Below are positions 1 to 64,000 of a DNA stretch of 64,000 nt, in pieces. Every line of letters starts with the position of its first letter. The stretch's first letter is position 1. The notes beneath the pieces are model-generated. The model saw only the letters and a program-made list of their open reading frames with translations, was not told where the DNA came from and searched no databases. The position numbers and the translations under genes were made by a program. Location: assembly GCA_030525945.1 (NCBI GenBank), contig JAUNDT010000004.1, forward strand, positions 62,001 through 126,000, given 5' to 3'. This stretch comes from Coriobacteriaceae bacterium. GTDB taxonomy: Bacteria; Actinomycetota; Coriobacteriia; Coriobacteriales; Coriobacteriaceae.

Positions 1-975
1 GGCGGCATCGAGGGGGCTGGAGCCGTCGCGGACCGATTCAATTGCCTGGACGAAGTCAGCGAGCTCGTACGTCATGGTGTTGTCTGAGTGGGGCAGTTCG
101 ATGGTGCGCGTTGAAGTCTGAGCGCTTGAGTAACCGACTGAGTCGCCGTCCGTGCTCGCAACGCGCAGGTCGAGCTGCGCTGCTGAGGGCGAGGAGATGC
201 CCTCGACGGTGAGCGTTCCAAGCTCGCCCTCGATTTGGCTGTGCGCGAGGTCGTTCGTAATCTTGGAGTGGTGCAGCGTGGCGATCATGCCGGGGTAGGT
301 CGCCATGATGACCCCGGCGCCGTCGATGGGGCCGCCAGTGAGCTCGCGCGTCTGCTCGTCGAGCAGCACCGCGGAGGCGCTTACGTGCTGCGGCGTTCCG
401 AACAGCTCGATGAGCGGTTCGACCGTGTAGATGCCGATGTCCATAAGCGAGCCCGACGACATGGCGCAATCAAAGATATTGGTGCGGCGCCCCGCGAGGA
501 TCTCGTCGTAGCGGGAGGAGTACTTGCCAAAGCGCAGGGTCGCACGACGAACGGTGCCGATCTCGGCGATCGCGTCTTTGAGCGCATGGAAGGCGGGGTC
601 GTGCAGGGGACGCATGGCTTCGAGCGCAATGACCCCTGCCGCCTCGGCCGCCGCGAAGACCTCACGTGCCTGACGCTCATTGGCGCAGAAGGGCTTTTCG
701 ACGAGCACATGCTTGCCGCCCGCGATGCAGGCGAGTGCCTGCGGGCAGTGCAGCGCGTTGGGGCTGCCGATGTAGACCGCGTCGACGTCATCGCTTGAAG
801 CAAGCTCATCCAGCGAGGTGAAGGGGCACGTGCCGCCGTGCTCGGCCGTGAAGGAGGCCGCCCGCTCGGCGTCACGCGAGAGGGTGCCTACGAATTCGAC
901 GCCTTCGACCTGATTGAGTGCCTCGAGTAGGCTCTTCGTAATGGCGCTGGTCCCGATGGTGGCAAGGCGAATCAT
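1..975 (-). CDS. Gfo/Idh/MocA-family NAD(P)-dependent oxidoreductase (3' end outside window)
   Basis: The reading frame stays open from an ATG at 975 to the window edge, so 325 codons are seen and the C-terminus is missing. The N-terminus is a Rossmann fold that opens MIRLATIGTSAI, followed by a DAVYIGSPNALH strand-turn and the family hallmark HVLVEKPF around residue 97, where the EKP lysine is the usual catalytic residue. These proteins oxidise or reduce sugars, inositols or related substrates with NAD(P); the substrate cannot be told from sequence. A GAAGGAG ribosome site lies just upstream of the ATG. The C-terminal half shows the expected mixed sheet domain. Family call is firm, specific function unknown. 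Confidence 0.85.
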   Translation of the reverse strand, partial: MIRLATIGTSAITKSLLEALNQVEGVEFVGTLSRDAERAASFTAEHGGTCPFTSLDELASSDDVDAVYIGSPNALHCPQALACIAGGKHVLVEKPFCANERQAREVFAAAEAAGVIALEAMRPLHDPAFHALKDAIAEIGTVRRATLRFGKYSSRYDEILAGRRTNIFDCAMSSGSLMDIGIYTVEPLIELFGTPQHVSASAVLLDEQTRELTGGPIDGAGVIMATYPGMIATLHHSKITNDLAHSQIEGELGTLTVEGISSPSAAQLDLRVASTDGDSVGYSSAQTSTRTIELPHSDNTMTYELADFVQAIESVRDGSSPLDAA

Positions 976-1045
976 GGCAGGCTCCTTCAGTTGTGGGCTT
1001 GGCCCATATTGTAGGGCTCACTTGGGTCTCGGTGCCTCTACGTCC

Positions 1046-1122
1046 GGTCTGGCCTATATACGCTCCGGGGCGTGGTTCCGCTTCGCTCCACAAAAACGCC
1101 CCTACGGTATATAGGCCAGACC
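1046..1122 (+). repeat. Hairpin element A (copy 1 of a covarying palindrome pair)
   Basis: The outer arms are GGTCTGGCCTATATA and TATATAGGCCAGACC. An inner stem pairs GGCGT with ACGCC, and the loop holds a GGTTC-N-GCTTCG-N4-ACAAAA motif. The element shares its internal loops (TATACGCTCCGG and CCTACGGTATA) and its apical loop with element B read on the other strand, while the stem sequences differ and compensate. It may be a structured RNA, a miniature mobile element or a terminator-like hairpin. Confidence 0.75.
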
Positions 1123-1155
1123 TACGCAGGGCGGCGTGCATGTGGGGCAACGCAA

Positions 1156-1231
1156 GGTCGGGAGCATATACCGTAGGATTGTTTTGTGAGGCGAAGCTGA
1201 ACCACAATCCGGAGCGTATATGCTCCCGACC
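1156..1231 (-). repeat. Hairpin element B (copy 2, opposite orientation)
   Basis: The outer arms are GGTCGGGAGCATATA and TATATGCTCCCGACC. Read on the minus strand it aligns over its whole length with element A. The variable stem parts changed on both sides: TGGCCTA/TAGGCCA in A against GGGAGCA/TGCTCCC here, and GGCGT/ACGCC against ATTGT/ACAAT. The conserved segments are those expected to be unpaired. The two copies are 33 bp apart. Confidence 0.75.
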
Positions 1232-1246
1232 GACGAGTGGGAACTC

Positions 1247-1765
1247 TTACTCCGACTCGCCCTCAATAAATCCCGTATCGACCGCGCGATTCGGGCTGTC
1301 GGCCGCTTTGGTGGCGAGCTCATCGCAGCGTTCGTTGAACTCGTGACCGGCGTGCCCCTTCACCCAATGAAATGTGACACGATGCGGCTCTTTGGCGGCA
1401 AGCAGACGTTTCCATAAATCGACGTTCTTCACCGGTTTCTTTTGCGAGGTCTTCCAGCCGCGGCGGATCCAGCCCTCGACCCAGTGCTGGTTGAAGGCGT
1501 TGCACACGTACTGCGAGTCGGAATGAATCTCGACGTCGCAGGGGCGATTAAGGGCTTCAAGTGCGGAGATAACGCCCAGAAGCTCCATGCGGTTGTTCGT
1601 GGTTCGCTCGTATCCGCGTGAGAGCTCCAGCGTGTGGAGCTTGCCCGAGGGGGCGGTGTAGCGCAAGACCGCGCCGTAGCCTCCCGGCCCGGGATTGCCG
1701 CGCGATGATCCGTCGGTGTATATGGTGACTTTCAAACGTCGTCCTTTCACAGGGGTCCGGCTCAT
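1247..1765 (-). CDS. rnhA: Ribonuclease HI
   Basis: Cleaves the RNA strand of RNA-DNA hybrids in the cytoplasm, for example Okazaki primers and R-loops. The four catalytic acidic positions are recognisable: Asp in [14 protein letters not shown], Glu in [10 protein letters not shown], Asp in IHSDSQYV and the late Asp in NERCDELA. The [15 protein letters not shown] segment near the C-terminus is also typical. From the ATG at 1765 the protein is 172 residues. A TTG at 1735 behind AAAGGACGACG would start directly at LKVTIYTDG and is an equally attractive start, giving the normal family length of about 160. Likely monocistronic. Confidence 0.95.
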
Positions 1766-1932
1766 TATAAATCCCCCGTCGCTCTGCACGGTTCCCGTGC
1801 AGAGCATGTCGGGTGGGCATCGCTGCAATTGCGCTCATGGAGGCCCATGGTTCTGTGCGGATTGCGAAGAACGTGGAAAGAGTGGTCCGATGGGGGACAA
1901 TCGGGTCGTTGGTCGTTACCGAAGGGATTCCC

Positions 1933-2442
1933 ATGAGATTCAATACCCATGCCGCCCGTTCGTTCGTGCTCACCGCAATGGCCGTGCTGGTGCTCGCCGG
2001 CTGCACGGCCGGCTCGTCGTCTGGGTCGGACTCCGCCGATTCGGCGACCGTGGGGCTTGCGTCCAAGCAGCCGGGCGCGTCCGTATCGTGGAAGGCCGAG
2101 CTCGACCCCGATGCTCAGTTTCTCAACGTTGCGGGCGAGGAGGGCGCCGCAATGCCGGGTGATTGCTGGGTTCTTTTGGAGAACGGAGCCGTTCAGATGC
2201 AGGTTTCCGGCTCTTCAATCCCGCAGCCCGAGGTTGAGGACGTCGATTATTCCGACGGGGTCCTTACCGTCACCATGCGAGAGCCTGCGGACGACGAGCC
2301 CGCCACAATGGATTACGTGCTTCATCAGTTCATGCTCACGCCTACCGATGACTCACAGGTGAAGAGCGTTGTGCTCGTGCAAGGCGATACACGAGCGGAA
2401 CTTCCCATGGGCGTTCTGGCAAACGACGCCCCCGCCGCTTAG
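1933..2442 (+). CDS. Small secreted lipoprotein of unknown function
   Basis: A 169-residue protein. The N-terminus is a type II signal peptide: basic residues, a hydrophobic stretch and the lipobox LAGC (Cys about residue 22), followed by a Ser/Gly/Asp-rich linker. The mature part is acidic, rich in beta-type sequence and has no catalytic motif I recognise. It should be tethered to the outer face of the membrane. The start is chosen at 1933 because GAAGGGA sits 6 bases upstream and the signal peptide begins there; an in-frame ATG at 1813 would add a non-signal extension. It lies 58 bp before the endonuclease IV gene on the same strand. Confidence 0.8.
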   Translation: MRFNTHAARSFVLTAMAVLVLAGCTAGSSSGSDSADSATVGLASKQPGASVSWKAELDPDAQFLNVAGEEGAAMPGDCWVLLENGAVQMQVSGSSIPQPEVEDVDYSDGVLTVTMREPADDEPATMDYVLHQFMLTPTDDSQVKSVVLVQGDTRAELPMGVLANDAPAA

Positions 2443-2500
2443 CCTCGCACGTCGCGCGTTCGCGCCGAATCGCTTTCACTCTCGATACGGAGGTTTCATC

Positions 2501-3376
2501 ATGCTTACCATCGGTTGCCATCTTTCCACCACCAAGGGCTACACCGCCATGGCCGAGACGGCGCGCTCCATCGGCGCGAACACGTTCGCCTTTTTCACAC
2601 GCAACCCGCGCGGCGGCAATGCCAAGCCGCTCGACCTCGATGACGTGGCGGGACTGCAGCGCATTCTGGACGAGGACGGATTCGGCCGCTTGGTGGCGCA
2701 TGCTCCCTACACGTACAATCCGTGCTCGGCTAAGGAGCGGGCGCGCGAGTTCGTGCTCGAGGCTATGGCCGAGGACCTGCAGTGTATGGAGGCGCTGCCG
2801 GGGCAGTACTACAACTTCCACCCCGGGGCGCACGTGGGGCAGGGGGTTGACGCGGGCATCGAGCTCATCGTCGATGCCCTGTGCCAGGTGATGTTCGAAG
2901 GACAGCGCACCTGCGTGCTGCTCGAGACCATGGCGGGCAAGGGCACCGAGGTGGGCCGCACGTTCGAGGAGCTTGCGCGCATCATCGAGGGGGTGACCGC
3001 GCGCCGTCCCGAGCTCGCCGGGCCCGACATGCTCGGCGTGTGCATGGATACCTGCCACATCTCGGACGGCGGGTACGACGTCGTGCATGATTTGGACGGC
3101 GTGCTGGCCGAGTTCGACCGCACGGTGGGGCTCGATCGCCTGCGCGCCGTGCACATCAACGACTCCAAGAACCCGTGCGGTGCTCATAAGGACCGTCATG
3201 AGGTCATCGGCGGCGGGTATCTGGGTAATCCCGAGCTCGGAGGTGGCGAGGAAGTCTTGCGCGCCATCGTGACGCGCCCGGCCCTGCGCGATCTGCCGTT
3301 CATTTTGGAGACCCCACACGACGATCTTTCGGGTTACGCGGGCGAAATCGCCTATCTTCGCGGTTTGGCCGGCTAA
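2501..3376 (+). CDS. nfo: Endonuclease IV (AP endonuclease)
   Basis: Base-excision repair enzyme that cuts 5' of abasic sites using a trinuclear zinc cluster. The protein is 291 residues, normal for the family. Metal-ligand motifs are in order: GCHLSTTKG at the start, FHPGAHVGQG, LLETMAGKGTEVG, CMDTCHISDGGYD, VHINDSKNPCGAHKDRH and the terminal ILETP. The ATG at 2501 has CGGAGG seven bases upstream. The upstream lipoprotein may be co-transcribed. A long perfect palindrome begins 17 bp after the stop codon and may act as its transcription end. Confidence 0.95.
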   Translation: MLTIGCHLSTTKGYTAMAETARSIGANTFAFFTRNPRGGNAKPLDLDDVAGLQRILDEDGFGRLVAHAPYTYNPCSAKERAREFVLEAMAEDLQCMEALPGQYYNFHPGAHVGQGVDAGIELIVDALCQVMFEGQRTCVLLETMAGKGTEVGRTFEELARIIEGVTARRPELAGPDMLGVCMDTCHISDGGYDVVHDLDGVLAEFDRTVGLDRLRAVHINDSKNPCGAHKDRHEVIGGGYLGNPELGGGEEVLRAIVTRPALRDLPFILETPHDDLSGYAGEIAYLRGLAG

Positions 3377-3393
3377 AACGAGCCGCGTCGCCC

Positions 3394-3537
3394 CTGCAAA
3401 AACGCAAATGTGGGGATAAAAGCATGGGGTGCGAAGTAGATGAAAAACGGATACTTCGTCTACCTGCGGATTTAATGAGGCGGCATGCCTGTCTACTTGA
3501 GCTCGGCATTTTTATCCCCACATTTGCGTTTTTGCAG
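3394..3537. repeat. Long palindromic element C
   Basis: The termini are perfect inverted repeats of about 28 bp; the left arm begins CTGCAAAAACGCAAATG. The 88-bp interior holds a second hairpin (CGAAGTA...TACTTCG) and a CTACCTGCGG-A-TTT core. The element at 8432-8554 has matching termini with compensating changes and the same core, so the two form one family. Confidence 0.75.
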
Positions 3538-3571
3538 CGGTCCGAAGGGGTCCGCGTTGATCCTTAGCTGC

Positions 3572-3643
3572 CCGTGCTGCCTTGTAGGTCCGTGCTGCTC
3601 TGCAAGCCCGCGTTGCCCTGCAAGCCCGTGCTGCTCCGTAGCA
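3572..3643. repeat. 18-bp tandem repeat array (four units)
   Basis: Four back-to-back 18-bp units of the type CCGTGCTGCTCTGCAAGC with a few substitutions. There is no unique spacer between units, so this is a minisatellite, not a CRISPR array. Confidence 0.75.
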
Positions 3644-3709
3644 GACCAGCACGAATTGCCACTATTTGCGGTTATTTGGGGCGGAAAAGTGGCCTGTTGT
3701 GCTGGTCTG
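3642..3709. repeat. 68-bp palindrome D
   Basis: The arms CAGACCAGCAC and GTGCTGGTCTG are perfect, extended by an interrupted GCCACT/AGTGGC stem. The loop contains TTGCGGTTATTTGGGG, which resembles the TGCGG-W-TTT core of elements C and E. Confidence 0.65.
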
Positions 3710-3777
3710 TGAGAGAGCAGCACGTGCGGCCACCTTTGAGAACGCCATCGAGCGAACGCCACCGAAGGGCCGCACGT

Positions 3778-3862
3778 GGATTGTTCCGGGTACGGGGGTT
3801 GTTCCGGGCACGGGGATTGTTCCGGGGTACGGGGATTGTTCCGGGCACGTGGGTCGTTCCAG
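3778..3862. repeat. 18-19 bp tandem repeat array (about five units)
   Basis: Units of the type GGATTGTTCCGGGCACGG repeat without spacers and stop exactly at the histidine kinase stop codon. The period is the same as that of the array at 3572-3643, but the unit sequence differs. Confidence 0.7.
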
Positions 3863-4966
3863 CTACGCGCCGCCGGGATGGGTGACAAGCTCTATGACGA
3901 GCCATGTGCCCTCTACGCGCGCTTGCAGTTCAAGCCCCATGGCACGGGCGAGTTTAGACGCCGTGGCAAGTCCAAGCCCCGACCCGGCTTTCTGACGTGC
4001 GGAATCTACCTGGTAGAACCTGTCGAAAAGATGATCGGGCTCGATGGCTTCGGGCTGTTCGACGGGGTTGGAGATAGCGAGAATCGTCCTCGCGGGGTTC
4101 GGCGAGGCTGAGGCTGTGGAGTTTTTGCCCTGCGCATCGGTTCCAGGTGCAGATGAGGCGCTTGCCCGGTGCTCCGCGCGTGCCCTGTGCAGATGGGGGT
4201 TCGCGGTGCCGGCCACCCCGCCAATCGACTCAGACACGCCCAGCGCACGTCTCAGTCTGGGGTCTCCGGGGCCCGCACCATCTCCATGCCTTGCCCCGAT
4301 GCGGATGTAGGGCGCTCCAGACCCATGGCGGAGCGCATTTGCCACGAGGTTTTCGACAATGCGCCCGAGGGCCTGCGCGTCGGCATCGATGACCACAGGC
4401 GTGCCCGCATCTTCAATGCTCGGCTCCCATCCGCGCTCCTCGAACTGCGGATAATGGCCCAAAAGACAACGCTCCACGATTTCGCGCACGTCGACGGGCT
4501 GGAATTCGAGCGTGAGGTCGGGGTCGCTTGCCTTGGTGTAGGAGAAGAGCGCGTCAAGCAGCTCCGAGGTGCGATCGATGCGCTCGATGGCGGTGTTGAG
4601 GCGGACCTGGCGGAGCTCGGAGTCGGATTCCTCGAGTGCGAGCTGCAGGTAGCCTTTGGCGCCGGCGAGCGGCGTGCGGATGTCATGTGAGAGCGCGGAA
4701 AGATCGCGCTGGAACTCCTGCTGGTGCCGTTGCATGTCGATACTTGTCTGGGCGCTGCGGTCGAGCTCGCCGTTGATGGCATCCACCAGGGCGGGTAGCT
4801 CCGGCGGCCGTGCGTTCAGGCTCAAGCGGGCGTTGCTCGCCGCATCGCGCCCACGCAGGTTTTGCGTCAGGCGACGCAGCTCAAGTGCGTACAGGGCGAC
4901 GCCGAGCACGAGCCCCGCGGCGATTCCAAGCAGCAAGGCGAGGGCGATGAGCGCTCCCGTGGGCAT
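3863..4966 (-). CDS. Membrane sensor histidine kinase of an ABC-linked two-component system
   Basis: A 367-residue kinase with a single membrane segment (residues 4-27) and no extracellular sensor, as in kinases that sense through a partner transporter. The H-box SALSHDIRTPL carries phospho-acceptor His94, the N-box is RIVENLVANALRHG (about 202-215) and the ATP lid is AGSGLGLA (about 327-334). The usual DxGxG G1 box is absent: after a low-complexity insert of about 70 residues (224-293) the sequence reads LAISNPVEQPEAI. RBS AAGGAGG precedes the ATG at 4966. It is the last gene of the regulator, ATPase, permease, kinase series on this strand, but 353 bp separate it from the permease, so it may have its own promoter. 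Confidence 0.88.
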   Translation of the reverse strand: MPTGALIALALLLGIAAGLVLGVALYALELRRLTQNLRGRDAASNARLSLNARPPELPALVDAINGELDRSAQTSIDMQRHQQEFQRDLSALSHDIRTPLAGAKGYLQLALEESDSELRQVRLNTAIERIDRTSELLDALFSYTKASDPDLTLEFQPVDVREIVERCLLGHYPQFEERGWEPSIEDAGTPVVIDADAQALGRIVENLVANALRHGSGAPYIRIGARHGDGAGPGDPRLRRALGVSESIGGVAGTANPHLHRARAEHRASASSAPGTDAQGKNSTASASPNPARTILAISNPVEQPEAIEPDHLFDRFYQVDSARQKAGSGLGLATASKLARAMGLELQARVEGTWLVIELVTHPGGA

Positions 4967-5319
4967 GTGGGCCTCCTTTTCGCGACGGGTCGTTTCTGGA
5001 ATTCTACAAGCTCCCCACACGCCATGCGGACGTGCGGGGAGCGGTTGTTGGCTTGAGGGCCGGCAATGCCGACGGTGGCGATGGTGCGAGGTGCGTGTCG
5101 TTTATCGGAGGCGCTGGTCCCTCAGCCGGTGCGAGAGAGCGGGGCGAGCGGTTGCTGGTCGGAGGACGGGGTTGCGGCAGGGCACTTGAATGCCAGTTCG
5201 CACGCCCCTGTGACTGCTGCGTTCAGCGCTTCAACACGAGGCCGCAAGAATTATCCTGTGGGGCAGCAAGAATTGTCCTGTCGAGCTGCGTATACGGTCC
5301 GGATGCGGCCCGTAGTCCG
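4967..5319. other. Intergenic region between ABC permease and histidine kinase genes
   Basis: No gene is seen. A hairpin (GCTCCCC-N-CACG paired with CGTGCGGGGAGC, 5010-5042) lies about 44 bp upstream of the kinase start. Two near-identical 16-bp direct repeats lie at 5244-5259 and 5266-5281, described as a candidate regulatory site. Confidence 0.6.
5244..5281. promoter_or_regulatory. Pair of 16-bp direct repeats, candidate response-regulator site
   Basis: GCAAGAATTATCCTGT (5244-5259) and GCAAGAATTGTCCTGT (5266-5281) differ at one position and are offset by 22 bp, about two helical turns. OmpR-type regulators commonly bind same-face direct repeats, and such a regulator is encoded in this module. 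That this is its site is inference only. Confidence 0.4.
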
Positions 5320-6225
5320 TTACAGCCCGCGCCTGCGGCCCACGGCGATCCAGGCGCCGCCTGCAAGGACGAGCCACATCACGCAGGTGCCGAGCATCCA
5401 TGCCCACGTGGGAAGCGTGCCCGTACCAGGCAAACCGGCGGGGGCGAGCATGGTGCCCGCGCCGTCGGTGAGCGCGTGCAGCACGGTACTCGGCATCCAG
5501 GAGGCGAGCGCCGAAAGCGCGTCCCCCAGTGGGATGAGGAAGGCGAAGCTGCCGCCGGCGAGCGCCGGTCCGGGCAGCATGCCGAGAATCTGCAGCACCG
5601 AAGGCGCCATGCCCAACAGCACGCCGATCATGAATCCGTAGGTGACGAGCTTGCTTCGGGTGAGCATGGCGATCGCGAGCGGCAGGACGCTGGCGACCCA
5701 CGTTGCGAGCCATGCCGTGAGACACCATAACAGCCCCGCGCCGACCGAGTCGAGCGCGCTGAATGAGAGCCCATGGGGCGCCAAGACGAACAGGGCGAAT
5801 CCACCGAGCGTGATGACGATGTCAAGTGCGGTGAGACATGCGCTCCAGGCGCCCGCGAAAAGAACCTTCTCGCCAAAGTAGGCCAGGTGACCGCGAGTGC
5901 TCGGCACCAGGGTCTTCCCAAAGCCGTCGGTCAGGTCAAAGAAGACCATTTCGATAAAGCCGAAAGACGCGGCGAAGACGAGGACCGAGTAGTTTCCGAA
6001 GAGGTTAGGCGCCAGGTATTCGATCGGCGTGATGGTGAGAGAGCCGTCCGGTGCCATATTGGAAAAACTCACGACGTCGCCGAGCACGCCGGAGAGGCCG
6101 AGGAGGATAAGGCCGATCTGGAGCGCGGCGAAGACGAGCAGCGCGGAGGCGTACTGCCACAGCGAACCGCGAAAACCGCGGATGCGTGTGACGCGATACC
6201 AGTCGGCGCGAAGAAGACGAAGCAT
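5320..6225 (-). CDS. ABC transporter permease of a two-component-linked module
   Basis: A 301-residue integral membrane protein with about six hydrophobic segments, including a broad first segment after the basic start MLRLLRADWYRVTR. The layout matches ABC-2 type permeases of the bacitracin or lantibiotic-immunity class, which act with a separate ATPase to remove or sense peptides in the membrane. The ATG at 6225 is chosen because the transmembrane pattern begins there and AAAGGCAGG precedes it. The gene lies 179 bp after the ATPase gene in the same direction. Substrate unknown; a role in sensing together with the adjacent kinase is inferred from gene order. Confidence 0.75.
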   Translation of the reverse strand: MLRLLRADWYRVTRIRGFRGSLWQYASALLVFAALQIGLILLGLSGVLGDVVSFSNMAPDGSLTITPIEYLAPNLFGNYSVLVFAASFGFIEMVFFDLTDGFGKTLVPSTRGHLAYFGEKVLFAGAWSACLTALDIVITLGGFALFVLAPHGLSFSALDSVGAGLLWCLTAWLATWVASVLPLAIAMLTRSKLVTYGFMIGVLLGMAPSVLQILGMLPGPALAGGSFAFLIPLGDALSALASWMPSTVLHALTDGAGTMLAPAGLPGTGTLPTWAWMLGTCVMWLVLAGGAWIAVGRRRGL

Positions 6226-6404
6226 GGGTAACCTGCCTTTCCGGGAGGAGGGAAGAACGTAGATGAGAAACGAGACAAGTGCATGGTCGTAAGGGGTGTT
6301 AATGTGGCGGCCGAAGGCTCGCACGGGGTGCGATGTTGATGCCGCCGAGTATGACCAGGGTGGGGAAGCCAATGCCGGCGAACATGGCCGGACATTCGAG
6401 CACG

Positions 6405-7424
6405 CTAAACACGCGGTCGCAGCTTGGCTCTCCTGGCCCCCTTGTTCTCCGCCCCAATCCCGCTTGGCTCATCGGCTCCGCCCATGAGCTCGACGAAGTG
6501 CTCCTCGATATCGCGCTCGATGGTCGTGAGCTCGAGGATTACCTGGCCGGCATCGGCGAGGGCTCGGGAGACGTCCTCGGTCGAGAGGGCGCTGCCGTTG
6601 CGTCCGCCCGTCCCTTGCGCGCCGGAGCCGCTGGAAATGGTGATAGCTCCGTCGGGCTCCATGCGCAGGGCCGCGCCGGGAATCCGCTCCTCAAGCAGCG
6701 CCAGGCTGCGCGAGGGGTCGGCGGTCCTCACGCGAATCGAGCTCATGCACTCCGCATGCAGCTCCTCCACGGAGAACTCGAGCACCATGCGGCCCGCACG
6801 GATCACGCCGAAGCGCGTCGCCATGCGGTCGAGCTGGTCGAGCACGTGGGTCGAAATGACCATCGAGATGCCGCGCTCGCGGTTGAGGCGCATGAGCGTG
6901 CTGCGCATGGCGCGTGTCGCCTCGGGGTCCAACCCGTTGAAGGGCTCGTCGAGGAGCAGCAGGTCGGGGCCGCCCACAAGCGCCAGCGCGATTCCTAAAC
7001 GTTGCTTCATGCCGAGGGAGAACTTCTTGCACGGCTGGTGTCCGGTGTCCTCGAGCCCCGCGAGCTCAAGAAGCTCGCGGCAGTGCGGCTCGGGTTTTGG
7101 GACACCTAATGCGATCGCCTTGCACATGAGGTTCTCGAATGCCGAGTACGTGGGCAGGATGCCCGGGTCCTCGATGAGCGCGCCCATACGCGAAAACGCC
7201 GTGTCGAATGGCGCGATGCTCCCGCTCGCCTTGTCGAACAGGGAAATCTCGCCCGAGGTCGGCTCGATCAGCCCCGCGGCGATCTTCATGAGGGTCGATT
7301 TGCCCGCGCCGTTTTTGCCCACGAAGCCGTAGATGTCGCCCGCCCGCACGCTCATGTCGAGCGCATCGAGTGCGCGCTTCTTGCCATATGTTTTGGTGAG
7401 CGACCGCGCCTCAAGGACGTTCAT
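6405..7424 (-). CDS. ABC transporter ATP-binding protein of a two-component-linked module
   Basis: A cytoplasmic ATPase of 339 residues. The Walker A GKNGAGKST, signature LGMKQRLGIA, Walker B LLLLDEPFNGLD and a following H-loop region (ISTHVLDQ) are all intact. The NVLEARSLTKTYG opening and the 30% longer C-terminal part, rich in Gly and Ala, resemble drug or lantibiotic-resistance ATPases. RBS AAGGAGG precedes the ATG at 7424. It follows the response regulator by 106 bp and precedes the permease, so it is very likely that permease's partner. Confidence 0.9.
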   Translation of the reverse strand: MNVLEARSLTKTYGKKRALDALDMSVRAGDIYGFVGKNGAGKSTLMKIAAGLIEPTSGEISLFDKASGSIAPFDTAFSRMGALIEDPGILPTYSAFENLMCKAIALGVPKPEPHCRELLELAGLEDTGHQPCKKFSLGMKQRLGIALALVGGPDLLLLDEPFNGLDPEATRAMRSTLMRLNRERGISMVISTHVLDQLDRMATRFGVIRAGRMVLEFSVEELHAECMSSIRVRTADPSRSLALLEERIPGAALRMEPDGAITISSGSGAQGTGGRNGSALSTEDVSRALADAGQVILELTTIERDIEEHFVELMGGADEPSGIGAENKGARRAKLRPRV

Positions 7425-7530
7425 GGTTGCCTCCTTGCATCCGTTGTTGACCTGCGTCTCTAAGGATGGCGTCCATGTCTTGAGCAAATCCGAAGCAAGT
7501 CTAAAGAAAGGCTAAAGGTACGCCGTCGCT

Positions 7531-8310
7531 CTATTCTTCGCTGAGCTTGAACCCGATGCCCCAGACCGTTTTGATGTACGCATCGGTGCCCGAGGATTTG
7601 AGTTTGGCGCGGATATTGGACATGTGCACGGTCACCGTGCTGTCGTCGCCGGCGTAGGGCTCGCCCCAGGCGGCCTCGAAGAGGTCCTGCTTGGACCACG
7701 CGCGCTTCGGCTGTTCCATGAGCTTCTCGAGTAGGTTGAACTCAATGCGCGTAAGCGCGACCGGTTCTCCGCATGCCGTGAACGTGCGGGCGTTTGCGTC
7801 GAGGCGCCATGAGCGGAAGTTGAGCGACCCCGACGGGGAAGCGCCCCGGCTCGCGTGTTCCCGAGCGTCGCCCAGGCCGGAAGCGCGGGGTGCCCGGTGG
7901 CGTAACTGAACCTCCACGCGAGCGGCGAGCTCGTCAAGGTCGAAGGGCTTGGTGAGGTAGTCGTCCGCACCGAGCTTGAGCAGGTCGATCCGGTCGGTGG
8001 TAGACGTGCGCGCCGAGATGACGATCACGGGAAGGCCGGCGTCGCGTGCACGAAGGGCTCCGATGAGCTCCTCGCCGGTTGCCCCGGGGAGCATGAGGTC
8101 GCAAATCACCAGGTCATAGGGGAGGTCTGCGCGCTTCTCGTCCGCCGTCTCGGTCGCTCCGCCGGCATGCGCCAGCTCGCCTCCCAGCCGCATGATGCCT
8201 TCGGTCCCCGAGTACGCCTGCGTGCAGGTGTGCCCCTGCCGCGCGAGGCGTACGGCGATGATCTCGTTGATGTCCGCATCGTCCTCGACGATGAGTATGC
8301 GAGCCCCCAT
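7531..8310 (-). CDS. OmpR/PhoB-family response regulator
   Basis: A 259-residue DNA-binding regulator. The receiver domain holds the acidic pair in ILIVEDDAD, the phospho-acceptor Asp in VICDLMLPG, the Thr/Ser in VISARTS and Lys in LTKPFD. It carries an unusual insert of about 20 residues (AHAGGATETADEKRADLP) before the acceptor Asp. A Gly/Ser linker leads to a winged-helix domain ending YIKTVWGIGFKL. RBS GGGAGG precedes the ATG at 8310. It heads the series that continues with the ATPase, permease and histidine kinase, and should be phosphorylated by that kinase. Confidence 0.92.
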   Translation of the reverse strand: MGARILIVEDDADINEIIAVRLARQGHTCTQAYSGTEGIMRLGGELAHAGGATETADEKRADLPYDLVICDLMLPGATGEELIGALRARDAGLPVIVISARTSTTDRIDLLKLGADDYLTKPFDLDELAARVEVQLRHRAPRASGLGDAREHASRGASPSGSLNFRSWRLDANARTFTACGEPVALTRIEFNLLEKLMEQPKRAWSKQDLFEAAWGEPYAGDDSTVTVHMSNIRAKLKSSGTDAYIKTVWGIGFKLSEE

Positions 8311-8431
8311 TTTGGCCTCCCTCGGCGCCTGGATTGCGATTGGTGGCTTCATTTTGTTTCGAATGCGCCGTCAAGGCAAGGGCTGGAGTGGTCCATGCGA
8401 TAAAAGTCGTGTGCTGCAGGGGTGACAGCTT

Positions 8432-8554
8432 GCAAATGCGCGGATAATTTTAGATAGACGGAATATAAGTTGATTTCGCTCTTTCCCTACCTGCGGTTTT
8501 GTTGGATTGTATTTCCGCCATACGTCCACGTTGCAAATTTATCCGCGCATTTGC
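8432..8554. repeat. Long palindromic element E (second copy of the element C family)
   Basis: The arms GCAAATGCGCGGATAA and TTATCCGCGCATTTGC match the ends of element C except for TGGG/CCCA changed to CGCG on both sides, a compensating change. The interior shares CTACCTGCGG-T-TTT with element C. It occupies most of the gap between the response regulator and ABC exporter genes. Confidence 0.7.
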
Positions 8555-8607
8555 GTATTATGCATGCGAAGTCAGCGTGCGGCCCGTCTTGCCGTGCTGT
8601 TCGCGGG

Positions 8608-10413
<1,806 letters not shown>

Positions 10414-10585
10414 GGCAGCTCCTTGCATGGTCGCGGAACCGTGGGGAATTGGCTTTTGCAAGGTTATCACCCGAAGTGGACTCCAGGTCAAGGCGCGCCG
10501 CGAACCTGCGAGGTCGCGTTACCGGGCGGGGGAACGGGGTATCATCCTTACCATTGCCTGTGCCTATGAAAGGGTTGAACTCTCG

Positions 10586-12571
10586 ATGAACCACGATGAG
10601 ATTCTGGAGATGCTCCGGCGCGCCGGCGTGGAGATGCCGGGTGGCGAGGAGCCCATTGACGTTGAGGTCGAGGTGGAGGACGTGCCCGACGGTGCCGCGG
10701 AGCGAACGTCCGCGCCGCAGGGGGCCGAGGCCCCCAAAACGGCACGCGAGCGCAAGAGGGCCGCACAGGCCGAGCGCCGTGCGCGCAAGGGCAGTGGCTC
10801 CGCGAACGCCGGGGCGCCCGTGCCTCCGTTCGTCCAGCGCCTCGCGCAGTGGAGCCGCCGCGCCCTCGTGGTGGCGGTGGTCCTGCTCATCGTGATCGGC
10901 GCGCTGTGCTACTGGTGGTTCCATCCGGCGCTGAACCTTCAGAGTCCGCGCGTGTGGAGCTGGATCATCCTCGCCGCCATCGTGGCCATGCTGGCGCTGA
11001 AGGTCGCGGGCCTTCGCTCGACAAAGCGCGCCGTGCTCTTCAATCGCCTGGCTTGGATTCCCGCGCTCGTAATCGTGGCCTTCTTCGCCGGCGTGCTCAT
11101 GGGCGCGCCGTTCATGCCCGGTAACGCCGCGCGCTATGCGACGGTGCTCAAAACGACCGAGGGCGACTTTACCAAGGACATCCAGGAGGTCGACTACGCC
11201 GATGTGCCCGTGATCGACCGTGCTTCCGCGCAGCTGCTCGGCTCACGCGCCATGGGCTCGATTCCGGAGTTCGTGAGCCAGTTCGAGATCTCCGAGGCCT
11301 ACAGCCAAATCAACTACCAGGGTCGCCCTGTGCGCGTGAGCCCGCTCACGTATGCCGACCTGTTCAAGTGGCTGAGTAACCGCGCCGAGGGCATCCCCGC
11401 CTACGTGCTGGTTGACATGGTCACGCAGGAGGCCGAGGTCGTGCGGCTCACCGAGCCCATCCGCTATTCCGAGAGCGAGCCGCTCGCCCGCAACATCGAT
11501 CGCTATGTGCAGCTCAGGTACCCCACCTACATGTTCGACCAGAAGAGCTTCGAGCTCGACGAGGACGGCACGCCGTGGTGGGTCTTCCCGGTGCAAAAGC
11601 GCACCATCGGCCTGTTCGAGGGCACGACCATCCAGCGCGTAGTGCTGGTGAACGCCTGCACGGGCGAGACCAAGGACTACGCGATCGAGGATTGCCCCAC
11701 CTGGGTGGATCGCGCGTACCCGAGCGACCTGCTCATTGAGCAGTACAACTGGAGCGGCGCCTATAAGAACGGTTGGCTCAACTCCTGGCTCGGCCAGCAG
11801 GGCGTGGTGCGCACCACGCAGGGCACCGATGGCGAGCTTGGGTACAACTACCTGGCGCAAGGTGATGACATCTACCTGTATACCGGCGTGAGCTCGGTGA
11901 CTGCGGACAGCTCCAACGTCGGCTTCATCCTCGTGAACCAGCGCACGGGCGAGTCCCATTACTATCCGGTGGCGGGTGCCACGGAGGATTCGGCGATGGC
12001 CTCTGCTGAGGGCCAGGTGCAGAACCTGCGCTACCAGGCCACGTATCCGTTGCTGTTGAATGTTGCCGGGCAGCCCACCTACTTCATGGCCCTCAAGGAC
12101 AGCGCGGGGCTTGTCAAGATGTACGCCATGATCAATGTCGAGCACTACCAGAGCGTGGCGACCGGCTCCACGGTGGCGGCCACGCAGGAGAGTTATCTGC
12201 AGATGCTCGCCTCCTCGGGCGCGCTTTCCGAGGAGGAGGCAGCGGCATCCGGCGCCGAGGTCGAGGTATCGGGCAAGATTGCGTCCATGGCTCAGGCGGT
12301 TATCGACGGGAACTCGCACTTCTATCTCACGCTTGAGGGGGACGACGCCATCTACGACGTCGAGCTCCCGGGTCTGGTGGGTATCGTGCGCTACGGCGTG
12401 GGCGACAAGATTGCCTTGAGCTACGCCAAGGGCGCGGAAGAGGACGATGATCCGGCCGATTCCGGGCTTCGCCGCGTGACCGCCCTGGAGGGGAAGCGTG
12501 CAAAGGCGAATAGGGCCGAAGCCAAGGACGCCGCCGGCGAGGAGCCTGCTCAGGAGGCTGCTGCCTCCTAG
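10586..12571 (+). CDS. Large membrane-anchored protein of unknown function
   Basis: A 661-residue protein. An acidic then strongly basic cytoplasmic N-terminus (1-90) leads to three membrane helices (about 93-112, 123-143 and 155-175) and a domain of some 450 residues that should lie outside the membrane. That domain is rich in aromatic residues and has repeated strand-like segments, for example RTIGLFEG and GDDIYLYTGVSS; its last 100 residues look like a small beta barrel, and the tail is Ala/Glu-rich. No catalytic motif is evident and I do not recognise the family. The start at 10586 (MNHDEILEML) is preferred over an ATG at 10301 that would overlap the divergent exporter gene. A strong terminator follows. 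Confidence 0.75.
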   Translation: MNHDEILEMLRRAGVEMPGGEEPIDVEVEVEDVPDGAAERTSAPQGAEAPKTARERKRAAQAERRARKGSGSANAGAPVPPFVQRLAQWSRRALVVAVVLLIVIGALCYWWFHPALNLQSPRVWSWIILAAIVAMLALKVAGLRSTKRAVLFNRLAWIPALVIVAFFAGVLMGAPFMPGNAARYATVLKTTEGDFTKDIQEVDYADVPVIDRASAQLLGSRAMGSIPEFVSQFEISEAYSQINYQGRPVRVSPLTYADLFKWLSNRAEGIPAYVLVDMVTQEAEVVRLTEPIRYSESEPLARNIDRYVQLRYPTYMFDQKSFELDEDGTPWWVFPVQKRTIGLFEGTTIQRVVLVNACTGETKDYAIEDCPTWVDRAYPSDLLIEQYNWSGAYKNGWLNSWLGQQGVVRTTQGTDGELGYNYLAQGDDIYLYTGVSSVTADSSNVGFILVNQRTGESHYYPVAGATEDSAMASAEGQVQNLRYQATYPLLLNVAGQPTYFMALKDSAGLVKMYAMINVEHYQSVATGSTVAATQESYLQMLASSGALSEEEAAASGAEVEVSGKIASMAQAVIDGNSHFYLTLEGDDAIYDVELPGLVGIVRYGVGDKIALSYAKGAEEDDDPADSGLRRVTALEGKRAKANRAEAKDAAGEEPAQEAAAS

Positions 12572-12647
12572 TCAAAGGGCGGCGCGGTTTCCGTTTCGCC
12601 ACCTCGCGAACAATTGCATATGCGTCGAGGGCGTTTTCGCCCGAACG

Positions 12648-12689
12648 GCCTCCCGTTTCTCGTGTATGAGAAGCGGGAGGCTTCTTCTT
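12648..12689 (+). terminator. Rho-independent terminator
   Basis: A perfect 14-bp stem, GCCTCCCGTTTCTC paired with GAGAAGCGGGAGGC, encloses a 6-base loop and is followed by TTCTTCTT. It ends the transcript of the large membrane protein gene and isolates the amino-acid transporter operon downstream. Confidence 0.9.
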
Positions 12690-12866
12690 GGCAGACCCTA
12701 TCCTCCATGTTCTGTGCATAATTCAGCCCAATCTTTGCGGGGCGCTACATAGAACGGTAACAAAGACGAAATATTCTGCATTCTACGGTTTATGACATAC
12801 GAATGCGCGTATACTCCTTCGCCAAGCAATTGCTCGCATGCATGATTTGGATGAAAGGATGCACGT

Positions 12867-13697
12867 ATGAAGACGAAGAAGCTGGGCGCACTTACCGCCG
12901 CATGCGCCATGGTCGGCGCTCTTGCACTTGTTGGCTGCGGGGGCGCAGACGCTCCCCAGGCGGGGTCCTCGACGGACGCGGATCAATCCAAGGCGGGCTA
13001 TACGCTCGTTTCGGAAGGAACGCTCACCGTTGGCACATCGGCGGAGTATGAGCCGTTCGAGTACATGGAGAACGGCGAGTACAAGGGATTTGACCTTGAC
13101 CTCGCTGCCGCCATCGCCGATGACCTGGGGCTTGAGCTCAAGATTGAGAATGTCGACTTCGACACGATTGTGCCCGGCGTCGCCTCCGGCACCAAGTACG
13201 ATGCGGGCTTTGGCGCCATTACCATTACGCCCAAGCGTAAAAAGCAGGTCGACTTTACCGATAGCTATTACATGGACGACCAGGCGATCGTGACCATGAA
13301 GGATAACGCCGAGGTCACCGCGGAGAACTACGAGGATGCCCTGAACGCCAAGGACGTCAAGATCGCCGTTCAGTCCGGCTCCACCGCGGAGTCGTTCGCC
13401 AAGGAGAATTTCCCCAAGGCGCAGCTCGTGCCCTTTAAGAACGCAACCGACTGCTTCGCCGCGCTGCAGTCCAACCAGGCGACGGCGCTCGTGACCAACC
13501 GTTCCGTTGCCGCCCAGCTGACCGCCGAGAGCTTCACCAATGAGCAGGTCATCAAGCTTATCCCCACGGGCGAGGAGTACTCCATCGCCGTCGGCAAAGA
13601 GAACCCCGAGCTCAAGAAGGCCATTAACGCCTCGCTTAAGAAGCTGACCGAGGACGGTACGGTCGATGCGCTCATGGAGAAGTACAACATCAAATAG
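12867..13697 (+). CDS. Polar amino-acid ABC transporter, substrate-binding lipoprotein
   Basis: A 276-residue extracellular binding protein. The signal peptide ends in the lipobox LVGC, followed by a Gly/Ser/Asp linker. The mature part has the family-3 solute-binding pattern: LTVGTSAEYEPFEY, GFDLDLAAAIADDLG and the hinge region AVQSGSTAESFA. This class binds glutamine, glutamate, cystine or similar amino acids. RBS GAAAGGA precedes the ATG. The permease and ATPase genes follow on the same strand, and a hairpin just after this gene may raise its message level over theirs, as is common for binding proteins. Confidence 0.92.
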   Translation: MKTKKLGALTAACAMVGALALVGCGGADAPQAGSSTDADQSKAGYTLVSEGTLTVGTSAEYEPFEYMENGEYKGFDLDLAAAIADDLGLELKIENVDFDTIVPGVASGTKYDAGFGAITITPKRKKQVDFTDSYYMDDQAIVTMKDNAEVTAENYEDALNAKDVKIAVQSGSTAESFAKENFPKAQLVPFKNATDCFAALQSNQATALVTNRSVAAQLTAESFTNEQVIKLIPTGEEYSIAVGKENPELKKAINASLKKLTEDGTVDALMEKYNIK

Positions 13698-13720
13698 CTT
13701 TGCGGCCATAGTGGTAACCG

Positions 13721-13750
13721 GGCGTCCTTTCGCGGGTGCGAAGGGGCGCC
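13721..13750 (+). terminator. Intercistronic hairpin after the binding-protein gene
   Basis: GGCGTCCTTTCGC pairs with GCGAAGGGGCGCC (with G-U pairs) around a GGGT loop. There is no T-tract, so it is more likely an mRNA-stabilising or attenuating hairpin than a full terminator. Confidence 0.55.
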
Positions 13751-13796
13751 TTCGTCCAAACGGATGATGGGATTGAGAAGCATGTTGGAGAAGATC

Positions 13797-15152
13797 ATGG
13801 GGAAGGGCGCCTTTACGGGGCCTTGCGGCGTGTCGGGGCGTTTGCGCGTGGCGCGTGCGGTCGTGTGCGTGCTGGTGGCCCTGGGAGCTGCTGTTCCAGC
13901 AACGGCCGAGGCGGTGACGGTTGAAAAGCTGACGTGCCAGCCCAATGGCGATTCTGGAAGCGACGTCTTGGGCGGCGTTGAGACCCGCCTTACCTGGGAG
14001 CTCCAGGCGGGCCCCACGGAGTCCCTCACGGGGCTCACGCTCGAGCTGCCTGAGGGCACTACGTACGAAACCGAGGACCTCAGGCTCACGATGCTTTCGG
14101 GTGACGATCTCATGGAGCGCGAGTTCATCTCTCCTCAGGTTGAGGAGGGGGACAACGGACCCGCGCTGATGTTTCCCGTAACGCCTGCCGGCAGGTTTTT
14201 CCGCCTGGAGCTCTACGGCGTCGTGTTCCCTGCCTCCGGCGGCTCCATGCAGTGCGATGGCACCTACACGCTCAGCGACGGATCGGAGCACGAGGTCGCG
14301 GGCATCCCCGCGGTCAGTATCACGGCGGTAGGCCCCTTTGACCAGTTCAAGATGTGGCTCGAGGAGCAGCCGTGGGTTGACGCGTGGAACTCCAATACGT
14401 TCTTGCGCCTGTTCTTCAATCCCGTGCTGATCGTGAGCAGCTTGCCCATCATCTTCGGCGGATTCCTCATGTCGCTCGCCATTGTTTTGGTGGCGTTCCC
14501 GGTGGCGATGCCGTTCGGCTTCATGTTCGCGCTTATGCGTATATCCAAGTCGCGGATCCTGCGCGCGCTCGCCGCCGTATACGTGAACCTCATTCGAGGC
14601 ACTCCGGCGTTCCTGCAGATCTACATCGCGTTTTTCGGTTTGCCGCTCGCGGGAATCAACATCGACAACTACACCCTCGGCGTCATCGTCATGGCCATGA
14701 ATTCCGCCGCGTATCTGTGCGAGATCTTCCGCGCGGGCATCCAGTCCATCCCCAAAGGCCAAACCGAGGCCGCGCGCTCGCTGGGCATGAGTGCCACGCA
14801 GACCATGGTGTCCATCATCATCCCGCAGACCTTCCGCAACGTCATCCCGACGCTTACGAGCGAGTTCATCCTGCTGTATAAGGACACCTCGCTGCTGGCG
14901 GCAGTTGGCGTGATGGAAATCCTCATGTACGCCAAGACGATCGTGGCGACGACCGGCTCGATTACGCCGTATGTGGTTGCCGCCCTGTTCTACTTGGTGG
15001 TGACCTTGCCGCTCGCACGTGTGGTGAGCGCCTTGGAAGTTCGCTTGACCGGCGCCACCGCGGGGACGAACGCCGCGCCCTTGGGTAAAAAGCCCGCCAA
15101 AAGCGCGGGCACCGTGGTGCCAACCCCGCCCGACCACATCGCCGGGCTGTAG
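13797..15152 (+). CDS. Polar amino-acid ABC transporter permease with an N-terminal extracytoplasmic domain
   Basis: A 451-residue protein built from two parts. Residues 1-39 form a cleavable-looking signal peptide (ATAEA), then about 140 residues (40-180) of beta-rich sequence with no membrane helix; only after that does the HisM/GlnP-type permease begin (about 205-420). The permease has the ATPase-docking EAA loop around [17 protein letters not shown]. Ordinary permeases of this family lack the first 180 residues. The start at 13797 is chosen because GGAG lies 6 bases upstream and the signal peptide begins there; ATGs at 13782 and 13764 are alternatives. It sits between the binding-protein and ATPase genes. 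Confidence 0.85.
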
Positions 15153-15174
15153 GACGAGCAGAGGAGTGAATCAC

Positions 15175-15987
15175 ATGAGCGATATGAATGTATCTGCGGG
15201 TAGCGGCCTTGCCGGGGCTGATGGCTCGGTTCAAAGTACGGGAAGCACATCGACTGCTGAGCCCATCGTGCAGATCCGAGGCCTGCATAAGGCGTATGGA
15301 GACAACGTCGTGCTGCGCGGCATCGATTTGGACGTGCACCGCGGCGAGGTGGTTGTCGTGCTGGGTCCTTCCGGATCGGGCAAGTCGACCATGCTTCGCT
15401 GCGTCAATCTGCTCGAGACCCCCACGAGCGGATCCATCATGGTTGAGAGCGTCGACATCACCAAAAGGGGCGTGGACATCAACAAGGTCCGCTCCACGCT
15501 GGGGATGGTGTTTCAGCAGTTCAACTTGTTCCCGCATCTCTCTGCTAAGAAGAACGTGATGATCGCGCAGCAAAAGGTTCTCAAGCGCAGCCGCGAAGAG
15601 GCCGAGCGCGTGGCCCTTGAGGAGCTGGCGAAGGTCGGCCTGGCCGACCGCGTCGACTTCATGCCCTCGCAGCTGTCCGGCGGCCAGCAGCAGCGCGTCG
15701 CCATTGCCCGCGCGCTCGCCATGAACCCGCACGTGATGCTTTTTGATGAGGCGACCTCCGCGCTCGATCCCGAGCTCGTGCGCGATGTCTTGGGCGTCAT
15801 GCGCGATCTTGCGCATGAGGGCATGACCATGATCGTGGTTACGCACGAGATGAAGTTCGCGCGCGATGTCGCCGACCGCGTGGTGTTCATGGACGGCGGC
15901 GTTATCGTGGAGCAGGGCACTCCTGAGGACGTGTTCGATCACCCGACCTCCGAGCGCACTAAGGACTTTTTGGGCCATATTTCCTAA
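15175..15987 (+). CDS. Polar amino-acid ABC transporter ATP-binding protein
   Basis: A 270-residue GlnQ-type ATPase that drives the importer encoded just upstream. Motifs are intact: Walker [11 protein letters not shown]-loop FQQFNLFPH, signature LSGGQQQR, Walker [15 protein letters not shown] and the switch His in VVTHEM. About 30 residues rich in Ser/Gly precede the core domain. The ATG at 15175 has GAGGAG 8 bases upstream; a GTG at 15166 lies too close to that site. The gap to the permease gene is 22 bp. Confidence 0.95.
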
Positions 15988-16045
15988 CGGGGCATAGGCG
16001 TGCTGTGAGATGATGGGCTGGTTCATTTCGGTAGAGGAGCCGTCT

Positions 16046-16870
16046 ATGTTGCAGGTCATCATCTCGCCCGCCAAGCAGATGCAGGTCGATTCGGACATCT
16101 TTGCCCCGAGCGGCATCCCTCCGTTCCCCGCAAAGACCGAGCGCTTAGTGGATGAGCTCCGCTCGATCGAGAAGGAACGGGGGAGCGCGGGCCTCAAGGA
16201 GCTCTGGCGCGTGAACGACGCGCTGCTCGCGGAGAATATCGAGCGCCTCCATGAGTTCATCTGCATAGGCGATTCCTCCCTGCTGAGTGATTCGACTGTT
16301 GCACGGCATGTGGGCCCCGCGCTTTTTTCCTATGTGGGAATTCAATACCGCAGCATGGCCCCCGACGTTTTGGGCGCGGATGCCTTGGATTGGCTCCAAG
16401 GGCACCTATGGGTCCTGTCCGCCCTCTACGGATGCGTGCGCCCCTTCGACGCGGTTCAGCCGTATCGCTTGGAGATGGCGGCGAAAATGGCCGTGGGCGA
16501 GGCTCGCAACCTCTATGCCTATTGGGGTGCCGATATCGCGCGCGCGGTGTGCCAAGCGCCGGAGCGAGAAGAGGAGCCCGCCGTGCTGGTCAACCTCGCG
16601 AGCGCCGAGTACGCCAAGGCGGTCCTTCCTCAGCTGGATCCTCCCGCAACGTGCGTTACCTGCGTCTTTGGCGAAGGGCTCAAGAACGGCAAGCCAGTGC
16701 AGCGCGCCACCGCGAGTAAAATCGCCCGCGGCAGCATGGTGCGCTGGATGGCGGAGCGCGGCGTGGAATCCGCATCTGAGCTCGAGCGCTTTGACGTCGG
16801 CTACACGTTTTTCCCTGAGCTTTCGGTTGCGGAGGGCCCGCGTCGGACGCTCGTGTTTATGCGGAGCTAA
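16046..16870 (+). CDS. yaaA: YaaA-family peroxide-stress protein (UPF0246/DUF328)
   Basis: A 274-residue cytoplasmic protein opening LQVIISPAKQM, the hallmark of the family, with FSYVGIQYRSM, LYGCVRPFDAVQPYRLEM and the late VNLASAEYAKAV, GEGLKNGKPVQRATASKIARGSMVRW. In E. coli YaaA lowers intracellular iron and so limits oxidative DNA damage. RBS AGAGGAG precedes the ATG at 16046. It lies 58 bp after the transporter ATPase gene. Its last 14 bp overlap the 3' end of the YolD-like gene on the other strand. Confidence 0.92.
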   Translation: MLQVIISPAKQMQVDSDIFAPSGIPPFPAKTERLVDELRSIEKERGSAGLKELWRVNDALLAENIERLHEFICIGDSSLLSDSTVARHVGPALFSYVGIQYRSMAPDVLGADALDWLQGHLWVLSALYGCVRPFDAVQPYRLEMAAKMAVGEARNLYAYWGADIARAVCQAPEREEEPAVLVNLASAEYAKAVLPQLDPPATCVTCVFGEGLKNGKPVQRATASKIARGSMVRWMAERGVESASELERFDVGYTFFPELSVAEGPRRTLVFMRS

Positions 16871-17327
16871 ATCCGCAGGTGCGTGCATCACGCGCGATGC
16901 TCAAGATATCGTCGAAGGGGATGACGGTCTTGACCACTTGCAGGCGGCGATACGCCGTGTCGATGCGTGCCACTACGCCGGTGACGGTGCGGTAGGAGTC
17001 CCAGTCGTAATAGGTCACGCGTATGAGGTCCCCGCGTTTGAGTTGAGACATGATGCGCGAGAGCTCGACCGCCTCTTCTTCGGTGAGCTCGTGTCGCGGC
17101 TCAACGATGCGCTCCTGTTGGCGTGCGAGCTCGTAGTAGCCGGTGAGCGCTGCAAAGGGCATGAACTGCGCGGCCCGACTCGCCCGCGGGGCTCCGTTGG
17201 CGCAGCGGGGTGCCTTGCTGCCCGCGCGGGCCTGCGATTGAGAGGGCGCGCGCGAGGGCCCCGGCGCCCCCAGCGCGTCTATGCCGTTCGACATGACGTA
17301 TCCATGGTGCTCGTAGGTGTTATGCAC
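16857..17327 (-). CDS. YolD-like protein, partner of the Y-family polymerase
   Basis: A 156-residue protein with the YolD-like signature FMPFAALTGYYELARQQE, then ELTEEEAVELSRIMSQLKRGD and a small beta domain RVTYYDWDSYRTVTGVVARID. The first 50 residues are a low-complexity Ala/Arg/Ser linker. YolD-like proteins are typically encoded next to UvrX/UmuC-type polymerases, and the proposed role is to assist or restrain them. It starts with GTG at 17327 behind GGGAGG and overlaps the end of the polymerase gene by 8 bp, so the two are translationally coupled. Confidence 0.85.
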   Translation of the reverse strand: MHNTYEHHGYVMSNGIDALGAPGPSRAPSQSQARAGSKAPRCANGAPRASRAAQFMPFAALTGYYELARQQERIVEPRHELTEEEAVELSRIMSQLKRGDLIRVTYYDWDSYRTVTGVVARIDTAYRRLQVVKTVIPFDDILSIARDARTCGFSSA

Positions 17328-18897
17328 GGTGTCCTCCCACCTGTTCGTTGCGTTCCCGGGCCGTTGCCTCGGGTCGCAGGCTCCTGCCCATTACAAGTGC
17401 GTTTTTGCCGTACTTTCCCTTGACGTCGATGATGGCTCGCTGCAGCTCCTGCTCGCGGGCCTCGGCCTCGACGTCGGTAAACAGATTGACCGTGGCAAAT
17501 TCCTCGGGCAGCAAGTTACCGAACCCGATATTGACGCGCTTAATGGGGCGACGCGGGTCGACCGACTCGCAGAAGAGCTCCTCAAATGCTGAGAGCAGCT
17601 TTTTGCGTGAGTTCGTGCGCTCGCTCAGCTTGCGTTGCTTGCCGGCGTGCGCGTACCCGCGCTTGCCGCCCCGGGGCTGCTTGCCGTGCTCACCGACGAA
17701 CATCTCGCGAGCGCGCGGGGAGTCGCCCAAGAGATCGCGCACGGCTCCCGGGTCGGCGTGCGTTCCGCTCACCGCCATGCCCGAGGCGCCGCCTGTCCCA
17801 ATGCCCGCCGTACGCGCACCCGGTCGCGTCGTCGCGCGCTGGATATCCTCGGCGGTACTGCTGCGGCGATGCCCGCAGCCGTCCACATACGACGCGCTGC
17901 CGCTCACATCGAGGCGCCTGAGCTCCCGTGCCTCGCTTCCATATCCCACAAAGAGCGAAATCGAGCTTGCCACGAGATGCTGGCGAACGAGGTCGAGCGA
18001 GGAGGCCTCCACCATCTCGCGCAGGACCGTGAGGGCCTCTTGCGAGCTGTAGTTGCGCGCGAGTACCTGCCCGTTCGTTATGGACGTCGCCTGCGGCCGA
18101 TACGCTTGGATCTCGGCGATGGTGCACGGCTCAACACCGTGCGCGTGGTCGATGAGATACTCGGCGTTCACGCCGAACTCGCGATACAAGATGCGCTCAT
18201 CGAGCGCTGCGACGCCCATGAGGTCGTACACGCGGTATTTGGCGAGGCGCTCGGCGATGCCCGGCCCGATGCCCCAAATATCAGTGATGGGACGGTGCCG
18301 CCACACCTCGCGCCTAAAGCGCTCCTCATCGAGTTCCCCAATGCCGCTGGGCTCATGTTTTGCCGTGATGTCGAGTGCGACCTTGCATAAAAACAGGTTG
18401 GGCCCAATACCTGCGGTTGCGGTGATGCCGGTGCGCGCCAGGACGGCGCGGCGCAGCTCCTCGGCGAACTCGCGCGCCGAAAGGCCGTAGAGCGCCAGGT
18501 AGGGCGTGGCGTCGATGAAGCACTCGTCAATCGAGTAGACGTGGATGTCGATGGGGCTCACATACTCCAGGTAGATGCCGTAAATGCGGGCGGACATCTC
18601 CATGTAATGGCGCATGCGCGGCTTGGCCGCGATGTAGTCGATGTTGCCGGGTATGTCGAAGACACGGCAGCGGTTGCGCACGCCCAGCGCCTTCATAGCG
18701 GGGGAGACGGCCAGGCAGATGGTCGAACGCCCACGGGACATATCCGCCACAACGAGCGGCTGCGTAAAGGGGTCGAGCCCGCGCTCTACGCACTCGACCG
18801 AGGCATAGAACGTTTTGAGATCGATGCAGATATACGTGCGCTCCCGCTCCGTCCTCCGCGCGCGATCGAGCCGTGCCGCCTCACCTAAAGCCCCCAT
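17320..18897 (-). CDS. Y-family (UmuC/UvrX-type) DNA polymerase, SOS-controlled
   Basis: A 525-residue translesion polymerase. The catalytic carboxylates are in ICIDLKTFYASVE (Asp26) and YSIDECFIDAT (Asp124, Glu125). GIGPNLFLCKVALDITAK and the helix-hairpin-helix WGIGPGIAERLAKY follow, and the C-terminus has the NLFTD segment of the UvrX branch. About 90 residues of low-complexity sequence (337-428) interrupt the little-finger region. The ATG at 18897 is preceded by GGGAGG with short spacing. The promoter carries two LexA-type boxes, so damage induction is expected. The YolD-like gene follows with overlap. Confidence 0.93.
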   Translation of the reverse strand: MGALGEAARLDRARRTERERTYICIDLKTFYASVECVERGLDPFTQPLVVADMSRGRSTICLAVSPAMKALGVRNRCRVFDIPGNIDYIAAKPRMRHYMEMSARIYGIYLEYVSPIDIHVYSIDECFIDATPYLALYGLSAREFAEELRRAVLARTGITATAGIGPNLFLCKVALDITAKHEPSGIGELDEERFRREVWRHRPITDIWGIGPGIAERLAKYRVYDLMGVAALDERILYREFGVNAEYLIDHAHGVEPCTIAEIQAYRPQATSITNGQVLARNYSSQEALTVLREMVEASSLDLVRQHLVASSISLFVGYGSEARELRRLDVSGSASYVDGCGHRRSSTAEDIQRATTRPGARTAGIGTGGASGMAVSGTHADPGAVRDLLGDSPRAREMFVGEHGKQPRGGKRGYAHAGKQRKLSERTNSRKKLLSAFEELFCESVDPRRPIKRVNIGFGNLLPEEFATVNLFTDVEAEAREQELQRAIIDVKGKYGKNALVMGRSLRPEATARERNEQVGGHRA

Positions 18898-18916
18898 GGT
18901 CCTCCCTTCGCATATA

Positions 18917-18928
18917 GAACAGGTGTTC
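18917..18928. promoter_or_regulatory. LexA (SOS) box 1
   Basis: GAACAGGTGTTC fits the Gram-positive LexA consensus GAAC-N4-GTTC exactly. It lies in the 5' untranslated region, 20 bp upstream of the polymerase start codon. Confidence 0.85.
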
Positions 18929-18930
18929 CA

Positions 18931-18942
18931 GAACCTCTGTTC
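18931..18942. promoter_or_regulatory. LexA (SOS) box 2
   Basis: GAACCTCTGTTC again fits GAAC-N4-GTTC. It sits two bases from box 1 and directly adjoins the -10 element, so bound LexA would block the start site. Confidence 0.85.
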
Positions 18943-18943
18943 G

Positions 18944-18972
18944 ATAATACGAGCTTGTCCGGACACGGTCAA
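18944..18972 (-). promoter_or_regulatory. Promoter of the Y-family polymerase/YolD operon
   Basis: On the minus strand: -35 TTGACC (18967-18972), a 17-bp spacer and -10 TATTAT (18944-18949). Both LexA boxes lie immediately downstream. Confidence 0.8.
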
Positions 18973-19104
18973 ACGTGGGCGCACGCTGTGGTTTTGCCTC
19001 AGGAGTCCAGCTCGCGCGCTCGTGTTGGTAGGATGTTCGTCAGAAAATCGGCACATCATGTTCGATGTGCTTCGTTCCGTATTCGATTGATTGGATGTAT
19101 CCGC

Positions 19105-19653
19105 ATGCCTTTTGACCTGCCTGTCTCGCAGTTTGTGGCCGAGCATCTCCGAGCCGAGTGGCTCACGCCGCTCATGGAGGCGCTGAGCGACGCCGTGACG
19201 CCGGTGGCGCTCATCGTTGCGCTGCTGTGCATTTCGGCCCTGGCACCCGGCAAGCGCCTCACGCGCTTTTGCGCTATTAACCTTGTGCTTTCTACGGTGC
19301 TGAACCAAGTGCTCAAGTTCATCATCCAGCGCCCGCGCCCGGATGCGGCCCTGCACCTGGTGGATATCGGGGGCTTCAGCTTCCCGTCCGGTCATTCCAT
19401 GGCCGCCATGAGCTTTTTCGGCCTGCTTATCTGGCTGGTGTGGCGCTATCACGAGAAGGGCCCCAGGCGCACGGCGCTCGTCGCGTCTTTTGCGGCCATC
19501 ATCGTCCTGATCGGCTTCTCCCGCGTGTACCTGGGCGTTCACTACGTAAGCGACGTGCTTGGCGGATTCCTCGTTTCGCTGGCGTGGATCGCCTTGTACA
19601 TCAAGGTGGCCGCGCCGCGCATTCTGGGCGGTCAGGGCACGCTGTCGAGCTAA
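19105..19653 (+). CDS. PAP2-family membrane phosphatase
   Basis: A 182-residue integral membrane enzyme with the three-part phosphatase signature: KFIIQRPRP, FPSGHSMA and SRVYLGVHYVSDV, where the two His and the Arg residues form the active site. Likely substrates are undecaprenyl diphosphate or phosphatidic or phosphatidylglycerol phosphate. Five to six membrane helices surround the motifs. The ATG at 19105 gives the normal family length; the ribosome site is weak. It is transcribed divergently from the polymerase operon, and nadE follows 83 bp downstream. Confidence 0.9.
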   Translation: MPFDLPVSQFVAEHLRAEWLTPLMEALSDAVTPVALIVALLCISALAPGKRLTRFCAINLVLSTVLNQVLKFIIQRPRPDAALHLVDIGGFSFPSGHSMAAMSFFGLLIWLVWRYHEKGPRRTALVASFAAIIVLIGFSRVYLGVHYVSDVLGGFLVSLAWIALYIKVAAPRILGGQGTLSS

Positions 19654-19736
19654 CGCGAACCCACAGGCGGGCGTTCGCGCCATGTCTGCGCCAGCGGGTA
19701 CAATGGACTCAGAAAAAAGTTCCCAAGGAGGGTGTC

Positions 19737-21803
19737 ATGGACGAGCTGATCTTGAACGGGCCCGGCGCGGCTGGCATGGGCGAGGGCGACGGGTTCTTCC
19801 GCGTTGCCGCCGCCACGCCCGAGCTGCGCGTGGGCGATGTACGCGGCAATGCCGAGGCCATCCTCGCGTGCGTGCGCCGTGCGGCGCATGAAGGCGTGCG
19901 CGCCCTCGTGCTGCCGGAGCTCTGCCTTGCGGGTTACACCTGCGCCGACCTGTTCCACGACCGCGCGTTGCTGCGCTCCTGCGAAGCGGCTCTGGCGTGG
20001 CTGCTCGACCAAACGCGCGCCTTGCCGGTCTTCTTTACCGTGGGCATGCCGTATGCGCAGGGGGAGAGCGTCTACAACTGCGCTGCGTGCTGCTGCGCCG
20101 GAGAGCTTCTCGGTATGAGCGTCAAGAGTCACTTGCCCAACTACCGTGAGTTCTACGAGGGCCGCTGGTTCGCGCCCGCGCCTGAGAACCCGAGTTGTGC
20201 CACGTGTGCGATTGCGGGGCGGACGGTGCCGTTCGGCGCTCGTATCGTGTACCGCTGCGTGGACGAGGGGTGCTCGGACCTGGCTATTGGCGTGGAGATC
20301 TGCGAGGACCTGTGGGTGCCCGACTCGCCCTCGACCCATATGGCGCTTGAGGGCGGCGCGACGGTACTTTTGAACCTGAGCGCTTCCGATGAGGTGATCG
20401 GCAAGTCCACCTACCGCCGCGATTTGGTGCGCGGTCAGTCGGCACGCCTGTACGCCGCCTATGCCTACGCGAACGCGGGTGAGGGTGAGTCCACGACCGA
20501 CCTAGTCTTCGCCGGTGAGAACCTCATCGCCGAGAACGGCGCGCTGCTCGCGCGTACCGAGCTCTTCACGCGCGACATGGCCGTGGCCGATGTGGACCTC
20601 GATATGCTCATGGCCGAGCGCCGCCGCTCCAACACCTGGGTGCGCCCTGCGTCCCCAACGCGTCCATGCCACGACACCGCGTTCTCGTTCAAGGGTGCGC
20701 TTTCCGTGCCGGGGAATGCCGTGGAGGCCGGGTCTGCCCCCGCACCCGATGCCGCCATCCTGCTTTCCGCCGCGCACGCCGCGCGTGTGGCCCCGCGTAC
20801 GCCCTTTGTGCCCGCCGGCGAGCATGAGCGCTCCGAGCGATGCGAGACGATCTTCAACCTGCAGGCTGCGGGCCTCAAGACCCGCTTGGCTCACACGCAT
20901 ACCGAGCATGCCGTGATCGGCCTTTCGGGTGGCTTGGATTCCACGTTGGCGCTGCTGGTCACCGTGCGCGCCTTTGATGCCCTGGGCTTGCCCCGCACGG
21001 GCGTGCACGCCGTGTCGATGCCGGGCTTTGGCACGACTGCGCGCACGAAGACGAACGCCGAGCGCCTGGCCGAGCACTTGGGCGTGGACTTCCGCACCAT
21101 CTCGATCGCCGAGGCGGTTCGCGGCCACTTCTCCGACATCGGCCATGATCCGGCTGTGACGGATGTGACCTACGAGAACGCGCAGGCGCGTGAGCGCACG
21201 CAGGTCTTGATGGATCTCTCCAACGAGCTCGGCGGCTTCGTGATCGGCACGGGCGACCTCTCGGAGCTGGCGCTCGGCTGGGCCACCTACAACGCCGACC
21301 ACATGAGCATGTACGGCGTGAACGCGGGTGTGCCCAAAACGCTCGTGCGCTACCTGGTTGCCCATGCCGCGGATGTCTTCGGCGGTGAGGCCGCCGCAAC
21401 TCTGCGTGACATCCTCGACACGCCCGTGTCGCCCGAGCTGCTGCCGCCCACGGGCGACGGCCAGATCGCCCAGTGCACCGAGGAGCTCGTGGGCCCCTAC
21501 GAGCTGCACGACTTCTTCCTCTTCCACATGCTGCGCCACGGCTTTGCCCCGGGCAAGATCTACCGTATGGCGTGCCGCACGTTCGCCGAGGCCGCAGGCG
21601 AGGGCGCGCCGGCCTATGAGCCCCAGGTGATCTTGAGCTGGCTGCGCACGTTCTACCGCCGGTTCTTCGCGCAGCAGTTCAAGCGCAGCTGCCTGCCCGA
21701 CGGTCCCAAGGTCGGTTCTGTGAGTGTGAGCCCGCGTGGCGATTGGCGCATGCCGAGCGATGCCTCCGCGGCCCTCTGGCTCGAGGAGATCGATAGCCTG
21801 TAA
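19737..21803 (+). CDS. nadE: Glutamine-hydrolysing NAD(+) synthetase
   Basis: A 688-residue two-domain enzyme that makes NAD from deamido-NAD, ATP and glutamine. The N-terminal nitrilase-type glutaminase has its triad at Glu61 ([10 protein letters not shown]), Lys130 ([14 protein letters not shown]) and Cys189 (VEICEDLW). The C-terminal synthetase has the ATP-binding loop [12 protein letters not shown], then [14 protein letters not shown] and [23 protein letters not shown] precedes the ATG at 19737. A shared terminator hairpin lies between it and the convergent RpiR gene. Together with pncB at 56.7 kb it completes salvage from nicotinate. Confidence 0.96.
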
Positions 21804-21811
21804 GGGCCTCG

Positions 21812-21855
21812 GCCCGCTTTAGGCGCTCGCTTGGACGATTGCGCCAAAAGCGGGC
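21812..21855. terminator. Bidirectional terminator hairpin
   Basis: GCCCGCTTTAGGCGC (21812-21826) pairs with GCGCCAAAAGCGGGC (21841-21855) with one mismatch, between the convergent nadE and rpiR-family genes. It touches the regulator's stop codon. Confidence 0.75.
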
Positions 21856-22721
21856 TACTCCACCTCTTTGTCGCCTTGGATGAGTTCCTCGTAGCGGCTG
21901 ATGGAGTCGCGGGCGCCGGGGATATGCGGGAGCAAAAAGCTATAGATGACCTCGATGATGAGCGTTGCCGAGATTTTCGAGAACGTGAAGTCGACGGTCG
22001 TGAGCAGCGCCTCGTAGTTGACGGTGCGCAGCACGATGTCGGACAGGCGAGCGAGCGGCGCGTTGGTGTTTCCGCAGATGAGGATGACCGTCGCTCCGCT
22101 TTGCTTGGCGGCGCGCAGGATGCGCTCGAGGCGCTGCGACTTGCCGGAATTCGAAATGAGCACGAGTACGTCGCCTTCGCGCATGGTGAGGGCGAGTGAG
22201 GTCGAGCTCTCCGTGATGGTATTGGCAACGCTTCTGATGCCGAGCTGGCCGAACTTGATCGCGGCGTCGATGGCCACGGCGTTGGTGTTGCCAACCGCGG
22301 CGAACATGACGAGGTCGGCATGGGCGAACAAATCAACGATGGTGTGCAGGGTTTCGGGGTCGAGCGCGTCGAGCGTCGACTCGATCTCGCGCACCTTGGC
22401 ATTCTTTATATTGGCGATCGACTGCTCGAACTCGTCGAGCGACACCTCGCGCGTGACTTGCTCATCGCCGGAGCGCGCCACGAGGTCGCGCGCGAGCGAG
22501 AACTGAAAGGCGCGGAAGTTCGAAAACCCCAAGCGCTTGCAGAAGCGCGAAACGGACGCCTCCGAGGTCTTGCTTGCGCGGGCAAGCTGCGCGGAGGTCA
22601 TTTGGGGCGCGGTTTCGGTGTTGGCGAGAATGAAATCGACGATGCGCTGCTCGCTATCGTGAAATGACTGCGATGAGGTGATGAGCGCAAGCGCGCTGAG
22701 CGTGTCTGGCGTGTTCGGCAT
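21855..22721 (-). CDS. RpiR/MurR-family transcriptional regulator
   Basis: A 288-residue regulator with an N-terminal helix-turn-helix (SAQLARASKTSEASVSRFCKRLGF, about 43-66) and a C-terminal SIS sugar-phosphate-binding domain (VMFAAVGNTNAVA, LVLISNSGKSQRLERIL). Such proteins sense phosphosugars. RBS GGAAGGGG precedes the ATG. It is divergent from the fructose PTS and 1-phosphofructokinase genes, so the natural inference is that it controls them in response to fructose 1-phosphate or a related ester. The divergent region holds repeated TTTCA-Y-GGAAR sites. Confidence 0.92.
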   Translation of the reverse strand: MPNTPDTLSALALITSSQSFHDSEQRIVDFILANTETAPQMTSAQLARASKTSEASVSRFCKRLGFSNFRAFQFSLARDLVARSGDEQVTREVSLDEFEQSIANIKNAKVREIESTLDALDPETLHTIVDLFAHADLVMFAAVGNTNAVAIDAAIKFGQLGIRSVANTITESSTSLALTMREGDVLVLISNSGKSQRLERILRAAKQSGATVILICGNTNAPLARLSDIVLRTVNYEALLTTVDFTFSKISATLIIEVIYSFLLPHIPGARDSISRYEELIQGDKEVE

Positions 22722-22767
22722 ACGGGCCCCTTCCTGTCATCACTAGGATACAAGGGTGACGAATTTC

Positions 22768-22835
22768 TTTCATGGAAACTTCGGTGAATGGAAGAACCTT
22801 ACCGTTCACCGACATAAAAGTACCTTTCACGGAAG
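22768..22835. promoter_or_regulatory. Candidate RpiR operator sites in the fru divergent region
   Basis: TTTCATGGAAA (22768-22778) and TTTCACGGAAG (22825-22835) share one consensus. Between them GGTGAATGG and CCGTTCACC form an inverted repeat. The sites lie between the regulator and the fructose PTS gene, which is where an operator is expected; binding is not shown. Confidence 0.5.
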
Positions 22836-22928
22836 ATATAATCGATGAAAGAAACTACGCAATCCGCAGCGTGGTAGATTCTAACTGTCAAATTGCACCG
22901 CAAGGTGCTCGAGAACGCAGGAGGGAAT

Positions 22929-24935
22929 ATGGCACAAACGTACGACATCGTTGCCGCCACGGGGTGTCCCACGGGCATCGCCCACACCTTCATGGCAAAA
23001 GAGGCGCTCGAAAAGGCCGCCGCTGCCCGCGGTTTGAGCATTAAGGTCGAGACGCACGGCCAGGTCGGCGTCGAGAACGCCCTGACGCCGGGCGAGATCG
23101 CCGCGGCTCGTGCGGTCGTGGTCGCGGCCGACAAGGACGTTCAGGCGGAGCGCTTCGCCGGCAAGCCCATGGTGTCCGTGGGCGTGGCGAAGGCCATCGC
23201 CGTCGAGGCCGCAGGCAAGCTCATCGACGAGGCCCTGGTCGCCCAAGCCGATCCGAACGCCGTCGTGCAGGCGGAGCCCGATGCGGCTCCCGAGAAGGAG
23301 ACCCTGGGCCATCAGCTCTACAAGCATTTGATGAACGGCGTGTCCCACATGCTCGTGTTCGTGGTCGCGGGCGGCGTGCTCACCGCGCTCTCGTTCCTCT
23401 GGGGCATCACGAGCTTTGATTCCACCGCGGCCGACTACAACAGCTTCGCCGCCATGCTCAAGATCATCGGCGGCATCGCCATGGGCCTTATGGTTCCGGT
23501 GCTCTCCGCCTATATCGCCGAGTCCATCGGCAAGCGCCCGGCACTCGTTCCCGGCTTTGTCGCCGGCATGATCGCCGTGCAGGGCCTGCCGGTGAGCGCG
23601 CAGACGGGTCTGATCGACGCCGGCGGCACGGGCGTGGGCTTCGGCTTCCTCGGCGGTATCGTGGGCGGCTTTTTGGCCGGCTACGTCATCGTGCTGCTCG
23701 AGAAGCTCTTCGCGAAGATTCCCGCCAGCCTGAACGGCCTGAAGGCGATCTTCCTGTACCCGCTGTGCTCCACCGCCATCGTCGGCCTCGTGATGCTCGG
23801 CATCTCGGGCCCCATGGCCTCGATCAACCAGGCGATGATGGACTTCCTGCAGGGTCTTTCCACTTCCGGCCCCATCGTGCTGGGCCTGGCTATCGGCTGC
23901 ATGTGCGCCTTTGACATGGGCGGCCCGGTCAACAAGGCCGCATACGCCACCGGCACCTTCCTGCTGGGCACCGCTCTTGAGGCGGGCGTGGGAACCGCCA
24001 CGTATGAGTTCGGCACCAACTTCATGGCCGCCGTGTCCGCCGCGTGCATCGTGCCTCCGCTCATCACCACCTTCGCCGTCATCGTGGGCAAGAAGTACTT
24101 CTCCCAGGAGGACCACGACGCCGGTATCGTCAACTTCATCCTGGGCTGCACCCATATCACCGAGGGCGCCATCCCGTTCATGACCAAGAACATCTGGCCC
24201 GTTATGCCCATCATGATGCTGGGCTCCTCCATCGCGTCCATCCTGACGATCTTCTTCGGCGTGCACGACCCGGCGCCCCACGGCGGCTTCTTGGTCCTGC
24301 CCGTGGTGGATGGCGGCCTTATGTGGGTTGTCTCCATCGCCATCGGCTCCGTGGTGGGCGGCCTGCTGTTCGTGCTCTTCAAGCGCCATGAGTACGGCAA
24401 GGCGAACGGCGGCACGCCGGCGAGCGAGCCTGCCAACGCCCCCGCAGTCACCCCCGCGACCCCTGCCGACGATCCTGAGGCATCTGGCGGCTTCGTGAAG
24501 GCCTCCGATGTCCTGTGCATCGACGCTTCCGACCGCGATGCGGCGCTGCACGCGATCACCGATCACGCCGTCGAGTCCGGCATCGCCACCGATGCCACGG
24601 CGCTCTTCGACGCCTTCATGGCCCGCGAGGCCGAAGGCACCACGGGCATGGTCGACGGGTTCGCCATTCCGCACGCCAAGACCGATGCCGTCGTGCGCCC
24701 GGCGGTGGTGGTGCTTAAGTCCGCATGCGACGTCAGCGGTTGGGACACGCTCGATGGTGCTCCGGTGACCTGCGCGATCGCGCTGCTGGTGCCTTCCGCT
24801 AAGGCCGGCACCGAGCATCTGCAGATTCTGTCCAAGGTCGCGACCGCCCTTGCCGATGACGAGTTCCGCGCCACCTGCAAAACGACGGCCGACCCGGCAT
24901 CCATCGCCGCGCTCATCAACGCCCGCCTGGCGTAA
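22929..24935 (+). CDS. fruA: Fructose-specific PTS enzyme, fused IIB-IIC-IIA
   Basis: A 668-residue permease that imports and phosphorylates fructose. Domain order: IIB (1-100) with phospho-Cys13 in ATGCPTGIAHT; IIC membrane domain (about 135-490) with GCTHITEGAIPF and PAPHGG; a Pro/Ala linker; IIA (about 515-668) with phospho-His582 in AIPHAKTD. The product should be fructose 1-phosphate, the substrate of the kinase encoded 17 bp downstream. RBS AGGAGGG precedes the ATG at 22929. It is divergent from the RpiR-type regulator. Many bacteria carry IIA as a separate or N-terminal domain; the B-C-A order is a known variant. Confidence 0.94.
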   Translation: MAQTYDIVAATGCPTGIAHTFMAKEALEKAAAARGLSIKVETHGQVGVENALTPGEIAAARAVVVAADKDVQAERFAGKPMVSVGVAKAIAVEAAGKLIDEALVAQADPNAVVQAEPDAAPEKETLGHQLYKHLMNGVSHMLVFVVAGGVLTALSFLWGITSFDSTAADYNSFAAMLKIIGGIAMGLMVPVLSAYIAESIGKRPALVPGFVAGMIAVQGLPVSAQTGLIDAGGTGVGFGFLGGIVGGFLAGYVIVLLEKLFAKIPASLNGLKAIFLYPLCSTAIVGLVMLGISGPMASINQAMMDFLQGLSTSGPIVLGLAIGCMCAFDMGGPVNKAAYATGTFLLGTALEAGVGTATYEFGTNFMAAVSAACIVPPLITTFAVIVGKKYFSQEDHDAGIVNFILGCTHITEGAIPFMTKNIWPVMPIMMLGSSIASILTIFFGVHDPAPHGGFLVLPVVDGGLMWVVSIAIGSVVGGLLFVLFKRHEYGKANGGTPASEPANAPAVTPATPADDPEASGGFVKASDVLCIDASDRDAALHAITDHAVESGIATDATALFDAFMAREAEGTTGMVDGFAIPHAKTDAVVRPAVVVLKSACDVSGWDTLDGAPVTCAIALLVPSAKAGTEHLQILSKVATALADDEFRATCKTTADPASIAALINARLA

Positions 24936-24952
24936 GGCGAAGAGGTGCTTGC

Positions 24953-25885
24953 ATGATTTACACGCTTACCGCCAATCCCGCGATCGACTACAACATCTCG
25001 TGCGATGGCCTGGCTCCCAACACGGTGACGCGCACGCGCGATGCGGTCTACACGCCCAACGGCAAGGGCCTGAATGTCTCGTTCACACTCGATCACTACG
25101 GCGTCCCCACGGCGATACTGGGCTTTTTCGCCGGCTTCTCCGGCCGCTTCATCGTTGAGGGCGCTCGCGAGCGCGGCGTGCGCGTCGAGCCCGTATGGGT
25201 TGAGGGCATCACGCGCGTCAACGTCTTCCTCAACGCCGGCGAGGTGGGGGAGTACAACATGGTGAACGCCGGCGCCCCCATTACCTCGGCAGACGAGCAG
25301 GCCATGTTCGAACTCGTTGAGGGCCTCGACGACCTGGAGTGCCTGGTCATCTCGGGGTCGCTGCCCCCCAATACCTCGCAGGAGTTCTTGGGTGAGGTCA
25401 TCGAGCGCGTTCAGGCCAAGGGCGGCGAGGTCGTCTTGGACATCTCGAGTCCGCAGCTCGCCGACCTGCTCGCCAAAAAGCCGCTGCTCATCAAGCCGAA
25501 CGACGACGAGCTGCGCGACATCTTAGGCCTGGAGGTGAGCGCGGGCGACGACGCGTCCGTTCGCGAGGCCATGGCTGTGCTCCACGCGAAGGGCGCCAAG
25601 AACGTGCTGCTCACGCTCGGCGGGTCGGGTGCGTATTTCTCGAACGGCACGGAGCTGTGGTTCGCCAATCGCACCTTCGATGTGCAGGTGCGCTCCACGG
25701 TTTGCGCGGGCGACTCTTCGCTGGCGGCCTTCTTGTCGGTGTGGACCCGGGACGAGGCGCGCGTCGAGGATGCCCTGCGCCGCTCCATGGCAACGGGCGC
25801 CAACGTGGTCGAGTGCGCCGGTCTGGGCGACTTCTCCAAGGTGGCCGAGTACGAGCGGGGCATCGAGATCCGCCGCGCGCTCTAG
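24953..25885 (+). CDS. fruK: 1-phosphofructokinase (PfkB family)
   Basis: A 310-residue kinase that turns fructose 1-phosphate into fructose 1,6-bisphosphate. PfkB hallmarks are the opening IYTLTANPAIDY, the substrate loop PNGKGLNVS, LVISGSLPP, the mid-region LLIKPNDDEL and the C-terminal TVCAGDSSLAAFL, whose Asp is catalytic (Cys replaces the first Gly of GAGD). The gene follows fruA by 17 bp with RBS AAGAGG and is ended by a strong terminator. A paralogue of the same length lies next to ptsI at 36.3 kb. Confidence 0.93.
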   Translation: MIYTLTANPAIDYNISCDGLAPNTVTRTRDAVYTPNGKGLNVSFTLDHYGVPTAILGFFAGFSGRFIVEGARERGVRVEPVWVEGITRVNVFLNAGEVGEYNMVNAGAPITSADEQAMFELVEGLDDLECLVISGSLPPNTSQEFLGEVIERVQAKGGEVVLDISSPQLADLLAKKPLLIKPNDDELRDILGLEVSAGDDASVREAMAVLHAKGAKNVLLTLGGSGAYFSNGTELWFANRTFDVQVRSTVCAGDSSLAAFLSVWTRDEARVEDALRRSMATGANVVECAGLGDFSKVAEYERGIEIRRAL

Positions 25886-25936
25886 GCAGGACGCCCCAAA
25901 CGCGCGCGTTTTTGAAACGTGCGCATATAGCTCGCG

Positions 25937-25966
25937 AGGACCCCGCATCTCTGCGGGGTCCTTTCG
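25937..25966 (+). terminator. Rho-independent terminator of the fru operon
   Basis: AGGACCCCGCA pairs perfectly with TGCGGGGTCCT around TCTC and is followed by TTCG. It lies 52 bp after fruK. Confidence 0.85.
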
Positions 25967-26014
25967 TACGTGCGATAATGGCAGAAGCGTTTAAATGCGA
26001 GTAAGGAGCACGGC

Positions 26015-27181
26015 ATGCAGTTCGCCAATCGTCTCGACCGCTTCGGCGCGGAGGTCTTCTCCGCCCTGAATGCCCGACGCGTCGCCCTCGAGGAAGAGGG
26101 GCGCACCATCTACAACCTTTCTGTGGGCACTCCCGACTTCGCTCCGTACCCGCATGTGGTCGATGCCCTCATGCAGGCCGCGCAAGACCCTCAGATGTGG
26201 AAGTACTCCCTGCGCGATCTGCCTGAGCTCAAGCAGGCGGTGTGCGATTACTACGAGCGCCGCTTTGGCGTGGTGGGTATCACGCCCGATATGGTCGCTT
26301 CCTGCAACGGCACGCAGGAGGGTGTGGGCCACCTCGGCCTGGCGCTGCTGAATCCCGGCGACAGCATCCTGGTGCCCGACCCGTGCTACCCCGTGTTCGA
26401 GGCGGGTGCCAAGATCGCCGACGCCGAGTTCGCTTATTACCCGCTCGACGCCGAGCACGGCTTTCTGCCCTACGTCGACGGCATCGATCCTGCCGTCGCC
26501 GACCGTGCCAAGTACATGATCGTCTCGCTTCCCGCCAACCCGGTGGGCAGCGTGGGCACGCCCGAGCTGTACGCAAAGATCATCGACTTCGCCCGCGCGC
26601 ATGACCTGCTCATCGTGCATGACAACGCCTATTCCGACATCGTCTTCGACGGGCCCGCGGGCGGCAGCTTCCTATCGTATCCGGGCGCGCTTGAGGTGGG
26701 CGTCGAGTTCTTCTCCCTCTCCAAGTCCTTCAACGTGACGGGCGCGCGCATCGGCTTTATCGTCGGTCGCTCCGACGTGGTTTCCGCCTTTACTAAGCTG
26801 CGCAGCCAGATCGACTTCGGCATGTTCATGCCCATCCAAAAGGCGGCGATTGCCGCGCTCACGGGCCCGCTGGAGAAGGTCGAGGCTCAGCGCCAGGCGT
26901 ACCAGGAGCGCCGCGACGTGCTGTGCGATGGCCTGGAGGGCCTGGGTTGGGAGCGTCCGAACGCGCAGGGGTCCATGTTCGTGTGGGTCAAGCTGCCCGG
27001 CGGGCGCACGGATTCGCTGGCGTTTTGCGAGGAGCTCATGGAGCGCGCCGGCGTTATCGTCACGCCCGGTGCGAGCTTCGGCCCCCATGGCGAGGGTTAC
27101 GTGCGCATGGCGCTCGTGCTGCCGCCCGACGGCCTGCGCGCCGCGGTTGGCGCCATTGAGAAGGCGGGGATTGTGGGCTAG
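26015..27181 (+). CDS. PLP-dependent class I/II aminotransferase
   Basis: A 388-residue fold-type I aminotransferase. The cofactor lysine is Lys237 in FFSLSKSFNVTGARIGF. The Asp of VHDNAYSDI (Asp203) should contact the pyridine nitrogen and Asn in SLPANPVGS the cofactor oxygen; the C-terminal Arg in YVRMALVLP is in place for the substrate carboxylate. Relatives include LL-diaminopimelate and alanine or aspartate aminotransferases, and sequence alone does not choose between them. RBS TAAGGAG precedes the ATG. It is single, with its own GATAATGG-type upstream sequence. Confidence 0.88.
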   Translation: MQFANRLDRFGAEVFSALNARRVALEEEGRTIYNLSVGTPDFAPYPHVVDALMQAAQDPQMWKYSLRDLPELKQAVCDYYERRFGVVGITPDMVASCNGTQEGVGHLGLALLNPGDSILVPDPCYPVFEAGAKIADAEFAYYPLDAEHGFLPYVDGIDPAVADRAKYMIVSLPANPVGSVGTPELYAKIIDFARAHDLLIVHDNAYSDIVFDGPAGGSFLSYPGALEVGVEFFSLSKSFNVTGARIGFIVGRSDVVSAFTKLRSQIDFGMFMPIQKAAIAALTGPLEKVEAQRQAYQERRDVLCDGLEGLGWERPNAQGSMFVWVKLPGGRTDSLAFCEELMERAGVIVTPGASFGPHGEGYVRMALVLPPDGLRAAVGAIEKAGIVG

Positions 27182-27336
27182 CTTCGCCGCCGCTTTTGTA
27201 TAATGGCTCACAAGAAGTAAGGCAAGGGTAATTCGGCGAACGGAGTCGAATGCGCCCATGAAGGGCCGCGCCCATCGGCGCGCGCCCCGTGTGCATAGCC
27301 GTGTGCCCGCGCACGCGGTCGAAAGGAAGGTTTCAC

Positions 27337-28287
27337 ATGGTGAACGATCGTAAAGTCGCTATTGTCGGCTGCGGTTTCGTTGGTTCGTCTTCGGCGTTCG
27401 CCCTCATGCAGAGCGGTCTGTTCTCCGAGATGGTCCTGATCGACGTCGATAAGAACCGCGCGGAGGGCGAGGCGCTCGACATCGCCCATGGTGTCTCGTT
27501 CGGCAGCCCCATGAAGATCTATGCCGGCGACTACTCCGACGTGTCCGACGCCGCCGTGATCGTGGTGACCGCCGGCGCCGCCCAAAAGCCCGGCGAGACC
27601 CGCCTCGACCTGGTGAACAAGAACGTCGCCATCTTCGGCAGCATCATCCCGCAGATTCGCGAGAGCGGCTTCAACGGCATCCTGCTCATCGTGTCGAACC
27701 CGGTCGACGTGCTCACCTATGCCGCCATCAAGATGAGCGGCCTGCCCGAGCGCCAGGTTATCGGTTCCGGTACCGTGCTCGACACCGCTCGCCTCAAGTA
27801 CATGCTCGGCGAGCACCTCGACGTCGACCCGCGCGACGTTCACGCCTACATCGTGGGCGAGCATGGCGACTCCGAGGTGGCCGCCTGGTCGAGCGCCACG
27901 GTCGCCGGTGTGCCCCTGTCCACCTATTGCGAGATGCACGGTCACTACCAGCATGAGGAGGCCGAGCGCCGCATCGCCGACAACGTGAAGAACAGCGCGT
28001 ACGAGATCATCGAGAAGAAGCGCGCCACCTACTACGGCATCGCGATGTCGGTCCGCCGCATTTGCACCGCCATCATGCGCGACGAGGATTGCGTGCTGCC
28101 CGTTTCCAGCCTCATGGTGGGCGAATACGGCCTGAACGACCTGTGCATCTCCGTGCCCACGGTCATCGGCCGCAACGGCGTTGTGACGCGCGTGCCGGTT
28201 TCGCTCTCCGAGGCCGAGAACGCCCAGTTCCAGAAGTCGGCTGAGGCCCTCAAGGCCATCATCGACGACGCGGGCCTGAACGACTAG
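27337..28287 (+). CDS. ldh: L-lactate dehydrogenase
   Basis: A 316-residue enzyme that reduces pyruvate to L-lactate with NADH, the main electron sink of lactic fermentation. The Rossmann motif is IVGCGFVGSSSA. The substrate loop reads AAQKPGETRLDLV, where Gln at the specificity position marks lactate rather than malate dehydrogenase. SNPVDVLTY and catalytic His176 in GEHGDSE are present. RBS GAAAGGAAGG precedes the ATG at 27337. A TATAAT sequence at 27199-27204 may be part of its promoter, but the -35 is poor. A terminator follows. Confidence 0.95.
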   Translation: MVNDRKVAIVGCGFVGSSSAFALMQSGLFSEMVLIDVDKNRAEGEALDIAHGVSFGSPMKIYAGDYSDVSDAAVIVVTAGAAQKPGETRLDLVNKNVAIFGSIIPQIRESGFNGILLIVSNPVDVLTYAAIKMSGLPERQVIGSGTVLDTARLKYMLGEHLDVDPRDVHAYIVGEHGDSEVAAWSSATVAGVPLSTYCEMHGHYQHEEAERRIADNVKNSAYEIIEKKRATYYGIAMSVRRICTAIMRDEDCVLPVSSLMVGEYGLNDLCISVPTVIGRNGVVTRVPVSLSEAENAQFQKSAEALKAIIDDAGLND

Positions 28288-28308
28288 CCTGAATCTGATC
28301 GATGTGTC

Positions 28309-28340
28309 GCCCCCGTCCGCGCTTTGCGGTCGGGGGCTTT
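28309..28340 (+). terminator. Rho-independent terminator after ldh
   Basis: GCCCCCGTCCGC pairs with GCGGTCGGGGGC (one mismatch) around GCTTT and is followed by TTT. Confidence 0.8.
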
Positions 28341-28367
28341 AACGTATGGATGCGAGGGGAGACGTCG

Positions 28368-29612
28368 ATGGACGACAAGAGATTGGGTGTGCTCAAGGGC
28401 AGGGAGTCTGCGAACTTTCTCACATACGTGCAGGGGCGCTTCGACACGTTTGCCGAGCGCCCGCTATGTGCGGTGGACAGCCTCGTGTTCTCCTGGCTCG
28501 CTTACACGCACCTGAACGCGGCGCTCGATGCGGCGTGCACGGCCCACGGCATCGCCTTGCACGAGTTGCTGCGCGCCGAGGATTTCGCCGATATGTTCGG
28601 CACGAGCTGGGACCCGCAGGGAAGCCTCGATTTGCTGTTCGCGGTATGCGCGAGCCCGCGCTTTCGCGACGTGCGCTTAACCGAGTTCAGGTTCAAGACC
28701 GACATGGGCGCCGAGGAGCAGTTCGCCGCCATGACGTTCGCGCTGCCCGACGGCAGCTCGTACGTGGCGTTTCGCGGCACCGACTCAACGCTGGTGGGCT
28801 GGAAAGAGGACTTCAACATGACGTTTCTCAACCCTGTGCCCGCCCAGCAGGAGGCCGCCCGGTATTTGGCGGAAGTTGCCCGCTCAGGCGAGAGGCCGCT
28901 GTACGTGGGAGGGCATTCCAAGGGCGGTAACCTGGCGATTTACGCGGCAGCTGCCTGCGCGCCGCAGTGTGGCGGGCGTATTGCGCGCGTGTTCTCGCAC
29001 GACGGCCCGGGGTTTCATCGCGAGTATATCGCCGACGAGGCCTATCGCCGCATCATGCCGCTCGTTGAGAAGACGGTGCCCAAGGCGGCGATGATCAGCC
29101 AGGTTCTTTCGGAGGACCCCGCGCTCGCGTGCACGGTGGTGGAGAGCGACAGCTTCTCGCTGCTGCAGCACAATCCCTTCATGTGGCACGTCGACCTCGA
29201 TACTTGCGCGTTCGTGGAGGCCGATGGCCTGTCCACAGTGTCGCGCTATTTCGGCTCCACGCTCGATGCCTGGATGGATAAGTACCCGCTTGAGGACCGC
29301 CGACGTTTTGTGGATACGCTGTTCGACGTGATCGGCGTGACGGGCGCGACGCGCTTTGGCGACATCATGGCGGATGCCAAGACGAATATCCCCATGATCT
29401 TAGCGGCCGCCGAAGGGCTCGACCCGGAGATGAGCGAGTTCATTATCGATGTGGTTAAGACATTTGCGCGGACTGCCACGGTTGAGAAGGTCGGCGATGC
29501 GGTGAGCGACGCCGCGAGCGGGCTCCTCGACACCATAAAGAGCGTGAAGCCGACGTTCGGCAAGGGGGGCGAGGGCTTGGGCGCCGATGAATCGACGCCG
29601 GACGTGTATTAG
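28368..29612 (+). CDS. DUF2974 lipase-like alpha/beta hydrolase
   Basis: A 414-residue cytoplasmic protein of the DUF2974 (Mbeg1-like) family. The alpha/beta-hydrolase features are YVAFRGTDSTLVGWKEDF and the nucleophile elbow VGGHSKGGNLA with Ser184, followed by VFSHDGPGF (likely Asp) and late His candidates. There is no signal peptide. The substrate is unknown; esterase or lipase activity is inferred from the elbow. RBS GGGGAG lies before the ATG at 28368. The stop codon overlaps the end of the convergent Crp/Fnr gene by 4 bp. Confidence 0.85.
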   Translation: MDDKRLGVLKGRESANFLTYVQGRFDTFAERPLCAVDSLVFSWLAYTHLNAALDAACTAHGIALHELLRAEDFADMFGTSWDPQGSLDLLFAVCASPRFRDVRLTEFRFKTDMGAEEQFAAMTFALPDGSSYVAFRGTDSTLVGWKEDFNMTFLNPVPAQQEAARYLAEVARSGERPLYVGGHSKGGNLAIYAAAACAPQCGGRIARVFSHDGPGFHREYIADEAYRRIMPLVEKTVPKAAMISQVLSEDPALACTVVESDSFSLLQHNPFMWHVDLDTCAFVEADGLSTVSRYFGSTLDAWMDKYPLEDRRRFVDTLFDVIGVTGATRFGDIMADAKTNIPMILAAAEGLDPEMSEFIIDVVKTFARTATVEKVGDAVSDAASGLLDTIKSVKPTFGKGGEGLGADESTPDVY

Positions 29613-30280
29613 CTGGTCAGCGCGCGCAGACGCGGGAGGTCCTCGATGCGCAGCGATCCGCGGGAGAGCGACACGATTCCCTCGCGCTCGAAGTATTTGA
29701 GCATGCGGCTCACGGCCTCGCGGGCGCTGCCGAGGTGTCGGGCGATCTCCTCGTGCGTCGCGGTGATGGTCGCGCTGCCGCTGCGTGCCCGCTCGTCGAT
29801 GAGCCAAATGGCAAGGCGCGTGTCGAGACCCATGAACAGGACTTGCTGCATCACCCACATGCAGTCGCTGAATCGCTCGGTCGCCTGACGGTAGGTGAAC
29901 GCCTCGGCATGGACGTTCTCCTGCGCGACGGCCCCGAATGCGCGCGAGTCAACGATGAGGAGCTCGGAGTCCTCGGCGGCGTCGAGGGCGATGTCGAAGG
30001 TGATCATGGGTAGGATGCACGAGGCGGCGAGCACGCAGCACTCGCCCGCGCCTACGTGGAAGAGGGTCGCCTCGCGCCCTTGGTCGGAGAGCATGTAGGC
30101 ACGCAGGCGCCCGGTGCGGACAAAGGCCACGCCCGCGCCCTGGATATGCTCACCCGCGGCACAGCTGCGCAGGTGGGCGCTGCGGGCGAGCAGATCTTGC
30201 TGAGAGTCGGTGAGATTCGCCCAAAACGGAACGAGCTCGGATAGCAGGCTTGCGAGTGCTTCTTCTGCGGTTGTTGCCAT
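29609..30280 (-). CDS. Crp/Fnr-family transcriptional regulator
   Basis: A 223-residue regulator with a cyclic-nucleotide-type beta-roll domain (about 30-130) and a C-terminal winged helix (ITATHEEIARHLGSAREAVSRMLKYFEREGIV, about 178-209). Four Cys residues lie in the sensory part, but without the N-terminal CxxC pattern of Fnr, so an iron-sulfur cluster is not established. RBS AAGGAG precedes the ATG at 30280. It is downstream of, and codirectional with, the CoA-disulfide reductase and rhodanese genes, suggesting a link to sulfur or redox stress. Confidence 0.9.
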   Translation of the reverse strand: MATTAEEALASLLSELVPFWANLTDSQQDLLARSAHLRSCAAGEHIQGAGVAFVRTGRLRAYMLSDQGREATLFHVGAGECCVLAASCILPMITFDIALDAAEDSELLIVDSRAFGAVAQENVHAEAFTYRQATERFSDCMWVMQQVLFMGLDTRLAIWLIDERARSGSATITATHEEIARHLGSAREAVSRMLKYFEREGIVSLSRGSLRIEDLPRLRALTS

Positions 30281-30340
30281 GGCTCTCCTTGGGTCGGTTG
30301 TGCTCATGGTAGACCATCGGCGGCTCTCACGCGTTGACGG

Positions 30341-30384
30341 CTCCGGCCCGCCCCTTCGGATGTAAGTGAGGGGGCGGGCCGGAG
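30341..30384. terminator. GC-rich hairpin between CoA-disulfide reductase and Crp/Fnr genes
   Basis: CTCCGGCCCGCCCC pairs with GGGGCGGGCCGGAG over 14 bp. A T-run exists only on the plus strand, although the neighbouring genes are on the minus strand, so its role as a terminator for them is uncertain. Confidence 0.5.
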
Positions 30385-30475
30385 TTTGATGACCAATGGT
30401 CGTATTGATCTCGCAATCGATGGATAGCGGACTACCGCCGCTGGGGTGCGGCCGGGGCGCCTGGTTGCGCTCGGT

Positions 30476-32170
30476 CTACGCCGGAAGCCCGCACGGGCCG
30501 ATTCCCGTATGCGCGCATGCCGTCCCGCGGCTCACCTGCTCGTAAAAGCCGTAGCCGCCTGAGACGTTGGCGCACGCGAATCCGTGCTGCGACAGGATGC
30601 GGCATGCCACGTAGCTGCGCAGGCCGCTCGCGCAGAACACGAGCAGGCGCTGGTCGCGGGGGAGTTCTCCCAAACGGTCGCGCAGCCCATCCACGGGGAT
30701 ATGGAGGGCGCCCTCAATGCCGCCTCGTGCATGTTCGCCGGGCGTGCGGGTGTCGAGCAGCACGGCATCGTCCGCTCGCGCCGCGGCAAGCGCTTCGTCC
30801 CATGTTATGTGCTCCACGAGGCCTTCGCGGATGTTCTCGATTATGAATCCCGCCATGTTCACGGGGTCCTTTGCCGAGGAATAGGGCGGGGCATAGGCGA
30901 GGTCGAGCTCGGCGAGGTCGGCTGCGGTCATGCGTGCGCGGATGGCAACGGCGAGGACGTCGATGCGCTTGTCCACCCCGCCGCGCCCGATTGCCTGCGC
31001 GCCCAGGATGCGACCGCTCTCGCGCTCGTACACGACCTTGAGCGTCATGGTTTCGGCGCCGGGGTAGTACGTGGCATGGTTGGCAGGGGAGAGAATCACG
31101 GCGTCGGCGTTGAGGCCCGCGCGCTGCGCGGCGACAAGCGTGAGGCCCGTAGCAGCGGCATCGAGCTCAAAGAGCTTGAGGACCGACGAGCCCTGCGAGC
31201 CCGTGAACGTGCTCGCCCGCCCGCAGATGTTGTCGGCGGCGATGCGGCCCTGCTTGTTAGCGGGGCCGGCCAGCGCGATGAGCGCGTCTTCACCCGTGAC
31301 CGCGTGCTTTACCTGCACAGCGTCGCCCACCGCGTAGATGTTCGGATCGCTCGTGCGCATGTGCTCGTCAACCGCGATGGAGCCGCGCAGCCCCAGCTCG
31401 AGACCTGCGTCGCGCGCCAGCGTGGATTCAGGCGCCACGCCTACGGAGAGGATCACGAGGTCGCTTTCGAGCGCGCGCCCGTCGGCGAGTGCGGTGGTGA
31501 TGCCGGCGTCGCCCTCGGCAAAGCCGGTCACGTTCGCGTTGAGCAGCAGCTCCACGCCCTGCTCGCGCAGATGGTTGTGGAGCAGGGCCGCCATGTCGGC
31601 GTCGAAAATCGGCATCACGTGCTCGCCGCGCTGGACCACCGTCACGTCAAGCCCGCGTTCGCGCAGGTTCTCCGCCATTTCCAGGCCGATAAACCCGGCG
31701 CCCACCACCACCGCGCGGCGGGGCTTTTCGCGATCGACCACATCAGCGATGCGGAAGGTGTCCTCAACGGTGCGCAGGGTATGGATGCGCTCGGAGCCGA
31801 TGCCGGGCAGGTCGGGCACAGCGGGGCGGGCGCCGGGGGAGAGGATGAGCTTGTCGTAGCGCTCGGTGTAGGTCGTGCCGTCCTCCAGGCGCGTGATGGT
31901 GACCGTGCGTGCTTCGCGGTCGATGGCCGTTGCCTCCTGGCGCACGCGCACGTCGATGTTGAAGCGCTTGCGGAAGCTCTCGGGCGTTTGCAGCGTGAGC
32001 TTGGAACGGTCGGTGATCGCACCGCCGATGTAGTAGGGCAGGCCGCAGTTGGCGTAGCTCACGTACCCCGTGCGCTCGATGACGACGATCTCGGCGTTCT
32101 CATCCAAGCGACGTAGGCGCGCAGCCGCCGTCGCTCCTCCGGCCACGCCTCCAATAATGACTACTTTCAT
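30476..32170 (-). CDS. CoA-disulfide reductase with C-terminal rhodanese domain
   Basis: A 564-residue flavoenzyme. The FAD-binding IIGGVAGGATAAARLRR opens the protein, redox Cys42 lies in SYANCGLPYY, and an NAD(P)H-binding VVVGAGFIGLEMAENL and second FAD motif NIYAVGDAV follow. A rhodanese domain occupies about 460-545 with Cys513 in FCASGLRS. Such CoADR-RHD fusions reduce CoA disulfide, persulfides or polysulfides. The last residues, CAHTGIGPCGLPA, add two more Cys. RBS GGAGGAG precedes the ATG at 32170. A separate rhodanese gene lies 60 bp upstream. Confidence 0.92.
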   Translation of the reverse strand: MKVVIIGGVAGGATAAARLRRLDENAEIVVIERTGYVSYANCGLPYYIGGAITDRSKLTLQTPESFRKRFNIDVRVRQEATAIDREARTVTITRLEDGTTYTERYDKLILSPGARPAVPDLPGIGSERIHTLRTVEDTFRIADVVDREKPRRAVVVGAGFIGLEMAENLRERGLDVTVVQRGEHVMPIFDADMAALLHNHLREQGVELLLNANVTGFAEGDAGITTALADGRALESDLVILSVGVAPESTLARDAGLELGLRGSIAVDEHMRTSDPNIYAVGDAVQVKHAVTGEDALIALAGPANKQGRIAADNICGRASTFTGSQGSSVLKLFELDAAATGLTLVAAQRAGLNADAVILSPANHATYYPGAETMTLKVVYERESGRILGAQAIGRGGVDKRIDVLAVAIRARMTAADLAELDLAYAPPYSSAKDPVNMAGFIIENIREGLVEHITWDEALAAARADDAVLLDTRTPGEHARGGIEGALHIPVDGLRDRLGELPRDQRLLVFCASGLRSYVACRILSQHGFACANVSGGYGFYEQVSRGTACAHTGIGPCGLPA

Positions 32171-32195
32171 GGCTATCTCCTCCATCGTTCTCGAA

Positions 32196-32232
32196 AATGT
32201 GTCATTGAGGGTCAGACCCTAAATGACGCATT
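32196..32232. repeat. Degenerate copy of the GGGTC-AG-ACCC palindrome family
   Basis: Arms related to AATGCGTCATTTAGGGTC, with two positions on the left side changed. It overlaps the stop codon of the rhodanese gene and precedes the CoA-disulfide reductase start. Related to the copies at 37226, 38077 and 56657. Confidence 0.7.
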
Positions 32233-32554
32233 ATTGTGCGAGCGGGCCGGTCCAGCGGTTGATGCCGCCCATATCCGTCACGTTCTCATATCCCTGGCGT
32301 GCGAGCTCGCGGCAGGCCTGCGCGCTGCGGGCGCCCGAGAGGCAGTAGACGAACAGCGGCGCCTGCTTGTTCGGCAAGCGGCGCGTGGCGTTTGCGGGAA
32401 GGGCGACGAGCGGCACATTCATGGCACCCGTAATGTGCCCGCCGCGAAACTCGTCTGGGGAGCGCACATCCACCAGGATGCTCCCCGGAGTTTCAGCCGC
32501 CTGGGCGGCGAGTTCGTTGATGCTTGGGCCAAAGAAGCTGGAAAAAAGTGACAT
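32231..32554 (-). CDS. Single-domain rhodanese-like sulfurtransferase
   Basis: A 107-residue protein with one rhodanese domain: ILVDVRSPDEFRGGHITGAMNVPL and the active-site loop YCLSGARS with Cys71. It transfers sulfane sulfur between thiols in the cytoplasm. The start at 32554 (MSLFSSFFGP) follows AAAGG. It is immediately upstream of the CoA-disulfide reductase gene and probably co-transcribed with it. Confidence 0.9.
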   Translation of the reverse strand: MSLFSSFFGPSINELAAQAAETPGSILVDVRSPDEFRGGHITGAMNVPLVALPANATRRLPNKQAPLFVYCLSGARSAQACRELARQGYENVTDMGGINRWTGPLAQ

Positions 32555-32703
32555 GGCAGGGCCTTTCAATCGCCGGTGCTTTTACTGGCTTCAACTCTAC
32601 CGTTCGGGCCTTCGCGGTTCAGTGACTTTGTCACGAAGGTACGGGTGGCCGTGTGCTGGCGGCTATAATGGGCAGGTTGAATGCGCGCAAAGGAGCTAGT
32701 TCC

Positions 32704-33708
32704 ATGAAGATCAACCACGCGATCCTGCATATCCTCGACTTCGATTCCGCTGTGAACGTGCTGAGCGAGCGCGAGCTCGATTTCGACACGCGCGCGGTTC
32801 GCTCGTTCGTGACCTCGCATCTGCGCCGCGCCCGCACGAGCGTGGATAATCGCCGGGCGAGCTTTGCCGAGGACAGCGCGTTCGCCGGCGAGCTCAAAGG
32901 GTATTTCTTCGGCGAGCGCGAGTTCGTTGACCTGTCTCAGCAGATCGCGGAGTTCTTCGGCGCTGAGTTGGCAAAGGCCGACAAGCTTGAGTCGACAGAC
33001 GTGCTGGTGGCCGACTTTGAGGACGACGAGGACGTGCGCTGGTTCGCGGTTCTGCTCATGGCGAGCCGCACCGCGTTCATGCACGAGGTCGCGCGCGAGG
33101 CGGGCGAGGTCCGCAACGACATTGCCAAACGCTACGCGATCCTGCCCGCGCCCTCGCAAAAGGTGTCCTCTTACGCGCTCGTGCGTGCGAGCTCCATGGA
33201 GGCCTTTTACGTCGATAAAAAGCGCAAGATCATGGGCGAGGACACGTTGATCATCCCCGAGGGCCTGCTTCAGTGCGAGGCGGGCGTGTCGGGTAAGGAG
33301 GTCATCGAGGTCGTGACGCGCATCGTGGAAGAGGTCGCCGAGGAGCACGGCGCGAATACCGCGGTGGCGCTCGCCAAGGCCAAGGCGGCGGTTGCCGAGG
33401 TGGTTGAGGCCGATGAGGAGATCGCCCCGTGGGATATCGCCGAGGAGATCTTCGAGGACGAGCCCGTGCTCAAGGAGCGCGTTGAGGAGCGCGTGCGCGA
33501 AGAGCGCCTGCCGGAGCGCGTGCCGGTTGAGCGCGCCGTGGTGGAGCGAGCGCCCGTGCGCAACCACAAGATCCGTACCGACACGGGCATCGAGATCAGC
33601 TTTCCCGCCGAGATGCTCAAGGACTCCGAGTACGTCCAGTTCGTCAACGAGCCGAACGGCCTGATTAGCATCGAGCTCAAGAACATCGGGAGCATTGAGA
33701 ATCGATAG
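32704..33708 (+). CDS. Nucleoid-associated protein (NdpA/YejK family)
   Basis: A 334-residue cytoplasmic protein. The opening MKINHAILHILDFDSAVNV and the regions ESTDVLVADFEDDEDVRWFAVLLM and EVRNDIAKRYAILP match the nucleoid-associated 37-kDa family known from E. coli YejK. A Glu/Arg/Val-rich charged segment (about 245-290) sits before the C-terminal strand region. Its precise role on DNA is not established. RBS AAAGGAG precedes the ATG at 32704, and a TATAAT sequence lies at 32664-32669. It is separate from both neighbours. Confidence 0.8.
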   Translation: MKINHAILHILDFDSAVNVLSERELDFDTRAVRSFVTSHLRRARTSVDNRRASFAEDSAFAGELKGYFFGEREFVDLSQQIAEFFGAELAKADKLESTDVLVADFEDDEDVRWFAVLLMASRTAFMHEVAREAGEVRNDIAKRYAILPAPSQKVSSYALVRASSMEAFYVDKKRKIMGEDTLIIPEGLLQCEAGVSGKEVIEVVTRIVEEVAEEHGANTAVALAKAKAAVAEVVEADEEIAPWDIAEEIFEDEPVLKERVEERVREERLPERVPVERAVVERAPVRNHKIRTDTGIEISFPAEMLKDSEYVQFVNEPNGLISIELKNIGSIENR

Positions 33709-34035
33709 CGAGCGGACGGAAGCGTTTTCCGACAGAAGCTGGCATATTACAACGAAATAGCTGGTCAGACGATGGGTGTCAGACAAATTTGCGGTGCCTC
33801 TCGCTATGAAACAAGCTCTTAACCGGTTATTTATCCAGAGATTAATTCGTATATCCCGAGATTGTTCTGTGAGGGTAGCGGTAGATAGATCTTGTACAAA
33901 TTCGAACCCCATCTGCACCGTTTCATCTCAAACCGTCTCCCCAAACGAACGCAAACGGTATACAATGAGCACGTCGTGTTTATATGCGCGCTCGGCTCAG
34001 CATGCCGCGCGCGCATCACTCAAAGGAGTCAGGTT
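33709..34035. other. Intergenic region upstream of ptsH
   Basis: 327 bp with no credible gene. A short hairpin CGGAA...TTTCCG lies near its start, and TATACAAT (33959-33966) upstream of ptsH could be a -10 element, but no good -35 is seen. Otherwise nothing recognisable. Confidence 0.5.
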
Positions 34036-34299
34036 ATGGTTTCTGAGAAGGCTACGCTCGTCAACCCGCAGGGTCTCCACATGCGTCCTGCCGGCCTCTT
34101 CGCCTCCACCATGAGCAAGTTCGCCTCCGAGGTCATCGTTGTTGCCCCCGACAAGGAGGTCAACGGCAAGTCCCCGATGGCCCTCATGGCTGCCGGCATC
34201 CCTTGCGGCACCGAGGTTGAGGTCAAGTGCGACGGCGCTGACGAGAAGGAGGCCCTCGCGGCCGCCATCGAGCTCATCAAGAGCGGTCTCGGCGAGTAG
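34036..34299 (+). CDS. ptsH: PTS phosphocarrier protein HPr
   Basis: An 87-residue protein that carries phosphate from EI to the sugar-specific IIA domains. The active site is NPQGLHMRPAG with His15; the residue after His is Met where Ala or another small residue is usual. GKSPMALMAAG carries Ser46, the regulatory phosphorylation site of Gram-positive HPr, so control through HPr kinase is possible. RBS AAAGGAG precedes the ATG. Codon choice is strongly biased, as in highly expressed genes. A terminator separates it from ptsI. Confidence 0.97.
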   Translation: MVSEKATLVNPQGLHMRPAGLFASTMSKFASEVIVVAPDKEVNGKSPMALMAAGIPCGTEVEVKCDGADEKEALAAAIELIKSGLGE

Positions 34300-34352
34300 T
34301 TCGCGCGGGCCTCGTCTTAGATGACCGGCATCTAACCTTATAGATGTACGTT

Positions 34353-34389
34353 GCAGGCGTCCGCGTCCCGTGGGCGCCTGCGTTTTGTT
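34353..34389 (+). terminator. Terminator between ptsH and ptsI
   Basis: GCAGGCGTCC pairs with GGGCGCCTGC (one G-U pair) around a 9-base loop and is followed by GTTTTGTTT. It should make HPr message more abundant than the HPr-EI readthrough message. Confidence 0.85.
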
Positions 34390-34430
34390 TCCCTGCCGCA
34401 CGGACGGGGAAACGGGAGAGAGGAATGGGA

Positions 34431-36134
34431 ATGTACCAGGGAGTTAACGCTTCGGAGGGCATCGGCATCGGCACTGTTATGGTTGCCGTCGACCCCGACC
34501 TGACCTTCGAGCCCCATGAGGTAGCGGACACCGCCGCCGAGAAGGAGCGCTACCAGGCAGCTCTGGCCGTCTTCTGCGAGAAGACGCAGGCTCAGGCCGA
34601 CCACATGAAGGTCGCCGTGGGCGAGAACGAGGCCGAGATCATGGCCGGCCACATCATCCTTGCTCAGGATCCGGGCATGACCGACGCCATCAACGGCGCC
34701 ATCGACGGCGGCGCTTGCGCCGAGCAGGCCCTTGTGGACGCCTCCACCATGTTCGAGAACATGTTCCTGTCCATGGACGACGAGATGTTCCGCCTGCGCG
34801 CCGCCGACATCGCCGACATCCGCACCGGCATCCTCGCCGAGCTGCTCGGCGTTGAGGTCGTGGACCTCTCCGTTCTCCCCGAGAACACCGTTGTCGTCGT
34901 GCACGACCTGACTCCGTCCATGACGGCGACCATCGACAAGGAGCACGTTGCCGGCATCGTGACCGAGACCGGCGGCCGCACCTCCCACTCCGCGATCATC
35001 GCCCGCGCGCTCGAGATCCCGGCTGTGCTCTCCGTGGCCAACAGCTGCTCTGCGCTGCGTAACGGCATGACCGCCATCGTCGACGGCTCCAAGGGCGTTG
35101 TCATCGCCGAGCCCGAGGCCGACGTTCTCGCCGACTACCAGGCCAAGGCCGCTGCCTTCGCTGAGGAGAAGGCAGCTCTCGAGGCCTTCCGCGGCAAGGA
35201 GACTGTCACCGCCGACGGCATCAAGAAGATCCTCGCCTGCAACATCGGCTCCCCGAACGACGTCGCCAACGCGCTTGAGCACGACTGCGAGGCCATCGGC
35301 CTGTTCCGCTCCGAGTTCCTGTTCATGGACGCCACCGAGCTGCCGTCCGAGGAGGAGCAGTTCCAGGCGTACCGCAAGGTCGCTTCTGCCCTCAAGGGCG
35401 CTCCGGTTATCATCCGCACGCTCGACGTGGGCGGCGACAAGGCGATTCCTTACCTCGCCATGGAGCCGGAGGAGAACCCGTTCATGGGCTTCCGTGCCGT
35501 GCGTTACTGCCTCGAGAACGCCGACCAGTACAAGGTTCAGCTTCGCGCCCTGCTGCGCGCCGGCGCCTTTGGCGACGTGAAGATCATGATTCCGCTCGTG
35601 ACCTGTGTTGAGGAGGTCCGCGCGGTCAAGGCTCTCGTTGAGGAGTGCAAGGCCGAGCTCGAGGCCGAGGGCTTCCAGTACGACGCCAACATCGAGGTCG
35701 GCGTCATGATGGAGACCCCTGCCGCCTCCCTCATCGCCGACAAGCTCGCCGAGGAGGCCGACTTCTTCTCCATTGGCACCAACGACCTCATCGGTTACAC
35801 CATGTGCGCCGACCGTGGCAACGACCACATCTCCAACCTGTACCAGGTCTACTACCCGGCCGTTCTCCGTTCCATCAAGAACATCATCGAGAGCGGCGTC
35901 AAGGCCGGCATCATGGTTGGCATGTGCGGCGAGGCTGCAGCCGATCCTCTGCTTGAGCCGCTGCTGATCTCCTTCGGCCTGGAGGAGTTCTCCATGTCCG
36001 CGCCGTCTATCCTGCGTGCCCGCAAGACCATCTCCCAGTGGACCAAGGCCGAGTGCGACGAGCTCGCCGAGAAGGCGCTCGCCTGCACCACCGCTGCCGA
36101 GGTCAAGGAGCTGCTTGAGGCTGCCGCTCGCTAA
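34431..36134 (+). CDS. ptsI: PTS enzyme I (phosphoenolpyruvate-protein phosphotransferase)
   Basis: A 567-residue protein that takes phosphate from PEP and passes it to HPr. The phospho-His is His186 in GGRTSHSAIIARALEIPAV. PEP-binding motifs follow: GLFRSEFLFMD, IIRTLDVGGDKAIPYL and the DFFSIGTNDLIGYTM and GMCGEAAADP segments near the end. The ATG at 34431 is preferred to one at 34425 because GAGAGG then has correct spacing. It lies downstream of ptsH and upstream of a 1-phosphofructokinase gene. Codon usage is highly biased. Confidence 0.97.
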   Translation: MYQGVNASEGIGIGTVMVAVDPDLTFEPHEVADTAAEKERYQAALAVFCEKTQAQADHMKVAVGENEAEIMAGHIILAQDPGMTDAINGAIDGGACAEQALVDASTMFENMFLSMDDEMFRLRAADIADIRTGILAELLGVEVVDLSVLPENTVVVVHDLTPSMTATIDKEHVAGIVTETGGRTSHSAIIARALEIPAVLSVANSCSALRNGMTAIVDGSKGVVIAEPEADVLADYQAKAAAFAEEKAALEAFRGKETVTADGIKKILACNIGSPNDVANALEHDCEAIGLFRSEFLFMDATELPSEEEQFQAYRKVASALKGAPVIIRTLDVGGDKAIPYLAMEPEENPFMGFRAVRYCLENADQYKVQLRALLRAGAFGDVKIMIPLVTCVEEVRAVKALVEECKAELEAEGFQYDANIEVGVMMETPAASLIADKLAEEADFFSIGTNDLIGYTMCADRGNDHISNLYQVYYPAVLRSIKNIIESGVKAGIMVGMCGEAAADPLLEPLLISFGLEEFSMSAPSILRARKTISQWTKAECDELAEKALACTTAAEVKELLEAAAR

Positions 36135-36145
36135 GCGACGCATCG

Positions 36146-36189
36146 CCGGCTGTGGGTCAACGTGCGAGTTGGCCCGCAGCCGGTTCATC
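36146..36189 (+). terminator. Hairpin terminator after ptsI
   Basis: CCGGCTGTGGGTCAAC pairs over 16 bp with GTTGGCCCGCAGCCGG (with G-U pairs) around GTGCGA. The downstream stretch TTCATCT is only moderately T-rich. Confidence 0.7.
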
Positions 36190-36215
36190 TATATAGGTAG
36201 ATAAATCGATTTATC
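36187..36215. promoter_or_regulatory. Palindromes upstream of the second 1-phosphofructokinase gene
   Basis: GATAAATCGATTTATC (36200-36215) is a perfect 16-bp palindrome, and ATCTA...TAGAT (36187-36202) overlaps its left end. Position and AT-rich symmetry suggest an operator; the binding protein is unknown. Confidence 0.4.
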
Positions 36216-36287
36216 GCCCAATCACGCGCTGATGCCATCCGCATTGCGGTACTCTTTATAGGTACCAGTGATTATCTAGGAGGCTGT

Positions 36288-37220
36288 ATGTTTTACACCC
36301 TGACCGCAAATCCCGCCGTTGATATGACGGTTTCCAGCCCGGCTCTCGTTGCCGACGAGAACGTCCGCGCCGGTTCCGCCAGCTACACCGCCAACGGCAA
36401 GGGCCTTGACGTGTCTTTCGCCCTCAAGAAGTTCGGCGTCGACTCCGTCGCTCTCGGCTTCTTCGGTGGCTTCACGGGTAAGTACATCGTCGACGAGACC
36501 ATGAACCTCGGCTGCCTGTGCCGTCCCGTGTGGATCGACGGCATCACCCGCATCTGCGCGTACATCAACGACGGCGAGCACGAGTACGGCGTTCTGAACC
36601 CGGGCGCTCCGCTCACCCCGCAGTACGAGGAGCAGCTCTACAACATCCTCGACACCAGCTCTGACATGGACTGCCTCGTGGTTTCCGGCTCCGTGCCGCC
36701 CCGCGCCTCCAAGGACTTCCTCAACCAGGTCATGGAGCACGCGCAGTCCCGCGGTGCCGACGTTGTGCTGGACCTCTCCTCCGACAAGCTCAAGGAGCTC
36801 GCCGAGAAGAAGCCCCTGCTCATCAAGCCGAACCACCACGAGATGAAGGCGATCTTCGGCGTGCCGGTGGAGACCGACGACGACGTGCGCGTGGCCATGA
36901 AGATGGCTCACGACCGTGGCGTTCAGAACGTCCTGCTTACCCGCGGTAGCCGCGGCGACGCCTACTTCTCCAACGGCGAGGACATCTGGTACGCCAAGCG
37001 CGAGTTCAACATCAAGCTCGTTTCCTCCGTGTGCGCCGGCGACTGCACGCTCGCCGCGTTCCTGCTCAAGTGGTACAAGAACCGCGACAACGTCGAGGAG
37101 GCGCTCAAGCTCGCTATGGCTACCGGCGCCAACGTTGCCGAGTCCGTCGGCCTGGGCGACTTCGGCCGTGTTGACGAGTACAGCAAGCGCGTGACTGTAC
37201 GCAAGCTCGACCGCAAGTAA
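36288..37220 (+). CDS. 1-phosphofructokinase paralogue (PfkB family)
   Basis: A 310-residue PfkB kinase, clearly related along its length to the fruK product at 24.95 kb (YTLTANPA, NGKGL, VSGSVPP, LLIKPN, VCAGDCTLAAFLLKW). The catalytic Asp is in CAGD. It probably phosphorylates fructose 1-phosphate or a similar sugar phosphate such as tagatose 6-phosphate. RBS TAGGAGG precedes the ATG. It follows ptsI but is cut off from it by a terminator, and its codon bias resembles that of ptsH and ptsI, so strong, perhaps constitutive, expression is expected. Confidence 0.88.
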   Translation: MFYTLTANPAVDMTVSSPALVADENVRAGSASYTANGKGLDVSFALKKFGVDSVALGFFGGFTGKYIVDETMNLGCLCRPVWIDGITRICAYINDGEHEYGVLNPGAPLTPQYEEQLYNILDTSSDMDCLVVSGSVPPRASKDFLNQVMEHAQSRGADVVLDLSSDKLKELAEKKPLLIKPNHHEMKAIFGVPVETDDDVRVAMKMAHDRGVQNVLLTRGSRGDAYFSNGEDIWYAKREFNIKLVSSVCAGDCTLAAFLLKWYKNRDNVEEALKLAMATGANVAESVGLGDFGRVDEYSKRVTVRKLDRK

Positions 37221-37225
37221 ACCCC

Positions 37226-37265
37226 AAAATGCGTCATTTAGGGTCAGACCCTAAATGACGCATTT
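37226..37265. repeat. GGGTC-AG-ACCC palindrome, left flank of the Y1 transposase gene
   Basis: A perfect 18-bp stem with AAAATGCGTCATTTAGGGTC as the left arm, ending in a T-tract. It starts 6 bp after the kinase stop codon and ends at the stop codon of the transposase gene, so it could also terminate transcription from both sides. Confidence 0.85.
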
Positions 37266-38015
37266 TTATATGCGCGTTGTCCGGGAAATGATGCTGCGGC
37301 CGATTCCCGTGATGCGTTCAATCTGCTTGACCGTCAGGCCCTCTGAGCGAAGTGCTTGGAGGGCCTGATTGCGTTCCATTTTCTTCTCTGACTTGAGTTT
37401 GGGAATGCGATCTGCGCCCAATATGCTTTGTGCGAGCTCCAGCGCCTCATCATCGGTTACGCGCCTGCCTGGTTTAAAGACGTAACCACCGTATTCCGAT
37501 GCTTCTGAAAACGCTTTGAAGTTGCCCTGTCCACCAATCAGATCCAGAACGGGAGCTAGATAGGTCCGCGTCGAATCTCCATTCAAATAGTCCCCGTAGC
37601 TGCTCCATGGGTATTGAGCGGCGGGGCAGACGCCCGCTTTTGCGGGGTTGTCGTGGACGTATCTCAGGGCGCACAGAAGTTGCTCGTCAGTTGCAATTCT
37701 TACGCTGTGGTATCGGCCATCAAAAACGGGCCCTATATGACCGGCAGTTTTGTTGAATCGGACCGCGTATGAGGTCGCAAGGTCATGCATGAAATCCGGG
37801 AGTCGGTCGCTGATGTCAAAAAGAATGAGATGGACATGATTGCTCATGAGGCACCATGCGATGAGCCTAATATCATGGCGAGCGATATATTCGTCGATGT
37901 AAAAAAGAAAGGACCTATGGTCCTCCTCGCATTCAAATAGAATCTGATTTCCCGAACCCTTAAGCACCACGTGGTAGTACCCTGATTCGGCTCGTTCCCT
38001 AGGTCGCCTTGGCAT
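37266..38015 (-). CDS. REP-associated tyrosine (Y1/HUH) transposase
   Basis: A 249-residue Y1 transposase related to IS200 and to RAYT enzymes. The HUH motif is MSNHVHLILFD (His60, His62) and the catalytic Tyr is in LRYVHDNPAKAG (about Tyr118). Unlike IS200 enzymes it has a C-terminal extension ending in a helix-turn-helix (GLTVKQIERITGIGRSIISRT). RBS GGAAGGGGG precedes the ATG. Copies of one palindrome family stand on either side (37226-37265 and 38077-38115), the arrangement expected for a RAYT and its REP-like substrates. No IS ends are seen, so it is probably a resident single-copy gene. Confidence 0.88.
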   Translation of the reverse strand: MPRRPRERAESGYYHVVLKGSGNQILFECEEDHRSFLFYIDEYIARHDIRLIAWCLMSNHVHLILFDISDRLPDFMHDLATSYAVRFNKTAGHIGPVFDGRYHSVRIATDEQLLCALRYVHDNPAKAGVCPAAQYPWSSYGDYLNGDSTRTYLAPVLDLIGGQGNFKAFSEASEYGGYVFKPGRRVTDDEALELAQSILGADRIPKLKSEKKMERNQALQALRSEGLTVKQIERITGIGRSIISRTTRI

Positions 38016-38076
38016 AATGTCCCCCTTCCGTTTTGAATATAGCCCCTATACCCAAAAAGCCTCTTATCCCTTCGCC

Positions 38077-38115
38077 AAAATGCGCCATTTAGGGTCTGAC
38101 CCTAAATGGCGCATT
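38077..38115. repeat. GGGTC-TG-ACCC palindrome, right flank of the Y1 transposase gene
   Basis: AAAATGCGCCATTTAGGGTC is the left arm. Compared with the copy at 37226, a T is replaced by C on the left and the matching A by G on the right, so the stem stays paired. Confidence 0.85.
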
Positions 38116-38158
38116 CTTTAGTAGACTTGGGGGGAGAGGTAGAGAAAGGCGAAGATCC

Positions 38159-39592
38159 GTGCAGCATTCCACAGACACATCCTTTACGGGCAGCGACCTG
38201 AATGGGTCGGTGCCGAGCGCGGCGGCATTGAGCGTATTGCGCGCCCTAGAAGCCGCTGACCTCGAGGCGTGGATTGTGGGTGGATGGGTGCGCGATGCCC
38301 TGATGGGCGCCCCTGGGCACGACATCGATGTCTGCTGCAGCGGTACCTGGGAGCGCAATGCCGCCGTGCTGCGCGCCGCGGGTATCGCGGTGGTCGAATC
38401 CGGCATCAAGTTCGGCGGCATCACGGCCGTGGTCGACGGCGAGCGCATCGAGGTGACTTCGTATCGCTTCGACGGCTTTTACACCGACGGCCGCCATCCC
38501 GAGAGCGTCAAGCTCGCGCAGCGAGTCGAGGACGACCTGGCGCGCCGCGACTTCACCGTGAACGCCATGGCGTGGCATCCCGAGCGCGGTCTTCTCGACC
38601 TGTATGACGGGCGCGGGGACTTGGAACGCAGGCAGATCTGCGCGGTGGGGGAGCCCCGTCGTCGCTTTGAGGAGGATGCCCTGCGTATGCTCCGCGCCGT
38701 GCGCTTCGCCTGCCGCCTGGACTTCTCCATGGATCCTTCAACGGCCCAGGCGCTTGCGGAATGCGCCTCGCTACTCGACCAGGTTGCCCGGGAGCGCGTG
38801 GGTATTGAGCTCGAGGGGATTCTCGTAACGGGGCATGGCGGAGATGCGCTCCTGCGGTACCCAGAGCTCATGTGCGCCGCGATCCCGGAGCTCGCCGATA
38901 TGCGTGGCTTCGACCAGCGCACCCCGTATCATGCGTTTGACGTCTACGAGCACACCGCACGCGTCCTTACGGTGGCGGGTGAGCTCTCGCGTTTCCGCAT
39001 CGACGGGGGAGACCCCGATGCGCCCCCGTCGCCCTCGCTCATGTGGGCGGCGCTTTTGCACGACATCGCCAAGCCCGATACGTTCACGGTCGATGAGCAC
39101 GGCCGCGGGCATTTCTATGGGCACCCGCAGGAGGGCGCCGGCAAGGCGCGCGGCATCATGCGCCGGCTCTCATGCGGCAACGACCTCATGCGCGACGTGA
39201 CCCTGCTCATTCAATACCACGACCAACCGTTGCGTCCGGAGCGTGTGGATCTGCTCCGCATGATGCAGCGCTTTGCCGCGGGCGGGGTAGACGTTCCGCG
39301 CCTGATGGGCGAGCTGTTTGACCTCAAGCGGGCCGACACGCTCGGCAAGGCCCAGCGATGCTTCTACTACGTTGACGAGATTGAGCGCATGCGCGAGATG
39401 GTCCGAGAGCTTATTGCGAACCACGAGGTGTACAGCATCAAGACGCTCGACTTGGCGGGCGCTGACCTCATCACCGCAGGTATGGCCCCTGGACCGCACA
39501 TCGGAGCGGCGCTCAACCGCGCCCTTGAGGCGGCCATCACAGGTGCTGTGCCCAACGAGCGTCCCGCGCTCATGGCGTATCTGGGCTTTTAG
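38159..39592 (+). CDS. cca: CCA tRNA nucleotidyltransferase with HD domain
   Basis: A 477-residue class II nucleotidyltransferase. The head domain has WIVGGWVRDALMG and the metal-binding pair in GHDIDV (Asp55, Asp57). RRDFTVNAMAWHP and EEDALRMLRAVRFACRL follow, and an HD phosphohydrolase domain is marked by LLHDIAKPD. The enzyme adds or repairs the 3' CCA of tRNAs; poly(A) polymerase activity cannot be excluded. The start is GTG at 38159 with AAAGG upstream. The tRNAs in this window already encode CCA, so a repair role is likely. Confidence 0.92.
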   Translation: MQHSTDTSFTGSDLNGSVPSAAALSVLRALEAADLEAWIVGGWVRDALMGAPGHDIDVCCSGTWERNAAVLRAAGIAVVESGIKFGGITAVVDGERIEVTSYRFDGFYTDGRHPESVKLAQRVEDDLARRDFTVNAMAWHPERGLLDLYDGRGDLERRQICAVGEPRRRFEEDALRMLRAVRFACRLDFSMDPSTAQALAECASLLDQVARERVGIELEGILVTGHGGDALLRYPELMCAAIPELADMRGFDQRTPYHAFDVYEHTARVLTVAGELSRFRIDGGDPDAPPSPSLMWAALLHDIAKPDTFTVDEHGRGHFYGHPQEGAGKARGIMRRLSCGNDLMRDVTLLIQYHDQPLRPERVDLLRMMQRFAAGGVDVPRLMGELFDLKRADTLGKAQRCFYYVDEIERMREMVRELIANHEVYSIKTLDLAGADLITAGMAPGPHIGAALNRALEAAITGAVPNERPALMAYLGF

Positions 39593-39741
39593 CGCCCGTG
39601 CCGTGCCCGCCCGCGTGGTATGATTCCTCCGTGTCGTAACACGAACTAACTGATTCGTAACACGCCCCGTGACACCACAGGGCGATGATGCGCGTCCGCG
39701 GGCCTTCTCGCACGAGCGCACATCCCACGGGAGGAGATCAC

Positions 39742-41379
39742 ATGGCAGAGCCGATCATTTCGCGGCGCACGTTAATGGGCGGCGCGCTGGCGGGTGCCGC
39801 AGTTGTGGCGGCGCCGCTTGCCGGATGCGGCGCTGCGGGCAAAGACGGGTCGCAGCAGGGCCCTACGTCCGAGCTCAGCAGCGTCACCGTGGCCATGAGC
39901 CCCTCGAGCGAGCCCGCGGCGGGCTTTGACCCGCTGGTTGCCTGGGGTTGCGGCGAGCATGTGCACGAGCCGCTCATCCAGTCCGCGCTGATCACCACCG
40001 ACGAAGACCTCAACTTCGTAAACGACCTGGCCGTCGAGTATATGTGCTCGTCCGACGGCCTCGTGTGGACCTTCGAGATCCGCGACGACGTCACGTTCTC
40101 CGACGGCGAGCCCCTCACCGCCCACGACGTTGCCTTTACGGTGAACGGCGTGATCGAGAGCCCCGCGTCGCAGGCGGACCTTTCCATGGTCGATCGCGCC
40201 GTCGCCGTGAGCGATACGGTCGTTGAACTGCACCTGAATAAGCCGTACAACGCCTTGCTCTACACACTGGCGGTCCTGGGCATTGTCCCGGAGCACGCGT
40301 ATAAGGAGGGCTACGGCGAAAAGCCCATCGGATCGGGCCGGTACCTGCTCGATCGTTGGGAGCGCGGCGAGCAGATCGCATTTCGCGCCAACCCGGATTA
40401 CTACGGGGACGCTCCGGCGATGGATGTTGTGACCGTGGTCTTTATGGATGAGGACGCGGCGCTCGCGGCCGTTCAAAAGGGCGAGATCGACATCGCGTAC
40501 ACCTTTGCCACCAAGGCTGGCCAGCAGGTCGAGGGCTATGAGCTCGCCGCGTACAAAACGGTCGACTCGCGCGGCATCTCGCTGCCCGTCATTCCCGCCG
40601 GCGCCACGCGCGTGCTCGAGGATGACATCGCCTATCATGCGGGCAACGACGTGACCTGCGATATTGCCGTGCGCCGCGCCATCAACATGGCAATCGACCG
40701 CGACAGCGTGATCGAGCACGTGCTCAACGGGCACGGCAAGGTCGCGTACTCGGTGGGTGACGGCATGCCGTGGTCGAGCGAGGACATGCGCGTCGAGCTC
40801 GACCGCAAGCAGGCGCGCAAGTTGCTCGATGAGGCAGGTTGGAAGCCCGGGGCGGATGGCATCCGCGAGCGCGAGGGCGTGCGCGCTGCCTTTGACCTGT
40901 GGTATTCGGCAGATGACTCCGTCCGCCAGGCGTTGGCCCATGAGGTCGCCAACCAGCTCAAAAAGATCGGTCTTGAGGTCACGCCGCGTGGTGGCAGCTG
41001 GGACGAGATCTACCCCAACCAGTTCTGTTCGCCCGTGCTGTGGGGCTGGGGCTCGAATTCCCCGGTTGAGGTATACGAGCTGAATTATTCGACGGGTTGG
41101 GGCAATTACAGCTGCTACGAGAGCGATGTGACCGACGCGTATCTGGACGAGGCCCTTGCCCAGACGGACGTTGAGGCTTCGTACCCTTACTGGGAAAAGG
41201 CCATGTGGGATGGCACGGAGGGCGTGGCTCCCCAGGGCGCGGCAACGTGGGCATGGATCGCCAACGTCGACCACTTGTACTTTAAGCGCGCCGGCCTGGA
41301 CGTGGCGCACCAAAAGCCGCATCCGCATGGACATGGCTGGTCGCTGCTGAACAACGTCGACCGCTGGAGCTGGAAGTAG
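39742..41379 (+). CDS. Peptide/nickel-type ABC transporter substrate-binding lipoprotein
   Basis: A 545-residue family-5 solute-binding protein. The N-terminus combines a twin-arginine-like SRRTLMGGALAG with a lipobox (LAGC). The mature part shows the family pattern, for example GLVWTFEIRDDVTFSDGEPLTAHDVAFT and PIGSGRYLLDRWERG. Histidines cluster at CGEHVHEPL and at the C-terminal KPHPHGHGW, which may point to nickel or a metal chelate rather than plain peptide; this is inference. RBS GGGAGGAG precedes the ATG at 39742. It heads a four-gene importer operon. Confidence 0.88.
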   Translation: MAEPIISRRTLMGGALAGAAVVAAPLAGCGAAGKDGSQQGPTSELSSVTVAMSPSSEPAAGFDPLVAWGCGEHVHEPLIQSALITTDEDLNFVNDLAVEYMCSSDGLVWTFEIRDDVTFSDGEPLTAHDVAFTVNGVIESPASQADLSMVDRAVAVSDTVVELHLNKPYNALLYTLAVLGIVPEHAYKEGYGEKPIGSGRYLLDRWERGEQIAFRANPDYYGDAPAMDVVTVVFMDEDAALAAVQKGEIDIAYTFATKAGQQVEGYELAAYKTVDSRGISLPVIPAGATRVLEDDIAYHAGNDVTCDIAVRRAINMAIDRDSVIEHVLNGHGKVAYSVGDGMPWSSEDMRVELDRKQARKLLDEAGWKPGADGIREREGVRAAFDLWYSADDSVRQALAHEVANQLKKIGLEVTPRGGSWDEIYPNQFCSPVLWGWGSNSPVEVYELNYSTGWGNYSCYESDVTDAYLDEALAQTDVEASYPYWEKAMWDGTEGVAPQGAATWAWIANVDHLYFKRAGLDVAHQKPHPHGHGWSLLNNVDRWSWK

Positions 41380-41382
41380 CGC

Positions 41383-42372
41383 ATGGGCCGTTTCGCCTTG
41401 CGTGAGCTCGCGCGTTTCGCGCTGCTCCTGTTTGCCGTGAGCCTTGCCACGTTCGCGCTGGTGTCCCTGTCGCCCATAGACCCCGTTCAGGCGAATGTGG
41501 GGCAGCAGGCGCTCGTTGGCGTGAGCGCCGAGAAGCGCGCCCAGCTTGCCGCCCATTGGGGCGTGGGTGTTCCCCTGTGGGAGCGGTATGTCTCGTGGCT
41601 CGGCGGTGTGCTGCACGGCGACTGGGGCACGAGCCTGAGGTTCAACGCCCCCGTTGCCCAGGTTGTGGGGGAGCGATTCGCGCGCTCCTTTGCGCTCATG
41701 GCTACGGCATGGGCCCTTTCGGGGGTCCTGGGGCTTGCGTTGGGCATGGTGTCGGGTGCACGGGTGGGCTCGACGCTCGACAACGTCATTCGGCGCTGCT
41801 GTATCGTTCTTTCGGCCACACCGGCGTTTTGGGTGGGCATCGTGGCGCTCATGGTCTTCTCCGTATGGCTCGGGTGGTTCCCGCTGGGGTTCTCCACGCC
41901 CATCGGGGTCGACCCCGCGAGCGTGACGGTGCTCGACCGCGTGCGCCATATGGTACTGCCGGCGCTCGTACTCTCGCTGACGAGCATGCCGAGCATCGCG
42001 CTTCATACCCGGGAGAAGGTTGTCGACGTGATGGCGAGTGACTACGTGCGGTTTGCCCGTGCGCGCGGTGAATCCACGACGGAGATTCTGCGCCGACATG
42101 GCGTGCGCAACGTGGTGCTTCCCGCGCTGACGCTCCAGTTTGCCAGCATCGGCGAGATCTTCGGCGGCTCGGTTCTGGTGGAGCAGGTGTTCTCGTACCC
42201 CGGGCTCGGTCAGGCTGCCATCACGGCGGGGCTGGGTGGCGATGCGCCGCTGTTGGTGGGTATCGCCCTTGCGAGCGTGGCGTTCGTGTTCGGCGGCAAC
42301 ATGCTTGCCAACGTGCTGTACCGGGTAATCGATCCTCGCGTGGCACAAAGGGGTGGATATGGGCTTGAGTAA
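41383..42372 (+). CDS. Peptide/nickel-type ABC transporter permease (DppB/NikB class)
   Basis: A 329-residue permease with about six membrane helices. The opening pattern is typical of the DppB class (FALVSLSPIDPVQANV), and the EAA loop lies in YVRFARARGESTTEILRRHGVRNVVLPAL. It begins 3 bp after the binding-protein stop codon and overlaps the next permease by 14 bp, so translation of the operon is tightly coupled. Confidence 0.92.
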   Translation: MGRFALRELARFALLLFAVSLATFALVSLSPIDPVQANVGQQALVGVSAEKRAQLAAHWGVGVPLWERYVSWLGGVLHGDWGTSLRFNAPVAQVVGERFARSFALMATAWALSGVLGLALGMVSGARVGSTLDNVIRRCCIVLSATPAFWVGIVALMVFSVWLGWFPLGFSTPIGVDPASVTVLDRVRHMVLPALVLSLTSMPSIALHTREKVVDVMASDYVRFARARGESTTEILRRHGVRNVVLPALTLQFASIGEIFGGSVLVEQVFSYPGLGQAAITAGLGGDAPLLVGIALASVAFVFGGNMLANVLYRVIDPRVAQRGGYGLE

Positions 42373-43417
42373 CGCGCGGTGCGGAGCTGAGGCGCGATCT
42401 GACACCCAGGCTTGCCCCGACGCCCGGACGCAGAGCCGTACGGAGGAGCATGCCGCTGCCGTGGGGCTCGGTTGCGCACCGGACCGCCCCGATGCCCCGG
42501 TGCCCGCTGGCACCTCGCCGCACCCCGACGCTCTGGCACGCGCGAATGCTGCGAAGGGCGATGCCGCTCGGACGCCGCTGCATGTCCCATCCACGCAGAG
42601 GGGCGGTAACCGGCGAGCCGTGCTCGCGACCCTTATTGTTGCCGGGCTGCTGTTGATCTTGGTGGTCGTTGCGGGCCGTTTGGTGTGGGATGCCGCGTGC
42701 GTCACGGACTTTTCTGCCAAAAACCTTGCTCCTTCGTTGGCGCATCCGTTCGGCACGGACCAAATGGGCCGCGACATGCTGCTGCGCACGCTTGCAGGCC
42801 TATCGACGTCCCTGTTCGTGGGCGCGCTCGCCGCTGCGGCATCCGGTGTTTTGGCGCTGGCGTTCGCCCTCATCGCGGCCTTTGGTGGACGTGTGGGCGA
42901 CGCCGTGGTGTCGTGGCTTATCGACTTCGTGATGAGTATTCCACACATCGTCTTGCTGCTGCTCATCAGCTGCGCGCTGGGACGCGGGGCTTTTGGCGTT
43001 ACCGTCGGCCTCATGCTCACGCATTGGCCGAGCCTCGCGCGCGTGCTGCGTGCCGAGCTTTTGCAGCTCAAGAGCGCCCCGTGGCTTGCCGCTACGGAGG
43101 CGCTCGGGGTTTCGCGCATTCGCATCGCGCTTACGCATGTTGTGCCGGCGTTCGTGCCCCAGCTCGTGGTGGGCGTGGTTCTGGCCTTTCCCCATGTGAT
43201 TTTGCATGAGTCGTCGCTGACGTTTTTGGGCTTCGGTCTGTCTTTGGACGAGCCGGCGCTTGGAGTGATTCTCGCGGAGGCCATGGGCTTTTTGACCGCC
43301 GGCATGTGGTGGCAGGCGCTGCTGCCCGGCGCGGTTCTCGCTGCATGCGTGCTGTTGCTCGACCATGTGGGCGGGCTGCTGCGCGCGCTTTCGTCCTCCC
43401 ATGCGGTTCAGGAGTAG
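42359..43417 (+). CDS. Peptide/nickel-type ABC transporter permease (DppC/NikC class)
   Basis: A 352-residue permease. The membrane part begins near residue 88, after an unusually long Ala/Pro/Arg-rich cytoplasmic tail. DppC markers are AHPFGTDQMGRDMLLRTLAG and the EAA-like AATEALGVSRIRIALTHVVPAF. The ATG at 42359 follows AAAGGGG inside the end of the preceding gene; a GTG at 42353 is possible. It pairs with the DppB-class permease just upstream. Confidence 0.9.
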   Translation: MGLSNARCGAEARSDTQACPDARTQSRTEEHAAAVGLGCAPDRPDAPVPAGTSPHPDALARANAAKGDAARTPLHVPSTQRGGNRRAVLATLIVAGLLLILVVVAGRLVWDAACVTDFSAKNLAPSLAHPFGTDQMGRDMLLRTLAGLSTSLFVGALAAAASGVLALAFALIAAFGGRVGDAVVSWLIDFVMSIPHIVLLLLISCALGRGAFGVTVGLMLTHWPSLARVLRAELLQLKSAPWLAATEALGVSRIRIALTHVVPAFVPQLVVGVVLAFPHVILHESSLTFLGFGLSLDEPALGVILAEAMGFLTAGMWWQALLPGAVLAACVLLLDHVGGLLRALSSSHAVQE

Positions 43418-43421
43418 GTCT

Positions 43422-44954
43422 ATGAGCTCGGTTACACATGCGCAGGACGCGGCCCCGGTACTCTCGGTCGAGGGCCTCACGGTCGCCTTCGAGATGTATG
43501 ACCCGCGTGCGCCGTTTTTCAAAGCAAAAAAGATTCGGCACGAGATTCTGCATGACCTTTCGCTCTCGGTTGGGGAGGGCGAGATCGTCGCGCTGGTGGG
43601 GGCGAGCGGCTCGGGCAAAACGGTGCTGGCAGACGCCCAGCTGGGGCTGTTTGAGCCAAATGCCGTTGTCTCGGGTGACATTCGTTTTTGCGGGGAGCGT
43701 AAGGACGCCGAGGGGCTTGCGGCCCTGCGTGGGCGCCAGATCGCCTTTGTGCCGCAAAGTGTGAACAGCCTTGACCCGCTTATGCCGGTGGGCGAGCAGG
43801 TGAGGGGATGTGTCCCGGGCCCCACCCCGCGCTTTGGGCTCTCGCGTGCGGTGCGTGCTGATCGCCGGGCGGAGGCTGAACGTCGCTGCGCCCGTCAGCG
43901 TGAGCTCTTCCGTGCATACGGCCTCTCGCCTGAGGTCGAGCGCATGTATCCCCATGAGCTCTCGGGGGGCATGACGCGCCGCGTCCTGCTCATGTGCGCG
44001 TTGATGGAGCAGCCCCGGTTGATTGTCGCCGACGAGCCGACTCCCGGTATGGATCTTGACCGCGCGGTTCGCGCGATGGACGACCTGCGCGCGTTCGCCA
44101 ATACGGGCGGCAGCGTCCTGCTCATCACGCATGACCTTGAGTTGGCGTTGCGCGTTGCGGATCGCGTGGCGGTTTTTCTCGATGGCACGGTGGCCGAGCA
44201 GGTTCCGGCACGGGCATTTGCCAATCCGACTGAGCTTTCCCATGAGTTTTCGCGCCAGCTTGCCAGCGAGGTACGTGCGTTGGAGGAGGAATCGGGGCAT
44301 CCCGGCGCCGCCGCCAGCTCCGCGCAGTCGAGTTCGAACCTGGATATGCCCCCGTCTCCGTTGCTTCGCGCCGCATCACTGGGCTTCTCCTACGGGTCGC
44401 GCTCGTTGCTGCATGATGTTTCTTTAACGCTGTACCCCGGCGAGCGCGTCGCCTTGCGCGGACCATCAGGGGCGGGAAAAACCACGCTGTGCAAGCTGCT
44501 CGCCGGTGTTCTCACACCGAGTGCTGGGGTGCTCGAGGCGCCTGAGGGCCAGGGTAAGGCGCGCTCGGTTCAGCTTATTGCCCAGCACCCCGAGCAGGCA
44601 TTTGATCCGCGCATGCGCATGGCCCGCTCACTTTCCGAAGCGGGTGAACTCGACGGGCCGCGCGCGGGCGAGCTGATGCGCTCCTTCGGCATTCAGCAGG
44701 ACTGGCTTGCGCGCCTGCCCCATGAGTTATCGGGCGGGCAGCTCATGCGTTTTTGCCTCGTTCGGGCGCTCATGGCCGAGCCGCGCGTTTTGATTTGCGA
44801 TGAGTCGACTGCGATGCTCGATCTTGTCACGCAGGCAGAGTTGTGGCGAGAGATCATCGCCCTGCAGGAACGCGAGGGATTCGCCATCGTGTTTGTATCG
44901 CACGGCCCTCAGCTGGTAAGAAGGCTCGCCACGCGCGTTGTGGCCCTCGCCTGA
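43422..44954 (+). CDS. Peptide/nickel-type ABC transporter ATPase with two fused nucleotide-binding domains
   Basis: A 510-residue protein with two ATPase domains in one chain, replacing separate D and F subunits. Domain 1 (about 10-275) has GASGSGKTV, the signature LSGGMTRRV and LIVADEPTPGMD. A Ser/Ala linker leads to domain 2 (about 305-510) with GPSGAGKTT, LSGGQLMRF and VLICDESTAMLD. It energises the two permeases upstream. The ATG at 43422 follows CAGGAG, which overlaps the preceding stop region, so the operon is continuous. The C-terminal zinc-like tail of some OppD proteins is absent. Confidence 0.92.
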   Translation: MSSVTHAQDAAPVLSVEGLTVAFEMYDPRAPFFKAKKIRHEILHDLSLSVGEGEIVALVGASGSGKTVLADAQLGLFEPNAVVSGDIRFCGERKDAEGLAALRGRQIAFVPQSVNSLDPLMPVGEQVRGCVPGPTPRFGLSRAVRADRRAEAERRCARQRELFRAYGLSPEVERMYPHELSGGMTRRVLLMCALMEQPRLIVADEPTPGMDLDRAVRAMDDLRAFANTGGSVLLITHDLELALRVADRVAVFLDGTVAEQVPARAFANPTELSHEFSRQLASEVRALEEESGHPGAAASSAQSSSNLDMPPSPLLRAASLGFSYGSRSLLHDVSLTLYPGERVALRGPSGAGKTTLCKLLAGVLTPSAGVLEAPEGQGKARSVQLIAQHPEQAFDPRMRMARSLSEAGELDGPRAGELMRSFGIQQDWLARLPHELSGGQLMRFCLVRALMAEPRVLICDESTAMLDLVTQAELWREIIALQEREGFAIVFVSHGPQLVRRLATRVVALA

Positions 44955-44999
44955 GTGGGCTAAGTGGGCTAAGCGGGCCGCGCCGCGCACGGGGTCGCT

Positions 45000-46403
45000 C
45001 TACGTGCGCGGGCGCTTGAACTCCGTGGGCTTCACGGTGATGCCACCTGAGGTGCGCCGCACGGTCGGGCGGCGGCGAGAATCCGAAGCGGCCTTCGGAT
45101 TCTTGACGGCGCGCTCGCTGCTCGGAGCATCTGCTGCGCCCTGAGGCGATTCGACCAGCTCGCCCGATGCGCCGGCTGCCTTGTTCGCAGCTTGCTTCTG
45201 CTCTGTGCTTTCTGCAGAAATGTTCATCGGCTGCTCGCTGGAGCTCTCGGATAGACCGCGCTCCGACTTCTTGCTCGCCTTGCTACGGCCGAGCTTGGCG
45301 ATCGTGCGGTCCCAGCGGTCGTGAATACTGGCGTTGTGAGCGCTTTTAAGGCCCAAAAGCGGCGCGGCGAGGATCGTGGGAGCAATGAACGTGATCAGGC
45401 GCCACAGAAGGTATCCTGCGGGCGCTGCGCTTCCGTAAAAATGCCCGAGGAATAGTGCGAAGCCGCCCTCGGCGCCGCCGGTGCCACCGGGCAGGGGCAC
45501 CGCGGAGCTCAGCAGCTGCACAAAGGCGCTGGCCGCCATGACCGAGAAGAAGTCGACGTCGTGGTGGCCGAAGGCGAGCATGAGGAAATAGGGAACAAGA
45601 TAGAAGAAGGCGAGCTGCGCCATGGTGATGAGCACTGTGAGGGCCATCGACTTGAAGTGGCCGGCGGCGAGTCGAAATTTGTCCGAGAACGAGTGGATCT
45701 CGGCGTCGACGAACGCGTGCCAGGCCTCGGTGCGCTCGCGCGACACGCCCACACGTTCGAGCACGCCAATGCCCCAGTGGGCGAATCGGATGACCATGCC
45801 CGGCATGAGGGCGATGGCAAAGATGGCGAGCAGAATGAGGACGTGCCCGCCAAAACTGAACACGCACAGCAGCGTGATGTCGCCGTATTGCTTGGCGAAA
45901 AACGGCATGCGCGCAAGCATGAGGATCGCGCCCCAGAGCACCAGACCGAATTGGTACACGATAAAGCGGGTGAACTGGATCGCGCCCGCCTCGCCAACGT
46001 TCTGGCCGGCCTTGGTGAGGCGGTAGATCTGCGCGGGAGTGGAGCCCATCATCATGGGCGTGAGGTTGCCGAAGAAGATGCCGCTCGCCTCAACCGAGAT
46101 GAGGTCGCGGATGCCCACGGGGCTTTTGGGGTCAAGCCACACGGCGATGGCGTAGGCGAGGATGCCGAAGATAAGGTAGAGCAGCATGCACAGGCACGCG
46201 ACCACAAGCCACGGCACCTGAACGTTGCGCATGGCATCCCAGAATTGGGCGACCTGCCCGGTTGTGACGAGATAGACGATGTAGCCCATGAGCACGATGC
46301 CGATGAAGATCGCGCCGCGGCGAGCCATCTTGTGATCGTCGCCGCCGGCGATTTGCGCGTCGACCTGCGGGGCGGGGGAGATATGGTTCGAAGACTCTGG
46401 CAC
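45000..46403 (-). CDS. Flippase-like integral membrane protein (LPG synthase TM/UPF0104 family)
   Basis: A 467-residue membrane protein of the family related to the flippase half of lysylphosphatidylglycerol synthase. About eight membrane helices span residues 28-370. The marker regions are EASGIFFGNLTPMMMGSTPAQIYRL and SSAVPLPGGTGGAEGGFALFL. The C-terminal 95 residues are a hydrophilic Ser/Lys/Ala-rich cytoplasmic tail ending in a basic cluster. Lipid substrate unknown. The start is GTG at 46403, behind AAGGAGG; the longer frame upstream lacks a ribosome site. Confidence 0.85.
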   Translation of the reverse strand: MPESSNHISPAPQVDAQIAGGDDHKMARRGAIFIGIVLMGYIVYLVTTGQVAQFWDAMRNVQVPWLVVACLCMLLYLIFGILAYAIAVWLDPKSPVGIRDLISVEASGIFFGNLTPMMMGSTPAQIYRLTKAGQNVGEAGAIQFTRFIVYQFGLVLWGAILMLARMPFFAKQYGDITLLCVFSFGGHVLILLAIFAIALMPGMVIRFAHWGIGVLERVGVSRERTEAWHAFVDAEIHSFSDKFRLAAGHFKSMALTVLITMAQLAFFYLVPYFLMLAFGHHDVDFFSVMAASAFVQLLSSAVPLPGGTGGAEGGFALFLGHFYGSAAPAGYLLWRLITFIAPTILAAPLLGLKSAHNASIHDRWDRTIAKLGRSKASKKSERGLSESSSEQPMNISAESTEQKQAANKAAGASGELVESPQGAADAPSSERAVKNPKAASDSRRRPTVRRTSGGITVKPTEFKRPRT

Positions 46404-46551
46404 AGGGCCTCCTTGGTAGCGTTTGACCCCTCTATTGTAAGAGGTCTTGCATACATGCCGTTCGGTGAGTCCCACGCGCGGTAAGATTGACCAGCTATAG
46501 ACGGCGTATTCTCAATTTGTTCACAAGTTTTAAAAAAGTTGAGATTCTCGC

Positions 46552-46580
46552 TTGCACTCGTTGGAATCTTTCCGTATAGT
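46552..46580 (+). promoter_or_regulatory. Promoter of the tRNA-Gln/Glu/Glu cluster
   Basis: -35 TTGCAC (46552-46557), a 17-bp spacer and -10 TATAGT (46575-46580), 32 bp before the first tRNA. Confidence 0.8.
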
Positions 46581-46612
46581 ACTTTCTCGCGCTGAGGCGT
46601 GACGCGCATCAC

Positions 46613-46686
46613 TGGGATGTCGTCTAATGGCAGGACAGCGGATTCTGGTTCCGTCAATGGGGGTTCGACTCCCTCCATCCCAGCCA
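46613..46686 (+). tRNA. tRNA-Gln (anticodon CTG)
   Basis: Full cloverleaf: acceptor arm TGGGATG/CATCCCA, anticodon loop TTCTGGT with CTG at positions 34-36, T-arm GGGGTTCGACTCCCT-type and encoded CCA end (GCCA). First gene of a three-tRNA cluster. Confidence 0.95.
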
Positions 46687-46714
46687 TTGTGTGCGCTGCT
46701 TGCCTTTCGCTTAT

Positions 46715-46791
46715 GGCCCGTTCGTCTAGCGGTTCAGGACGCCGCCCTCTCAAGGCGGAGATCACCGGTTCGAATCCGGTACGGGCTACCA
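46715..46791 (+). tRNA. tRNA-Glu (anticodon CTC), copy 1
   Basis: Acceptor GGCCCGT/ACGGGCT, D-arm with TCTAGCGGTTCAGGA, anticodon stem-loop CCGCC-CTCTCAA-GGCGG giving CTC, T-arm CCGGTTCGAATCCGG, and encoded ACCA. Confidence 0.95.
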
Positions 46792-46831
46792 TGAGTTCTT
46801 CGGGACACTCCAACAGTCCCATTACATATAT

Positions 46832-46908
46832 GGCCCGTTCGTCTAGCGGTTCAGGACGCCGCCCTCTCAAGGCGGAGATCACCGGTTCGAATCCGGTACG
46901 GGCTACCA
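46832..46908 (+). tRNA. tRNA-Glu (anticodon CTC), copy 2
   Basis: Identical in sequence to the copy at 46715-46791, 40 bp downstream, with encoded CCA. Confidence 0.95.
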
Positions 46909-47288
46909 AAACTGAATTTGGCGAACCACGTTCTCTGTGGTTCGCCATTTTGTATGTCGTTCTCTTGTGTAGTGCAACGTGTATAACCGGAGGCCTCTGT
47001 TCAATCCGGGCTATAGGACAAAAAGTATGTCTGATTCATGTCTGATTCTGGACCGTTCGCACTGTACAAGCGTTCTAACGGGAAAATTTTTTACCTTATA
47101 GCCCGAGACCGTCTTACCGCACAGTGGTGCCGGTCTTTGTTCGTTTTAGCGTGTCGAAGCAACTGTACTTTCACCGTCTGGCCATCCCTCATTCCCACAC
47201 GTCACAGCGTTTTTCGCCTAATGATCGAGGGAGGTCACAGATAGAGGCATAATTTGGATTAAAGCCATCTGTCTGGAGGAGGGGAAAT
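46909..47288. other. Intergenic region after the tRNA cluster
   Basis: 380 bp. A terminator for the tRNA transcript occupies 46920-46951. A short direct repeat (TGTCTGATTC twice, near 47025-47047) follows. The remainder holds no gene I can support. Confidence 0.5.
46920..46951 (+). terminator. Rho-independent terminator of the tRNA cluster
   Basis: GGCGAACCAC pairs with GTGGTTCGCC around a 7-base loop, then ATTTTGT. Confidence 0.88.
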
Positions 47289-47672
47289 ATGCGTGAGCTC
47301 AATATCTATCAACGGAATGGATATTACAATAGGGAAGACTACCTGCGTTGCATGTCGGAGGACTACTGCGTTCCCTACGACGTCGTGCACGCCATGGCGG
47401 ACAAGCTTGGGCGGGATGAGGAATTCGATGGGCTCGTTGAAGCTGTGAAGAACTACGAGGGCGGGGATGGCGAGAGGTGTCTGAGGGTAAGCCTGAAGAC
47501 CGACCCGTACAGGAGCCGCGGATACATTGACCGGACGGAATACCTTCAGGATATGTCCATGAAGCACCGCATTCCGCTTTCGTACGTCGAGAAATTCTCG
47601 GATATTCTCGGGGCTTCACGTGACTTCGACGGGCTCGACAGGCTGCTCTCGCTCATAGGCGAGCTGATTTAG
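47289..47672 (+). CDS. Small protein with an internal duplication, function unknown
   Basis: A 127-residue soluble protein. Residues 11-49 and 78-116 align without gaps and share 16 of 39 positions; both copies start with GY and end FDGL, with conserved YL, MS and P in between. The repeats look helical. There is no signal peptide or membrane helix. A strong ribosome site (GGAGGAGGGG) makes real expression likely. I do not recognise the family. No neighbour suggests a role: tRNAs lie upstream and the EIIA-Glc gene is convergent downstream. Confidence 0.75.
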   Translation: MRELNIYQRNGYYNREDYLRCMSEDYCVPYDVVHAMADKLGRDEEFDGLVEAVKNYEGGDGERCLRVSLKTDPYRSRGYIDRTEYLQDMSMKHRIPLSYVEKFSDILGASRDFDGLDRLLSLIGELI

Positions 47673-48062
47673 GAGCAAAGGAACGCGCGCCTTATTGGGT
47701 CGTGCTTATTGAAGAGAGAATGATCGAGTTGACTGTCTCTTCCAACCTCAAATCCTCTGATATTGAGTGCCTCTGTTGTTCGATACTGCACCCGCGTGAG
47801 GAGGGTGCATTCTTTCTCCGCCGCCGGTGCAGAAATTGATATGCCTGACCTCCAGCCTGAGCCCATTGATGTCGAGTGCAGCGTAGACGTCGACTGGTGG
47901 CTTCGGCTCTCCGAGTGATGTCTGTTGGGCGTTGTGCGCGCCTAATCGCCGTTCAGGCGGTTTTCATTCATGTCGCGCGAATGTACTTCTTAACAAAAAC
48001 GTGCCCGGATGCGACTCTCTCGCACCCGGGCACGCCACGCAAAGCAGAAAAACCTCTCGCGA
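47673..48062. other. Intergenic region between convergent genes
   Basis: 390 bp. Apart from the minus-strand terminator of the EIIA-Glc gene (47994-48034) nothing is recognised. A 65-codon minus-strand frame (47669-47866) has no ribosome site or recognisable motif. Confidence 0.5.
47994..48034 (-). terminator. Rho-independent terminator of the EIIA-Glc gene
   Basis: On the minus strand CGTGCCCGGGTGCGA pairs with TCGCATCCGGGCACG around GAGAG and is followed by TTTTTGTT. Confidence 0.88.
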
Positions 48063-48620
48063 CTACTTCGTCACCATGAGGGCATCGCCGACCTTGACGA
48101 GCGGGCGCCCGCCGAGCAGGGTGCTGGAGGAGCCCGCGCGCTCGACGTCCTCGAACTCCTGCGGGTTGCTCACCACGCAAGTCACCACATCGTCGTAACC
48201 GGCGGCCTTGATCGCCTCGTCGTCAAAAGACAGGATCGGCTGACCGGCGGAGACGATGTCGCCCGCCTCAACATAGCGCTTGAAGCCCTTGCCGTCCATG
48301 TTCACGGTGTCCAGGCCCACGTGCACCAGAATCTTGGCGCCGCCGTCGGTGAGGATGCCGATGGCGTGGTTGGTGACCGTCACCACGTCAACACGGCCGT
48401 TGACCGGCGCATACACAACGTTGCCCACGGGCAGGATGCCGTAGCCGGTACCGATGAGGCCCTTGGAAATGACCTCGTCGTTGATCTCCTTCTGGCTCAC
48501 CAGCATGCCCGAAATGGGGGCGTACACCGTGTCGTTGCGAGTGGCGAACATGGCCGGAACGGGAGTCTCGATGTCCTCGACGTTGTGGGACACGCCCTTG
48601 ATCTTGCTAAAAAAGCCCAT
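48063..48620 (-). CDS. crr: PTS glucose-type enzyme IIA (EIIA-Glc)
   Basis: A 185-residue stand-alone IIA of the glucose family. The phospho-acceptor is His100 in AKILVHVGLDTV, with the supporting His85 in TVTNHAIGI. GMLVSQKEINDEVISKGLIGTGYGILP belongs to the same fold. It receives phosphate from HPr and passes it to IIB domains; no IIBC partner is in this window. The ATG at 48620 follows GGAGGAAGC, whereas the frame upstream lacks such a site. It is ended by a strong terminator. Confidence 0.93.
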   Translation of the reverse strand: MGFFSKIKGVSHNVEDIETPVPAMFATRNDTVYAPISGMLVSQKEINDEVISKGLIGTGYGILPVGNVVYAPVNGRVDVVTVTNHAIGILTDGGAKILVHVGLDTVNMDGKGFKRYVEAGDIVSAGQPILSFDDEAIKAAGYDDVVTCVVSNPQEFEDVERAGSSSTLLGGRPLVKVGDALMVTK

Positions 48621-48887
48621 TGCTTCCTCCAAAGAGAGCCGAGTGCCATCTGGCACAAACATAGTTTCATGGTAGCCCAAAGCGGATTTGCCATGCACAG
48701 GATTGAAGTGCAATCGGGTGAGCGGCGCGTATATTTGGGTAACGGCGGGAGAGCTGCTGCAGATGTCGGATGCGGCGCACATGAAGATTGCGCGCGCGGC
48801 AAGGCATGTCACCAACGGGAGCCCCGCGCCGCACTCAGGCGATTCCACTCATGGCATCGCTCACCTTTGTAGCACCCGAATGCGCGT

Positions 48888-50366
48888 CTACGCAATTCCG
48901 TTCATCGCCACCTGCGCAATCATAAAGATGCCGATGGCCACCAGAATCGCTGCTAGCAGGCGCTCACGGGTGGTGAATACCGTCTGGCGCTGCTCCACGC
49001 GCGCCCACACGTAGCAGGCGATGCCGGGAATGTAGGCGATGCAGCACATCATGAGCTGCTGCACACCCGAGAGCAAAACGGCGATGACCAGAAACGCGAC
49101 GGAGAACGCGGCGAGCCCGACATCAATGCCGCGCACCTGGACGGCCGGCGCCGCGCTCGTGCCACGCTTTCTCCCGTCAAACCGGAGTTTGACCATATAT
49201 CCCGCTGCGAGCGTCCAGCTGATGATGATCGACGCGGTGCACAGTGAGTACGCGAACTGGTATGCGCGCTCTGAGAACAGCATGACAATCGAGAGCAGCT
49301 GAATCATCACGCCCGTGGTTATAAGGCACGTTGTTGGAGCGCTGAACGTGTTGAGCTTGTCGAACGCGCTGGGAAGCAGCCTCATGCGCGCCATCCCGTG
49401 CATGGCCTCGGAGGCGAGGATGGTGTAGGAGAGCCACGCGCCAAAGATCGAGATAATGAGCCCGCCTGAGATGAACGCGCCGCCCCAGGGGCCGACCACG
49501 CGTTCGAAGATATAAGGCATCGAAGGCGAGCCGAGCGCCATGAGCTCCTCGCGCGACAGGTATCCATAGGGGAGAATGGATGCCGCAACGTAAATAATCA
49601 CCAACGCGGTGCACCCCAGGATGGTGGCGCGGCTCACATCCGACTTGCGCTGGGCGCGATGCCCGAGCACGCTGGCGCCCTCCATGCCCACGAACACCCA
49701 CATCATGACCATGAAGCAGTTGATGATCTGCGTGCCCACCGTGCCAGGCGCGAGCTCGGGGTTCGCCATATTGTTGGCGAGGTTGCCCCAAAAGTCGGCC
49801 GTGAACACATCGAAGCTGAACATGACCAGCATTGCGAGGATGAATGCGAAGATCGGCACGAGCTTGCATACCATCACGATGGCGTTGAGCACGCTCGCTT
49901 CCTCCACGCCGCGATTGACGAGCAGGATAATCGCCCAGTTGAGAATCGAGATAAACGCGACGCCCGCCACCGAGAGATTGCCGGCAAACGGAGGGTAGAA
50001 ATACCCAATCGCGGTGACAAGCATAACGCCGAAGGCGACGTTGCCGATCCAGATGGAGAGCCAGTAGCCCCAACCAGACACGAAGCCTACGAACGGCCCG
50101 AAGCCCTCGCGTGCGTAATCGACGATGCCGTTGAGGTCGGGTCGCACGATTGAGAGCCGGCCGAAGGTGGTGGCGAGCGCCATGAATCCGATGCCCGTGA
50201 TGAGCCACGCGATGAGCGCGGGACCCGGTGCCGCGGCGGCTGAGATGTCCGTCGAGAGCGCGAACACCCCCGAGCCGATGGAGGAGCTGATGACGAGCGC
50301 GATGAGCCCGATAAGGCTGATGCCGCGCTTCTCGCGTGCGTCAGCCTGCTGAGTAGAGTCGCTCAT
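48888..50366 (-). CDS. APC-family basic amino-acid antiporter
   Basis: A 492-residue permease with about 12-14 membrane helices. The first-helix motif SSSIGSGVFAL and the region GYWLSIWIGNVAFGVML fit the APA branch of the APC superfamily, which includes arginine:ornithine antiporters. Substrate preference for arginine/ornithine or lysine is inferred from this resemblance only; no arginine deiminase genes are visible in the window. RBS CAGGA precedes the ATG. It is probably a single-gene unit. Confidence 0.85.
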   Translation of the reverse strand: MSDSTQQADAREKRGISLIGLIALVISSSIGSGVFALSTDISAAAAPGPALIAWLITGIGFMALATTFGRLSIVRPDLNGIVDYAREGFGPFVGFVSGWGYWLSIWIGNVAFGVMLVTAIGYFYPPFAGNLSVAGVAFISILNWAIILLVNRGVEEASVLNAIVMVCKLVPIFAFILAMLVMFSFDVFTADFWGNLANNMANPELAPGTVGTQIINCFMVMMWVFVGMEGASVLGHRAQRKSDVSRATILGCTALVIIYVAASILPYGYLSREELMALGSPSMPYIFERVVGPWGGAFISGGLIISIFGAWLSYTILASEAMHGMARMRLLPSAFDKLNTFSAPTTCLITTGVMIQLLSIVMLFSERAYQFAYSLCTASIIISWTLAAGYMVKLRFDGRKRGTSAAPAVQVRGIDVGLAAFSVAFLVIAVLLSGVQQLMMCCIAYIPGIACYVWARVEQRQTVFTTRERLLAAILVAIGIFMIAQVAMNGIA

Positions 50367-50495
50367 GGAAAGTCCTGTTCCGACGTTGATACAACGGATT
50401 CAGCATAATACTTCTGCAAATATGCATAATGCCTCTATCGGCGAAGTGCTCAATCCGGTCGGTGAACGTCGGGGTGGGAGCGGGCGTGGCGGCGC

Positions 50496-51500
50496 TTAGC
50501 CGAGCTCCTTATGGGCGGGGATGCCGAACAGCCCGGTGGCTTCGGTGCAGCCGGCGACGATGGCCGCCTCGAGGGCGCGCGTGGCGATCAGCCCGATGAG
50601 ATCCAAGGGGATCTGCGCGCCCGCCTCTACGGGCAGAGATCCGCTGGCAAGCACGTAAATCGAGTCCCCGTCGTTGGTGGTGTGCGTCGGGCGAATAGTG
50701 TGTGCGTAGGCGTCGGCCGCCATCTGGGCGACCTTGGTGGCCTGCGCCTTGGTGAGGGCGGCGTTCGTGACGATGCACGAGATGGTGGTGTTCGTACGGT
50801 CGAGTGGCATGGTGAGCTGCGATGCCATGGCGAGCATGGATTCTTCCATGTCGAGGATCTCGGTGCCTTCGGCGGAAGCCCGCATGCCGGCTATGGGTGC
50901 GAGCGTTGCGGGGTCGACGACGTTGCCCACGGCGTTCACGGCGGCGATGGCGCCCACCTGCAGGGGCCCGAGCTGGAATGCCCGCGCGCCCAGTCCGCCC
51001 TTCATGCAGCATGCCGGGCCTGCGAGCTTGCCCACGGTCGCACCTGTGCCGGCGCCCACCGTTCCTTCGTCGAGCTCCTTGCCCGCACTTGCGCCGAGCG
51101 CGTCGCGCACCGCAAGGATTCCCGACATGCTCGACGGCCGCACATCGGCGCGCCCAAAGGCGAGGTCGAACAGGCAGCTCGAGCAGACGATGGGGACCTT
51201 GCCCACGCCCACATCGAGTCCGATGCCGTGCTCCTCGAGCTCGCGCATAGCGCCCGATGCCGCCTCGAGCCCGTATGCCGAGCCTCCGGAGAGGATGACG
51301 GCGTGCACCTTATCCACGGTGTTCTCGGGGCGCAGCAGGTCGGTCTCGCGCGAGGCGGGTGCGGCTCCGCGAATGTCCACGCCGCCGGTGGCCCCCTCGG
51401 GAGCCATAATCGCGGTGCACCCCGTGCCCGCGTCCAGGTCGGTATAGTGCCCGAACTTGAAGCCGGGGATAGACGTGATGGAAATGGGCGTGAGGCTCAT
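50496..51500 (-). CDS. P1-family peptidase (DmpA-like, N-terminal nucleophile type)
   Basis: A 334-residue protein. The family pattern is IPGFKFGHYTDLDAGTGCTAI, VHAVILSGGSAYGLEAASG, GTGATVGKLAG and the presumed self-cleavage region DRTNTTISCIVTNAALTK, where a Thr/Ser becomes the N-terminal nucleophile. Characterised relatives hydrolyse D- or beta-aminopeptides; the substrate here is unknown. RBS GGAG lies 6 bases before the ATG at 51500; the much longer frame upstream has no coding character. Confidence 0.88.
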   Translation of the reverse strand: MSLTPISITSIPGFKFGHYTDLDAGTGCTAIMAPEGATGGVDIRGAAPASRETDLLRPENTVDKVHAVILSGGSAYGLEAASGAMRELEEHGIGLDVGVGKVPIVCSSCLFDLAFGRADVRPSSMSGILAVRDALGASAGKELDEGTVGAGTGATVGKLAGPACCMKGGLGARAFQLGPLQVGAIAAVNAVGNVVDPATLAPIAGMRASAEGTEILDMEESMLAMASQLTMPLDRTNTTISCIVTNAALTKAQATKVAQMAADAYAHTIRPTHTTNDGDSIYVLASGSLPVEAGAQIPLDLIGLIATRALEAAIVAGCTEATGLFGIPAHKELG

Positions 51501-51638
51501 GACGAGCTCCATTCTGTTCGAAGCGAAGCGCGGGGAGGGCGCTTGATTTCTAGTGGAGGGGTGAGGTGCGATTGCGTATTGGATGGTTGCTGGATTACGT
51601 GCCGAAAGACGGGCTTCAGAGAAGGGCGCTTTCTTGGG

Positions 51639-51755
51639 TCTCGGGGCGGGCATATAAGATCCGCTGCTCGGACAGTCCTGCTCGCACGGAGGCCATGTTA
51701 AGTGGCCTCCGGCTCGTGCGGAACTCGCGACGGACCTTATATGCCCGCCCCGAGA
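51639..51755. repeat. 117-bp cruciform-like palindrome F
   Basis: The outer 25-bp arms (51639-51663 and 51731-51755) match with one substitution and begin TCTCGGGGCGGGCATATAAG. Inside, GCACGGAGGCCA pairs with TGGCCTCC and CGTGC across a 4-base bulge. It lies between the P1 peptidase and Maf genes and contains no gene. CTTGGGTCTCGG at its edge also occurs just before element A at 1021. Confidence 0.75.
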
Positions 51756-51787
51756 CATGAGGGCAATCACTCAAGACAGAAAGGGGG

Positions 51788-52339
51788 CTAGCCCTTGAGC
51801 CGCCGCACCACTTTGGCGATCGGCAAGCCGACCACGTTGTAGAAGTCGCCGTCGATTTTCTCGACGAGCATGCGGCCGAACTGCCCCTGGATGCCGTAGG
51901 CGCCCGCCTTGTCCATGGGCTCGCCGGTGGCCACGTACTCGTCGATCTCCGCGTCGGTGAGCTTGAAAAACGTCACATCGGTGATGTCGACAAAGGACTC
52001 GACGAGCTCTCCTCGCGCGATGCACACGCCGGTGGCGACCTGGTGGGTTTTCCCCGAGAGCGCCTGCAGCATGCGGCGGGCGTCATCCTCATCCGCGGGT
52101 TTGCCAAGCAGCTCACCGTCGAGCGCCACGATGGTGTCGGCGGCGACGACGGGCTCGCCTGCTTCGGCATGCTCTGTCGCGACAGTCCCGGCCTTGGCGC
52201 GGGCGAGACGCTCTACGAGGGCAAACGGCCCCTCACCCGGCAGTGCGGTCTCGTCGATGTCGGCGGGGATCACGCGTGCGTCAAAACCCGCCTCGCGCAT
52301 CAGCTCGATGCGTCGAGGGGATTGGGAAGCCAGAATCAT
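51788..52339 (-). CDS. Maf-family nucleotide pyrophosphatase
   Basis: A 183-residue housecleaning pyrophosphatase that removes modified or non-canonical nucleoside triphosphates. The opening MILASQSPRRIELMREAG is diagnostic, the ADTIVALDGELLGKP segment carries the catalytic Asp, and KAGAYGIQGQFG follows. Related members act on dTTP/UTP, consistent with normal length. The ATG at 52339 follows AAAGG and starts directly at the hallmark; longer frames add unrelated residues. Confidence 0.92.
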   Translation of the reverse strand: MILASQSPRRIELMREAGFDARVIPADIDETALPGEGPFALVERLARAKAGTVATEHAEAGEPVVAADTIVALDGELLGKPADEDDARRMLQALSGKTHQVATGVCIARGELVESFVDITDVTFFKLTDAEIDEYVATGEPMDKAGAYGIQGQFGRMLVEKIDGDFYNVVGLPIAKVVRRLKG

Positions 52340-52497
52340 GGGTCCTGCCTTTCTGACGGCCTCTTTCGGGCGCCGCATTTCGACATCTAATCGTTGCTCG
52401 CGTGTTACTCGCACGCTCCGCTCACGCGTCGATCTGCGGTGCTTGGAAGGGGCGTCTCCGTCGGGAGTTCGAAAAATCTAAAGCTGCATATACGCGA

Positions 52498-52531
52498 GCG
52501 GCGGCTGAGCGGCGCGGTGCTCAGCCGCCGC
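52498..52531. terminator. GC-rich hairpin between DJ-1 and Maf genes
   Basis: GCGGCGGCTGAGC pairs perfectly with GCTCAGCCGCCGC around an 8-base loop, 17 bp after the DJ-1 gene stop. There is no T-run on the minus strand, so termination is uncertain. Confidence 0.5.
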
Positions 52532-52547
52532 ATCGAGCATCGGGCGG

Positions 52548-53093
52548 CTAAAGCTGGATCGAATCCTTGACCTTCTCAACGGCCACCTCGCCGGCGATGT
52601 TCTCAAGGATTGCGAGCGCAAAGGGTAGGGCCTGGCCCATGCCCGAGGCGGTGATGATGTTATCGCTGACCACCACGGTGCGTTCGCCTGCGTGGCAGCC
52701 CGTCGGGAAGTCGGTGTCGAAGCCCGGAAAGCACGTGGCCGTATGGCCCTCGAGCACGCCAAGCTCGGCCAAGATGAACGGCGCGGCGCAAATGGCGGCA
52801 ACGTGCTTGGTTGCGGCGAATCCACGCACGAGTTCGCACACGCGCTCATCGGCACGCAGGTTGGTTGCGCCGGGCAGCCCGCCGGGGAGCACGAGGTAGT
52901 CGTAGTCGGCGAAATCCACTTCATTCATCATGGCGTCGCAGGTAATCGGAATCTGCTGCGACGTCACAACGTCGCGCGAGTCCATGATGGAGACGAGCGC
53001 CGTATGGACACCGCCTCGGCGCAGGACGTCGACAACGGTAAGACACTCAATGGTCTCGAAGCCATCGGCGGCAAGTACAGCAACTGCGGACAT
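52548..53093 (-). CDS. DJ-1/PfpI-family protein (YajL-like)
   Basis: A 181-residue protein of the DJ-1 superfamily. VAVLAADGFETIE opens with the conserved Glu, LVLPGGLPGATNLR is typical, and the nucleophile Cys is in VAAICAAPFILAE. Relatives are described as protein or nucleotide deglycases or redox chaperones. RBS AAAGGA precedes the ATG. It is codirectional with Maf but separated by 208 bp with a hairpin. Confidence 0.92.
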   Translation of the reverse strand: MSAVAVLAADGFETIECLTVVDVLRRGGVHTALVSIMDSRDVVTSQQIPITCDAMMNEVDFADYDYLVLPGGLPGATNLRADERVCELVRGFAATKHVAAICAAPFILAELGVLEGHTATCFPGFDTDFPTGCHAGERTVVVSDNIITASGMGQALPFALAILENIAGEVAVEKVKDSIQL

Positions 53094-53181
53094 GACGGGT
53101 CCTTTCGCTTGGATACAGAGTCGCCGCTTCTTATACCCATTGAACGTCGGTTCGACCCGCTGAAAGATGCCTCGAAAAATG

Positions 53182-53249
53182 AAAAGCGGTTCACAACCGC
53201 AAAAAACTTTTCGAATACGTCAAGTTTCTTTCGTTTGTGAACCGCTTTT
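53182..53249. repeat. 68-bp palindrome G
   Basis: AAAAGCGGTTCACAA pairs perfectly with TTGTGAACCGCTTTT. Inside lies a smaller AAACTT/AAGTTT stem. It sits between the 23S rRNA methyltransferase and DJ-1 genes. Confidence 0.7.
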
Positions 53250-53338
53250 GGACCAGGGAGGCGATCCGGACGCCGGGGGTGCCCCGTCTTTCAGGAATGT
53301 CTCGTCTAATTAAGTGCGCGTCGCGCGCGTCCCCGACC

Positions 53339-54658
53339 TTACGTCTTCACGCGCGTGAGATGCGTGACCGTCTCGCAGTGGAAGGTCTGCGGGAAGAGAT
53401 CGACCGGCGTTGCCGATACGGGCTTGAACGTGCCCTCCTCCACAAAGCGGCGCAGGTCGCGCGCGAGTGTGGCGGGGTCGCAGCTCACATAGGCGACATC
53501 GCGGGCGCTCGTGCTCGCAATAAGATCGATGGCGTCGGGGGCGAGGCCGGCGCGCGGCGGGTCAACGATGAGCACGTCGGCGTCGTTGTCGGGGAACTCG
53601 CGCACGGCATCTCCGCCAATGACGTCCACGTTGGTGATGTTCGCGCTGTTGAGGTTGCGGCGCAGGTCGCGCACGGCGGGGCCGTAGGACTCGACGGCGC
53701 TCACGAAGTCGCAGCGGCGGGCGAGCGGCAGGGTGAAGGTGCCCGCGCCGCAGTACAGGTCCATGCCGAGCTCGTCGCGCTGCGGGTCGAGCGCCTCCAT
53801 TACAAGGTCCACGAGAATCTCGGCGGCCTTGGTATTCACCTGGAAGAACGACGGCGCGGAGAGGCGCATGGTCTCGGAGCCGATCTTCTCGGTCCACGAG
53901 CCCTCACCCGAGAGCATCTCGACGCTCGATACGCGGCGCGCGCGCTTCTCGCCCTTGGACATGACGCGCACGACGCTCGTGGCCTTAACCGCGTCGTTGA
54001 GCACGCGTGCGACCTGGGCGCGCGGGAAGCCGCCCGTGGGGGTCCAAAGCGCGATCTCCAGCGCGCCGGTTCGGCGGCTGGCGCGAATACCCACGCGCTC
54101 AAGCTGCAGGTCGCGCGAGTTGCCGAGGTATCCCAGGGCGCCCGTAACGGCTTTGACGGCCTTGGCGTGCTTGGGCTCAAAGAGCGGGCAAGCGTTCACC
54201 TTGATGACCTGGCTCGCGTCGCGCCCGTGCATACCTAAGCGGAAGCGCCCGTTCTCGAGTACCGGCGCGAGCTCAATCTTGTTGCGGTAGCCCCAGGCGT
54301 CCTTCGTGAAGCGAATGGGGCGCATGAGCGCGTCGGTTTCACCGGCGCTGAACTTGCCGATGCGCATGAGCGTCGAGCGGAGGTTCTCTTCCTTGGCCTT
54401 GAGCTGCGCGTCGCGATTCAGGCCGCCCCAGGGGCACCCGCCGCACACGCCGGAGAAGGGGCAGGGGGGCTGCTCGCGATGAGGGGAGGCCTCGAGCACC
54501 TCCTCGACGACCGCGCGCGAAAACGAGGCGCCGTCCTCAACGATGCGCGCCTCGACCGTGTCGCCAACAAGGCCGCCCGAGACGAAAACTGCCTTGCCGT
54601 CCGCGGTGCGGGCGAGGCCGTCCGGGCCGTACGTCATGGTGTCGATTGTGAGCTGCAT
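53339..54658 (-). CDS. 23S rRNA (uracil-5-)-methyltransferase, RlmD/RumA family
   Basis: A 439-residue SAM-dependent RNA methyltransferase. The N-terminal TRAM domain (1-58) is followed by cluster cysteines 66, 72 and 75 (CPFSGVCGGC) and 157 (NACPLF), which should bind a 4Fe-4S centre. The methyltransferase domain has DLYCGAGTFTLPLA, VDPPRAGLAP and the catalytic Cys in YVSCDPATLARDL. RBS GGAGG precedes the ATG. Whether it modifies one or two uracils cannot be told. Confidence 0.93.
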   Translation of the reverse strand: MQLTIDTMTYGPDGLARTADGKAVFVSGGLVGDTVEARIVEDGASFSRAVVEEVLEASPHREQPPCPFSGVCGGCPWGGLNRDAQLKAKEENLRSTLMRIGKFSAGETDALMRPIRFTKDAWGYRNKIELAPVLENGRFRLGMHGRDASQVIKVNACPLFEPKHAKAVKAVTGALGYLGNSRDLQLERVGIRASRRTGALEIALWTPTGGFPRAQVARVLNDAVKATSVVRVMSKGEKRARRVSSVEMLSGEGSWTEKIGSETMRLSAPSFFQVNTKAAEILVDLVMEALDPQRDELGMDLYCGAGTFTLPLARRCDFVSAVESYGPAVRDLRRNLNSANITNVDVIGGDAVREFPDNDADVLIVDPPRAGLAPDAIDLIASTSARDVAYVSCDPATLARDLRRFVEEGTFKPVSATPVDLFPQTFHCETVTHLTRVKT

Positions 54659-54835
54659 GGCGCCTCCATTTGGGCGAACAGGTATAAACGCAATGTAGAA
54701 AGTATCGCAGGTCGAGTAGATTTACGGCAGGTAGAGTGTGTTTACGCGATGGCTTCTCATAAAAAATGCCGCATTGACGCGGCTACGCCCCTATCGTCTC
54801 CCAACAAGATTTTTAAGTCAAGACTGGTATCGAAA

Positions 54836-54982
54836 ACAGGCTGCCCTATGATGAAGGTGTTCCGCCCCCCGCGGAGCAACTGGGTGAACCGTCGCGTTTA
54901 TTTAGGGAGCCCGCACAGTTGCGCACAGTACAGGAATCCTTCGTTGTTAAGGAAGCTGGAACCGCGCAATGAGGGCACCCAC
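54836..54982 (+). ncRNA. ssrS: 6S RNA (SsrS) candidate
   Basis: The region between the rRNA methyltransferase and tRNA-Ala folds by eye into the 6S plan. A closing stem pairs GCCCT (54843-54847) with AGGGC (54972-54976) and GGTGTTCC with GGAACC (54958-54963). A large central bubble has a small hairpin TCCTT/AAGGA (54937-54953) on its 3' side. A terminal stem pairs GCAACTG (54876-54882) with CAGTTGC (54916-54922). The following GGGCACCCACCT start of the terminator also recalls known 6S genes. 6S RNA binds the housekeeping RNA polymerase. End positions are approximate. Confidence 0.6.
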
Positions 54983-55003
54983 CTTGCAGAGGTGGGTTCA
55001 TTT
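54977..55003 (+). terminator. Terminator after the 6S-like RNA
   Basis: ACCCACCT pairs with AGGTGGGT around TGCAG and is followed by TCATTTT. Confidence 0.8.
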
Positions 55004-55055
55004 TCGTGAAGTGGGGGGCGGTTTTTCTTTGTGACCGATTCGCTGAAAAATGTTG

Positions 55056-55083
55056 TTGACATCGGCTGAACGGTTGCTAGAAT
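55056..55083 (+). promoter_or_regulatory. Promoter of tRNA-Ala
   Basis: -35 TTGACA (55056-55061), a 16-bp spacer and -10 TAGAAT (55078-55083), 13 bp before the mature tRNA. Confidence 0.8.
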
Positions 55084-55096
55084 TATCACTTGTCCT

Positions 55097-55172
55097 GGGG
55101 ACGTAGCTCAGCTGGGAGAGCGCCTCGGTCGCATCGAGGAGGTCGAGGGTTCGATCCCCTTCGTCTCCACCA
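55097..55172 (+). tRNA. tRNA-Ala (anticodon CGC)
   Basis: A 76-nt cloverleaf: acceptor GGGGACG/CGTCTCC, D-arm GCTCAGCTGGGAGAGC, anticodon stem-loop CCTCG-GTCGCAT-CGAGG with CGC, T-arm GAGGGTTCGATCCCCTT and encoded CCA. Confidence 0.95.
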
Positions 55173-55185
55173 CAGGATTTTGCAA

Positions 55186-55208
55186 GGCTCCGGTTTCGGA
55201 GCCTTTTT
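55186..55208 (+). terminator. Rho-independent terminator after tRNA-Ala
   Basis: GGCTCCG pairs with CGGAGCC around GTTT, then TTTTT. Confidence 0.9.
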
Positions 55209-55233
55209 CATTTTGAAGCCGCCGGAGGTTTGC

Positions 55234-56178
55234 ATGGCAGCTCTGCTCACTTCAACGTCTCTGAGTCATTGCGAGCTTTGCCCCCGCCGATGCGGTGCCG
55301 ACCGGTCGGGCGGTCAGCGCGGCGTATGTGGCGCGGGCGCTAGTCTCAAGATCGCCCGTGTGGCGCTGCATTTTTGGGAGGAGCCCCCGATTTCGGGGGA
55401 GCGCGGGTCGGGTACGGTCTTTTTCTCCGCATGCCCGCTTAAGTGCGTCTATTGCCAGAACCATGAGATCTCGACGGGCGGATTTGGCCTTGAGGTCCCG
55501 GCCGAACGCCTGGTTGAGATCATGCTCGAGCTTCAGGATCAGGGGGCGCATAACATCAACCTGGTCACGGCCACGCACTACGCGCATCTTTTGCCGCGCG
55601 CCGTTAAGCAGGCGCGCGAGCGGGGCCTGAGCATTCCGATTGTGTATAACACGAGCGGCTACGAGCGCGTCGAGGCAGTTGAGGAGCTCGCCCAGATCGT
55701 CGATGTGTGGCTCGTGGATTTCAAATACGCCGACGCCGCCCTGGGCCGTGCGCTTTCCCATGTTCCGGACTACCCGGCCGTTGCCGAGGGCGCCCTTGCG
55801 GCTATGTGCGCATCCGTTGAGCGCTCGGGCGGAGAGCTTGTCGACGACACCGGCCTCATGAAGCGCGGTTTGATTGTTCGGCATCTGGTGTTGCCGGGCC
55901 ACGTCGACGACTCGTGCCGTGTACTCGATCGCATTTGGGGCGTGGCGGGCGACGTGCCCATTTCGGTCATGAACCAGTACACGCCCAACGCCGCCATGCG
56001 AGCGGCGGGCGGTGAGCTGTCACGCCCGGTGAATGAGGCGGAGTACGAGTACGTGCTCGATCATGCCGATGACCTGGGGTTCACCCGCATGTTCTGGCAA
56101 GAAGGGGGCGCGGTGGACGAGAGCTTCACCCCGCCCTTCGACACCACGGGCGTCCTGTATACTGCAACCCAACTATGA
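55234..56178 (+). CDS. Radical SAM protein related to pyruvate formate-lyase activases (PflX-like)
   Basis: A 314-residue radical SAM enzyme. The cluster motif is SACPLKCVYCQN (Cys67, 71, 74). Ahead of it a Cys-rich segment, CELCPRRCGADRSGGQRGVC (Cys13, 16, 20, 32), may hold a second metal or cluster. NHEISTGG and VTATHYAHLLPRAV are typical of the PflA-like branch with an unknown target. No pyruvate formate-lyase gene is in the window. RBS GGAGG lies before the ATG at 55234. Confidence 0.88.
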   Translation: MAALLTSTSLSHCELCPRRCGADRSGGQRGVCGAGASLKIARVALHFWEEPPISGERGSGTVFFSACPLKCVYCQNHEISTGGFGLEVPAERLVEIMLELQDQGAHNINLVTATHYAHLLPRAVKQARERGLSIPIVYNTSGYERVEAVEELAQIVDVWLVDFKYADAALGRALSHVPDYPAVAEGALAAMCASVERSGGELVDDTGLMKRGLIVRHLVLPGHVDDSCRVLDRIWGVAGDVPISVMNQYTPNAAMRAAGGELSRPVNEAEYEYVLDHADDLGFTRMFWQEGGAVDESFTPPFDTTGVLYTATQL

Positions 56179-56233
56179 GTTTTCACGGGCGCTGCGCTGG
56201 GATTTGGCGCCCGATGCAAGGAGGAGTGCCACG

Positions 56234-56653
56234 ATGGCGGAACCGACGAATGCTGCTTTGACGGATGAGGAGCGCGAGGAGCTCGAGGCCTTGCGTGCCG
56301 AAAAGGCCCGTCGTGCCGAGGAGGAGCGCGCCCGTGTCGAGCGCGCCGAGCTCGAGGCTCTTCGCGCTGAGCAGGCGAAGGTCGATGCCGAGATCCTGGC
56401 GGAGCGTGCTGCCGAGCAGCAAGCGGCGGCCCGGGCTGCCCAGACGGCAGCCGAAGTCAAGGCTTCCGCCGCTCCTGCCGGTGCCTCCAGCGATGCGGCC
56501 CCCAACGCACAAAAGAGCTTTGGTGAGCGCATGGTGACGTCGAGCGCCGTGGACGACGACGGCATCCCCACCATGCCCGTGGCTCAAAAGATCATCCTTG
56601 CCATCGCCGCCGTGGCGGTTGTCGCCTTCCTCATCTATACCTTCACCCGCTAA
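56234..56653 (+). CDS. Tail-anchored coiled-coil protein, function unknown
   Basis: A 139-residue protein. Residues 8-65 are Glu/Arg/Ala-rich heptads predicted by eye to form a coiled coil (ELEALRAEKARRAEEE), followed by an Ala/Ser linker and a single C-terminal membrane helix (about 118-136, IILAIAAVAVVAFLIYTF). The long part should face the cytoplasm. A strong GGAGGAG ribosome site precedes the ATG. It lies 55 bp after the radical SAM gene and is probably co-transcribed. No family recognised. Confidence 0.75.
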   Translation: MAEPTNAALTDEEREELEALRAEKARRAEEERARVERAELEALRAEQAKVDAEILAERAAEQQAAARAAQTAAEVKASAAPAGASSDAAPNAQKSFGERMVTSSAVDDDGIPTMPVAQKIILAIAAVAVVAFLIYTFTR

Positions 56654-56656
56654 CCC

Positions 56657-56698
56657 AAAATGCGTCATTTGGGGTCTGACCCTAAATGACGCATTTTT
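56657..56698. repeat. GGGTC-TG-ACCC palindrome upstream of pncB
   Basis: AAAATGCGTCATTTGGGGTC forms the left arm and the right arm ends GACGCATTTTT. It begins 4 bp after the coiled-coil gene stop and ends at the pncB ribosome site, so it can serve as a terminator or cover the pncB start. Fourth copy of the family in this window. Confidence 0.85.
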
Positions 56699-56712
56699 GA
56701 AAGGAGCCGTAT

Positions 56713-58215
56713 ATGGCCCTGACCGATATTTCATATCCCACCGACGTGTCGATGAACACCGACCTGTACGAGCTCACCATGGCCCAGGGTCTCTGGGAAA
56801 GCGGCAGGCTCGAGGAACAGGGCTGCTTTACCGTCTTTTTTCGGGAAGCCCCGTTCGGCAGCGCGTTTGCCGTTATGTGCGGCACCGCGGAGCTGGGAGA
56901 GTTCGTGGAGAACTTCCGCTACACGGACGAGGACATCGAGTATTTGGCTGAGCTCGACGCCCCGGGCGGCGGCAGGCTCTTCAAGCCCGCGTTCCTGGAG
57001 TTCCTTAGCTCGTTCAAGCCGCGCGTCGACATCGACGCTATTGCCGAGGGCGAGCTGGTATTCGCTCGCGAGCCCATGGTGCGGGTGAGCGGTCCCATGC
57101 TCGATTGCCAGCTGCTCGAGACGGCGCTGCTGAATATCGTGGGCTTCCAGACGCTCGTGGCGACCAAGACCGCCCGCGTGGTTCAGGCTGCCGCGGGCCG
57201 TCCCGTTGCGGAGTTCGGCCTCAGGCGCGCGCAGGGCCCCGACGGAGGCGTTGCCGTGGCGCGCGCGAGCTACGTTGCTGGCGCTGCGTCAACCTCGAAC
57301 ATCCTCGCCGGCCGTCGGTACGGCATCCCGGTGTCCGGCACGCACGCTCATAGCTGGGTCCTGAGCTTTCCAACGGAGCTCGAGGCGTTCCGCGCGTTCG
57401 CTGCAAGCTCCCCGAAAAACTGCACGCTGCTCGTGGACACCTACGATGTGCGTGAGGGCGTGCAAAACGCCATCACGGTCGCCAAGGAGATGGAGGTCGC
57501 TGGCGAGCGCCTTGCGGGCATTCGCATCGACTCGGGTGACCTGGCGAGGCTCTCCGCCTATGCGCGCACGCGTTTCGATGAAGAGGGCTTGGGTTACGTC
57601 AAGATCGTCGTATCAAATGACCTGGACGAGCACACAATCGCATCGCTGCTGAGCCAGGGCGCCCCCATCGACGCATTCGGCGTGGGCACCAAGCTCGCCA
57701 CCTGCTATGAGCAGCCGGCGCTGGGGTGCGTCTACAAGCTCGCGGCGCGTCGTTCAAGCACGAGTGCCCCATGGACGCCCGTGATGAAGTTCTCGGAGCA
57801 GCCGTTCAAGCGCACCATTCCCGGCGTCCAAGGGGTGCGCCGGTATTTTGGGAAGAACGGCGGGCCTGCCTGCGACATGCTGTACGACGAGGCGTATCTT
57901 GCGGGGGAGGGCGCGGCCCGCGGCACGACGCTTGTCGCCGTGAACGACGCGGCCTTGGTCATGGACGTCTCCGCCCTCGAGGCGCGCGAGCTGCTCGAGC
58001 CCGTGGTCCGCACCGGCTGCGCAGTTGCCCCGCGTGAGGACATCGAAGTCGCCCGCGCCCGCTGCGCCGCGGCCCTCGGCGCGCTCGATCCCGAGTACAA
58101 GCGCTTCTTGCACCCGCAGGCCTATACCGTGGGCATGGAGCGGGGCCTCGCCGCCGTGCGCGACCGCCTCGTCCAAGAGCGCATGCCCGCGGCACCACCT
58201 GTCCCTCACCGATAG
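56713..58215 (+). CDS. pncB: Nicotinate phosphoribosyltransferase
   Basis: A 500-residue enzyme that makes nicotinate mononucleotide from nicotinate and PRPP, the entry of the NAD salvage route finished by nadE here. The family pattern is MNTDLYELTMAQGLWESG, EFGLRRAQGPDGG, SGTHAHSWVLSF (active-site His), AGIRIDSGDLARLS and FGVGTKLATCYEQPALGCVYKL. RBS AAAGGAG precedes the ATG and abuts a palindromic repeat. proB follows 39 bp later. Confidence 0.95.
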   Translation: MALTDISYPTDVSMNTDLYELTMAQGLWESGRLEEQGCFTVFFREAPFGSAFAVMCGTAELGEFVENFRYTDEDIEYLAELDAPGGGRLFKPAFLEFLSSFKPRVDIDAIAEGELVFAREPMVRVSGPMLDCQLLETALLNIVGFQTLVATKTARVVQAAAGRPVAEFGLRRAQGPDGGVAVARASYVAGAASTSNILAGRRYGIPVSGTHAHSWVLSFPTELEAFRAFAASSPKNCTLLVDTYDVREGVQNAITVAKEMEVAGERLAGIRIDSGDLARLSAYARTRFDEEGLGYVKIVVSNDLDEHTIASLLSQGAPIDAFGVGTKLATCYEQPALGCVYKLAARRSSTSAPWTPVMKFSEQPFKRTIPGVQGVRRYFGKNGGPACDMLYDEAYLAGEGAARGTTLVAVNDAALVMDVSALEARELLEPVVRTGCAVAPREDIEVARARCAAALGALDPEYKRFLHPQAYTVGMERGLAAVRDRLVQERMPAAPPVPHR

Positions 58216-58254
58216 TCCCCAAAGCAGTCCATAGTAGTAAGAGGTGGAGCATTT

Positions 58255-59373
58255 ATGACCCGACGCAAAACCATGGTCGTCAAGATCGGCTCGTCCACGT
58301 TGGTGGACGCCGGCGAGCTGCGCCGCGATTTCATTGCCGAGTTGGCGCGGCAGGCGCATGACCTGCGTGACGCGGGCTGGAATCTCGTGGTGGTGAGTTC
58401 GGGTGCCATCGCGTGCGGCGCTCCGTTGCTTGGGTTCGGCGCCCGTCCGGCGGACATGCCGAGCTTGCAGGCGTGCGCGAGCGTGGGCCAGTGCGTCCTT
58501 TCGTCCGTATATGACGAGGAGTTCCGCGCGCAGGGCCTGCTCACCTCGCTCGTGCTGCTCACCCGGGGGGACACGGCGCGTCGAACGTCTTACCTGCATG
58601 CGCGCGACGCGCTGACGCGCCTGGTTGATCTTGGCGTGGTGCCCATCGTGAACGAGAACGACACCACGGCGGTCGATGAGATCAAGTTCGGCGACAACGA
58701 TACACTGGCGGCGTTGGTGAGCTGCCTGGTCTCGGCCGACTTGTGCGTCACCCTCTCCGATATCGACGGCCTCTACACATCCAATCCCTCAATCGACTCG
58801 AACGCCCAGTTCATTCCACGCGTGGATAAGATCGACCAGGCGATTATCGGCTCGGCGGGAGACTCGACGACCGCGGTGGGCACGGGCGGCATGATCACCA
58901 AGATCCGCGCGAGCAGGATTCTTATGACGGCTGGTATCGAAAGCGTGATTTGCTCCGGCGAGGAGGAGCGCCCGCTTATGAGATTGGCCCACGGGGAGCA
59001 GGTAGGCACGCGTTTTGTCCCTGCCGCCGGTCGTCCCGAAATCGCCCCGCGTAAACTATGGATCGCCCTCGGCGATAGCGCACATGGCAGCGTGACCGTG
59101 GACGACGGCGCGGCGCGCGCGCTCGTTGAACATGGCGGCTCCCTGCTGCCCGTCGGTGTCACCCAGGTGGAAGGCGCGTTCGAGGCGGGCGACACCCTTG
59201 ACGTGCGCGACTCGAGCGGCTTTGTGCTCGCGCGCGGCATCGCCGAGGCCGATAGCGATGCGCTGACGCTCGCGGCGGGCCGACGCCAGGAGGACATCGC
59301 CGCAAATCGGCTGCTCTCCGCCCTCGCGAACAAGCCCGCCGTCCATCGCGACAACCTCATCGTCTTCGCGTGA
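58255..59373 (+). CDS. proB: Glutamate 5-kinase
   Basis: A 372-residue enzyme for the first step of proline synthesis, phosphorylating glutamate. The amino-acid kinase domain has MVVKIGSSTLVD, LVVVSSGAIACG and VPIVNENDTTAVDEIKFGDNDTLAALV; the C-terminal PUA domain occupies about 275-365. Usually inhibited by proline. RBS GGAG lies before the ATG. proA follows after 125 bp. Confidence 0.96.
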   Translation: MTRRKTMVVKIGSSTLVDAGELRRDFIAELARQAHDLRDAGWNLVVVSSGAIACGAPLLGFGARPADMPSLQACASVGQCVLSSVYDEEFRAQGLLTSLVLLTRGDTARRTSYLHARDALTRLVDLGVVPIVNENDTTAVDEIKFGDNDTLAALVSCLVSADLCVTLSDIDGLYTSNPSIDSNAQFIPRVDKIDQAIIGSAGDSTTAVGTGGMITKIRASRILMTAGIESVICSGEEERPLMRLAHGEQVGTRFVPAAGRPEIAPRKLWIALGDSAHGSVTVDDGAARALVEHGGSLLPVGVTQVEGAFEAGDTLDVRDSSGFVLARGIAEADSDALTLAAGRRQEDIAANRLLSALANKPAVHRDNLIVFA

Positions 59374-59498
59374 ATCGGGTAGACTTCTCTCATGAGAAGC
59401 AGGGCGGGGTCATGCGGAGGCATCGTATGGCCTCATGGATAGGATGTCGCGTCGCAGAGGCTCTACGCGTTGATCACTGCGGTCGCTGAGGGGGAGCC

Positions 59499-60800
59499 AT
59501 GGATATCAATCACTACGTTGCCGAGTGCGCCCGAAAGGCCAAGGAGGCCTCACGCTCGCTCGGTTTTGCCAGCGACGAGGCGCGTTGCGCGGCGGTCCGG
59601 TCGATGGCCGCGGCTTTGCGTGAGCGCGCCGGTGAGGTCCTGGCTGCCAACGAGCGCGATATGGACGCCGCTCGGAGCGCTGGCACGAGTGAGGGCTTGC
59701 TCGATCGCCTGCTGCTCACGCCCGAGCGCATCGAGAGCATGGCGGCGGGTTTGGAAAAGCTCGCGGACCTGCCCGATCCGGTGGGCCGCGTGCTTGAGGA
59801 GCGCACTATCGATCAGGGTGTGAACTTGCGCCGCGTGAGCGTACCGCTCGGTCTTGTGGCCATGGTGTATGAGGCCCGCCCCAATGTGACCGCCGATGCC
59901 GCCGGCATTTGCGTCCGCACGGGCAATGCGTGCATCCTGCGCGGCGGTTCCCTGGCGCAGGAGAGCTGCGTTGCCATCGCGCGCATTCTCGCCGATGCCG
60001 TGGAGGCGAGCGGGTTCGCCCGCGAGGCCGTGAGCATTATCGAGACCACGGATCGCGCCGCGACGGCGGCCCTTATGGCGCAGCGCGGCGTGGTCGACGT
60101 GCTCATTCCGCGTGGCGGCGCGGGCCTCATCCAGCGTTGCGTGCGCGAGAGCCTCGTGCCGGTGATCGAGACGGGCACGGGCAATTGCCATACCTATGTT
60201 CACGAAAGTGCGGACCTTGCGAAGGCGCTCGCCATTATCATGAACGCCAAAACACAGCGCGTGGGCGTATGCAACGCCTGCGAGTCGATTCTGGTGGATG
60301 AGGCGGTTGCAGATAAGCTCCTTCCCGTTCTGCTTGCCGCGCTCGCGGGTGCGGGCGTTGCGATTCATGCCGATGAGCGCGTGTGCGGTGCAGCGAATCG
60401 CCTTGCGGCCGAGGGCCGCTTGGACGCCGGGCTCGCCCGGGAGTGCGTGAAGAACGCAACCGAAGAAGATTGGGGCCGCGAATACCTGGCCCTGGAGGTG
60501 AGCGTGAAGTGCGTGAGCGGTCTTGATGAGGCGATTGCGCACGTGAATCGCTACGGAACCGGTCACTCCGAGTGCATCGTCGCCGAGGACCCCACGGCCT
60601 GCGACCGTTTCCTGCGCGAGGTTGACGCCGCTGCCGTCTACGCCAATGCGAGCACCCGCTTCACCGACGGCGGTGAGTTCGGACTGGGTGCCGAAATCGG
60701 CATTTCGACCCAAAAGCTGCACGCCCGAGGCCCCTTCGCCGCTGAGGCGCTCACCACATACAAGTACGAGCTTCGCGGATGCGGTCAGGTGCGCCCGTGA
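59499..60800 (+). CDS. proA: Glutamate-5-semialdehyde dehydrogenase (gamma-glutamyl phosphate reductase)
   Basis: A 433-residue enzyme that reduces gamma-glutamyl phosphate with NADPH, after which the product cyclises towards proline. Marker regions are VPLGLVAMVYEARPNVTADAAG, the cofactor-loop sequence VIETGTGNCHTYV and the catalytic Cys in RVGVCNACES. RBS GGGGGAG lies close to the ATG. Its last codons overlap the next gene: the TGA stop is part of a GTGA that may start the LuxR-type gene. proC is not in the window. Confidence 0.96.
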   Translation: MDINHYVAECARKAKEASRSLGFASDEARCAAVRSMAAALRERAGEVLAANERDMDAARSAGTSEGLLDRLLLTPERIESMAAGLEKLADLPDPVGRVLEERTIDQGVNLRRVSVPLGLVAMVYEARPNVTADAAGICVRTGNACILRGGSLAQESCVAIARILADAVEASGFAREAVSIIETTDRAATAALMAQRGVVDVLIPRGGAGLIQRCVRESLVPVIETGTGNCHTYVHESADLAKALAIIMNAKTQRVGVCNACESILVDEAVADKLLPVLLAALAGAGVAIHADERVCGAANRLAAEGRLDAGLARECVKNATEEDWGREYLALEVSVKCVSGLDEAIAHVNRYGTGHSECIVAEDPTACDRFLREVDAAAVYANASTRFTDGGEFGLGAEIGISTQKLHARGPFAAEALTTYKYELRGCGQVRP

Positions 60801-63424
60801 TTAGGGGCAAGGTGTTCGACAGGTATAGAACATACGGCATGGTCTGTGCCCTGTACCTTTCGTGCCCGTATCATCTGTTCAACGGGTACACGGGTCCGCT
60901 TTTTGACCGACGTGCAATCTTTGCTGTTATTGGCTTGTTGGTCGGGTGTTTTGCGTATCGGTTGTATTTGGATGAAAGGGGCGACCAGTCCTCTTCCGAC
61001 CCATCTCCTTCGAAGTTTATTGAAGCGTTGATCTTGATTCTTACGGTGTTTTCCATCGGAATAGAGCTTGCGGATCTCCCGTTTTACTTTGCCGGTGATG
61101 TGGAGAGCGAGTCCTTGGCGTTCCTGTCTCCCGCCCTGTCCGGCCTAATTTCAACGTATATCCTCAAGTTCGAGCCAGTGGTCATTTTTCTCGGTGCCGC
61201 GCTTGCGTCGTTTGCTTTTTTCCGCGCGCATGATTTAGATGAGGTGGCGGTGAAAAAGAATTGCGTCTGTAGTGGGCTTCCATCTCGTAACTCGCTTGTT
61301 GCCATCCCATTGCTACTTGGATGTACTGGGGCGGCAACAAGACTTGTTTGGTCGATTTTCGAGACACCTGCGTACGGCTCTCCCGTTTCGCCTAAGGTCG
61401 TTATGTCTGGGTTAATCGCTTTGGCATTATGTGTCTTATTGGCTTTTGTATTTTTGCTGGTCGAGCGTGGGGCACATTATTTGCTATTGAACATAGCTCA
61501 AGATAAACGTTTTGCTAGGATCGGCTTCGTTCAGCTGCTGTTTGTCAGTATGTGTTCGGGATACCTGGCGTGTATTATTGCAATTCGCTATGCATATGTT
61601 CCCTCGATTGGCATTGCCTTTACCCCAATTCTAATTGCCTTCGTCTTGGCGTCCTCTGTGTTCATTTTTCGTCATGCAGAGATGCCGCCTCATAGTGTTG
61701 AAGATGCTGAAAACGCAGTCGATGGGTTGACGAAGCTGCTTAGCGAGCAGCATGGCTTGTCACAGCGTGAGTCGCTTTTCGCATCGTATGTGCTATTGGG
61801 AAAAACAGGTAAAGAAATCGCATCGTGCTGTGAGGTCGCTCCGGGAACGGTTCGCAGCACGTTGTATCGGGCGTACAAGAAGCTCGATGTGCACGGCGAA
61901 GATGAGTTGCGCAGTCTTCTTAAACGGGATACCGATGTTTCGGAATATCTGAACCAGGGCTCTTTTGGTTCAGAAAAGTTGGATCGTTCCGAGCTGGTTG
62001 ATGATAAGGATGAGTGTTCCGCTATTGCCCGCGCACGCTTGGCGGGTTCCGTCGGTTCGGTTCTAATTATGGGCGCATGCGTCAGCATACTGTTTCCCTT
62101 GAAAGTCGCCGGGAGCTCTTGGGGCGTCAGCCACCTTCCTTTAGTGGGGGTTTCCTTGGCGTTTGTCACGATAGGCTTGTCTGGGGTGGCACGTAGGTCT
62201 TTTGTTCAAATCGGGCTCGGCGCCCATCTTCGACCCGCAACACCTGCTGCCAACAGGCTCGAAATGATTTTTGGGTTTGTCTGGTCGTTCATTGTATTTC
62301 TATCTGCTGCGTTTTGCCTTTCGTACGTAAGTCACGGAAAGCTCATGCAGCTGTTCGGATCCTACTCACCCACTATGGCAATTGTCTCTTATGCCGCTTT
62401 GTCGGTGCAATTGCTGACGCACATCGATAGCCTGATCGGGGAATGGAATAGAGCCTCCGCTTTACAGATAGCCGTTTCAATGGTCTTAGGCATGTTTCTC
62501 TCCTATGCGGGGGGCAATGCGTTGGTGCTTGGTGTCATTCTGTGCGCTCTTTTTTTAATGTCTTATTCTCGGCGGCCCCAGCGTGTCAATGAAGGCGATC
62601 GCTCGGAATGCTCCGGTGGTGACACTGGAGAAAGGGGCTATGGCGAGGGGCTCCTATGCGCCCTCCTTGCTCTTTGTTTTGAGGAGTGGTGGAGGTCTTT
62701 GGGCCAACCATCCTACATGCTCAGCATTGTGCCGCTCTTGGTCTCTCTTCTTGTTGCCTACGTTTTTGCATCTCGCAGGTGGTTCTATCCCCACTATTCC
62801 TTCATGGACGCCGTGTGTGATTGCCTGTTGGCTGTTCTTATCACAGTTGTAGGTGGCGGTAGCATGGTCTCCTTGCTGCTGTCCTCTATCTTCCTGTTCT
62901 GCTCAATGCTGGGGAATGCTGGCTTGGGGCCGGCGATGCGTACCTCGTTGTTTTTCGCGGGGGCCGCTATTGTTGGTTCGCTATTAGTTGTCAATAAGCT
63001 CCAAGACATCGCTGCGGTGCCTTCGTTGTTGATCATTGAACTGCTGGGGTCTGGTCATGGGTTTCTGATAGCGGTGGGGGCCATAATATCAGTCATCTGC
63101 ACGCTTGCCGGTCCGTTACTTTGGCGTGTGGCAAGAATAGGATGGATGAATCACGAGGCGTATTCATGTTCTTGTGAGTTGGATGGTGAGTCGGGTGCAC
63201 TGCCTCGTCGTCAGAAGGCGCTTCTTGTTTCGAGGGGACTATCTGATCTGCAGGCGGAAATCTTGTTGTTGACGGCGCAAGGGGCAACGGCACAGGCAAT
63301 TTCCGATACGGTCTTTTATGCTCCCGCGACTGTTAAAGCGTTGCGTACGGCGTCGTATCGTCAATTGCGGATACGAGACCGTGCTCAATTAATATCACTA
63401 TTGTCGCAGGTAAAAGACGTGTAA
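60797..63424 (+). CDS. Giant membrane regulator with two membrane-LuxR modules
   Basis: An 875-residue protein built as helices, DNA-binding domain, helices, DNA-binding domain. The first half has about eight membrane segments and a LuxR-type HTH at about 319-377 (GLSQRESLFASYVLLGKTGKEIA, APGTVRSTLYRAYKKL). The second half has about 12 segments and a LuxR-type HTH at about 812-871 (GLSDLQAEILLLTAQGATAQAIS, APATVKALRTASYRQL). Coriobacteria carry many single membrane-LuxR proteins; two in one chain is unusual. Base composition is visibly more AT-rich than its neighbours. The GTG at 60797 overlaps the proA stop; an ATG at 60779 is an alternative. A secreted protein gene follows. Confidence 0.85.
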   Translation: MIRGKVFDRYRTYGMVCALYLSCPYHLFNGYTGPLFDRRAIFAVIGLLVGCFAYRLYLDERGDQSSSDPSPSKFIEALILILTVFSIGIELADLPFYFAGDVESESLAFLSPALSGLISTYILKFEPVVIFLGAALASFAFFRAHDLDEVAVKKNCVCSGLPSRNSLVAIPLLLGCTGAATRLVWSIFETPAYGSPVSPKVVMSGLIALALCVLLAFVFLLVERGAHYLLLNIAQDKRFARIGFVQLLFVSMCSGYLACIIAIRYAYVPSIGIAFTPILIAFVLASSVFIFRHAEMPPHSVEDAENAVDGLTKLLSEQHGLSQRESLFASYVLLGKTGKEIASCCEVAPGTVRSTLYRAYKKLDVHGEDELRSLLKRDTDVSEYLNQGSFGSEKLDRSELVDDKDECSAIARARLAGSVGSVLIMGACVSILFPLKVAGSSWGVSHLPLVGVSLAFVTIGLSGVARRSFVQIGLGAHLRPATPAANRLEMIFGFVWSFIVFLSAAFCLSYVSHGKLMQLFGSYSPTMAIVSYAALSVQLLTHIDSLIGEWNRASALQIAVSMVLGMFLSYAGGNALVLGVILCALFLMSYSRRPQRVNEGDRSECSGGDTGERGYGEGLLCALLALCFEEWWRSLGQPSYMLSIVPLLVSLLVAYVFASRRWFYPHYSFMDAVCDCLLAVLITVVGGGSMVSLLLSSIFLFCSMLGNAGLGPAMRTSLFFAGAAIVGSLLVVNKLQDIAAVPSLLIIELLGSGHGFLIAVGAIISVICTLAGPLLWRVARIGWMNHEAYSCSCELDGESGALPRRQKALLVSRGLSDLQAEILLLTAQGATAQAISDTVFYAPATVKALRTASYRQLRIRDRAQLISLLSQVKDV

Positions 63425-63532
63425 GCGCATTTTGCGACATACATATACTCGTTGCTTACATACAGATCTGCCTATTTAAGACATGCTGTCCTTGCGCCGA
63501 CGCACCGGGCAACACCATTGAAAGGAGATCTG

Positions 63533-64000
63533 ATGAAGCGTCAGTCTCTTGCCAAGATCGCATTCGCATCTTGTGCGGTTGCCGTCAGCTTGATGACGGC
63601 AACACCCGTTTTCGCCAACCCCGTTTCCGACACACCGGAAACGGAAGTCTCCACGTTCGCAAATAATGCGGACACCGGTTTTGCGTTCAACTTAGGCTGG
63701 GGAGGCAAAACCGGCACAGGTTTTCGTCGCAAGGATGACAGCAGCTCTCTGTACATCAAGATTCTCGGCTACAGCGGTAACCCGCTTCGACTGTACGTGG
63801 ACGGCGCCTATGACAATAACGGGTCTGGAGCCATAAATTGTACCCAAGGTGTGTACCGCTCGAATCATAAGGGCGAATGGGAGATGTGGAACCTGGTGAA
63901 GGAGAACGGCCGTCATTCCGCACGGTTGACGTCTTGGGCAGAAAGTGGGCCAGGATCCGTGAACGGTGTCTGGAGCCCTGATTGCGTCGGTCACTTCCAA
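63533..64000 (+). CDS. Secreted DUF2712-like protein (3' end outside window)
   Basis: 156 codons are seen from the ATG at 63533 (RBS GAAAGGAG) with no stop before the edge. A clear signal peptide (basic MKRQSLAK, hydrophobic core, ATPVFA cleavage site near residue 28) precedes a beta-rich domain: FAFNLGWGGKTGTGFRRK, SSSLYIKIL, CTQGVYRSNHKGEWEMW and NGVWSPDC near the visible end. This pattern recalls DUF2712 proteins of Firmicutes, small secreted proteins of unknown role often near transporters. It is 108 bp after the double LuxR-type gene, whose target it may be. Confidence 0.7.
   Translation, partial: MKRQSLAKIAFASCAVAVSLMTATPVFANPVSDTPETEVSTFANNADTGFAFNLGWGGKTGTGFRRKDDSSSLYIKILGYSGNPLRLYVDGAYDNNGSGAINCTQGVYRSNHKGEWEMWNLVKENGRHSARLTSWAESGPGSVNGVWSPDCVGHFQ

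What the first reader, a model, noticed from the sequence alone, without database searches (positions are those of the whole stretch)
60797..64000. Double membrane-LuxR protein followed by a secreted protein in an AT-richer patch
One polypeptide holds two complete membrane sensor plus HTH modules with clearly different sequences. It could bind two half-sites of one operator or answer two signals, acting as an intramolecular dimer anchored in the membrane. Base composition differs from proA just upstream, suggesting acquisition. The DUF2712-like secreted protein 108 bp downstream is a natural regulatory target and may be part of a surface or signalling system.
Basis: partly seen in the sequence, partly recalled or inferred. 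Interest (0 to 1): 0.75.

Follow-up and report, generated by a model that had tools for sequence, protein, structure and literature searches.

The report
Two-headed membrane LuxR regulator with cassette
A gut Collinsella carries a membrane protein that fuses two different sensor halves, each ending in its own DNA-binding head, and it most likely switches on the neighbouring genes for a small secreted protein and a lantibiotic-protection-like ABC transporter; the two-headed design recurs across many Coriobacteriales.

Summary
Window 60779-63424 is one open frame of 881 aa: 7-8 TM + LuxR HTH, then about 8-12 TM + a second LuxR HTH. It is not a frameshift: a complete Collinsella stercoris chromosome has an 888-aa homologue (43%), and 41 non-redundant two-HTH relatives were collected in Coriobacteriales. 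N- and C-terminal HTHs form two separately conserved lineages (41/41 and 40/41, leave-one-out), so the fusion is old. No split pair was seen.

The regulator heads a cassette that runs past the window end: secreted DUF2712-like protein, anchored protein, two ABC-2 permeases, an ATPase closest to lantibiotic-protection ATPases, and a DUF5028-like protein. In Bacillota and Bifidobacterium the same cassette carries AgrC/LytTR (sometimes AgrB), ECF-sigma or other two-component genes instead.

The 108-bp gap before the secreted gene holds a conserved promoter block (63445-63465; -35 CATACA, 17 bp, -10 CATGCT), found behind 17 of 24 non-redundant cassette regulators and 0 of 17 two-HTH regulators without the cassette. 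A position-fixed, sequence-variable dyad lies at the predicted start site.

Best reading: a local membrane one-component activator whose two HTHs work as a built-in pair. DNA binding, signal and toxin activity are untested. New variant of the transmembrane-LuxR family.

The parts
60779..63424 (+). Double-HTH membrane regulator, 881 aa (alternative start GTG 60797, overlapping the proA stop by 4 bp)
   Evidence: Single open frame; full-length homologues
60779..61696 (+). Membrane module 1 (aa 1-306, about 7-8 TM)
   Evidence: Hydropathy; inference
61745..61924 (+). HTH1, LuxR/GerE type (aa 323-382)
   Evidence: Pfam GerE 9.4e-16; four helices, pLDDT about 70-83
62033..63178 (+). Membrane module 2 (aa 419-800, 8 TM by strict hydropathy here, 8-12 in relatives)
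   Evidence: Hydropathy
63230..63412 (+). HTH2, divergent LuxR type (aa 818-878)
   Evidence: Second GerE stretch; four helices, pLDDT about 72-87; own conserved lineage
63445..63465 (+). Conserved promoter/operator block ATACTCGTTGCTTACATACAG
   Evidence: Motif information 16.2 bits vs 8.6-9.9 in shuffles; 23.5 bits, best in the window by 10 bits
63459..63464 (+). Predicted -35 hexamer CATACA
   Evidence: Columns 15-20 of the 18-locus alignment
63482..63487 (+). Predicted -10 hexamer CATGCT, 17 bp after the -35
   Evidence: Columns 38-43; A2 conserved 16/18, T6 17/18
63493..63504 (+). Imperfect dyad TGCGCCGACGCA (5 of 6 pairs) at the predicted start site
   Evidence: 11 of 18 loci have at least 5/6 pairs, mostly at the same centre; shuffles mean 1.4, max 6 in 2000
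63521..63527 (+). Ribosome-binding site AAAGGAG of the secreted gene
   Evidence: Sequence
63533..64000 (+). Secreted DUF2712-like protein (160 aa, 156 in the window), Sec signal aa 1-28, C-terminal GVWSPDC motif; ends 15 bp past the window
   Evidence: AF2 all-beta, pLDDT 81.7

Best explanation
It is a membrane-embedded one-component transcription activator with two different sensor domains and two different LuxR-type DNA-binding heads on one chain. It serves the cassette that follows it: a secreted beta-sandwich DUF2712-like protein, anchored accessory proteins and a LanFEG/Cpr-like ABC transporter. An extracellular or membrane-borne signal (peptide, antimicrobial or the cassette's own product) changes the membrane modules; the two cytoplasmic heads, tethered to each other, then bind together as an intramolecular pair at the conserved block that overlaps the -35 of the secreted gene and recruit RNA polymerase to a promoter with a weak -10. 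The same chain may instead, or also, bind the dyad at the start site. Shown here: the anatomy, the old fusion, the cassette, the promoter block. Inferred: binding, activation, the signal. The likely output is a secreted antagonistic protein plus self-protection; that step is the weakest.
For: Two HTHs on one chain in all 31 cassettes (near copies included) that were found by their permease and have a two-domain-length LuxR-type regulator complete and adjacent; none adjacent with a single HTH, none split. N- and C-HTHs are separate lineages, 41/41 and 40/41 leave-one-out. HTH count is constant while membrane modules shrink or vanish: H1-TM-H2 in L042, L047, L106. The block follows the regulator stop codon: 17/24 non-redundant cassette regulators against 0/17 two-HTH regulators without the cassette; cassettes without the regulator lack it, except L099, where a contig end cuts the regulator. 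-10 columns A2/T6 stand out though they were not used for alignment. ATPase best NCBIfam model is TIGR03740 lantibiotic protection, 2.8e-53 here and 6.6e-49 in a Bacillus cassette. Elsewhere the same cassette carries AgrC-like kinase/LytTR or other local signalling genes. The transmembrane LuxRs DadR, CadR and HcdR are activators (PMC9734109).
Against: No binding or expression data. The matrix was trained on 12 of these sites, so its enrichment is partly circular (independent support: 7 untrained non-redundant loci). The two heads differ, so a symmetric dyad is not the obvious site for them. Seven of 24 non-redundant cassette regulators lack a good block. ATPase score is below the TIGR03740 cut-off (180.9 vs 309.75). 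AF2 of the membrane part is unreliable (mean pLDDT 51.7). Seventeen two-HTH regulators have no such cassette.
Confidence: 0.6

Rival explanations
1. Two independent regulators on one chain: each membrane module senses its own signal and its own HTH acts at a different site or promoter, so the protein is a two-input gate.
For: The two membrane modules are unrelated, the two HTHs have different conserved recognition residues, and there are two candidate sites, the upstream block and the dyad.
Against: HTH1 is kept where its membrane module is lost (L042, L047, L106). Only one strong block lies in the window and it precedes the cassette.
Confidence: 0.2
2. It is a repressor: bound to the dyad at the start site (about -1 to +11) it blocks transcription until the signal releases it.
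For: The dyad sits at the predicted start site, at a fixed position with variable sequence in 11 of 18 loci, as expected for an operator that co-evolves with its regulator.
Against: The better conserved element is upstream, at the usual activator position; 7 loci have no good dyad; characterised transmembrane LuxRs activate (PMC9734109).
Confidence: 0.15
3. Gene fusion without functional meaning, one of the two HTHs being a relic.
For: HTH2 has lost the canonical RE of the first helix (LSDLQ) and fits the general GerE profile less well than HTH1.
Against: HTH2 is conserved across genera with its own signature (G170 41/41, Y195 36/41, R191 34/41), and its fold is predicted with fair confidence.
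Confidence: 0.05
4. Concerning the output only: the cassette is not a weapon but a surface, adhesion or envelope-stress system, with the beta-sandwich protein binding glycans or membranes. Compatible with the regulator mechanism above.
For: Structural neighbours include carbohydrate-binding modules and GOLD domains as well as XepA and PirA.
Against: Transporter kinship to lantibiotic-protection ATPases and the quorum-type partners in Bacillota.
Confidence: 0.4

Closest known systems
10-12-TM LuxR regulators of Coriobacteriia (DadR, CadR, HcdR; Dong et al. 2022, PMC9734109)
   Same: Multi-TM membrane domain with a C-terminal LuxR HTH, one-component, local activator, abundant in Coriobacteriia
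   Different: Here two HTHs and two membrane modules on one chain, the first with 7-8 TM; sits with a secreted/ABC cassette, not a metabolic enzyme. 'Fused', 'two HTH' and 'dimer' give no hit in that paper's main text.
ToxR/CadC-type transmembrane transcriptional regulators
   Same: Membrane-anchored proteins that bind DNA from the membrane
   Different: Single TM helix and one winged-helix domain (own knowledge; abstracts of PMC5430869 and PMC11856585)
LanFEG / CprABC lantibiotic protection transporters with two-component control (PMC5786555)
   Same: One about 225-aa NBD plus two separate about 280-300-aa permeases, accessory anchored protein, dedicated signal system
   Different: No lanthipeptide biosynthesis genes seen in the operon; neighbour is a Sec-secreted 160-aa protein; ATPase below the TIGR03740 cut-off
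DUF2712 secreted proteins (Pfam PF10916)
   Same: Size, signal peptide, C-terminal GxWSPD[SC]; 13 of 20 relatives hit the model
   Different: Window protein is below the gathering cut-off
Agr-type peptide quorum sensing (AgrB/AgrC/AgrA) next to the same cassette in Bacillota
   Same: Occupies the same place beside the cassette
   Different: Two-component with LytTR DNA binding, unrelated to LuxR

Membership tests
LuxR/GerE HTH superfamily | GerE-type four-helix HTH | tested here: met
   Pfam 57.6 bits, cut-off 23.5; both HTHs predicted with four helices
10-12-TM LuxR family (Dong 2022) | 10-12 TM helices N-terminal to a C-terminal HTH | tested here: inconclusive
   Module 2 fits in many relatives (8-12 TM); module 1 has 7-8 TM
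10-12-TM LuxR family (Dong 2022) | One HTH per chain | tested here: not met
   Two HTHs
10-12-TM LuxR family (Dong 2022) | Sequence kinship of the membrane domain | tested here: inconclusive
   hhalign of either module against three single-HTH TM-LuxRs gives probability 0.1%; the paper reports under 20% identity within the family
LanFEG/CprABC transporters | One NBD and two separate permeases in one operon | tested here: met
   L032 8753-11168
LanFEG/CprABC transporters | ATPase above the TIGR03740 cut-off | tested here: not met
   180.9 bits against 309.75, though the best-scoring model
LanFEG/CprABC transporters | Pumps a lantibiotic | not testable with these tools
   Needs an assay
DUF2712 (PF10916) | Score above the gathering cut-off | tested here: not met
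   18.6 against 22 bits; 13/20 relatives hit with E up to 0.1, best 1e-7
Lactococcin 972 bacteriocins | Match to a Pfam or NCBIfam family of that name | tested here: not met
   No such hit for the secreted family
Agr two-component quorum sensing | AgrC/AgrA beside the cassette | tested here: not met
   Not in the window cassette; present in several Bacillota cassettes

The most novel reading that the evidence does not exclude
A widespread, undescribed class of polytopic membrane activators that carry their own DNA-binding dimer on one chain, each head fed by a different membrane sensor, acting as a logic gate on a mobile secreted-weapon cassette that in other phyla is driven by Agr-type quorum sensing.
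Probability: 0.35. Interest if true: 0.85.

Novelty: new variant of a known kind. Interest (0 to 1): 0.7.

Why it matters
How a protein fixed in the membrane finds and grips a dimeric operator is an open question for transmembrane regulators. A chain that already holds both DNA-binding heads, together with a predicted 21-bp target found in many species, makes that directly testable. The cassette also links an unstudied secreted family (no paper in the held library names DUF2712, DUF2705 or DUF5028) to lantibiotic-type protection and exchangeable signalling modules in common gut bacteria.

Tried and rejected
Sequencing frameshift or missed stop: rejected (complete C. stercoris chromosome and many other unbroken full-length frames). 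Split homologues: looked for in permease-ascertained loci of the order (397 genomes searched); none found; several regulators are cut by contig ends (L095, L096, L099). L080 has a single-HTH TM-LuxR about 4.7 kb upstream of a distant cassette permease; not resolved. Internal duplication of one module: rejected. P0002 alone against genome contigs found nothing; an alignment of six regulators had no usable stretch; the ATPase fragment worked. The sigma-70 scan of the window missed the promoter because its hexamers deviate from consensus. Fold search of the secreted model: best XepA Z 9.2, then PirA 7.7 and many C2-like or carbohydrate-binding beta-sandwiches; probably only a common arrangement, no function claimed. 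No PDB sequence relative. The 12-bp core of the block alone is not specific genome-wide (about as many hits as the reversed control); only the full block is. The phylum survey scored only two candidates per genome, so absence outside Coriobacteriales is not established. L097/L117: a site inside secreted coding sequence is taken as chance.

Full report
CHECKING THE OBSERVATION. Window 60779-63424 is an unbroken frame of 881 aa, starting inside the end of proA (ATG 60779, or GTG 60797 with a 4-bp overlap). Pfam finds GerE in two stretches, the best at aa 327-377, 9.4e-16 for the protein. An AlphaFold2 model built on ten sequences is poor for the membrane part (mean pLDDT 51.7), but both HTHs come out as four-helix NarL-type domains with block means of about 70-87. 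Hydropathy gives about 7 TM before HTH1 and about 8 before HTH2; aligned relatives have mostly 7-8 and 9-12. The two membrane modules are not detectably related (hhalign probability 0.9%). The 108-bp gap and the secreted gene at 63533 are as described.

NOT AN ARTEFACT, AND OLD. The window lies in a 1.88-Mb Collinsella genome (relatives named through). C. stercoris DSM 13279 has an 888-aa homologue, 43% identical over the whole length. A profile of 17 two-HTH proteins matched in 39 of 67 genomes and 5 of 6 genera of the family, full-length two-HTH frames among them. Across the loci fetched I collected 52 proteins with two HTHs, 41 after removing near copies. In a leave-one-out test all 41 N-terminal HTHs score better with the profile of the other N-terminal HTHs, and 40 of 41 C-terminal HTHs with the C-terminal profile. 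So the two heads are two lineages that have stayed in this order since before these genera split. In NarL numbering (that positions 188, 189 and 192 contact DNA is from memory) the N-heads have R188 in 30/41, R193 in 39/41 and K197 in 41/41; the C-heads have R191 in 34/41 and Y195 in 36/41.

THE CASSETTE. Beyond the window end (L032; window coordinate = L032 + 56000) follow: the secreted protein 7533-8015, an anchored protein 8092-8769, two permeases 8753-9655 and 9652-10494 (the second with a weak DUF2705 match), an ATPase 10491-11168, a DUF5028-like anchored protein 11158-11823 and a C39-like peptidase ending at 12548; then pyrR and pyrB by their sequences. The ATPase carries the signature GxNGSGKTMLMR, and its best NCBIfam model is TIGR03740, lantibiotic protection, 2.8e-53 but below the cut-off. 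One NBD with two permeases is the LanFEG/CprABC plan (PMC5786555). Searching by permease, not by regulator, gave 46 of 397 Coriobacteriales genomes in 25 of 123 genera. Among the cassettes examined, 31 (near copies included) have a two-HTH regulator on one chain within 4.5 kb upstream; none has a complete single-HTH one there, and none a split pair. About 14 cassettes with enough upstream sequence have no such regulator nearby. Three regulators (L042, L047, L106) have the form HTH1-TM-HTH2, with no separate gene for a first membrane module upstream in L047 and L106 (in L042 about 1.5 kb upstream is less clear). The number of heads is therefore more constant than the number of sensors.

OTHER PHYLA SWAP THE REGULATOR. 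A named-genome scan with the ATPase fragment brought the same cassette, with a secreted GxWSPD[SC] protein, from Lachnospiraceae, Oscillospiraceae, Clostridium, Bacillaceae and Bifidobacterium. There it sits beside an AgrC-like GHKL kinase and/or LytTR response regulator (L127, L141, L154, L175), AgrB (L141, L174), an ECF sigma factor (L173), a NarL-type response regulator (L183), or a response regulator and kinase pair judged by eye (L172). The two-headed LuxR takes the place that sensing systems of other kinds take elsewhere.

THE PROMOTER. In 16 regulator-to-secreted gaps a motif search gave 16.2 bits of information against 8.6-9.9 in ten shuffled sets. The block, about ATATCGSSTGACTACAGACA, starts about 20 nt after the regulator stop codon. 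In the window it is 63445-63465, scoring 23.5 bits against 13.2 for the next best site. Of 24 non-redundant cassette regulators, 17 have a site of at least 17 bits there; of 17 two-HTH regulators without the cassette none has. Twelve sites trained the matrix, so part of this is circular; L053, L054, both L056 regulators, L106, L038 and L108 were not in the training set. Among 15 cassettes without a recognised regulator only L099 has the block, and its regulator is cut by the contig end. Bacillota cassettes show no such site upstream of their secreted genes. When 18 loci are aligned on the block, columns 39 (A, 16/18) and 43 (T, 17/18) stand out: the second and sixth base of a -10 hexamer exactly 17 bp after CAGACA/CATACA. 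The block then covers about -50 to -31, where LuxR-type activators usually overlap the -35 (general knowledge). At the predicted start site, 11 of 18 loci have a gapless dyad with at least 5 of 6 pairs, mostly at the same centre but with different sequences, against a mean of 1.4 in 2000 shuffles (maximum 6). Which element the heads grip is open.

HOW IT MOST LIKELY WORKS. Shown by sequence: membrane modules, two heads, cassette, promoter. Inferred: signal perception in the membrane, joint binding of both heads at the block, activation of the cassette. Activation is favoured because the characterised relatives DadR, HcdR and CadR activate (PMC9734109), because the block sits upstream and because the -10 is weak. 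The signal may be a peptide or antimicrobial, by analogy with the Agr partners and the Lan/Cpr systems. The product is a 160-aa protein with a Sec signal, modelled as a beta-sandwich (pLDDT 81.7). Its best structural neighbour is the N-terminal C2-like domain of XepA (Z 9.2; XepA is cytotoxic, PMC6834076), but several carbohydrate-binding modules lie close behind, so its role is open.

ACQUISITION. The cassette is AT-richer than its flanks in 11 of 14 host loci measured, present in 14 of 45 genomes of the genus by the permease search, and lies beside proA here and in C. intestinalis but elsewhere in C. stercoris, whose proA is followed by an HD-domain gene as in many relatives. That fits horizontal spread.

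VERDICT. A real, recurrent and apparently undescribed two-headed variant of the transmembrane LuxR regulators, tied to a cassette that I found named nowhere. The literature search covered only the held open-access library.

Noticed in passing
L045 4580-9870 (G000:C7): The window's own genome has a second two-HTH membrane regulator (874 aa) directly behind another ABC transporter (ATPase and two permeases).
   Followed up: partly
L058/L129 (one MAG) versus L055: The regulator, promoter block and dyad are kept but the secreted gene is missing; a sister genome still has it.
   Followed up: partly
L056 8847-13741, L057 3907-8801: Two different two-HTH regulators stand back to back beside one cassette, each followed by its own promoter block.
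   Followed up: no
L193, L195, L201: The place just behind proA carries the cassette in two Collinsella species and a lone two-HTH regulator in a third: a possible insertion hot spot.
   Followed up: partly
L032 11820-12548; L172 11117-11794: A C39-like peptidase with the motif FQNPEFPxGCE ends the cassette here and a similar one recurs beside an Erysipelotrichaceae cassette.
   Followed up: no
L042, L047: Both Collinsella regulators without a first membrane module lie beside a NYN-type gene and an FtsH-like gene (by eye).
   Followed up: no
L038 2885-13711 (G016 contig 14): Several copies of a palindromic block TGTCTACAGACR in one 11-kb stretch, before different genes, with part of the region duplicated.
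   Followed up: no
window 37001-38000 and 46001-48000: Other AT-richer patches (G+C 0.52-0.57) in a 0.63 window.
   Followed up: no
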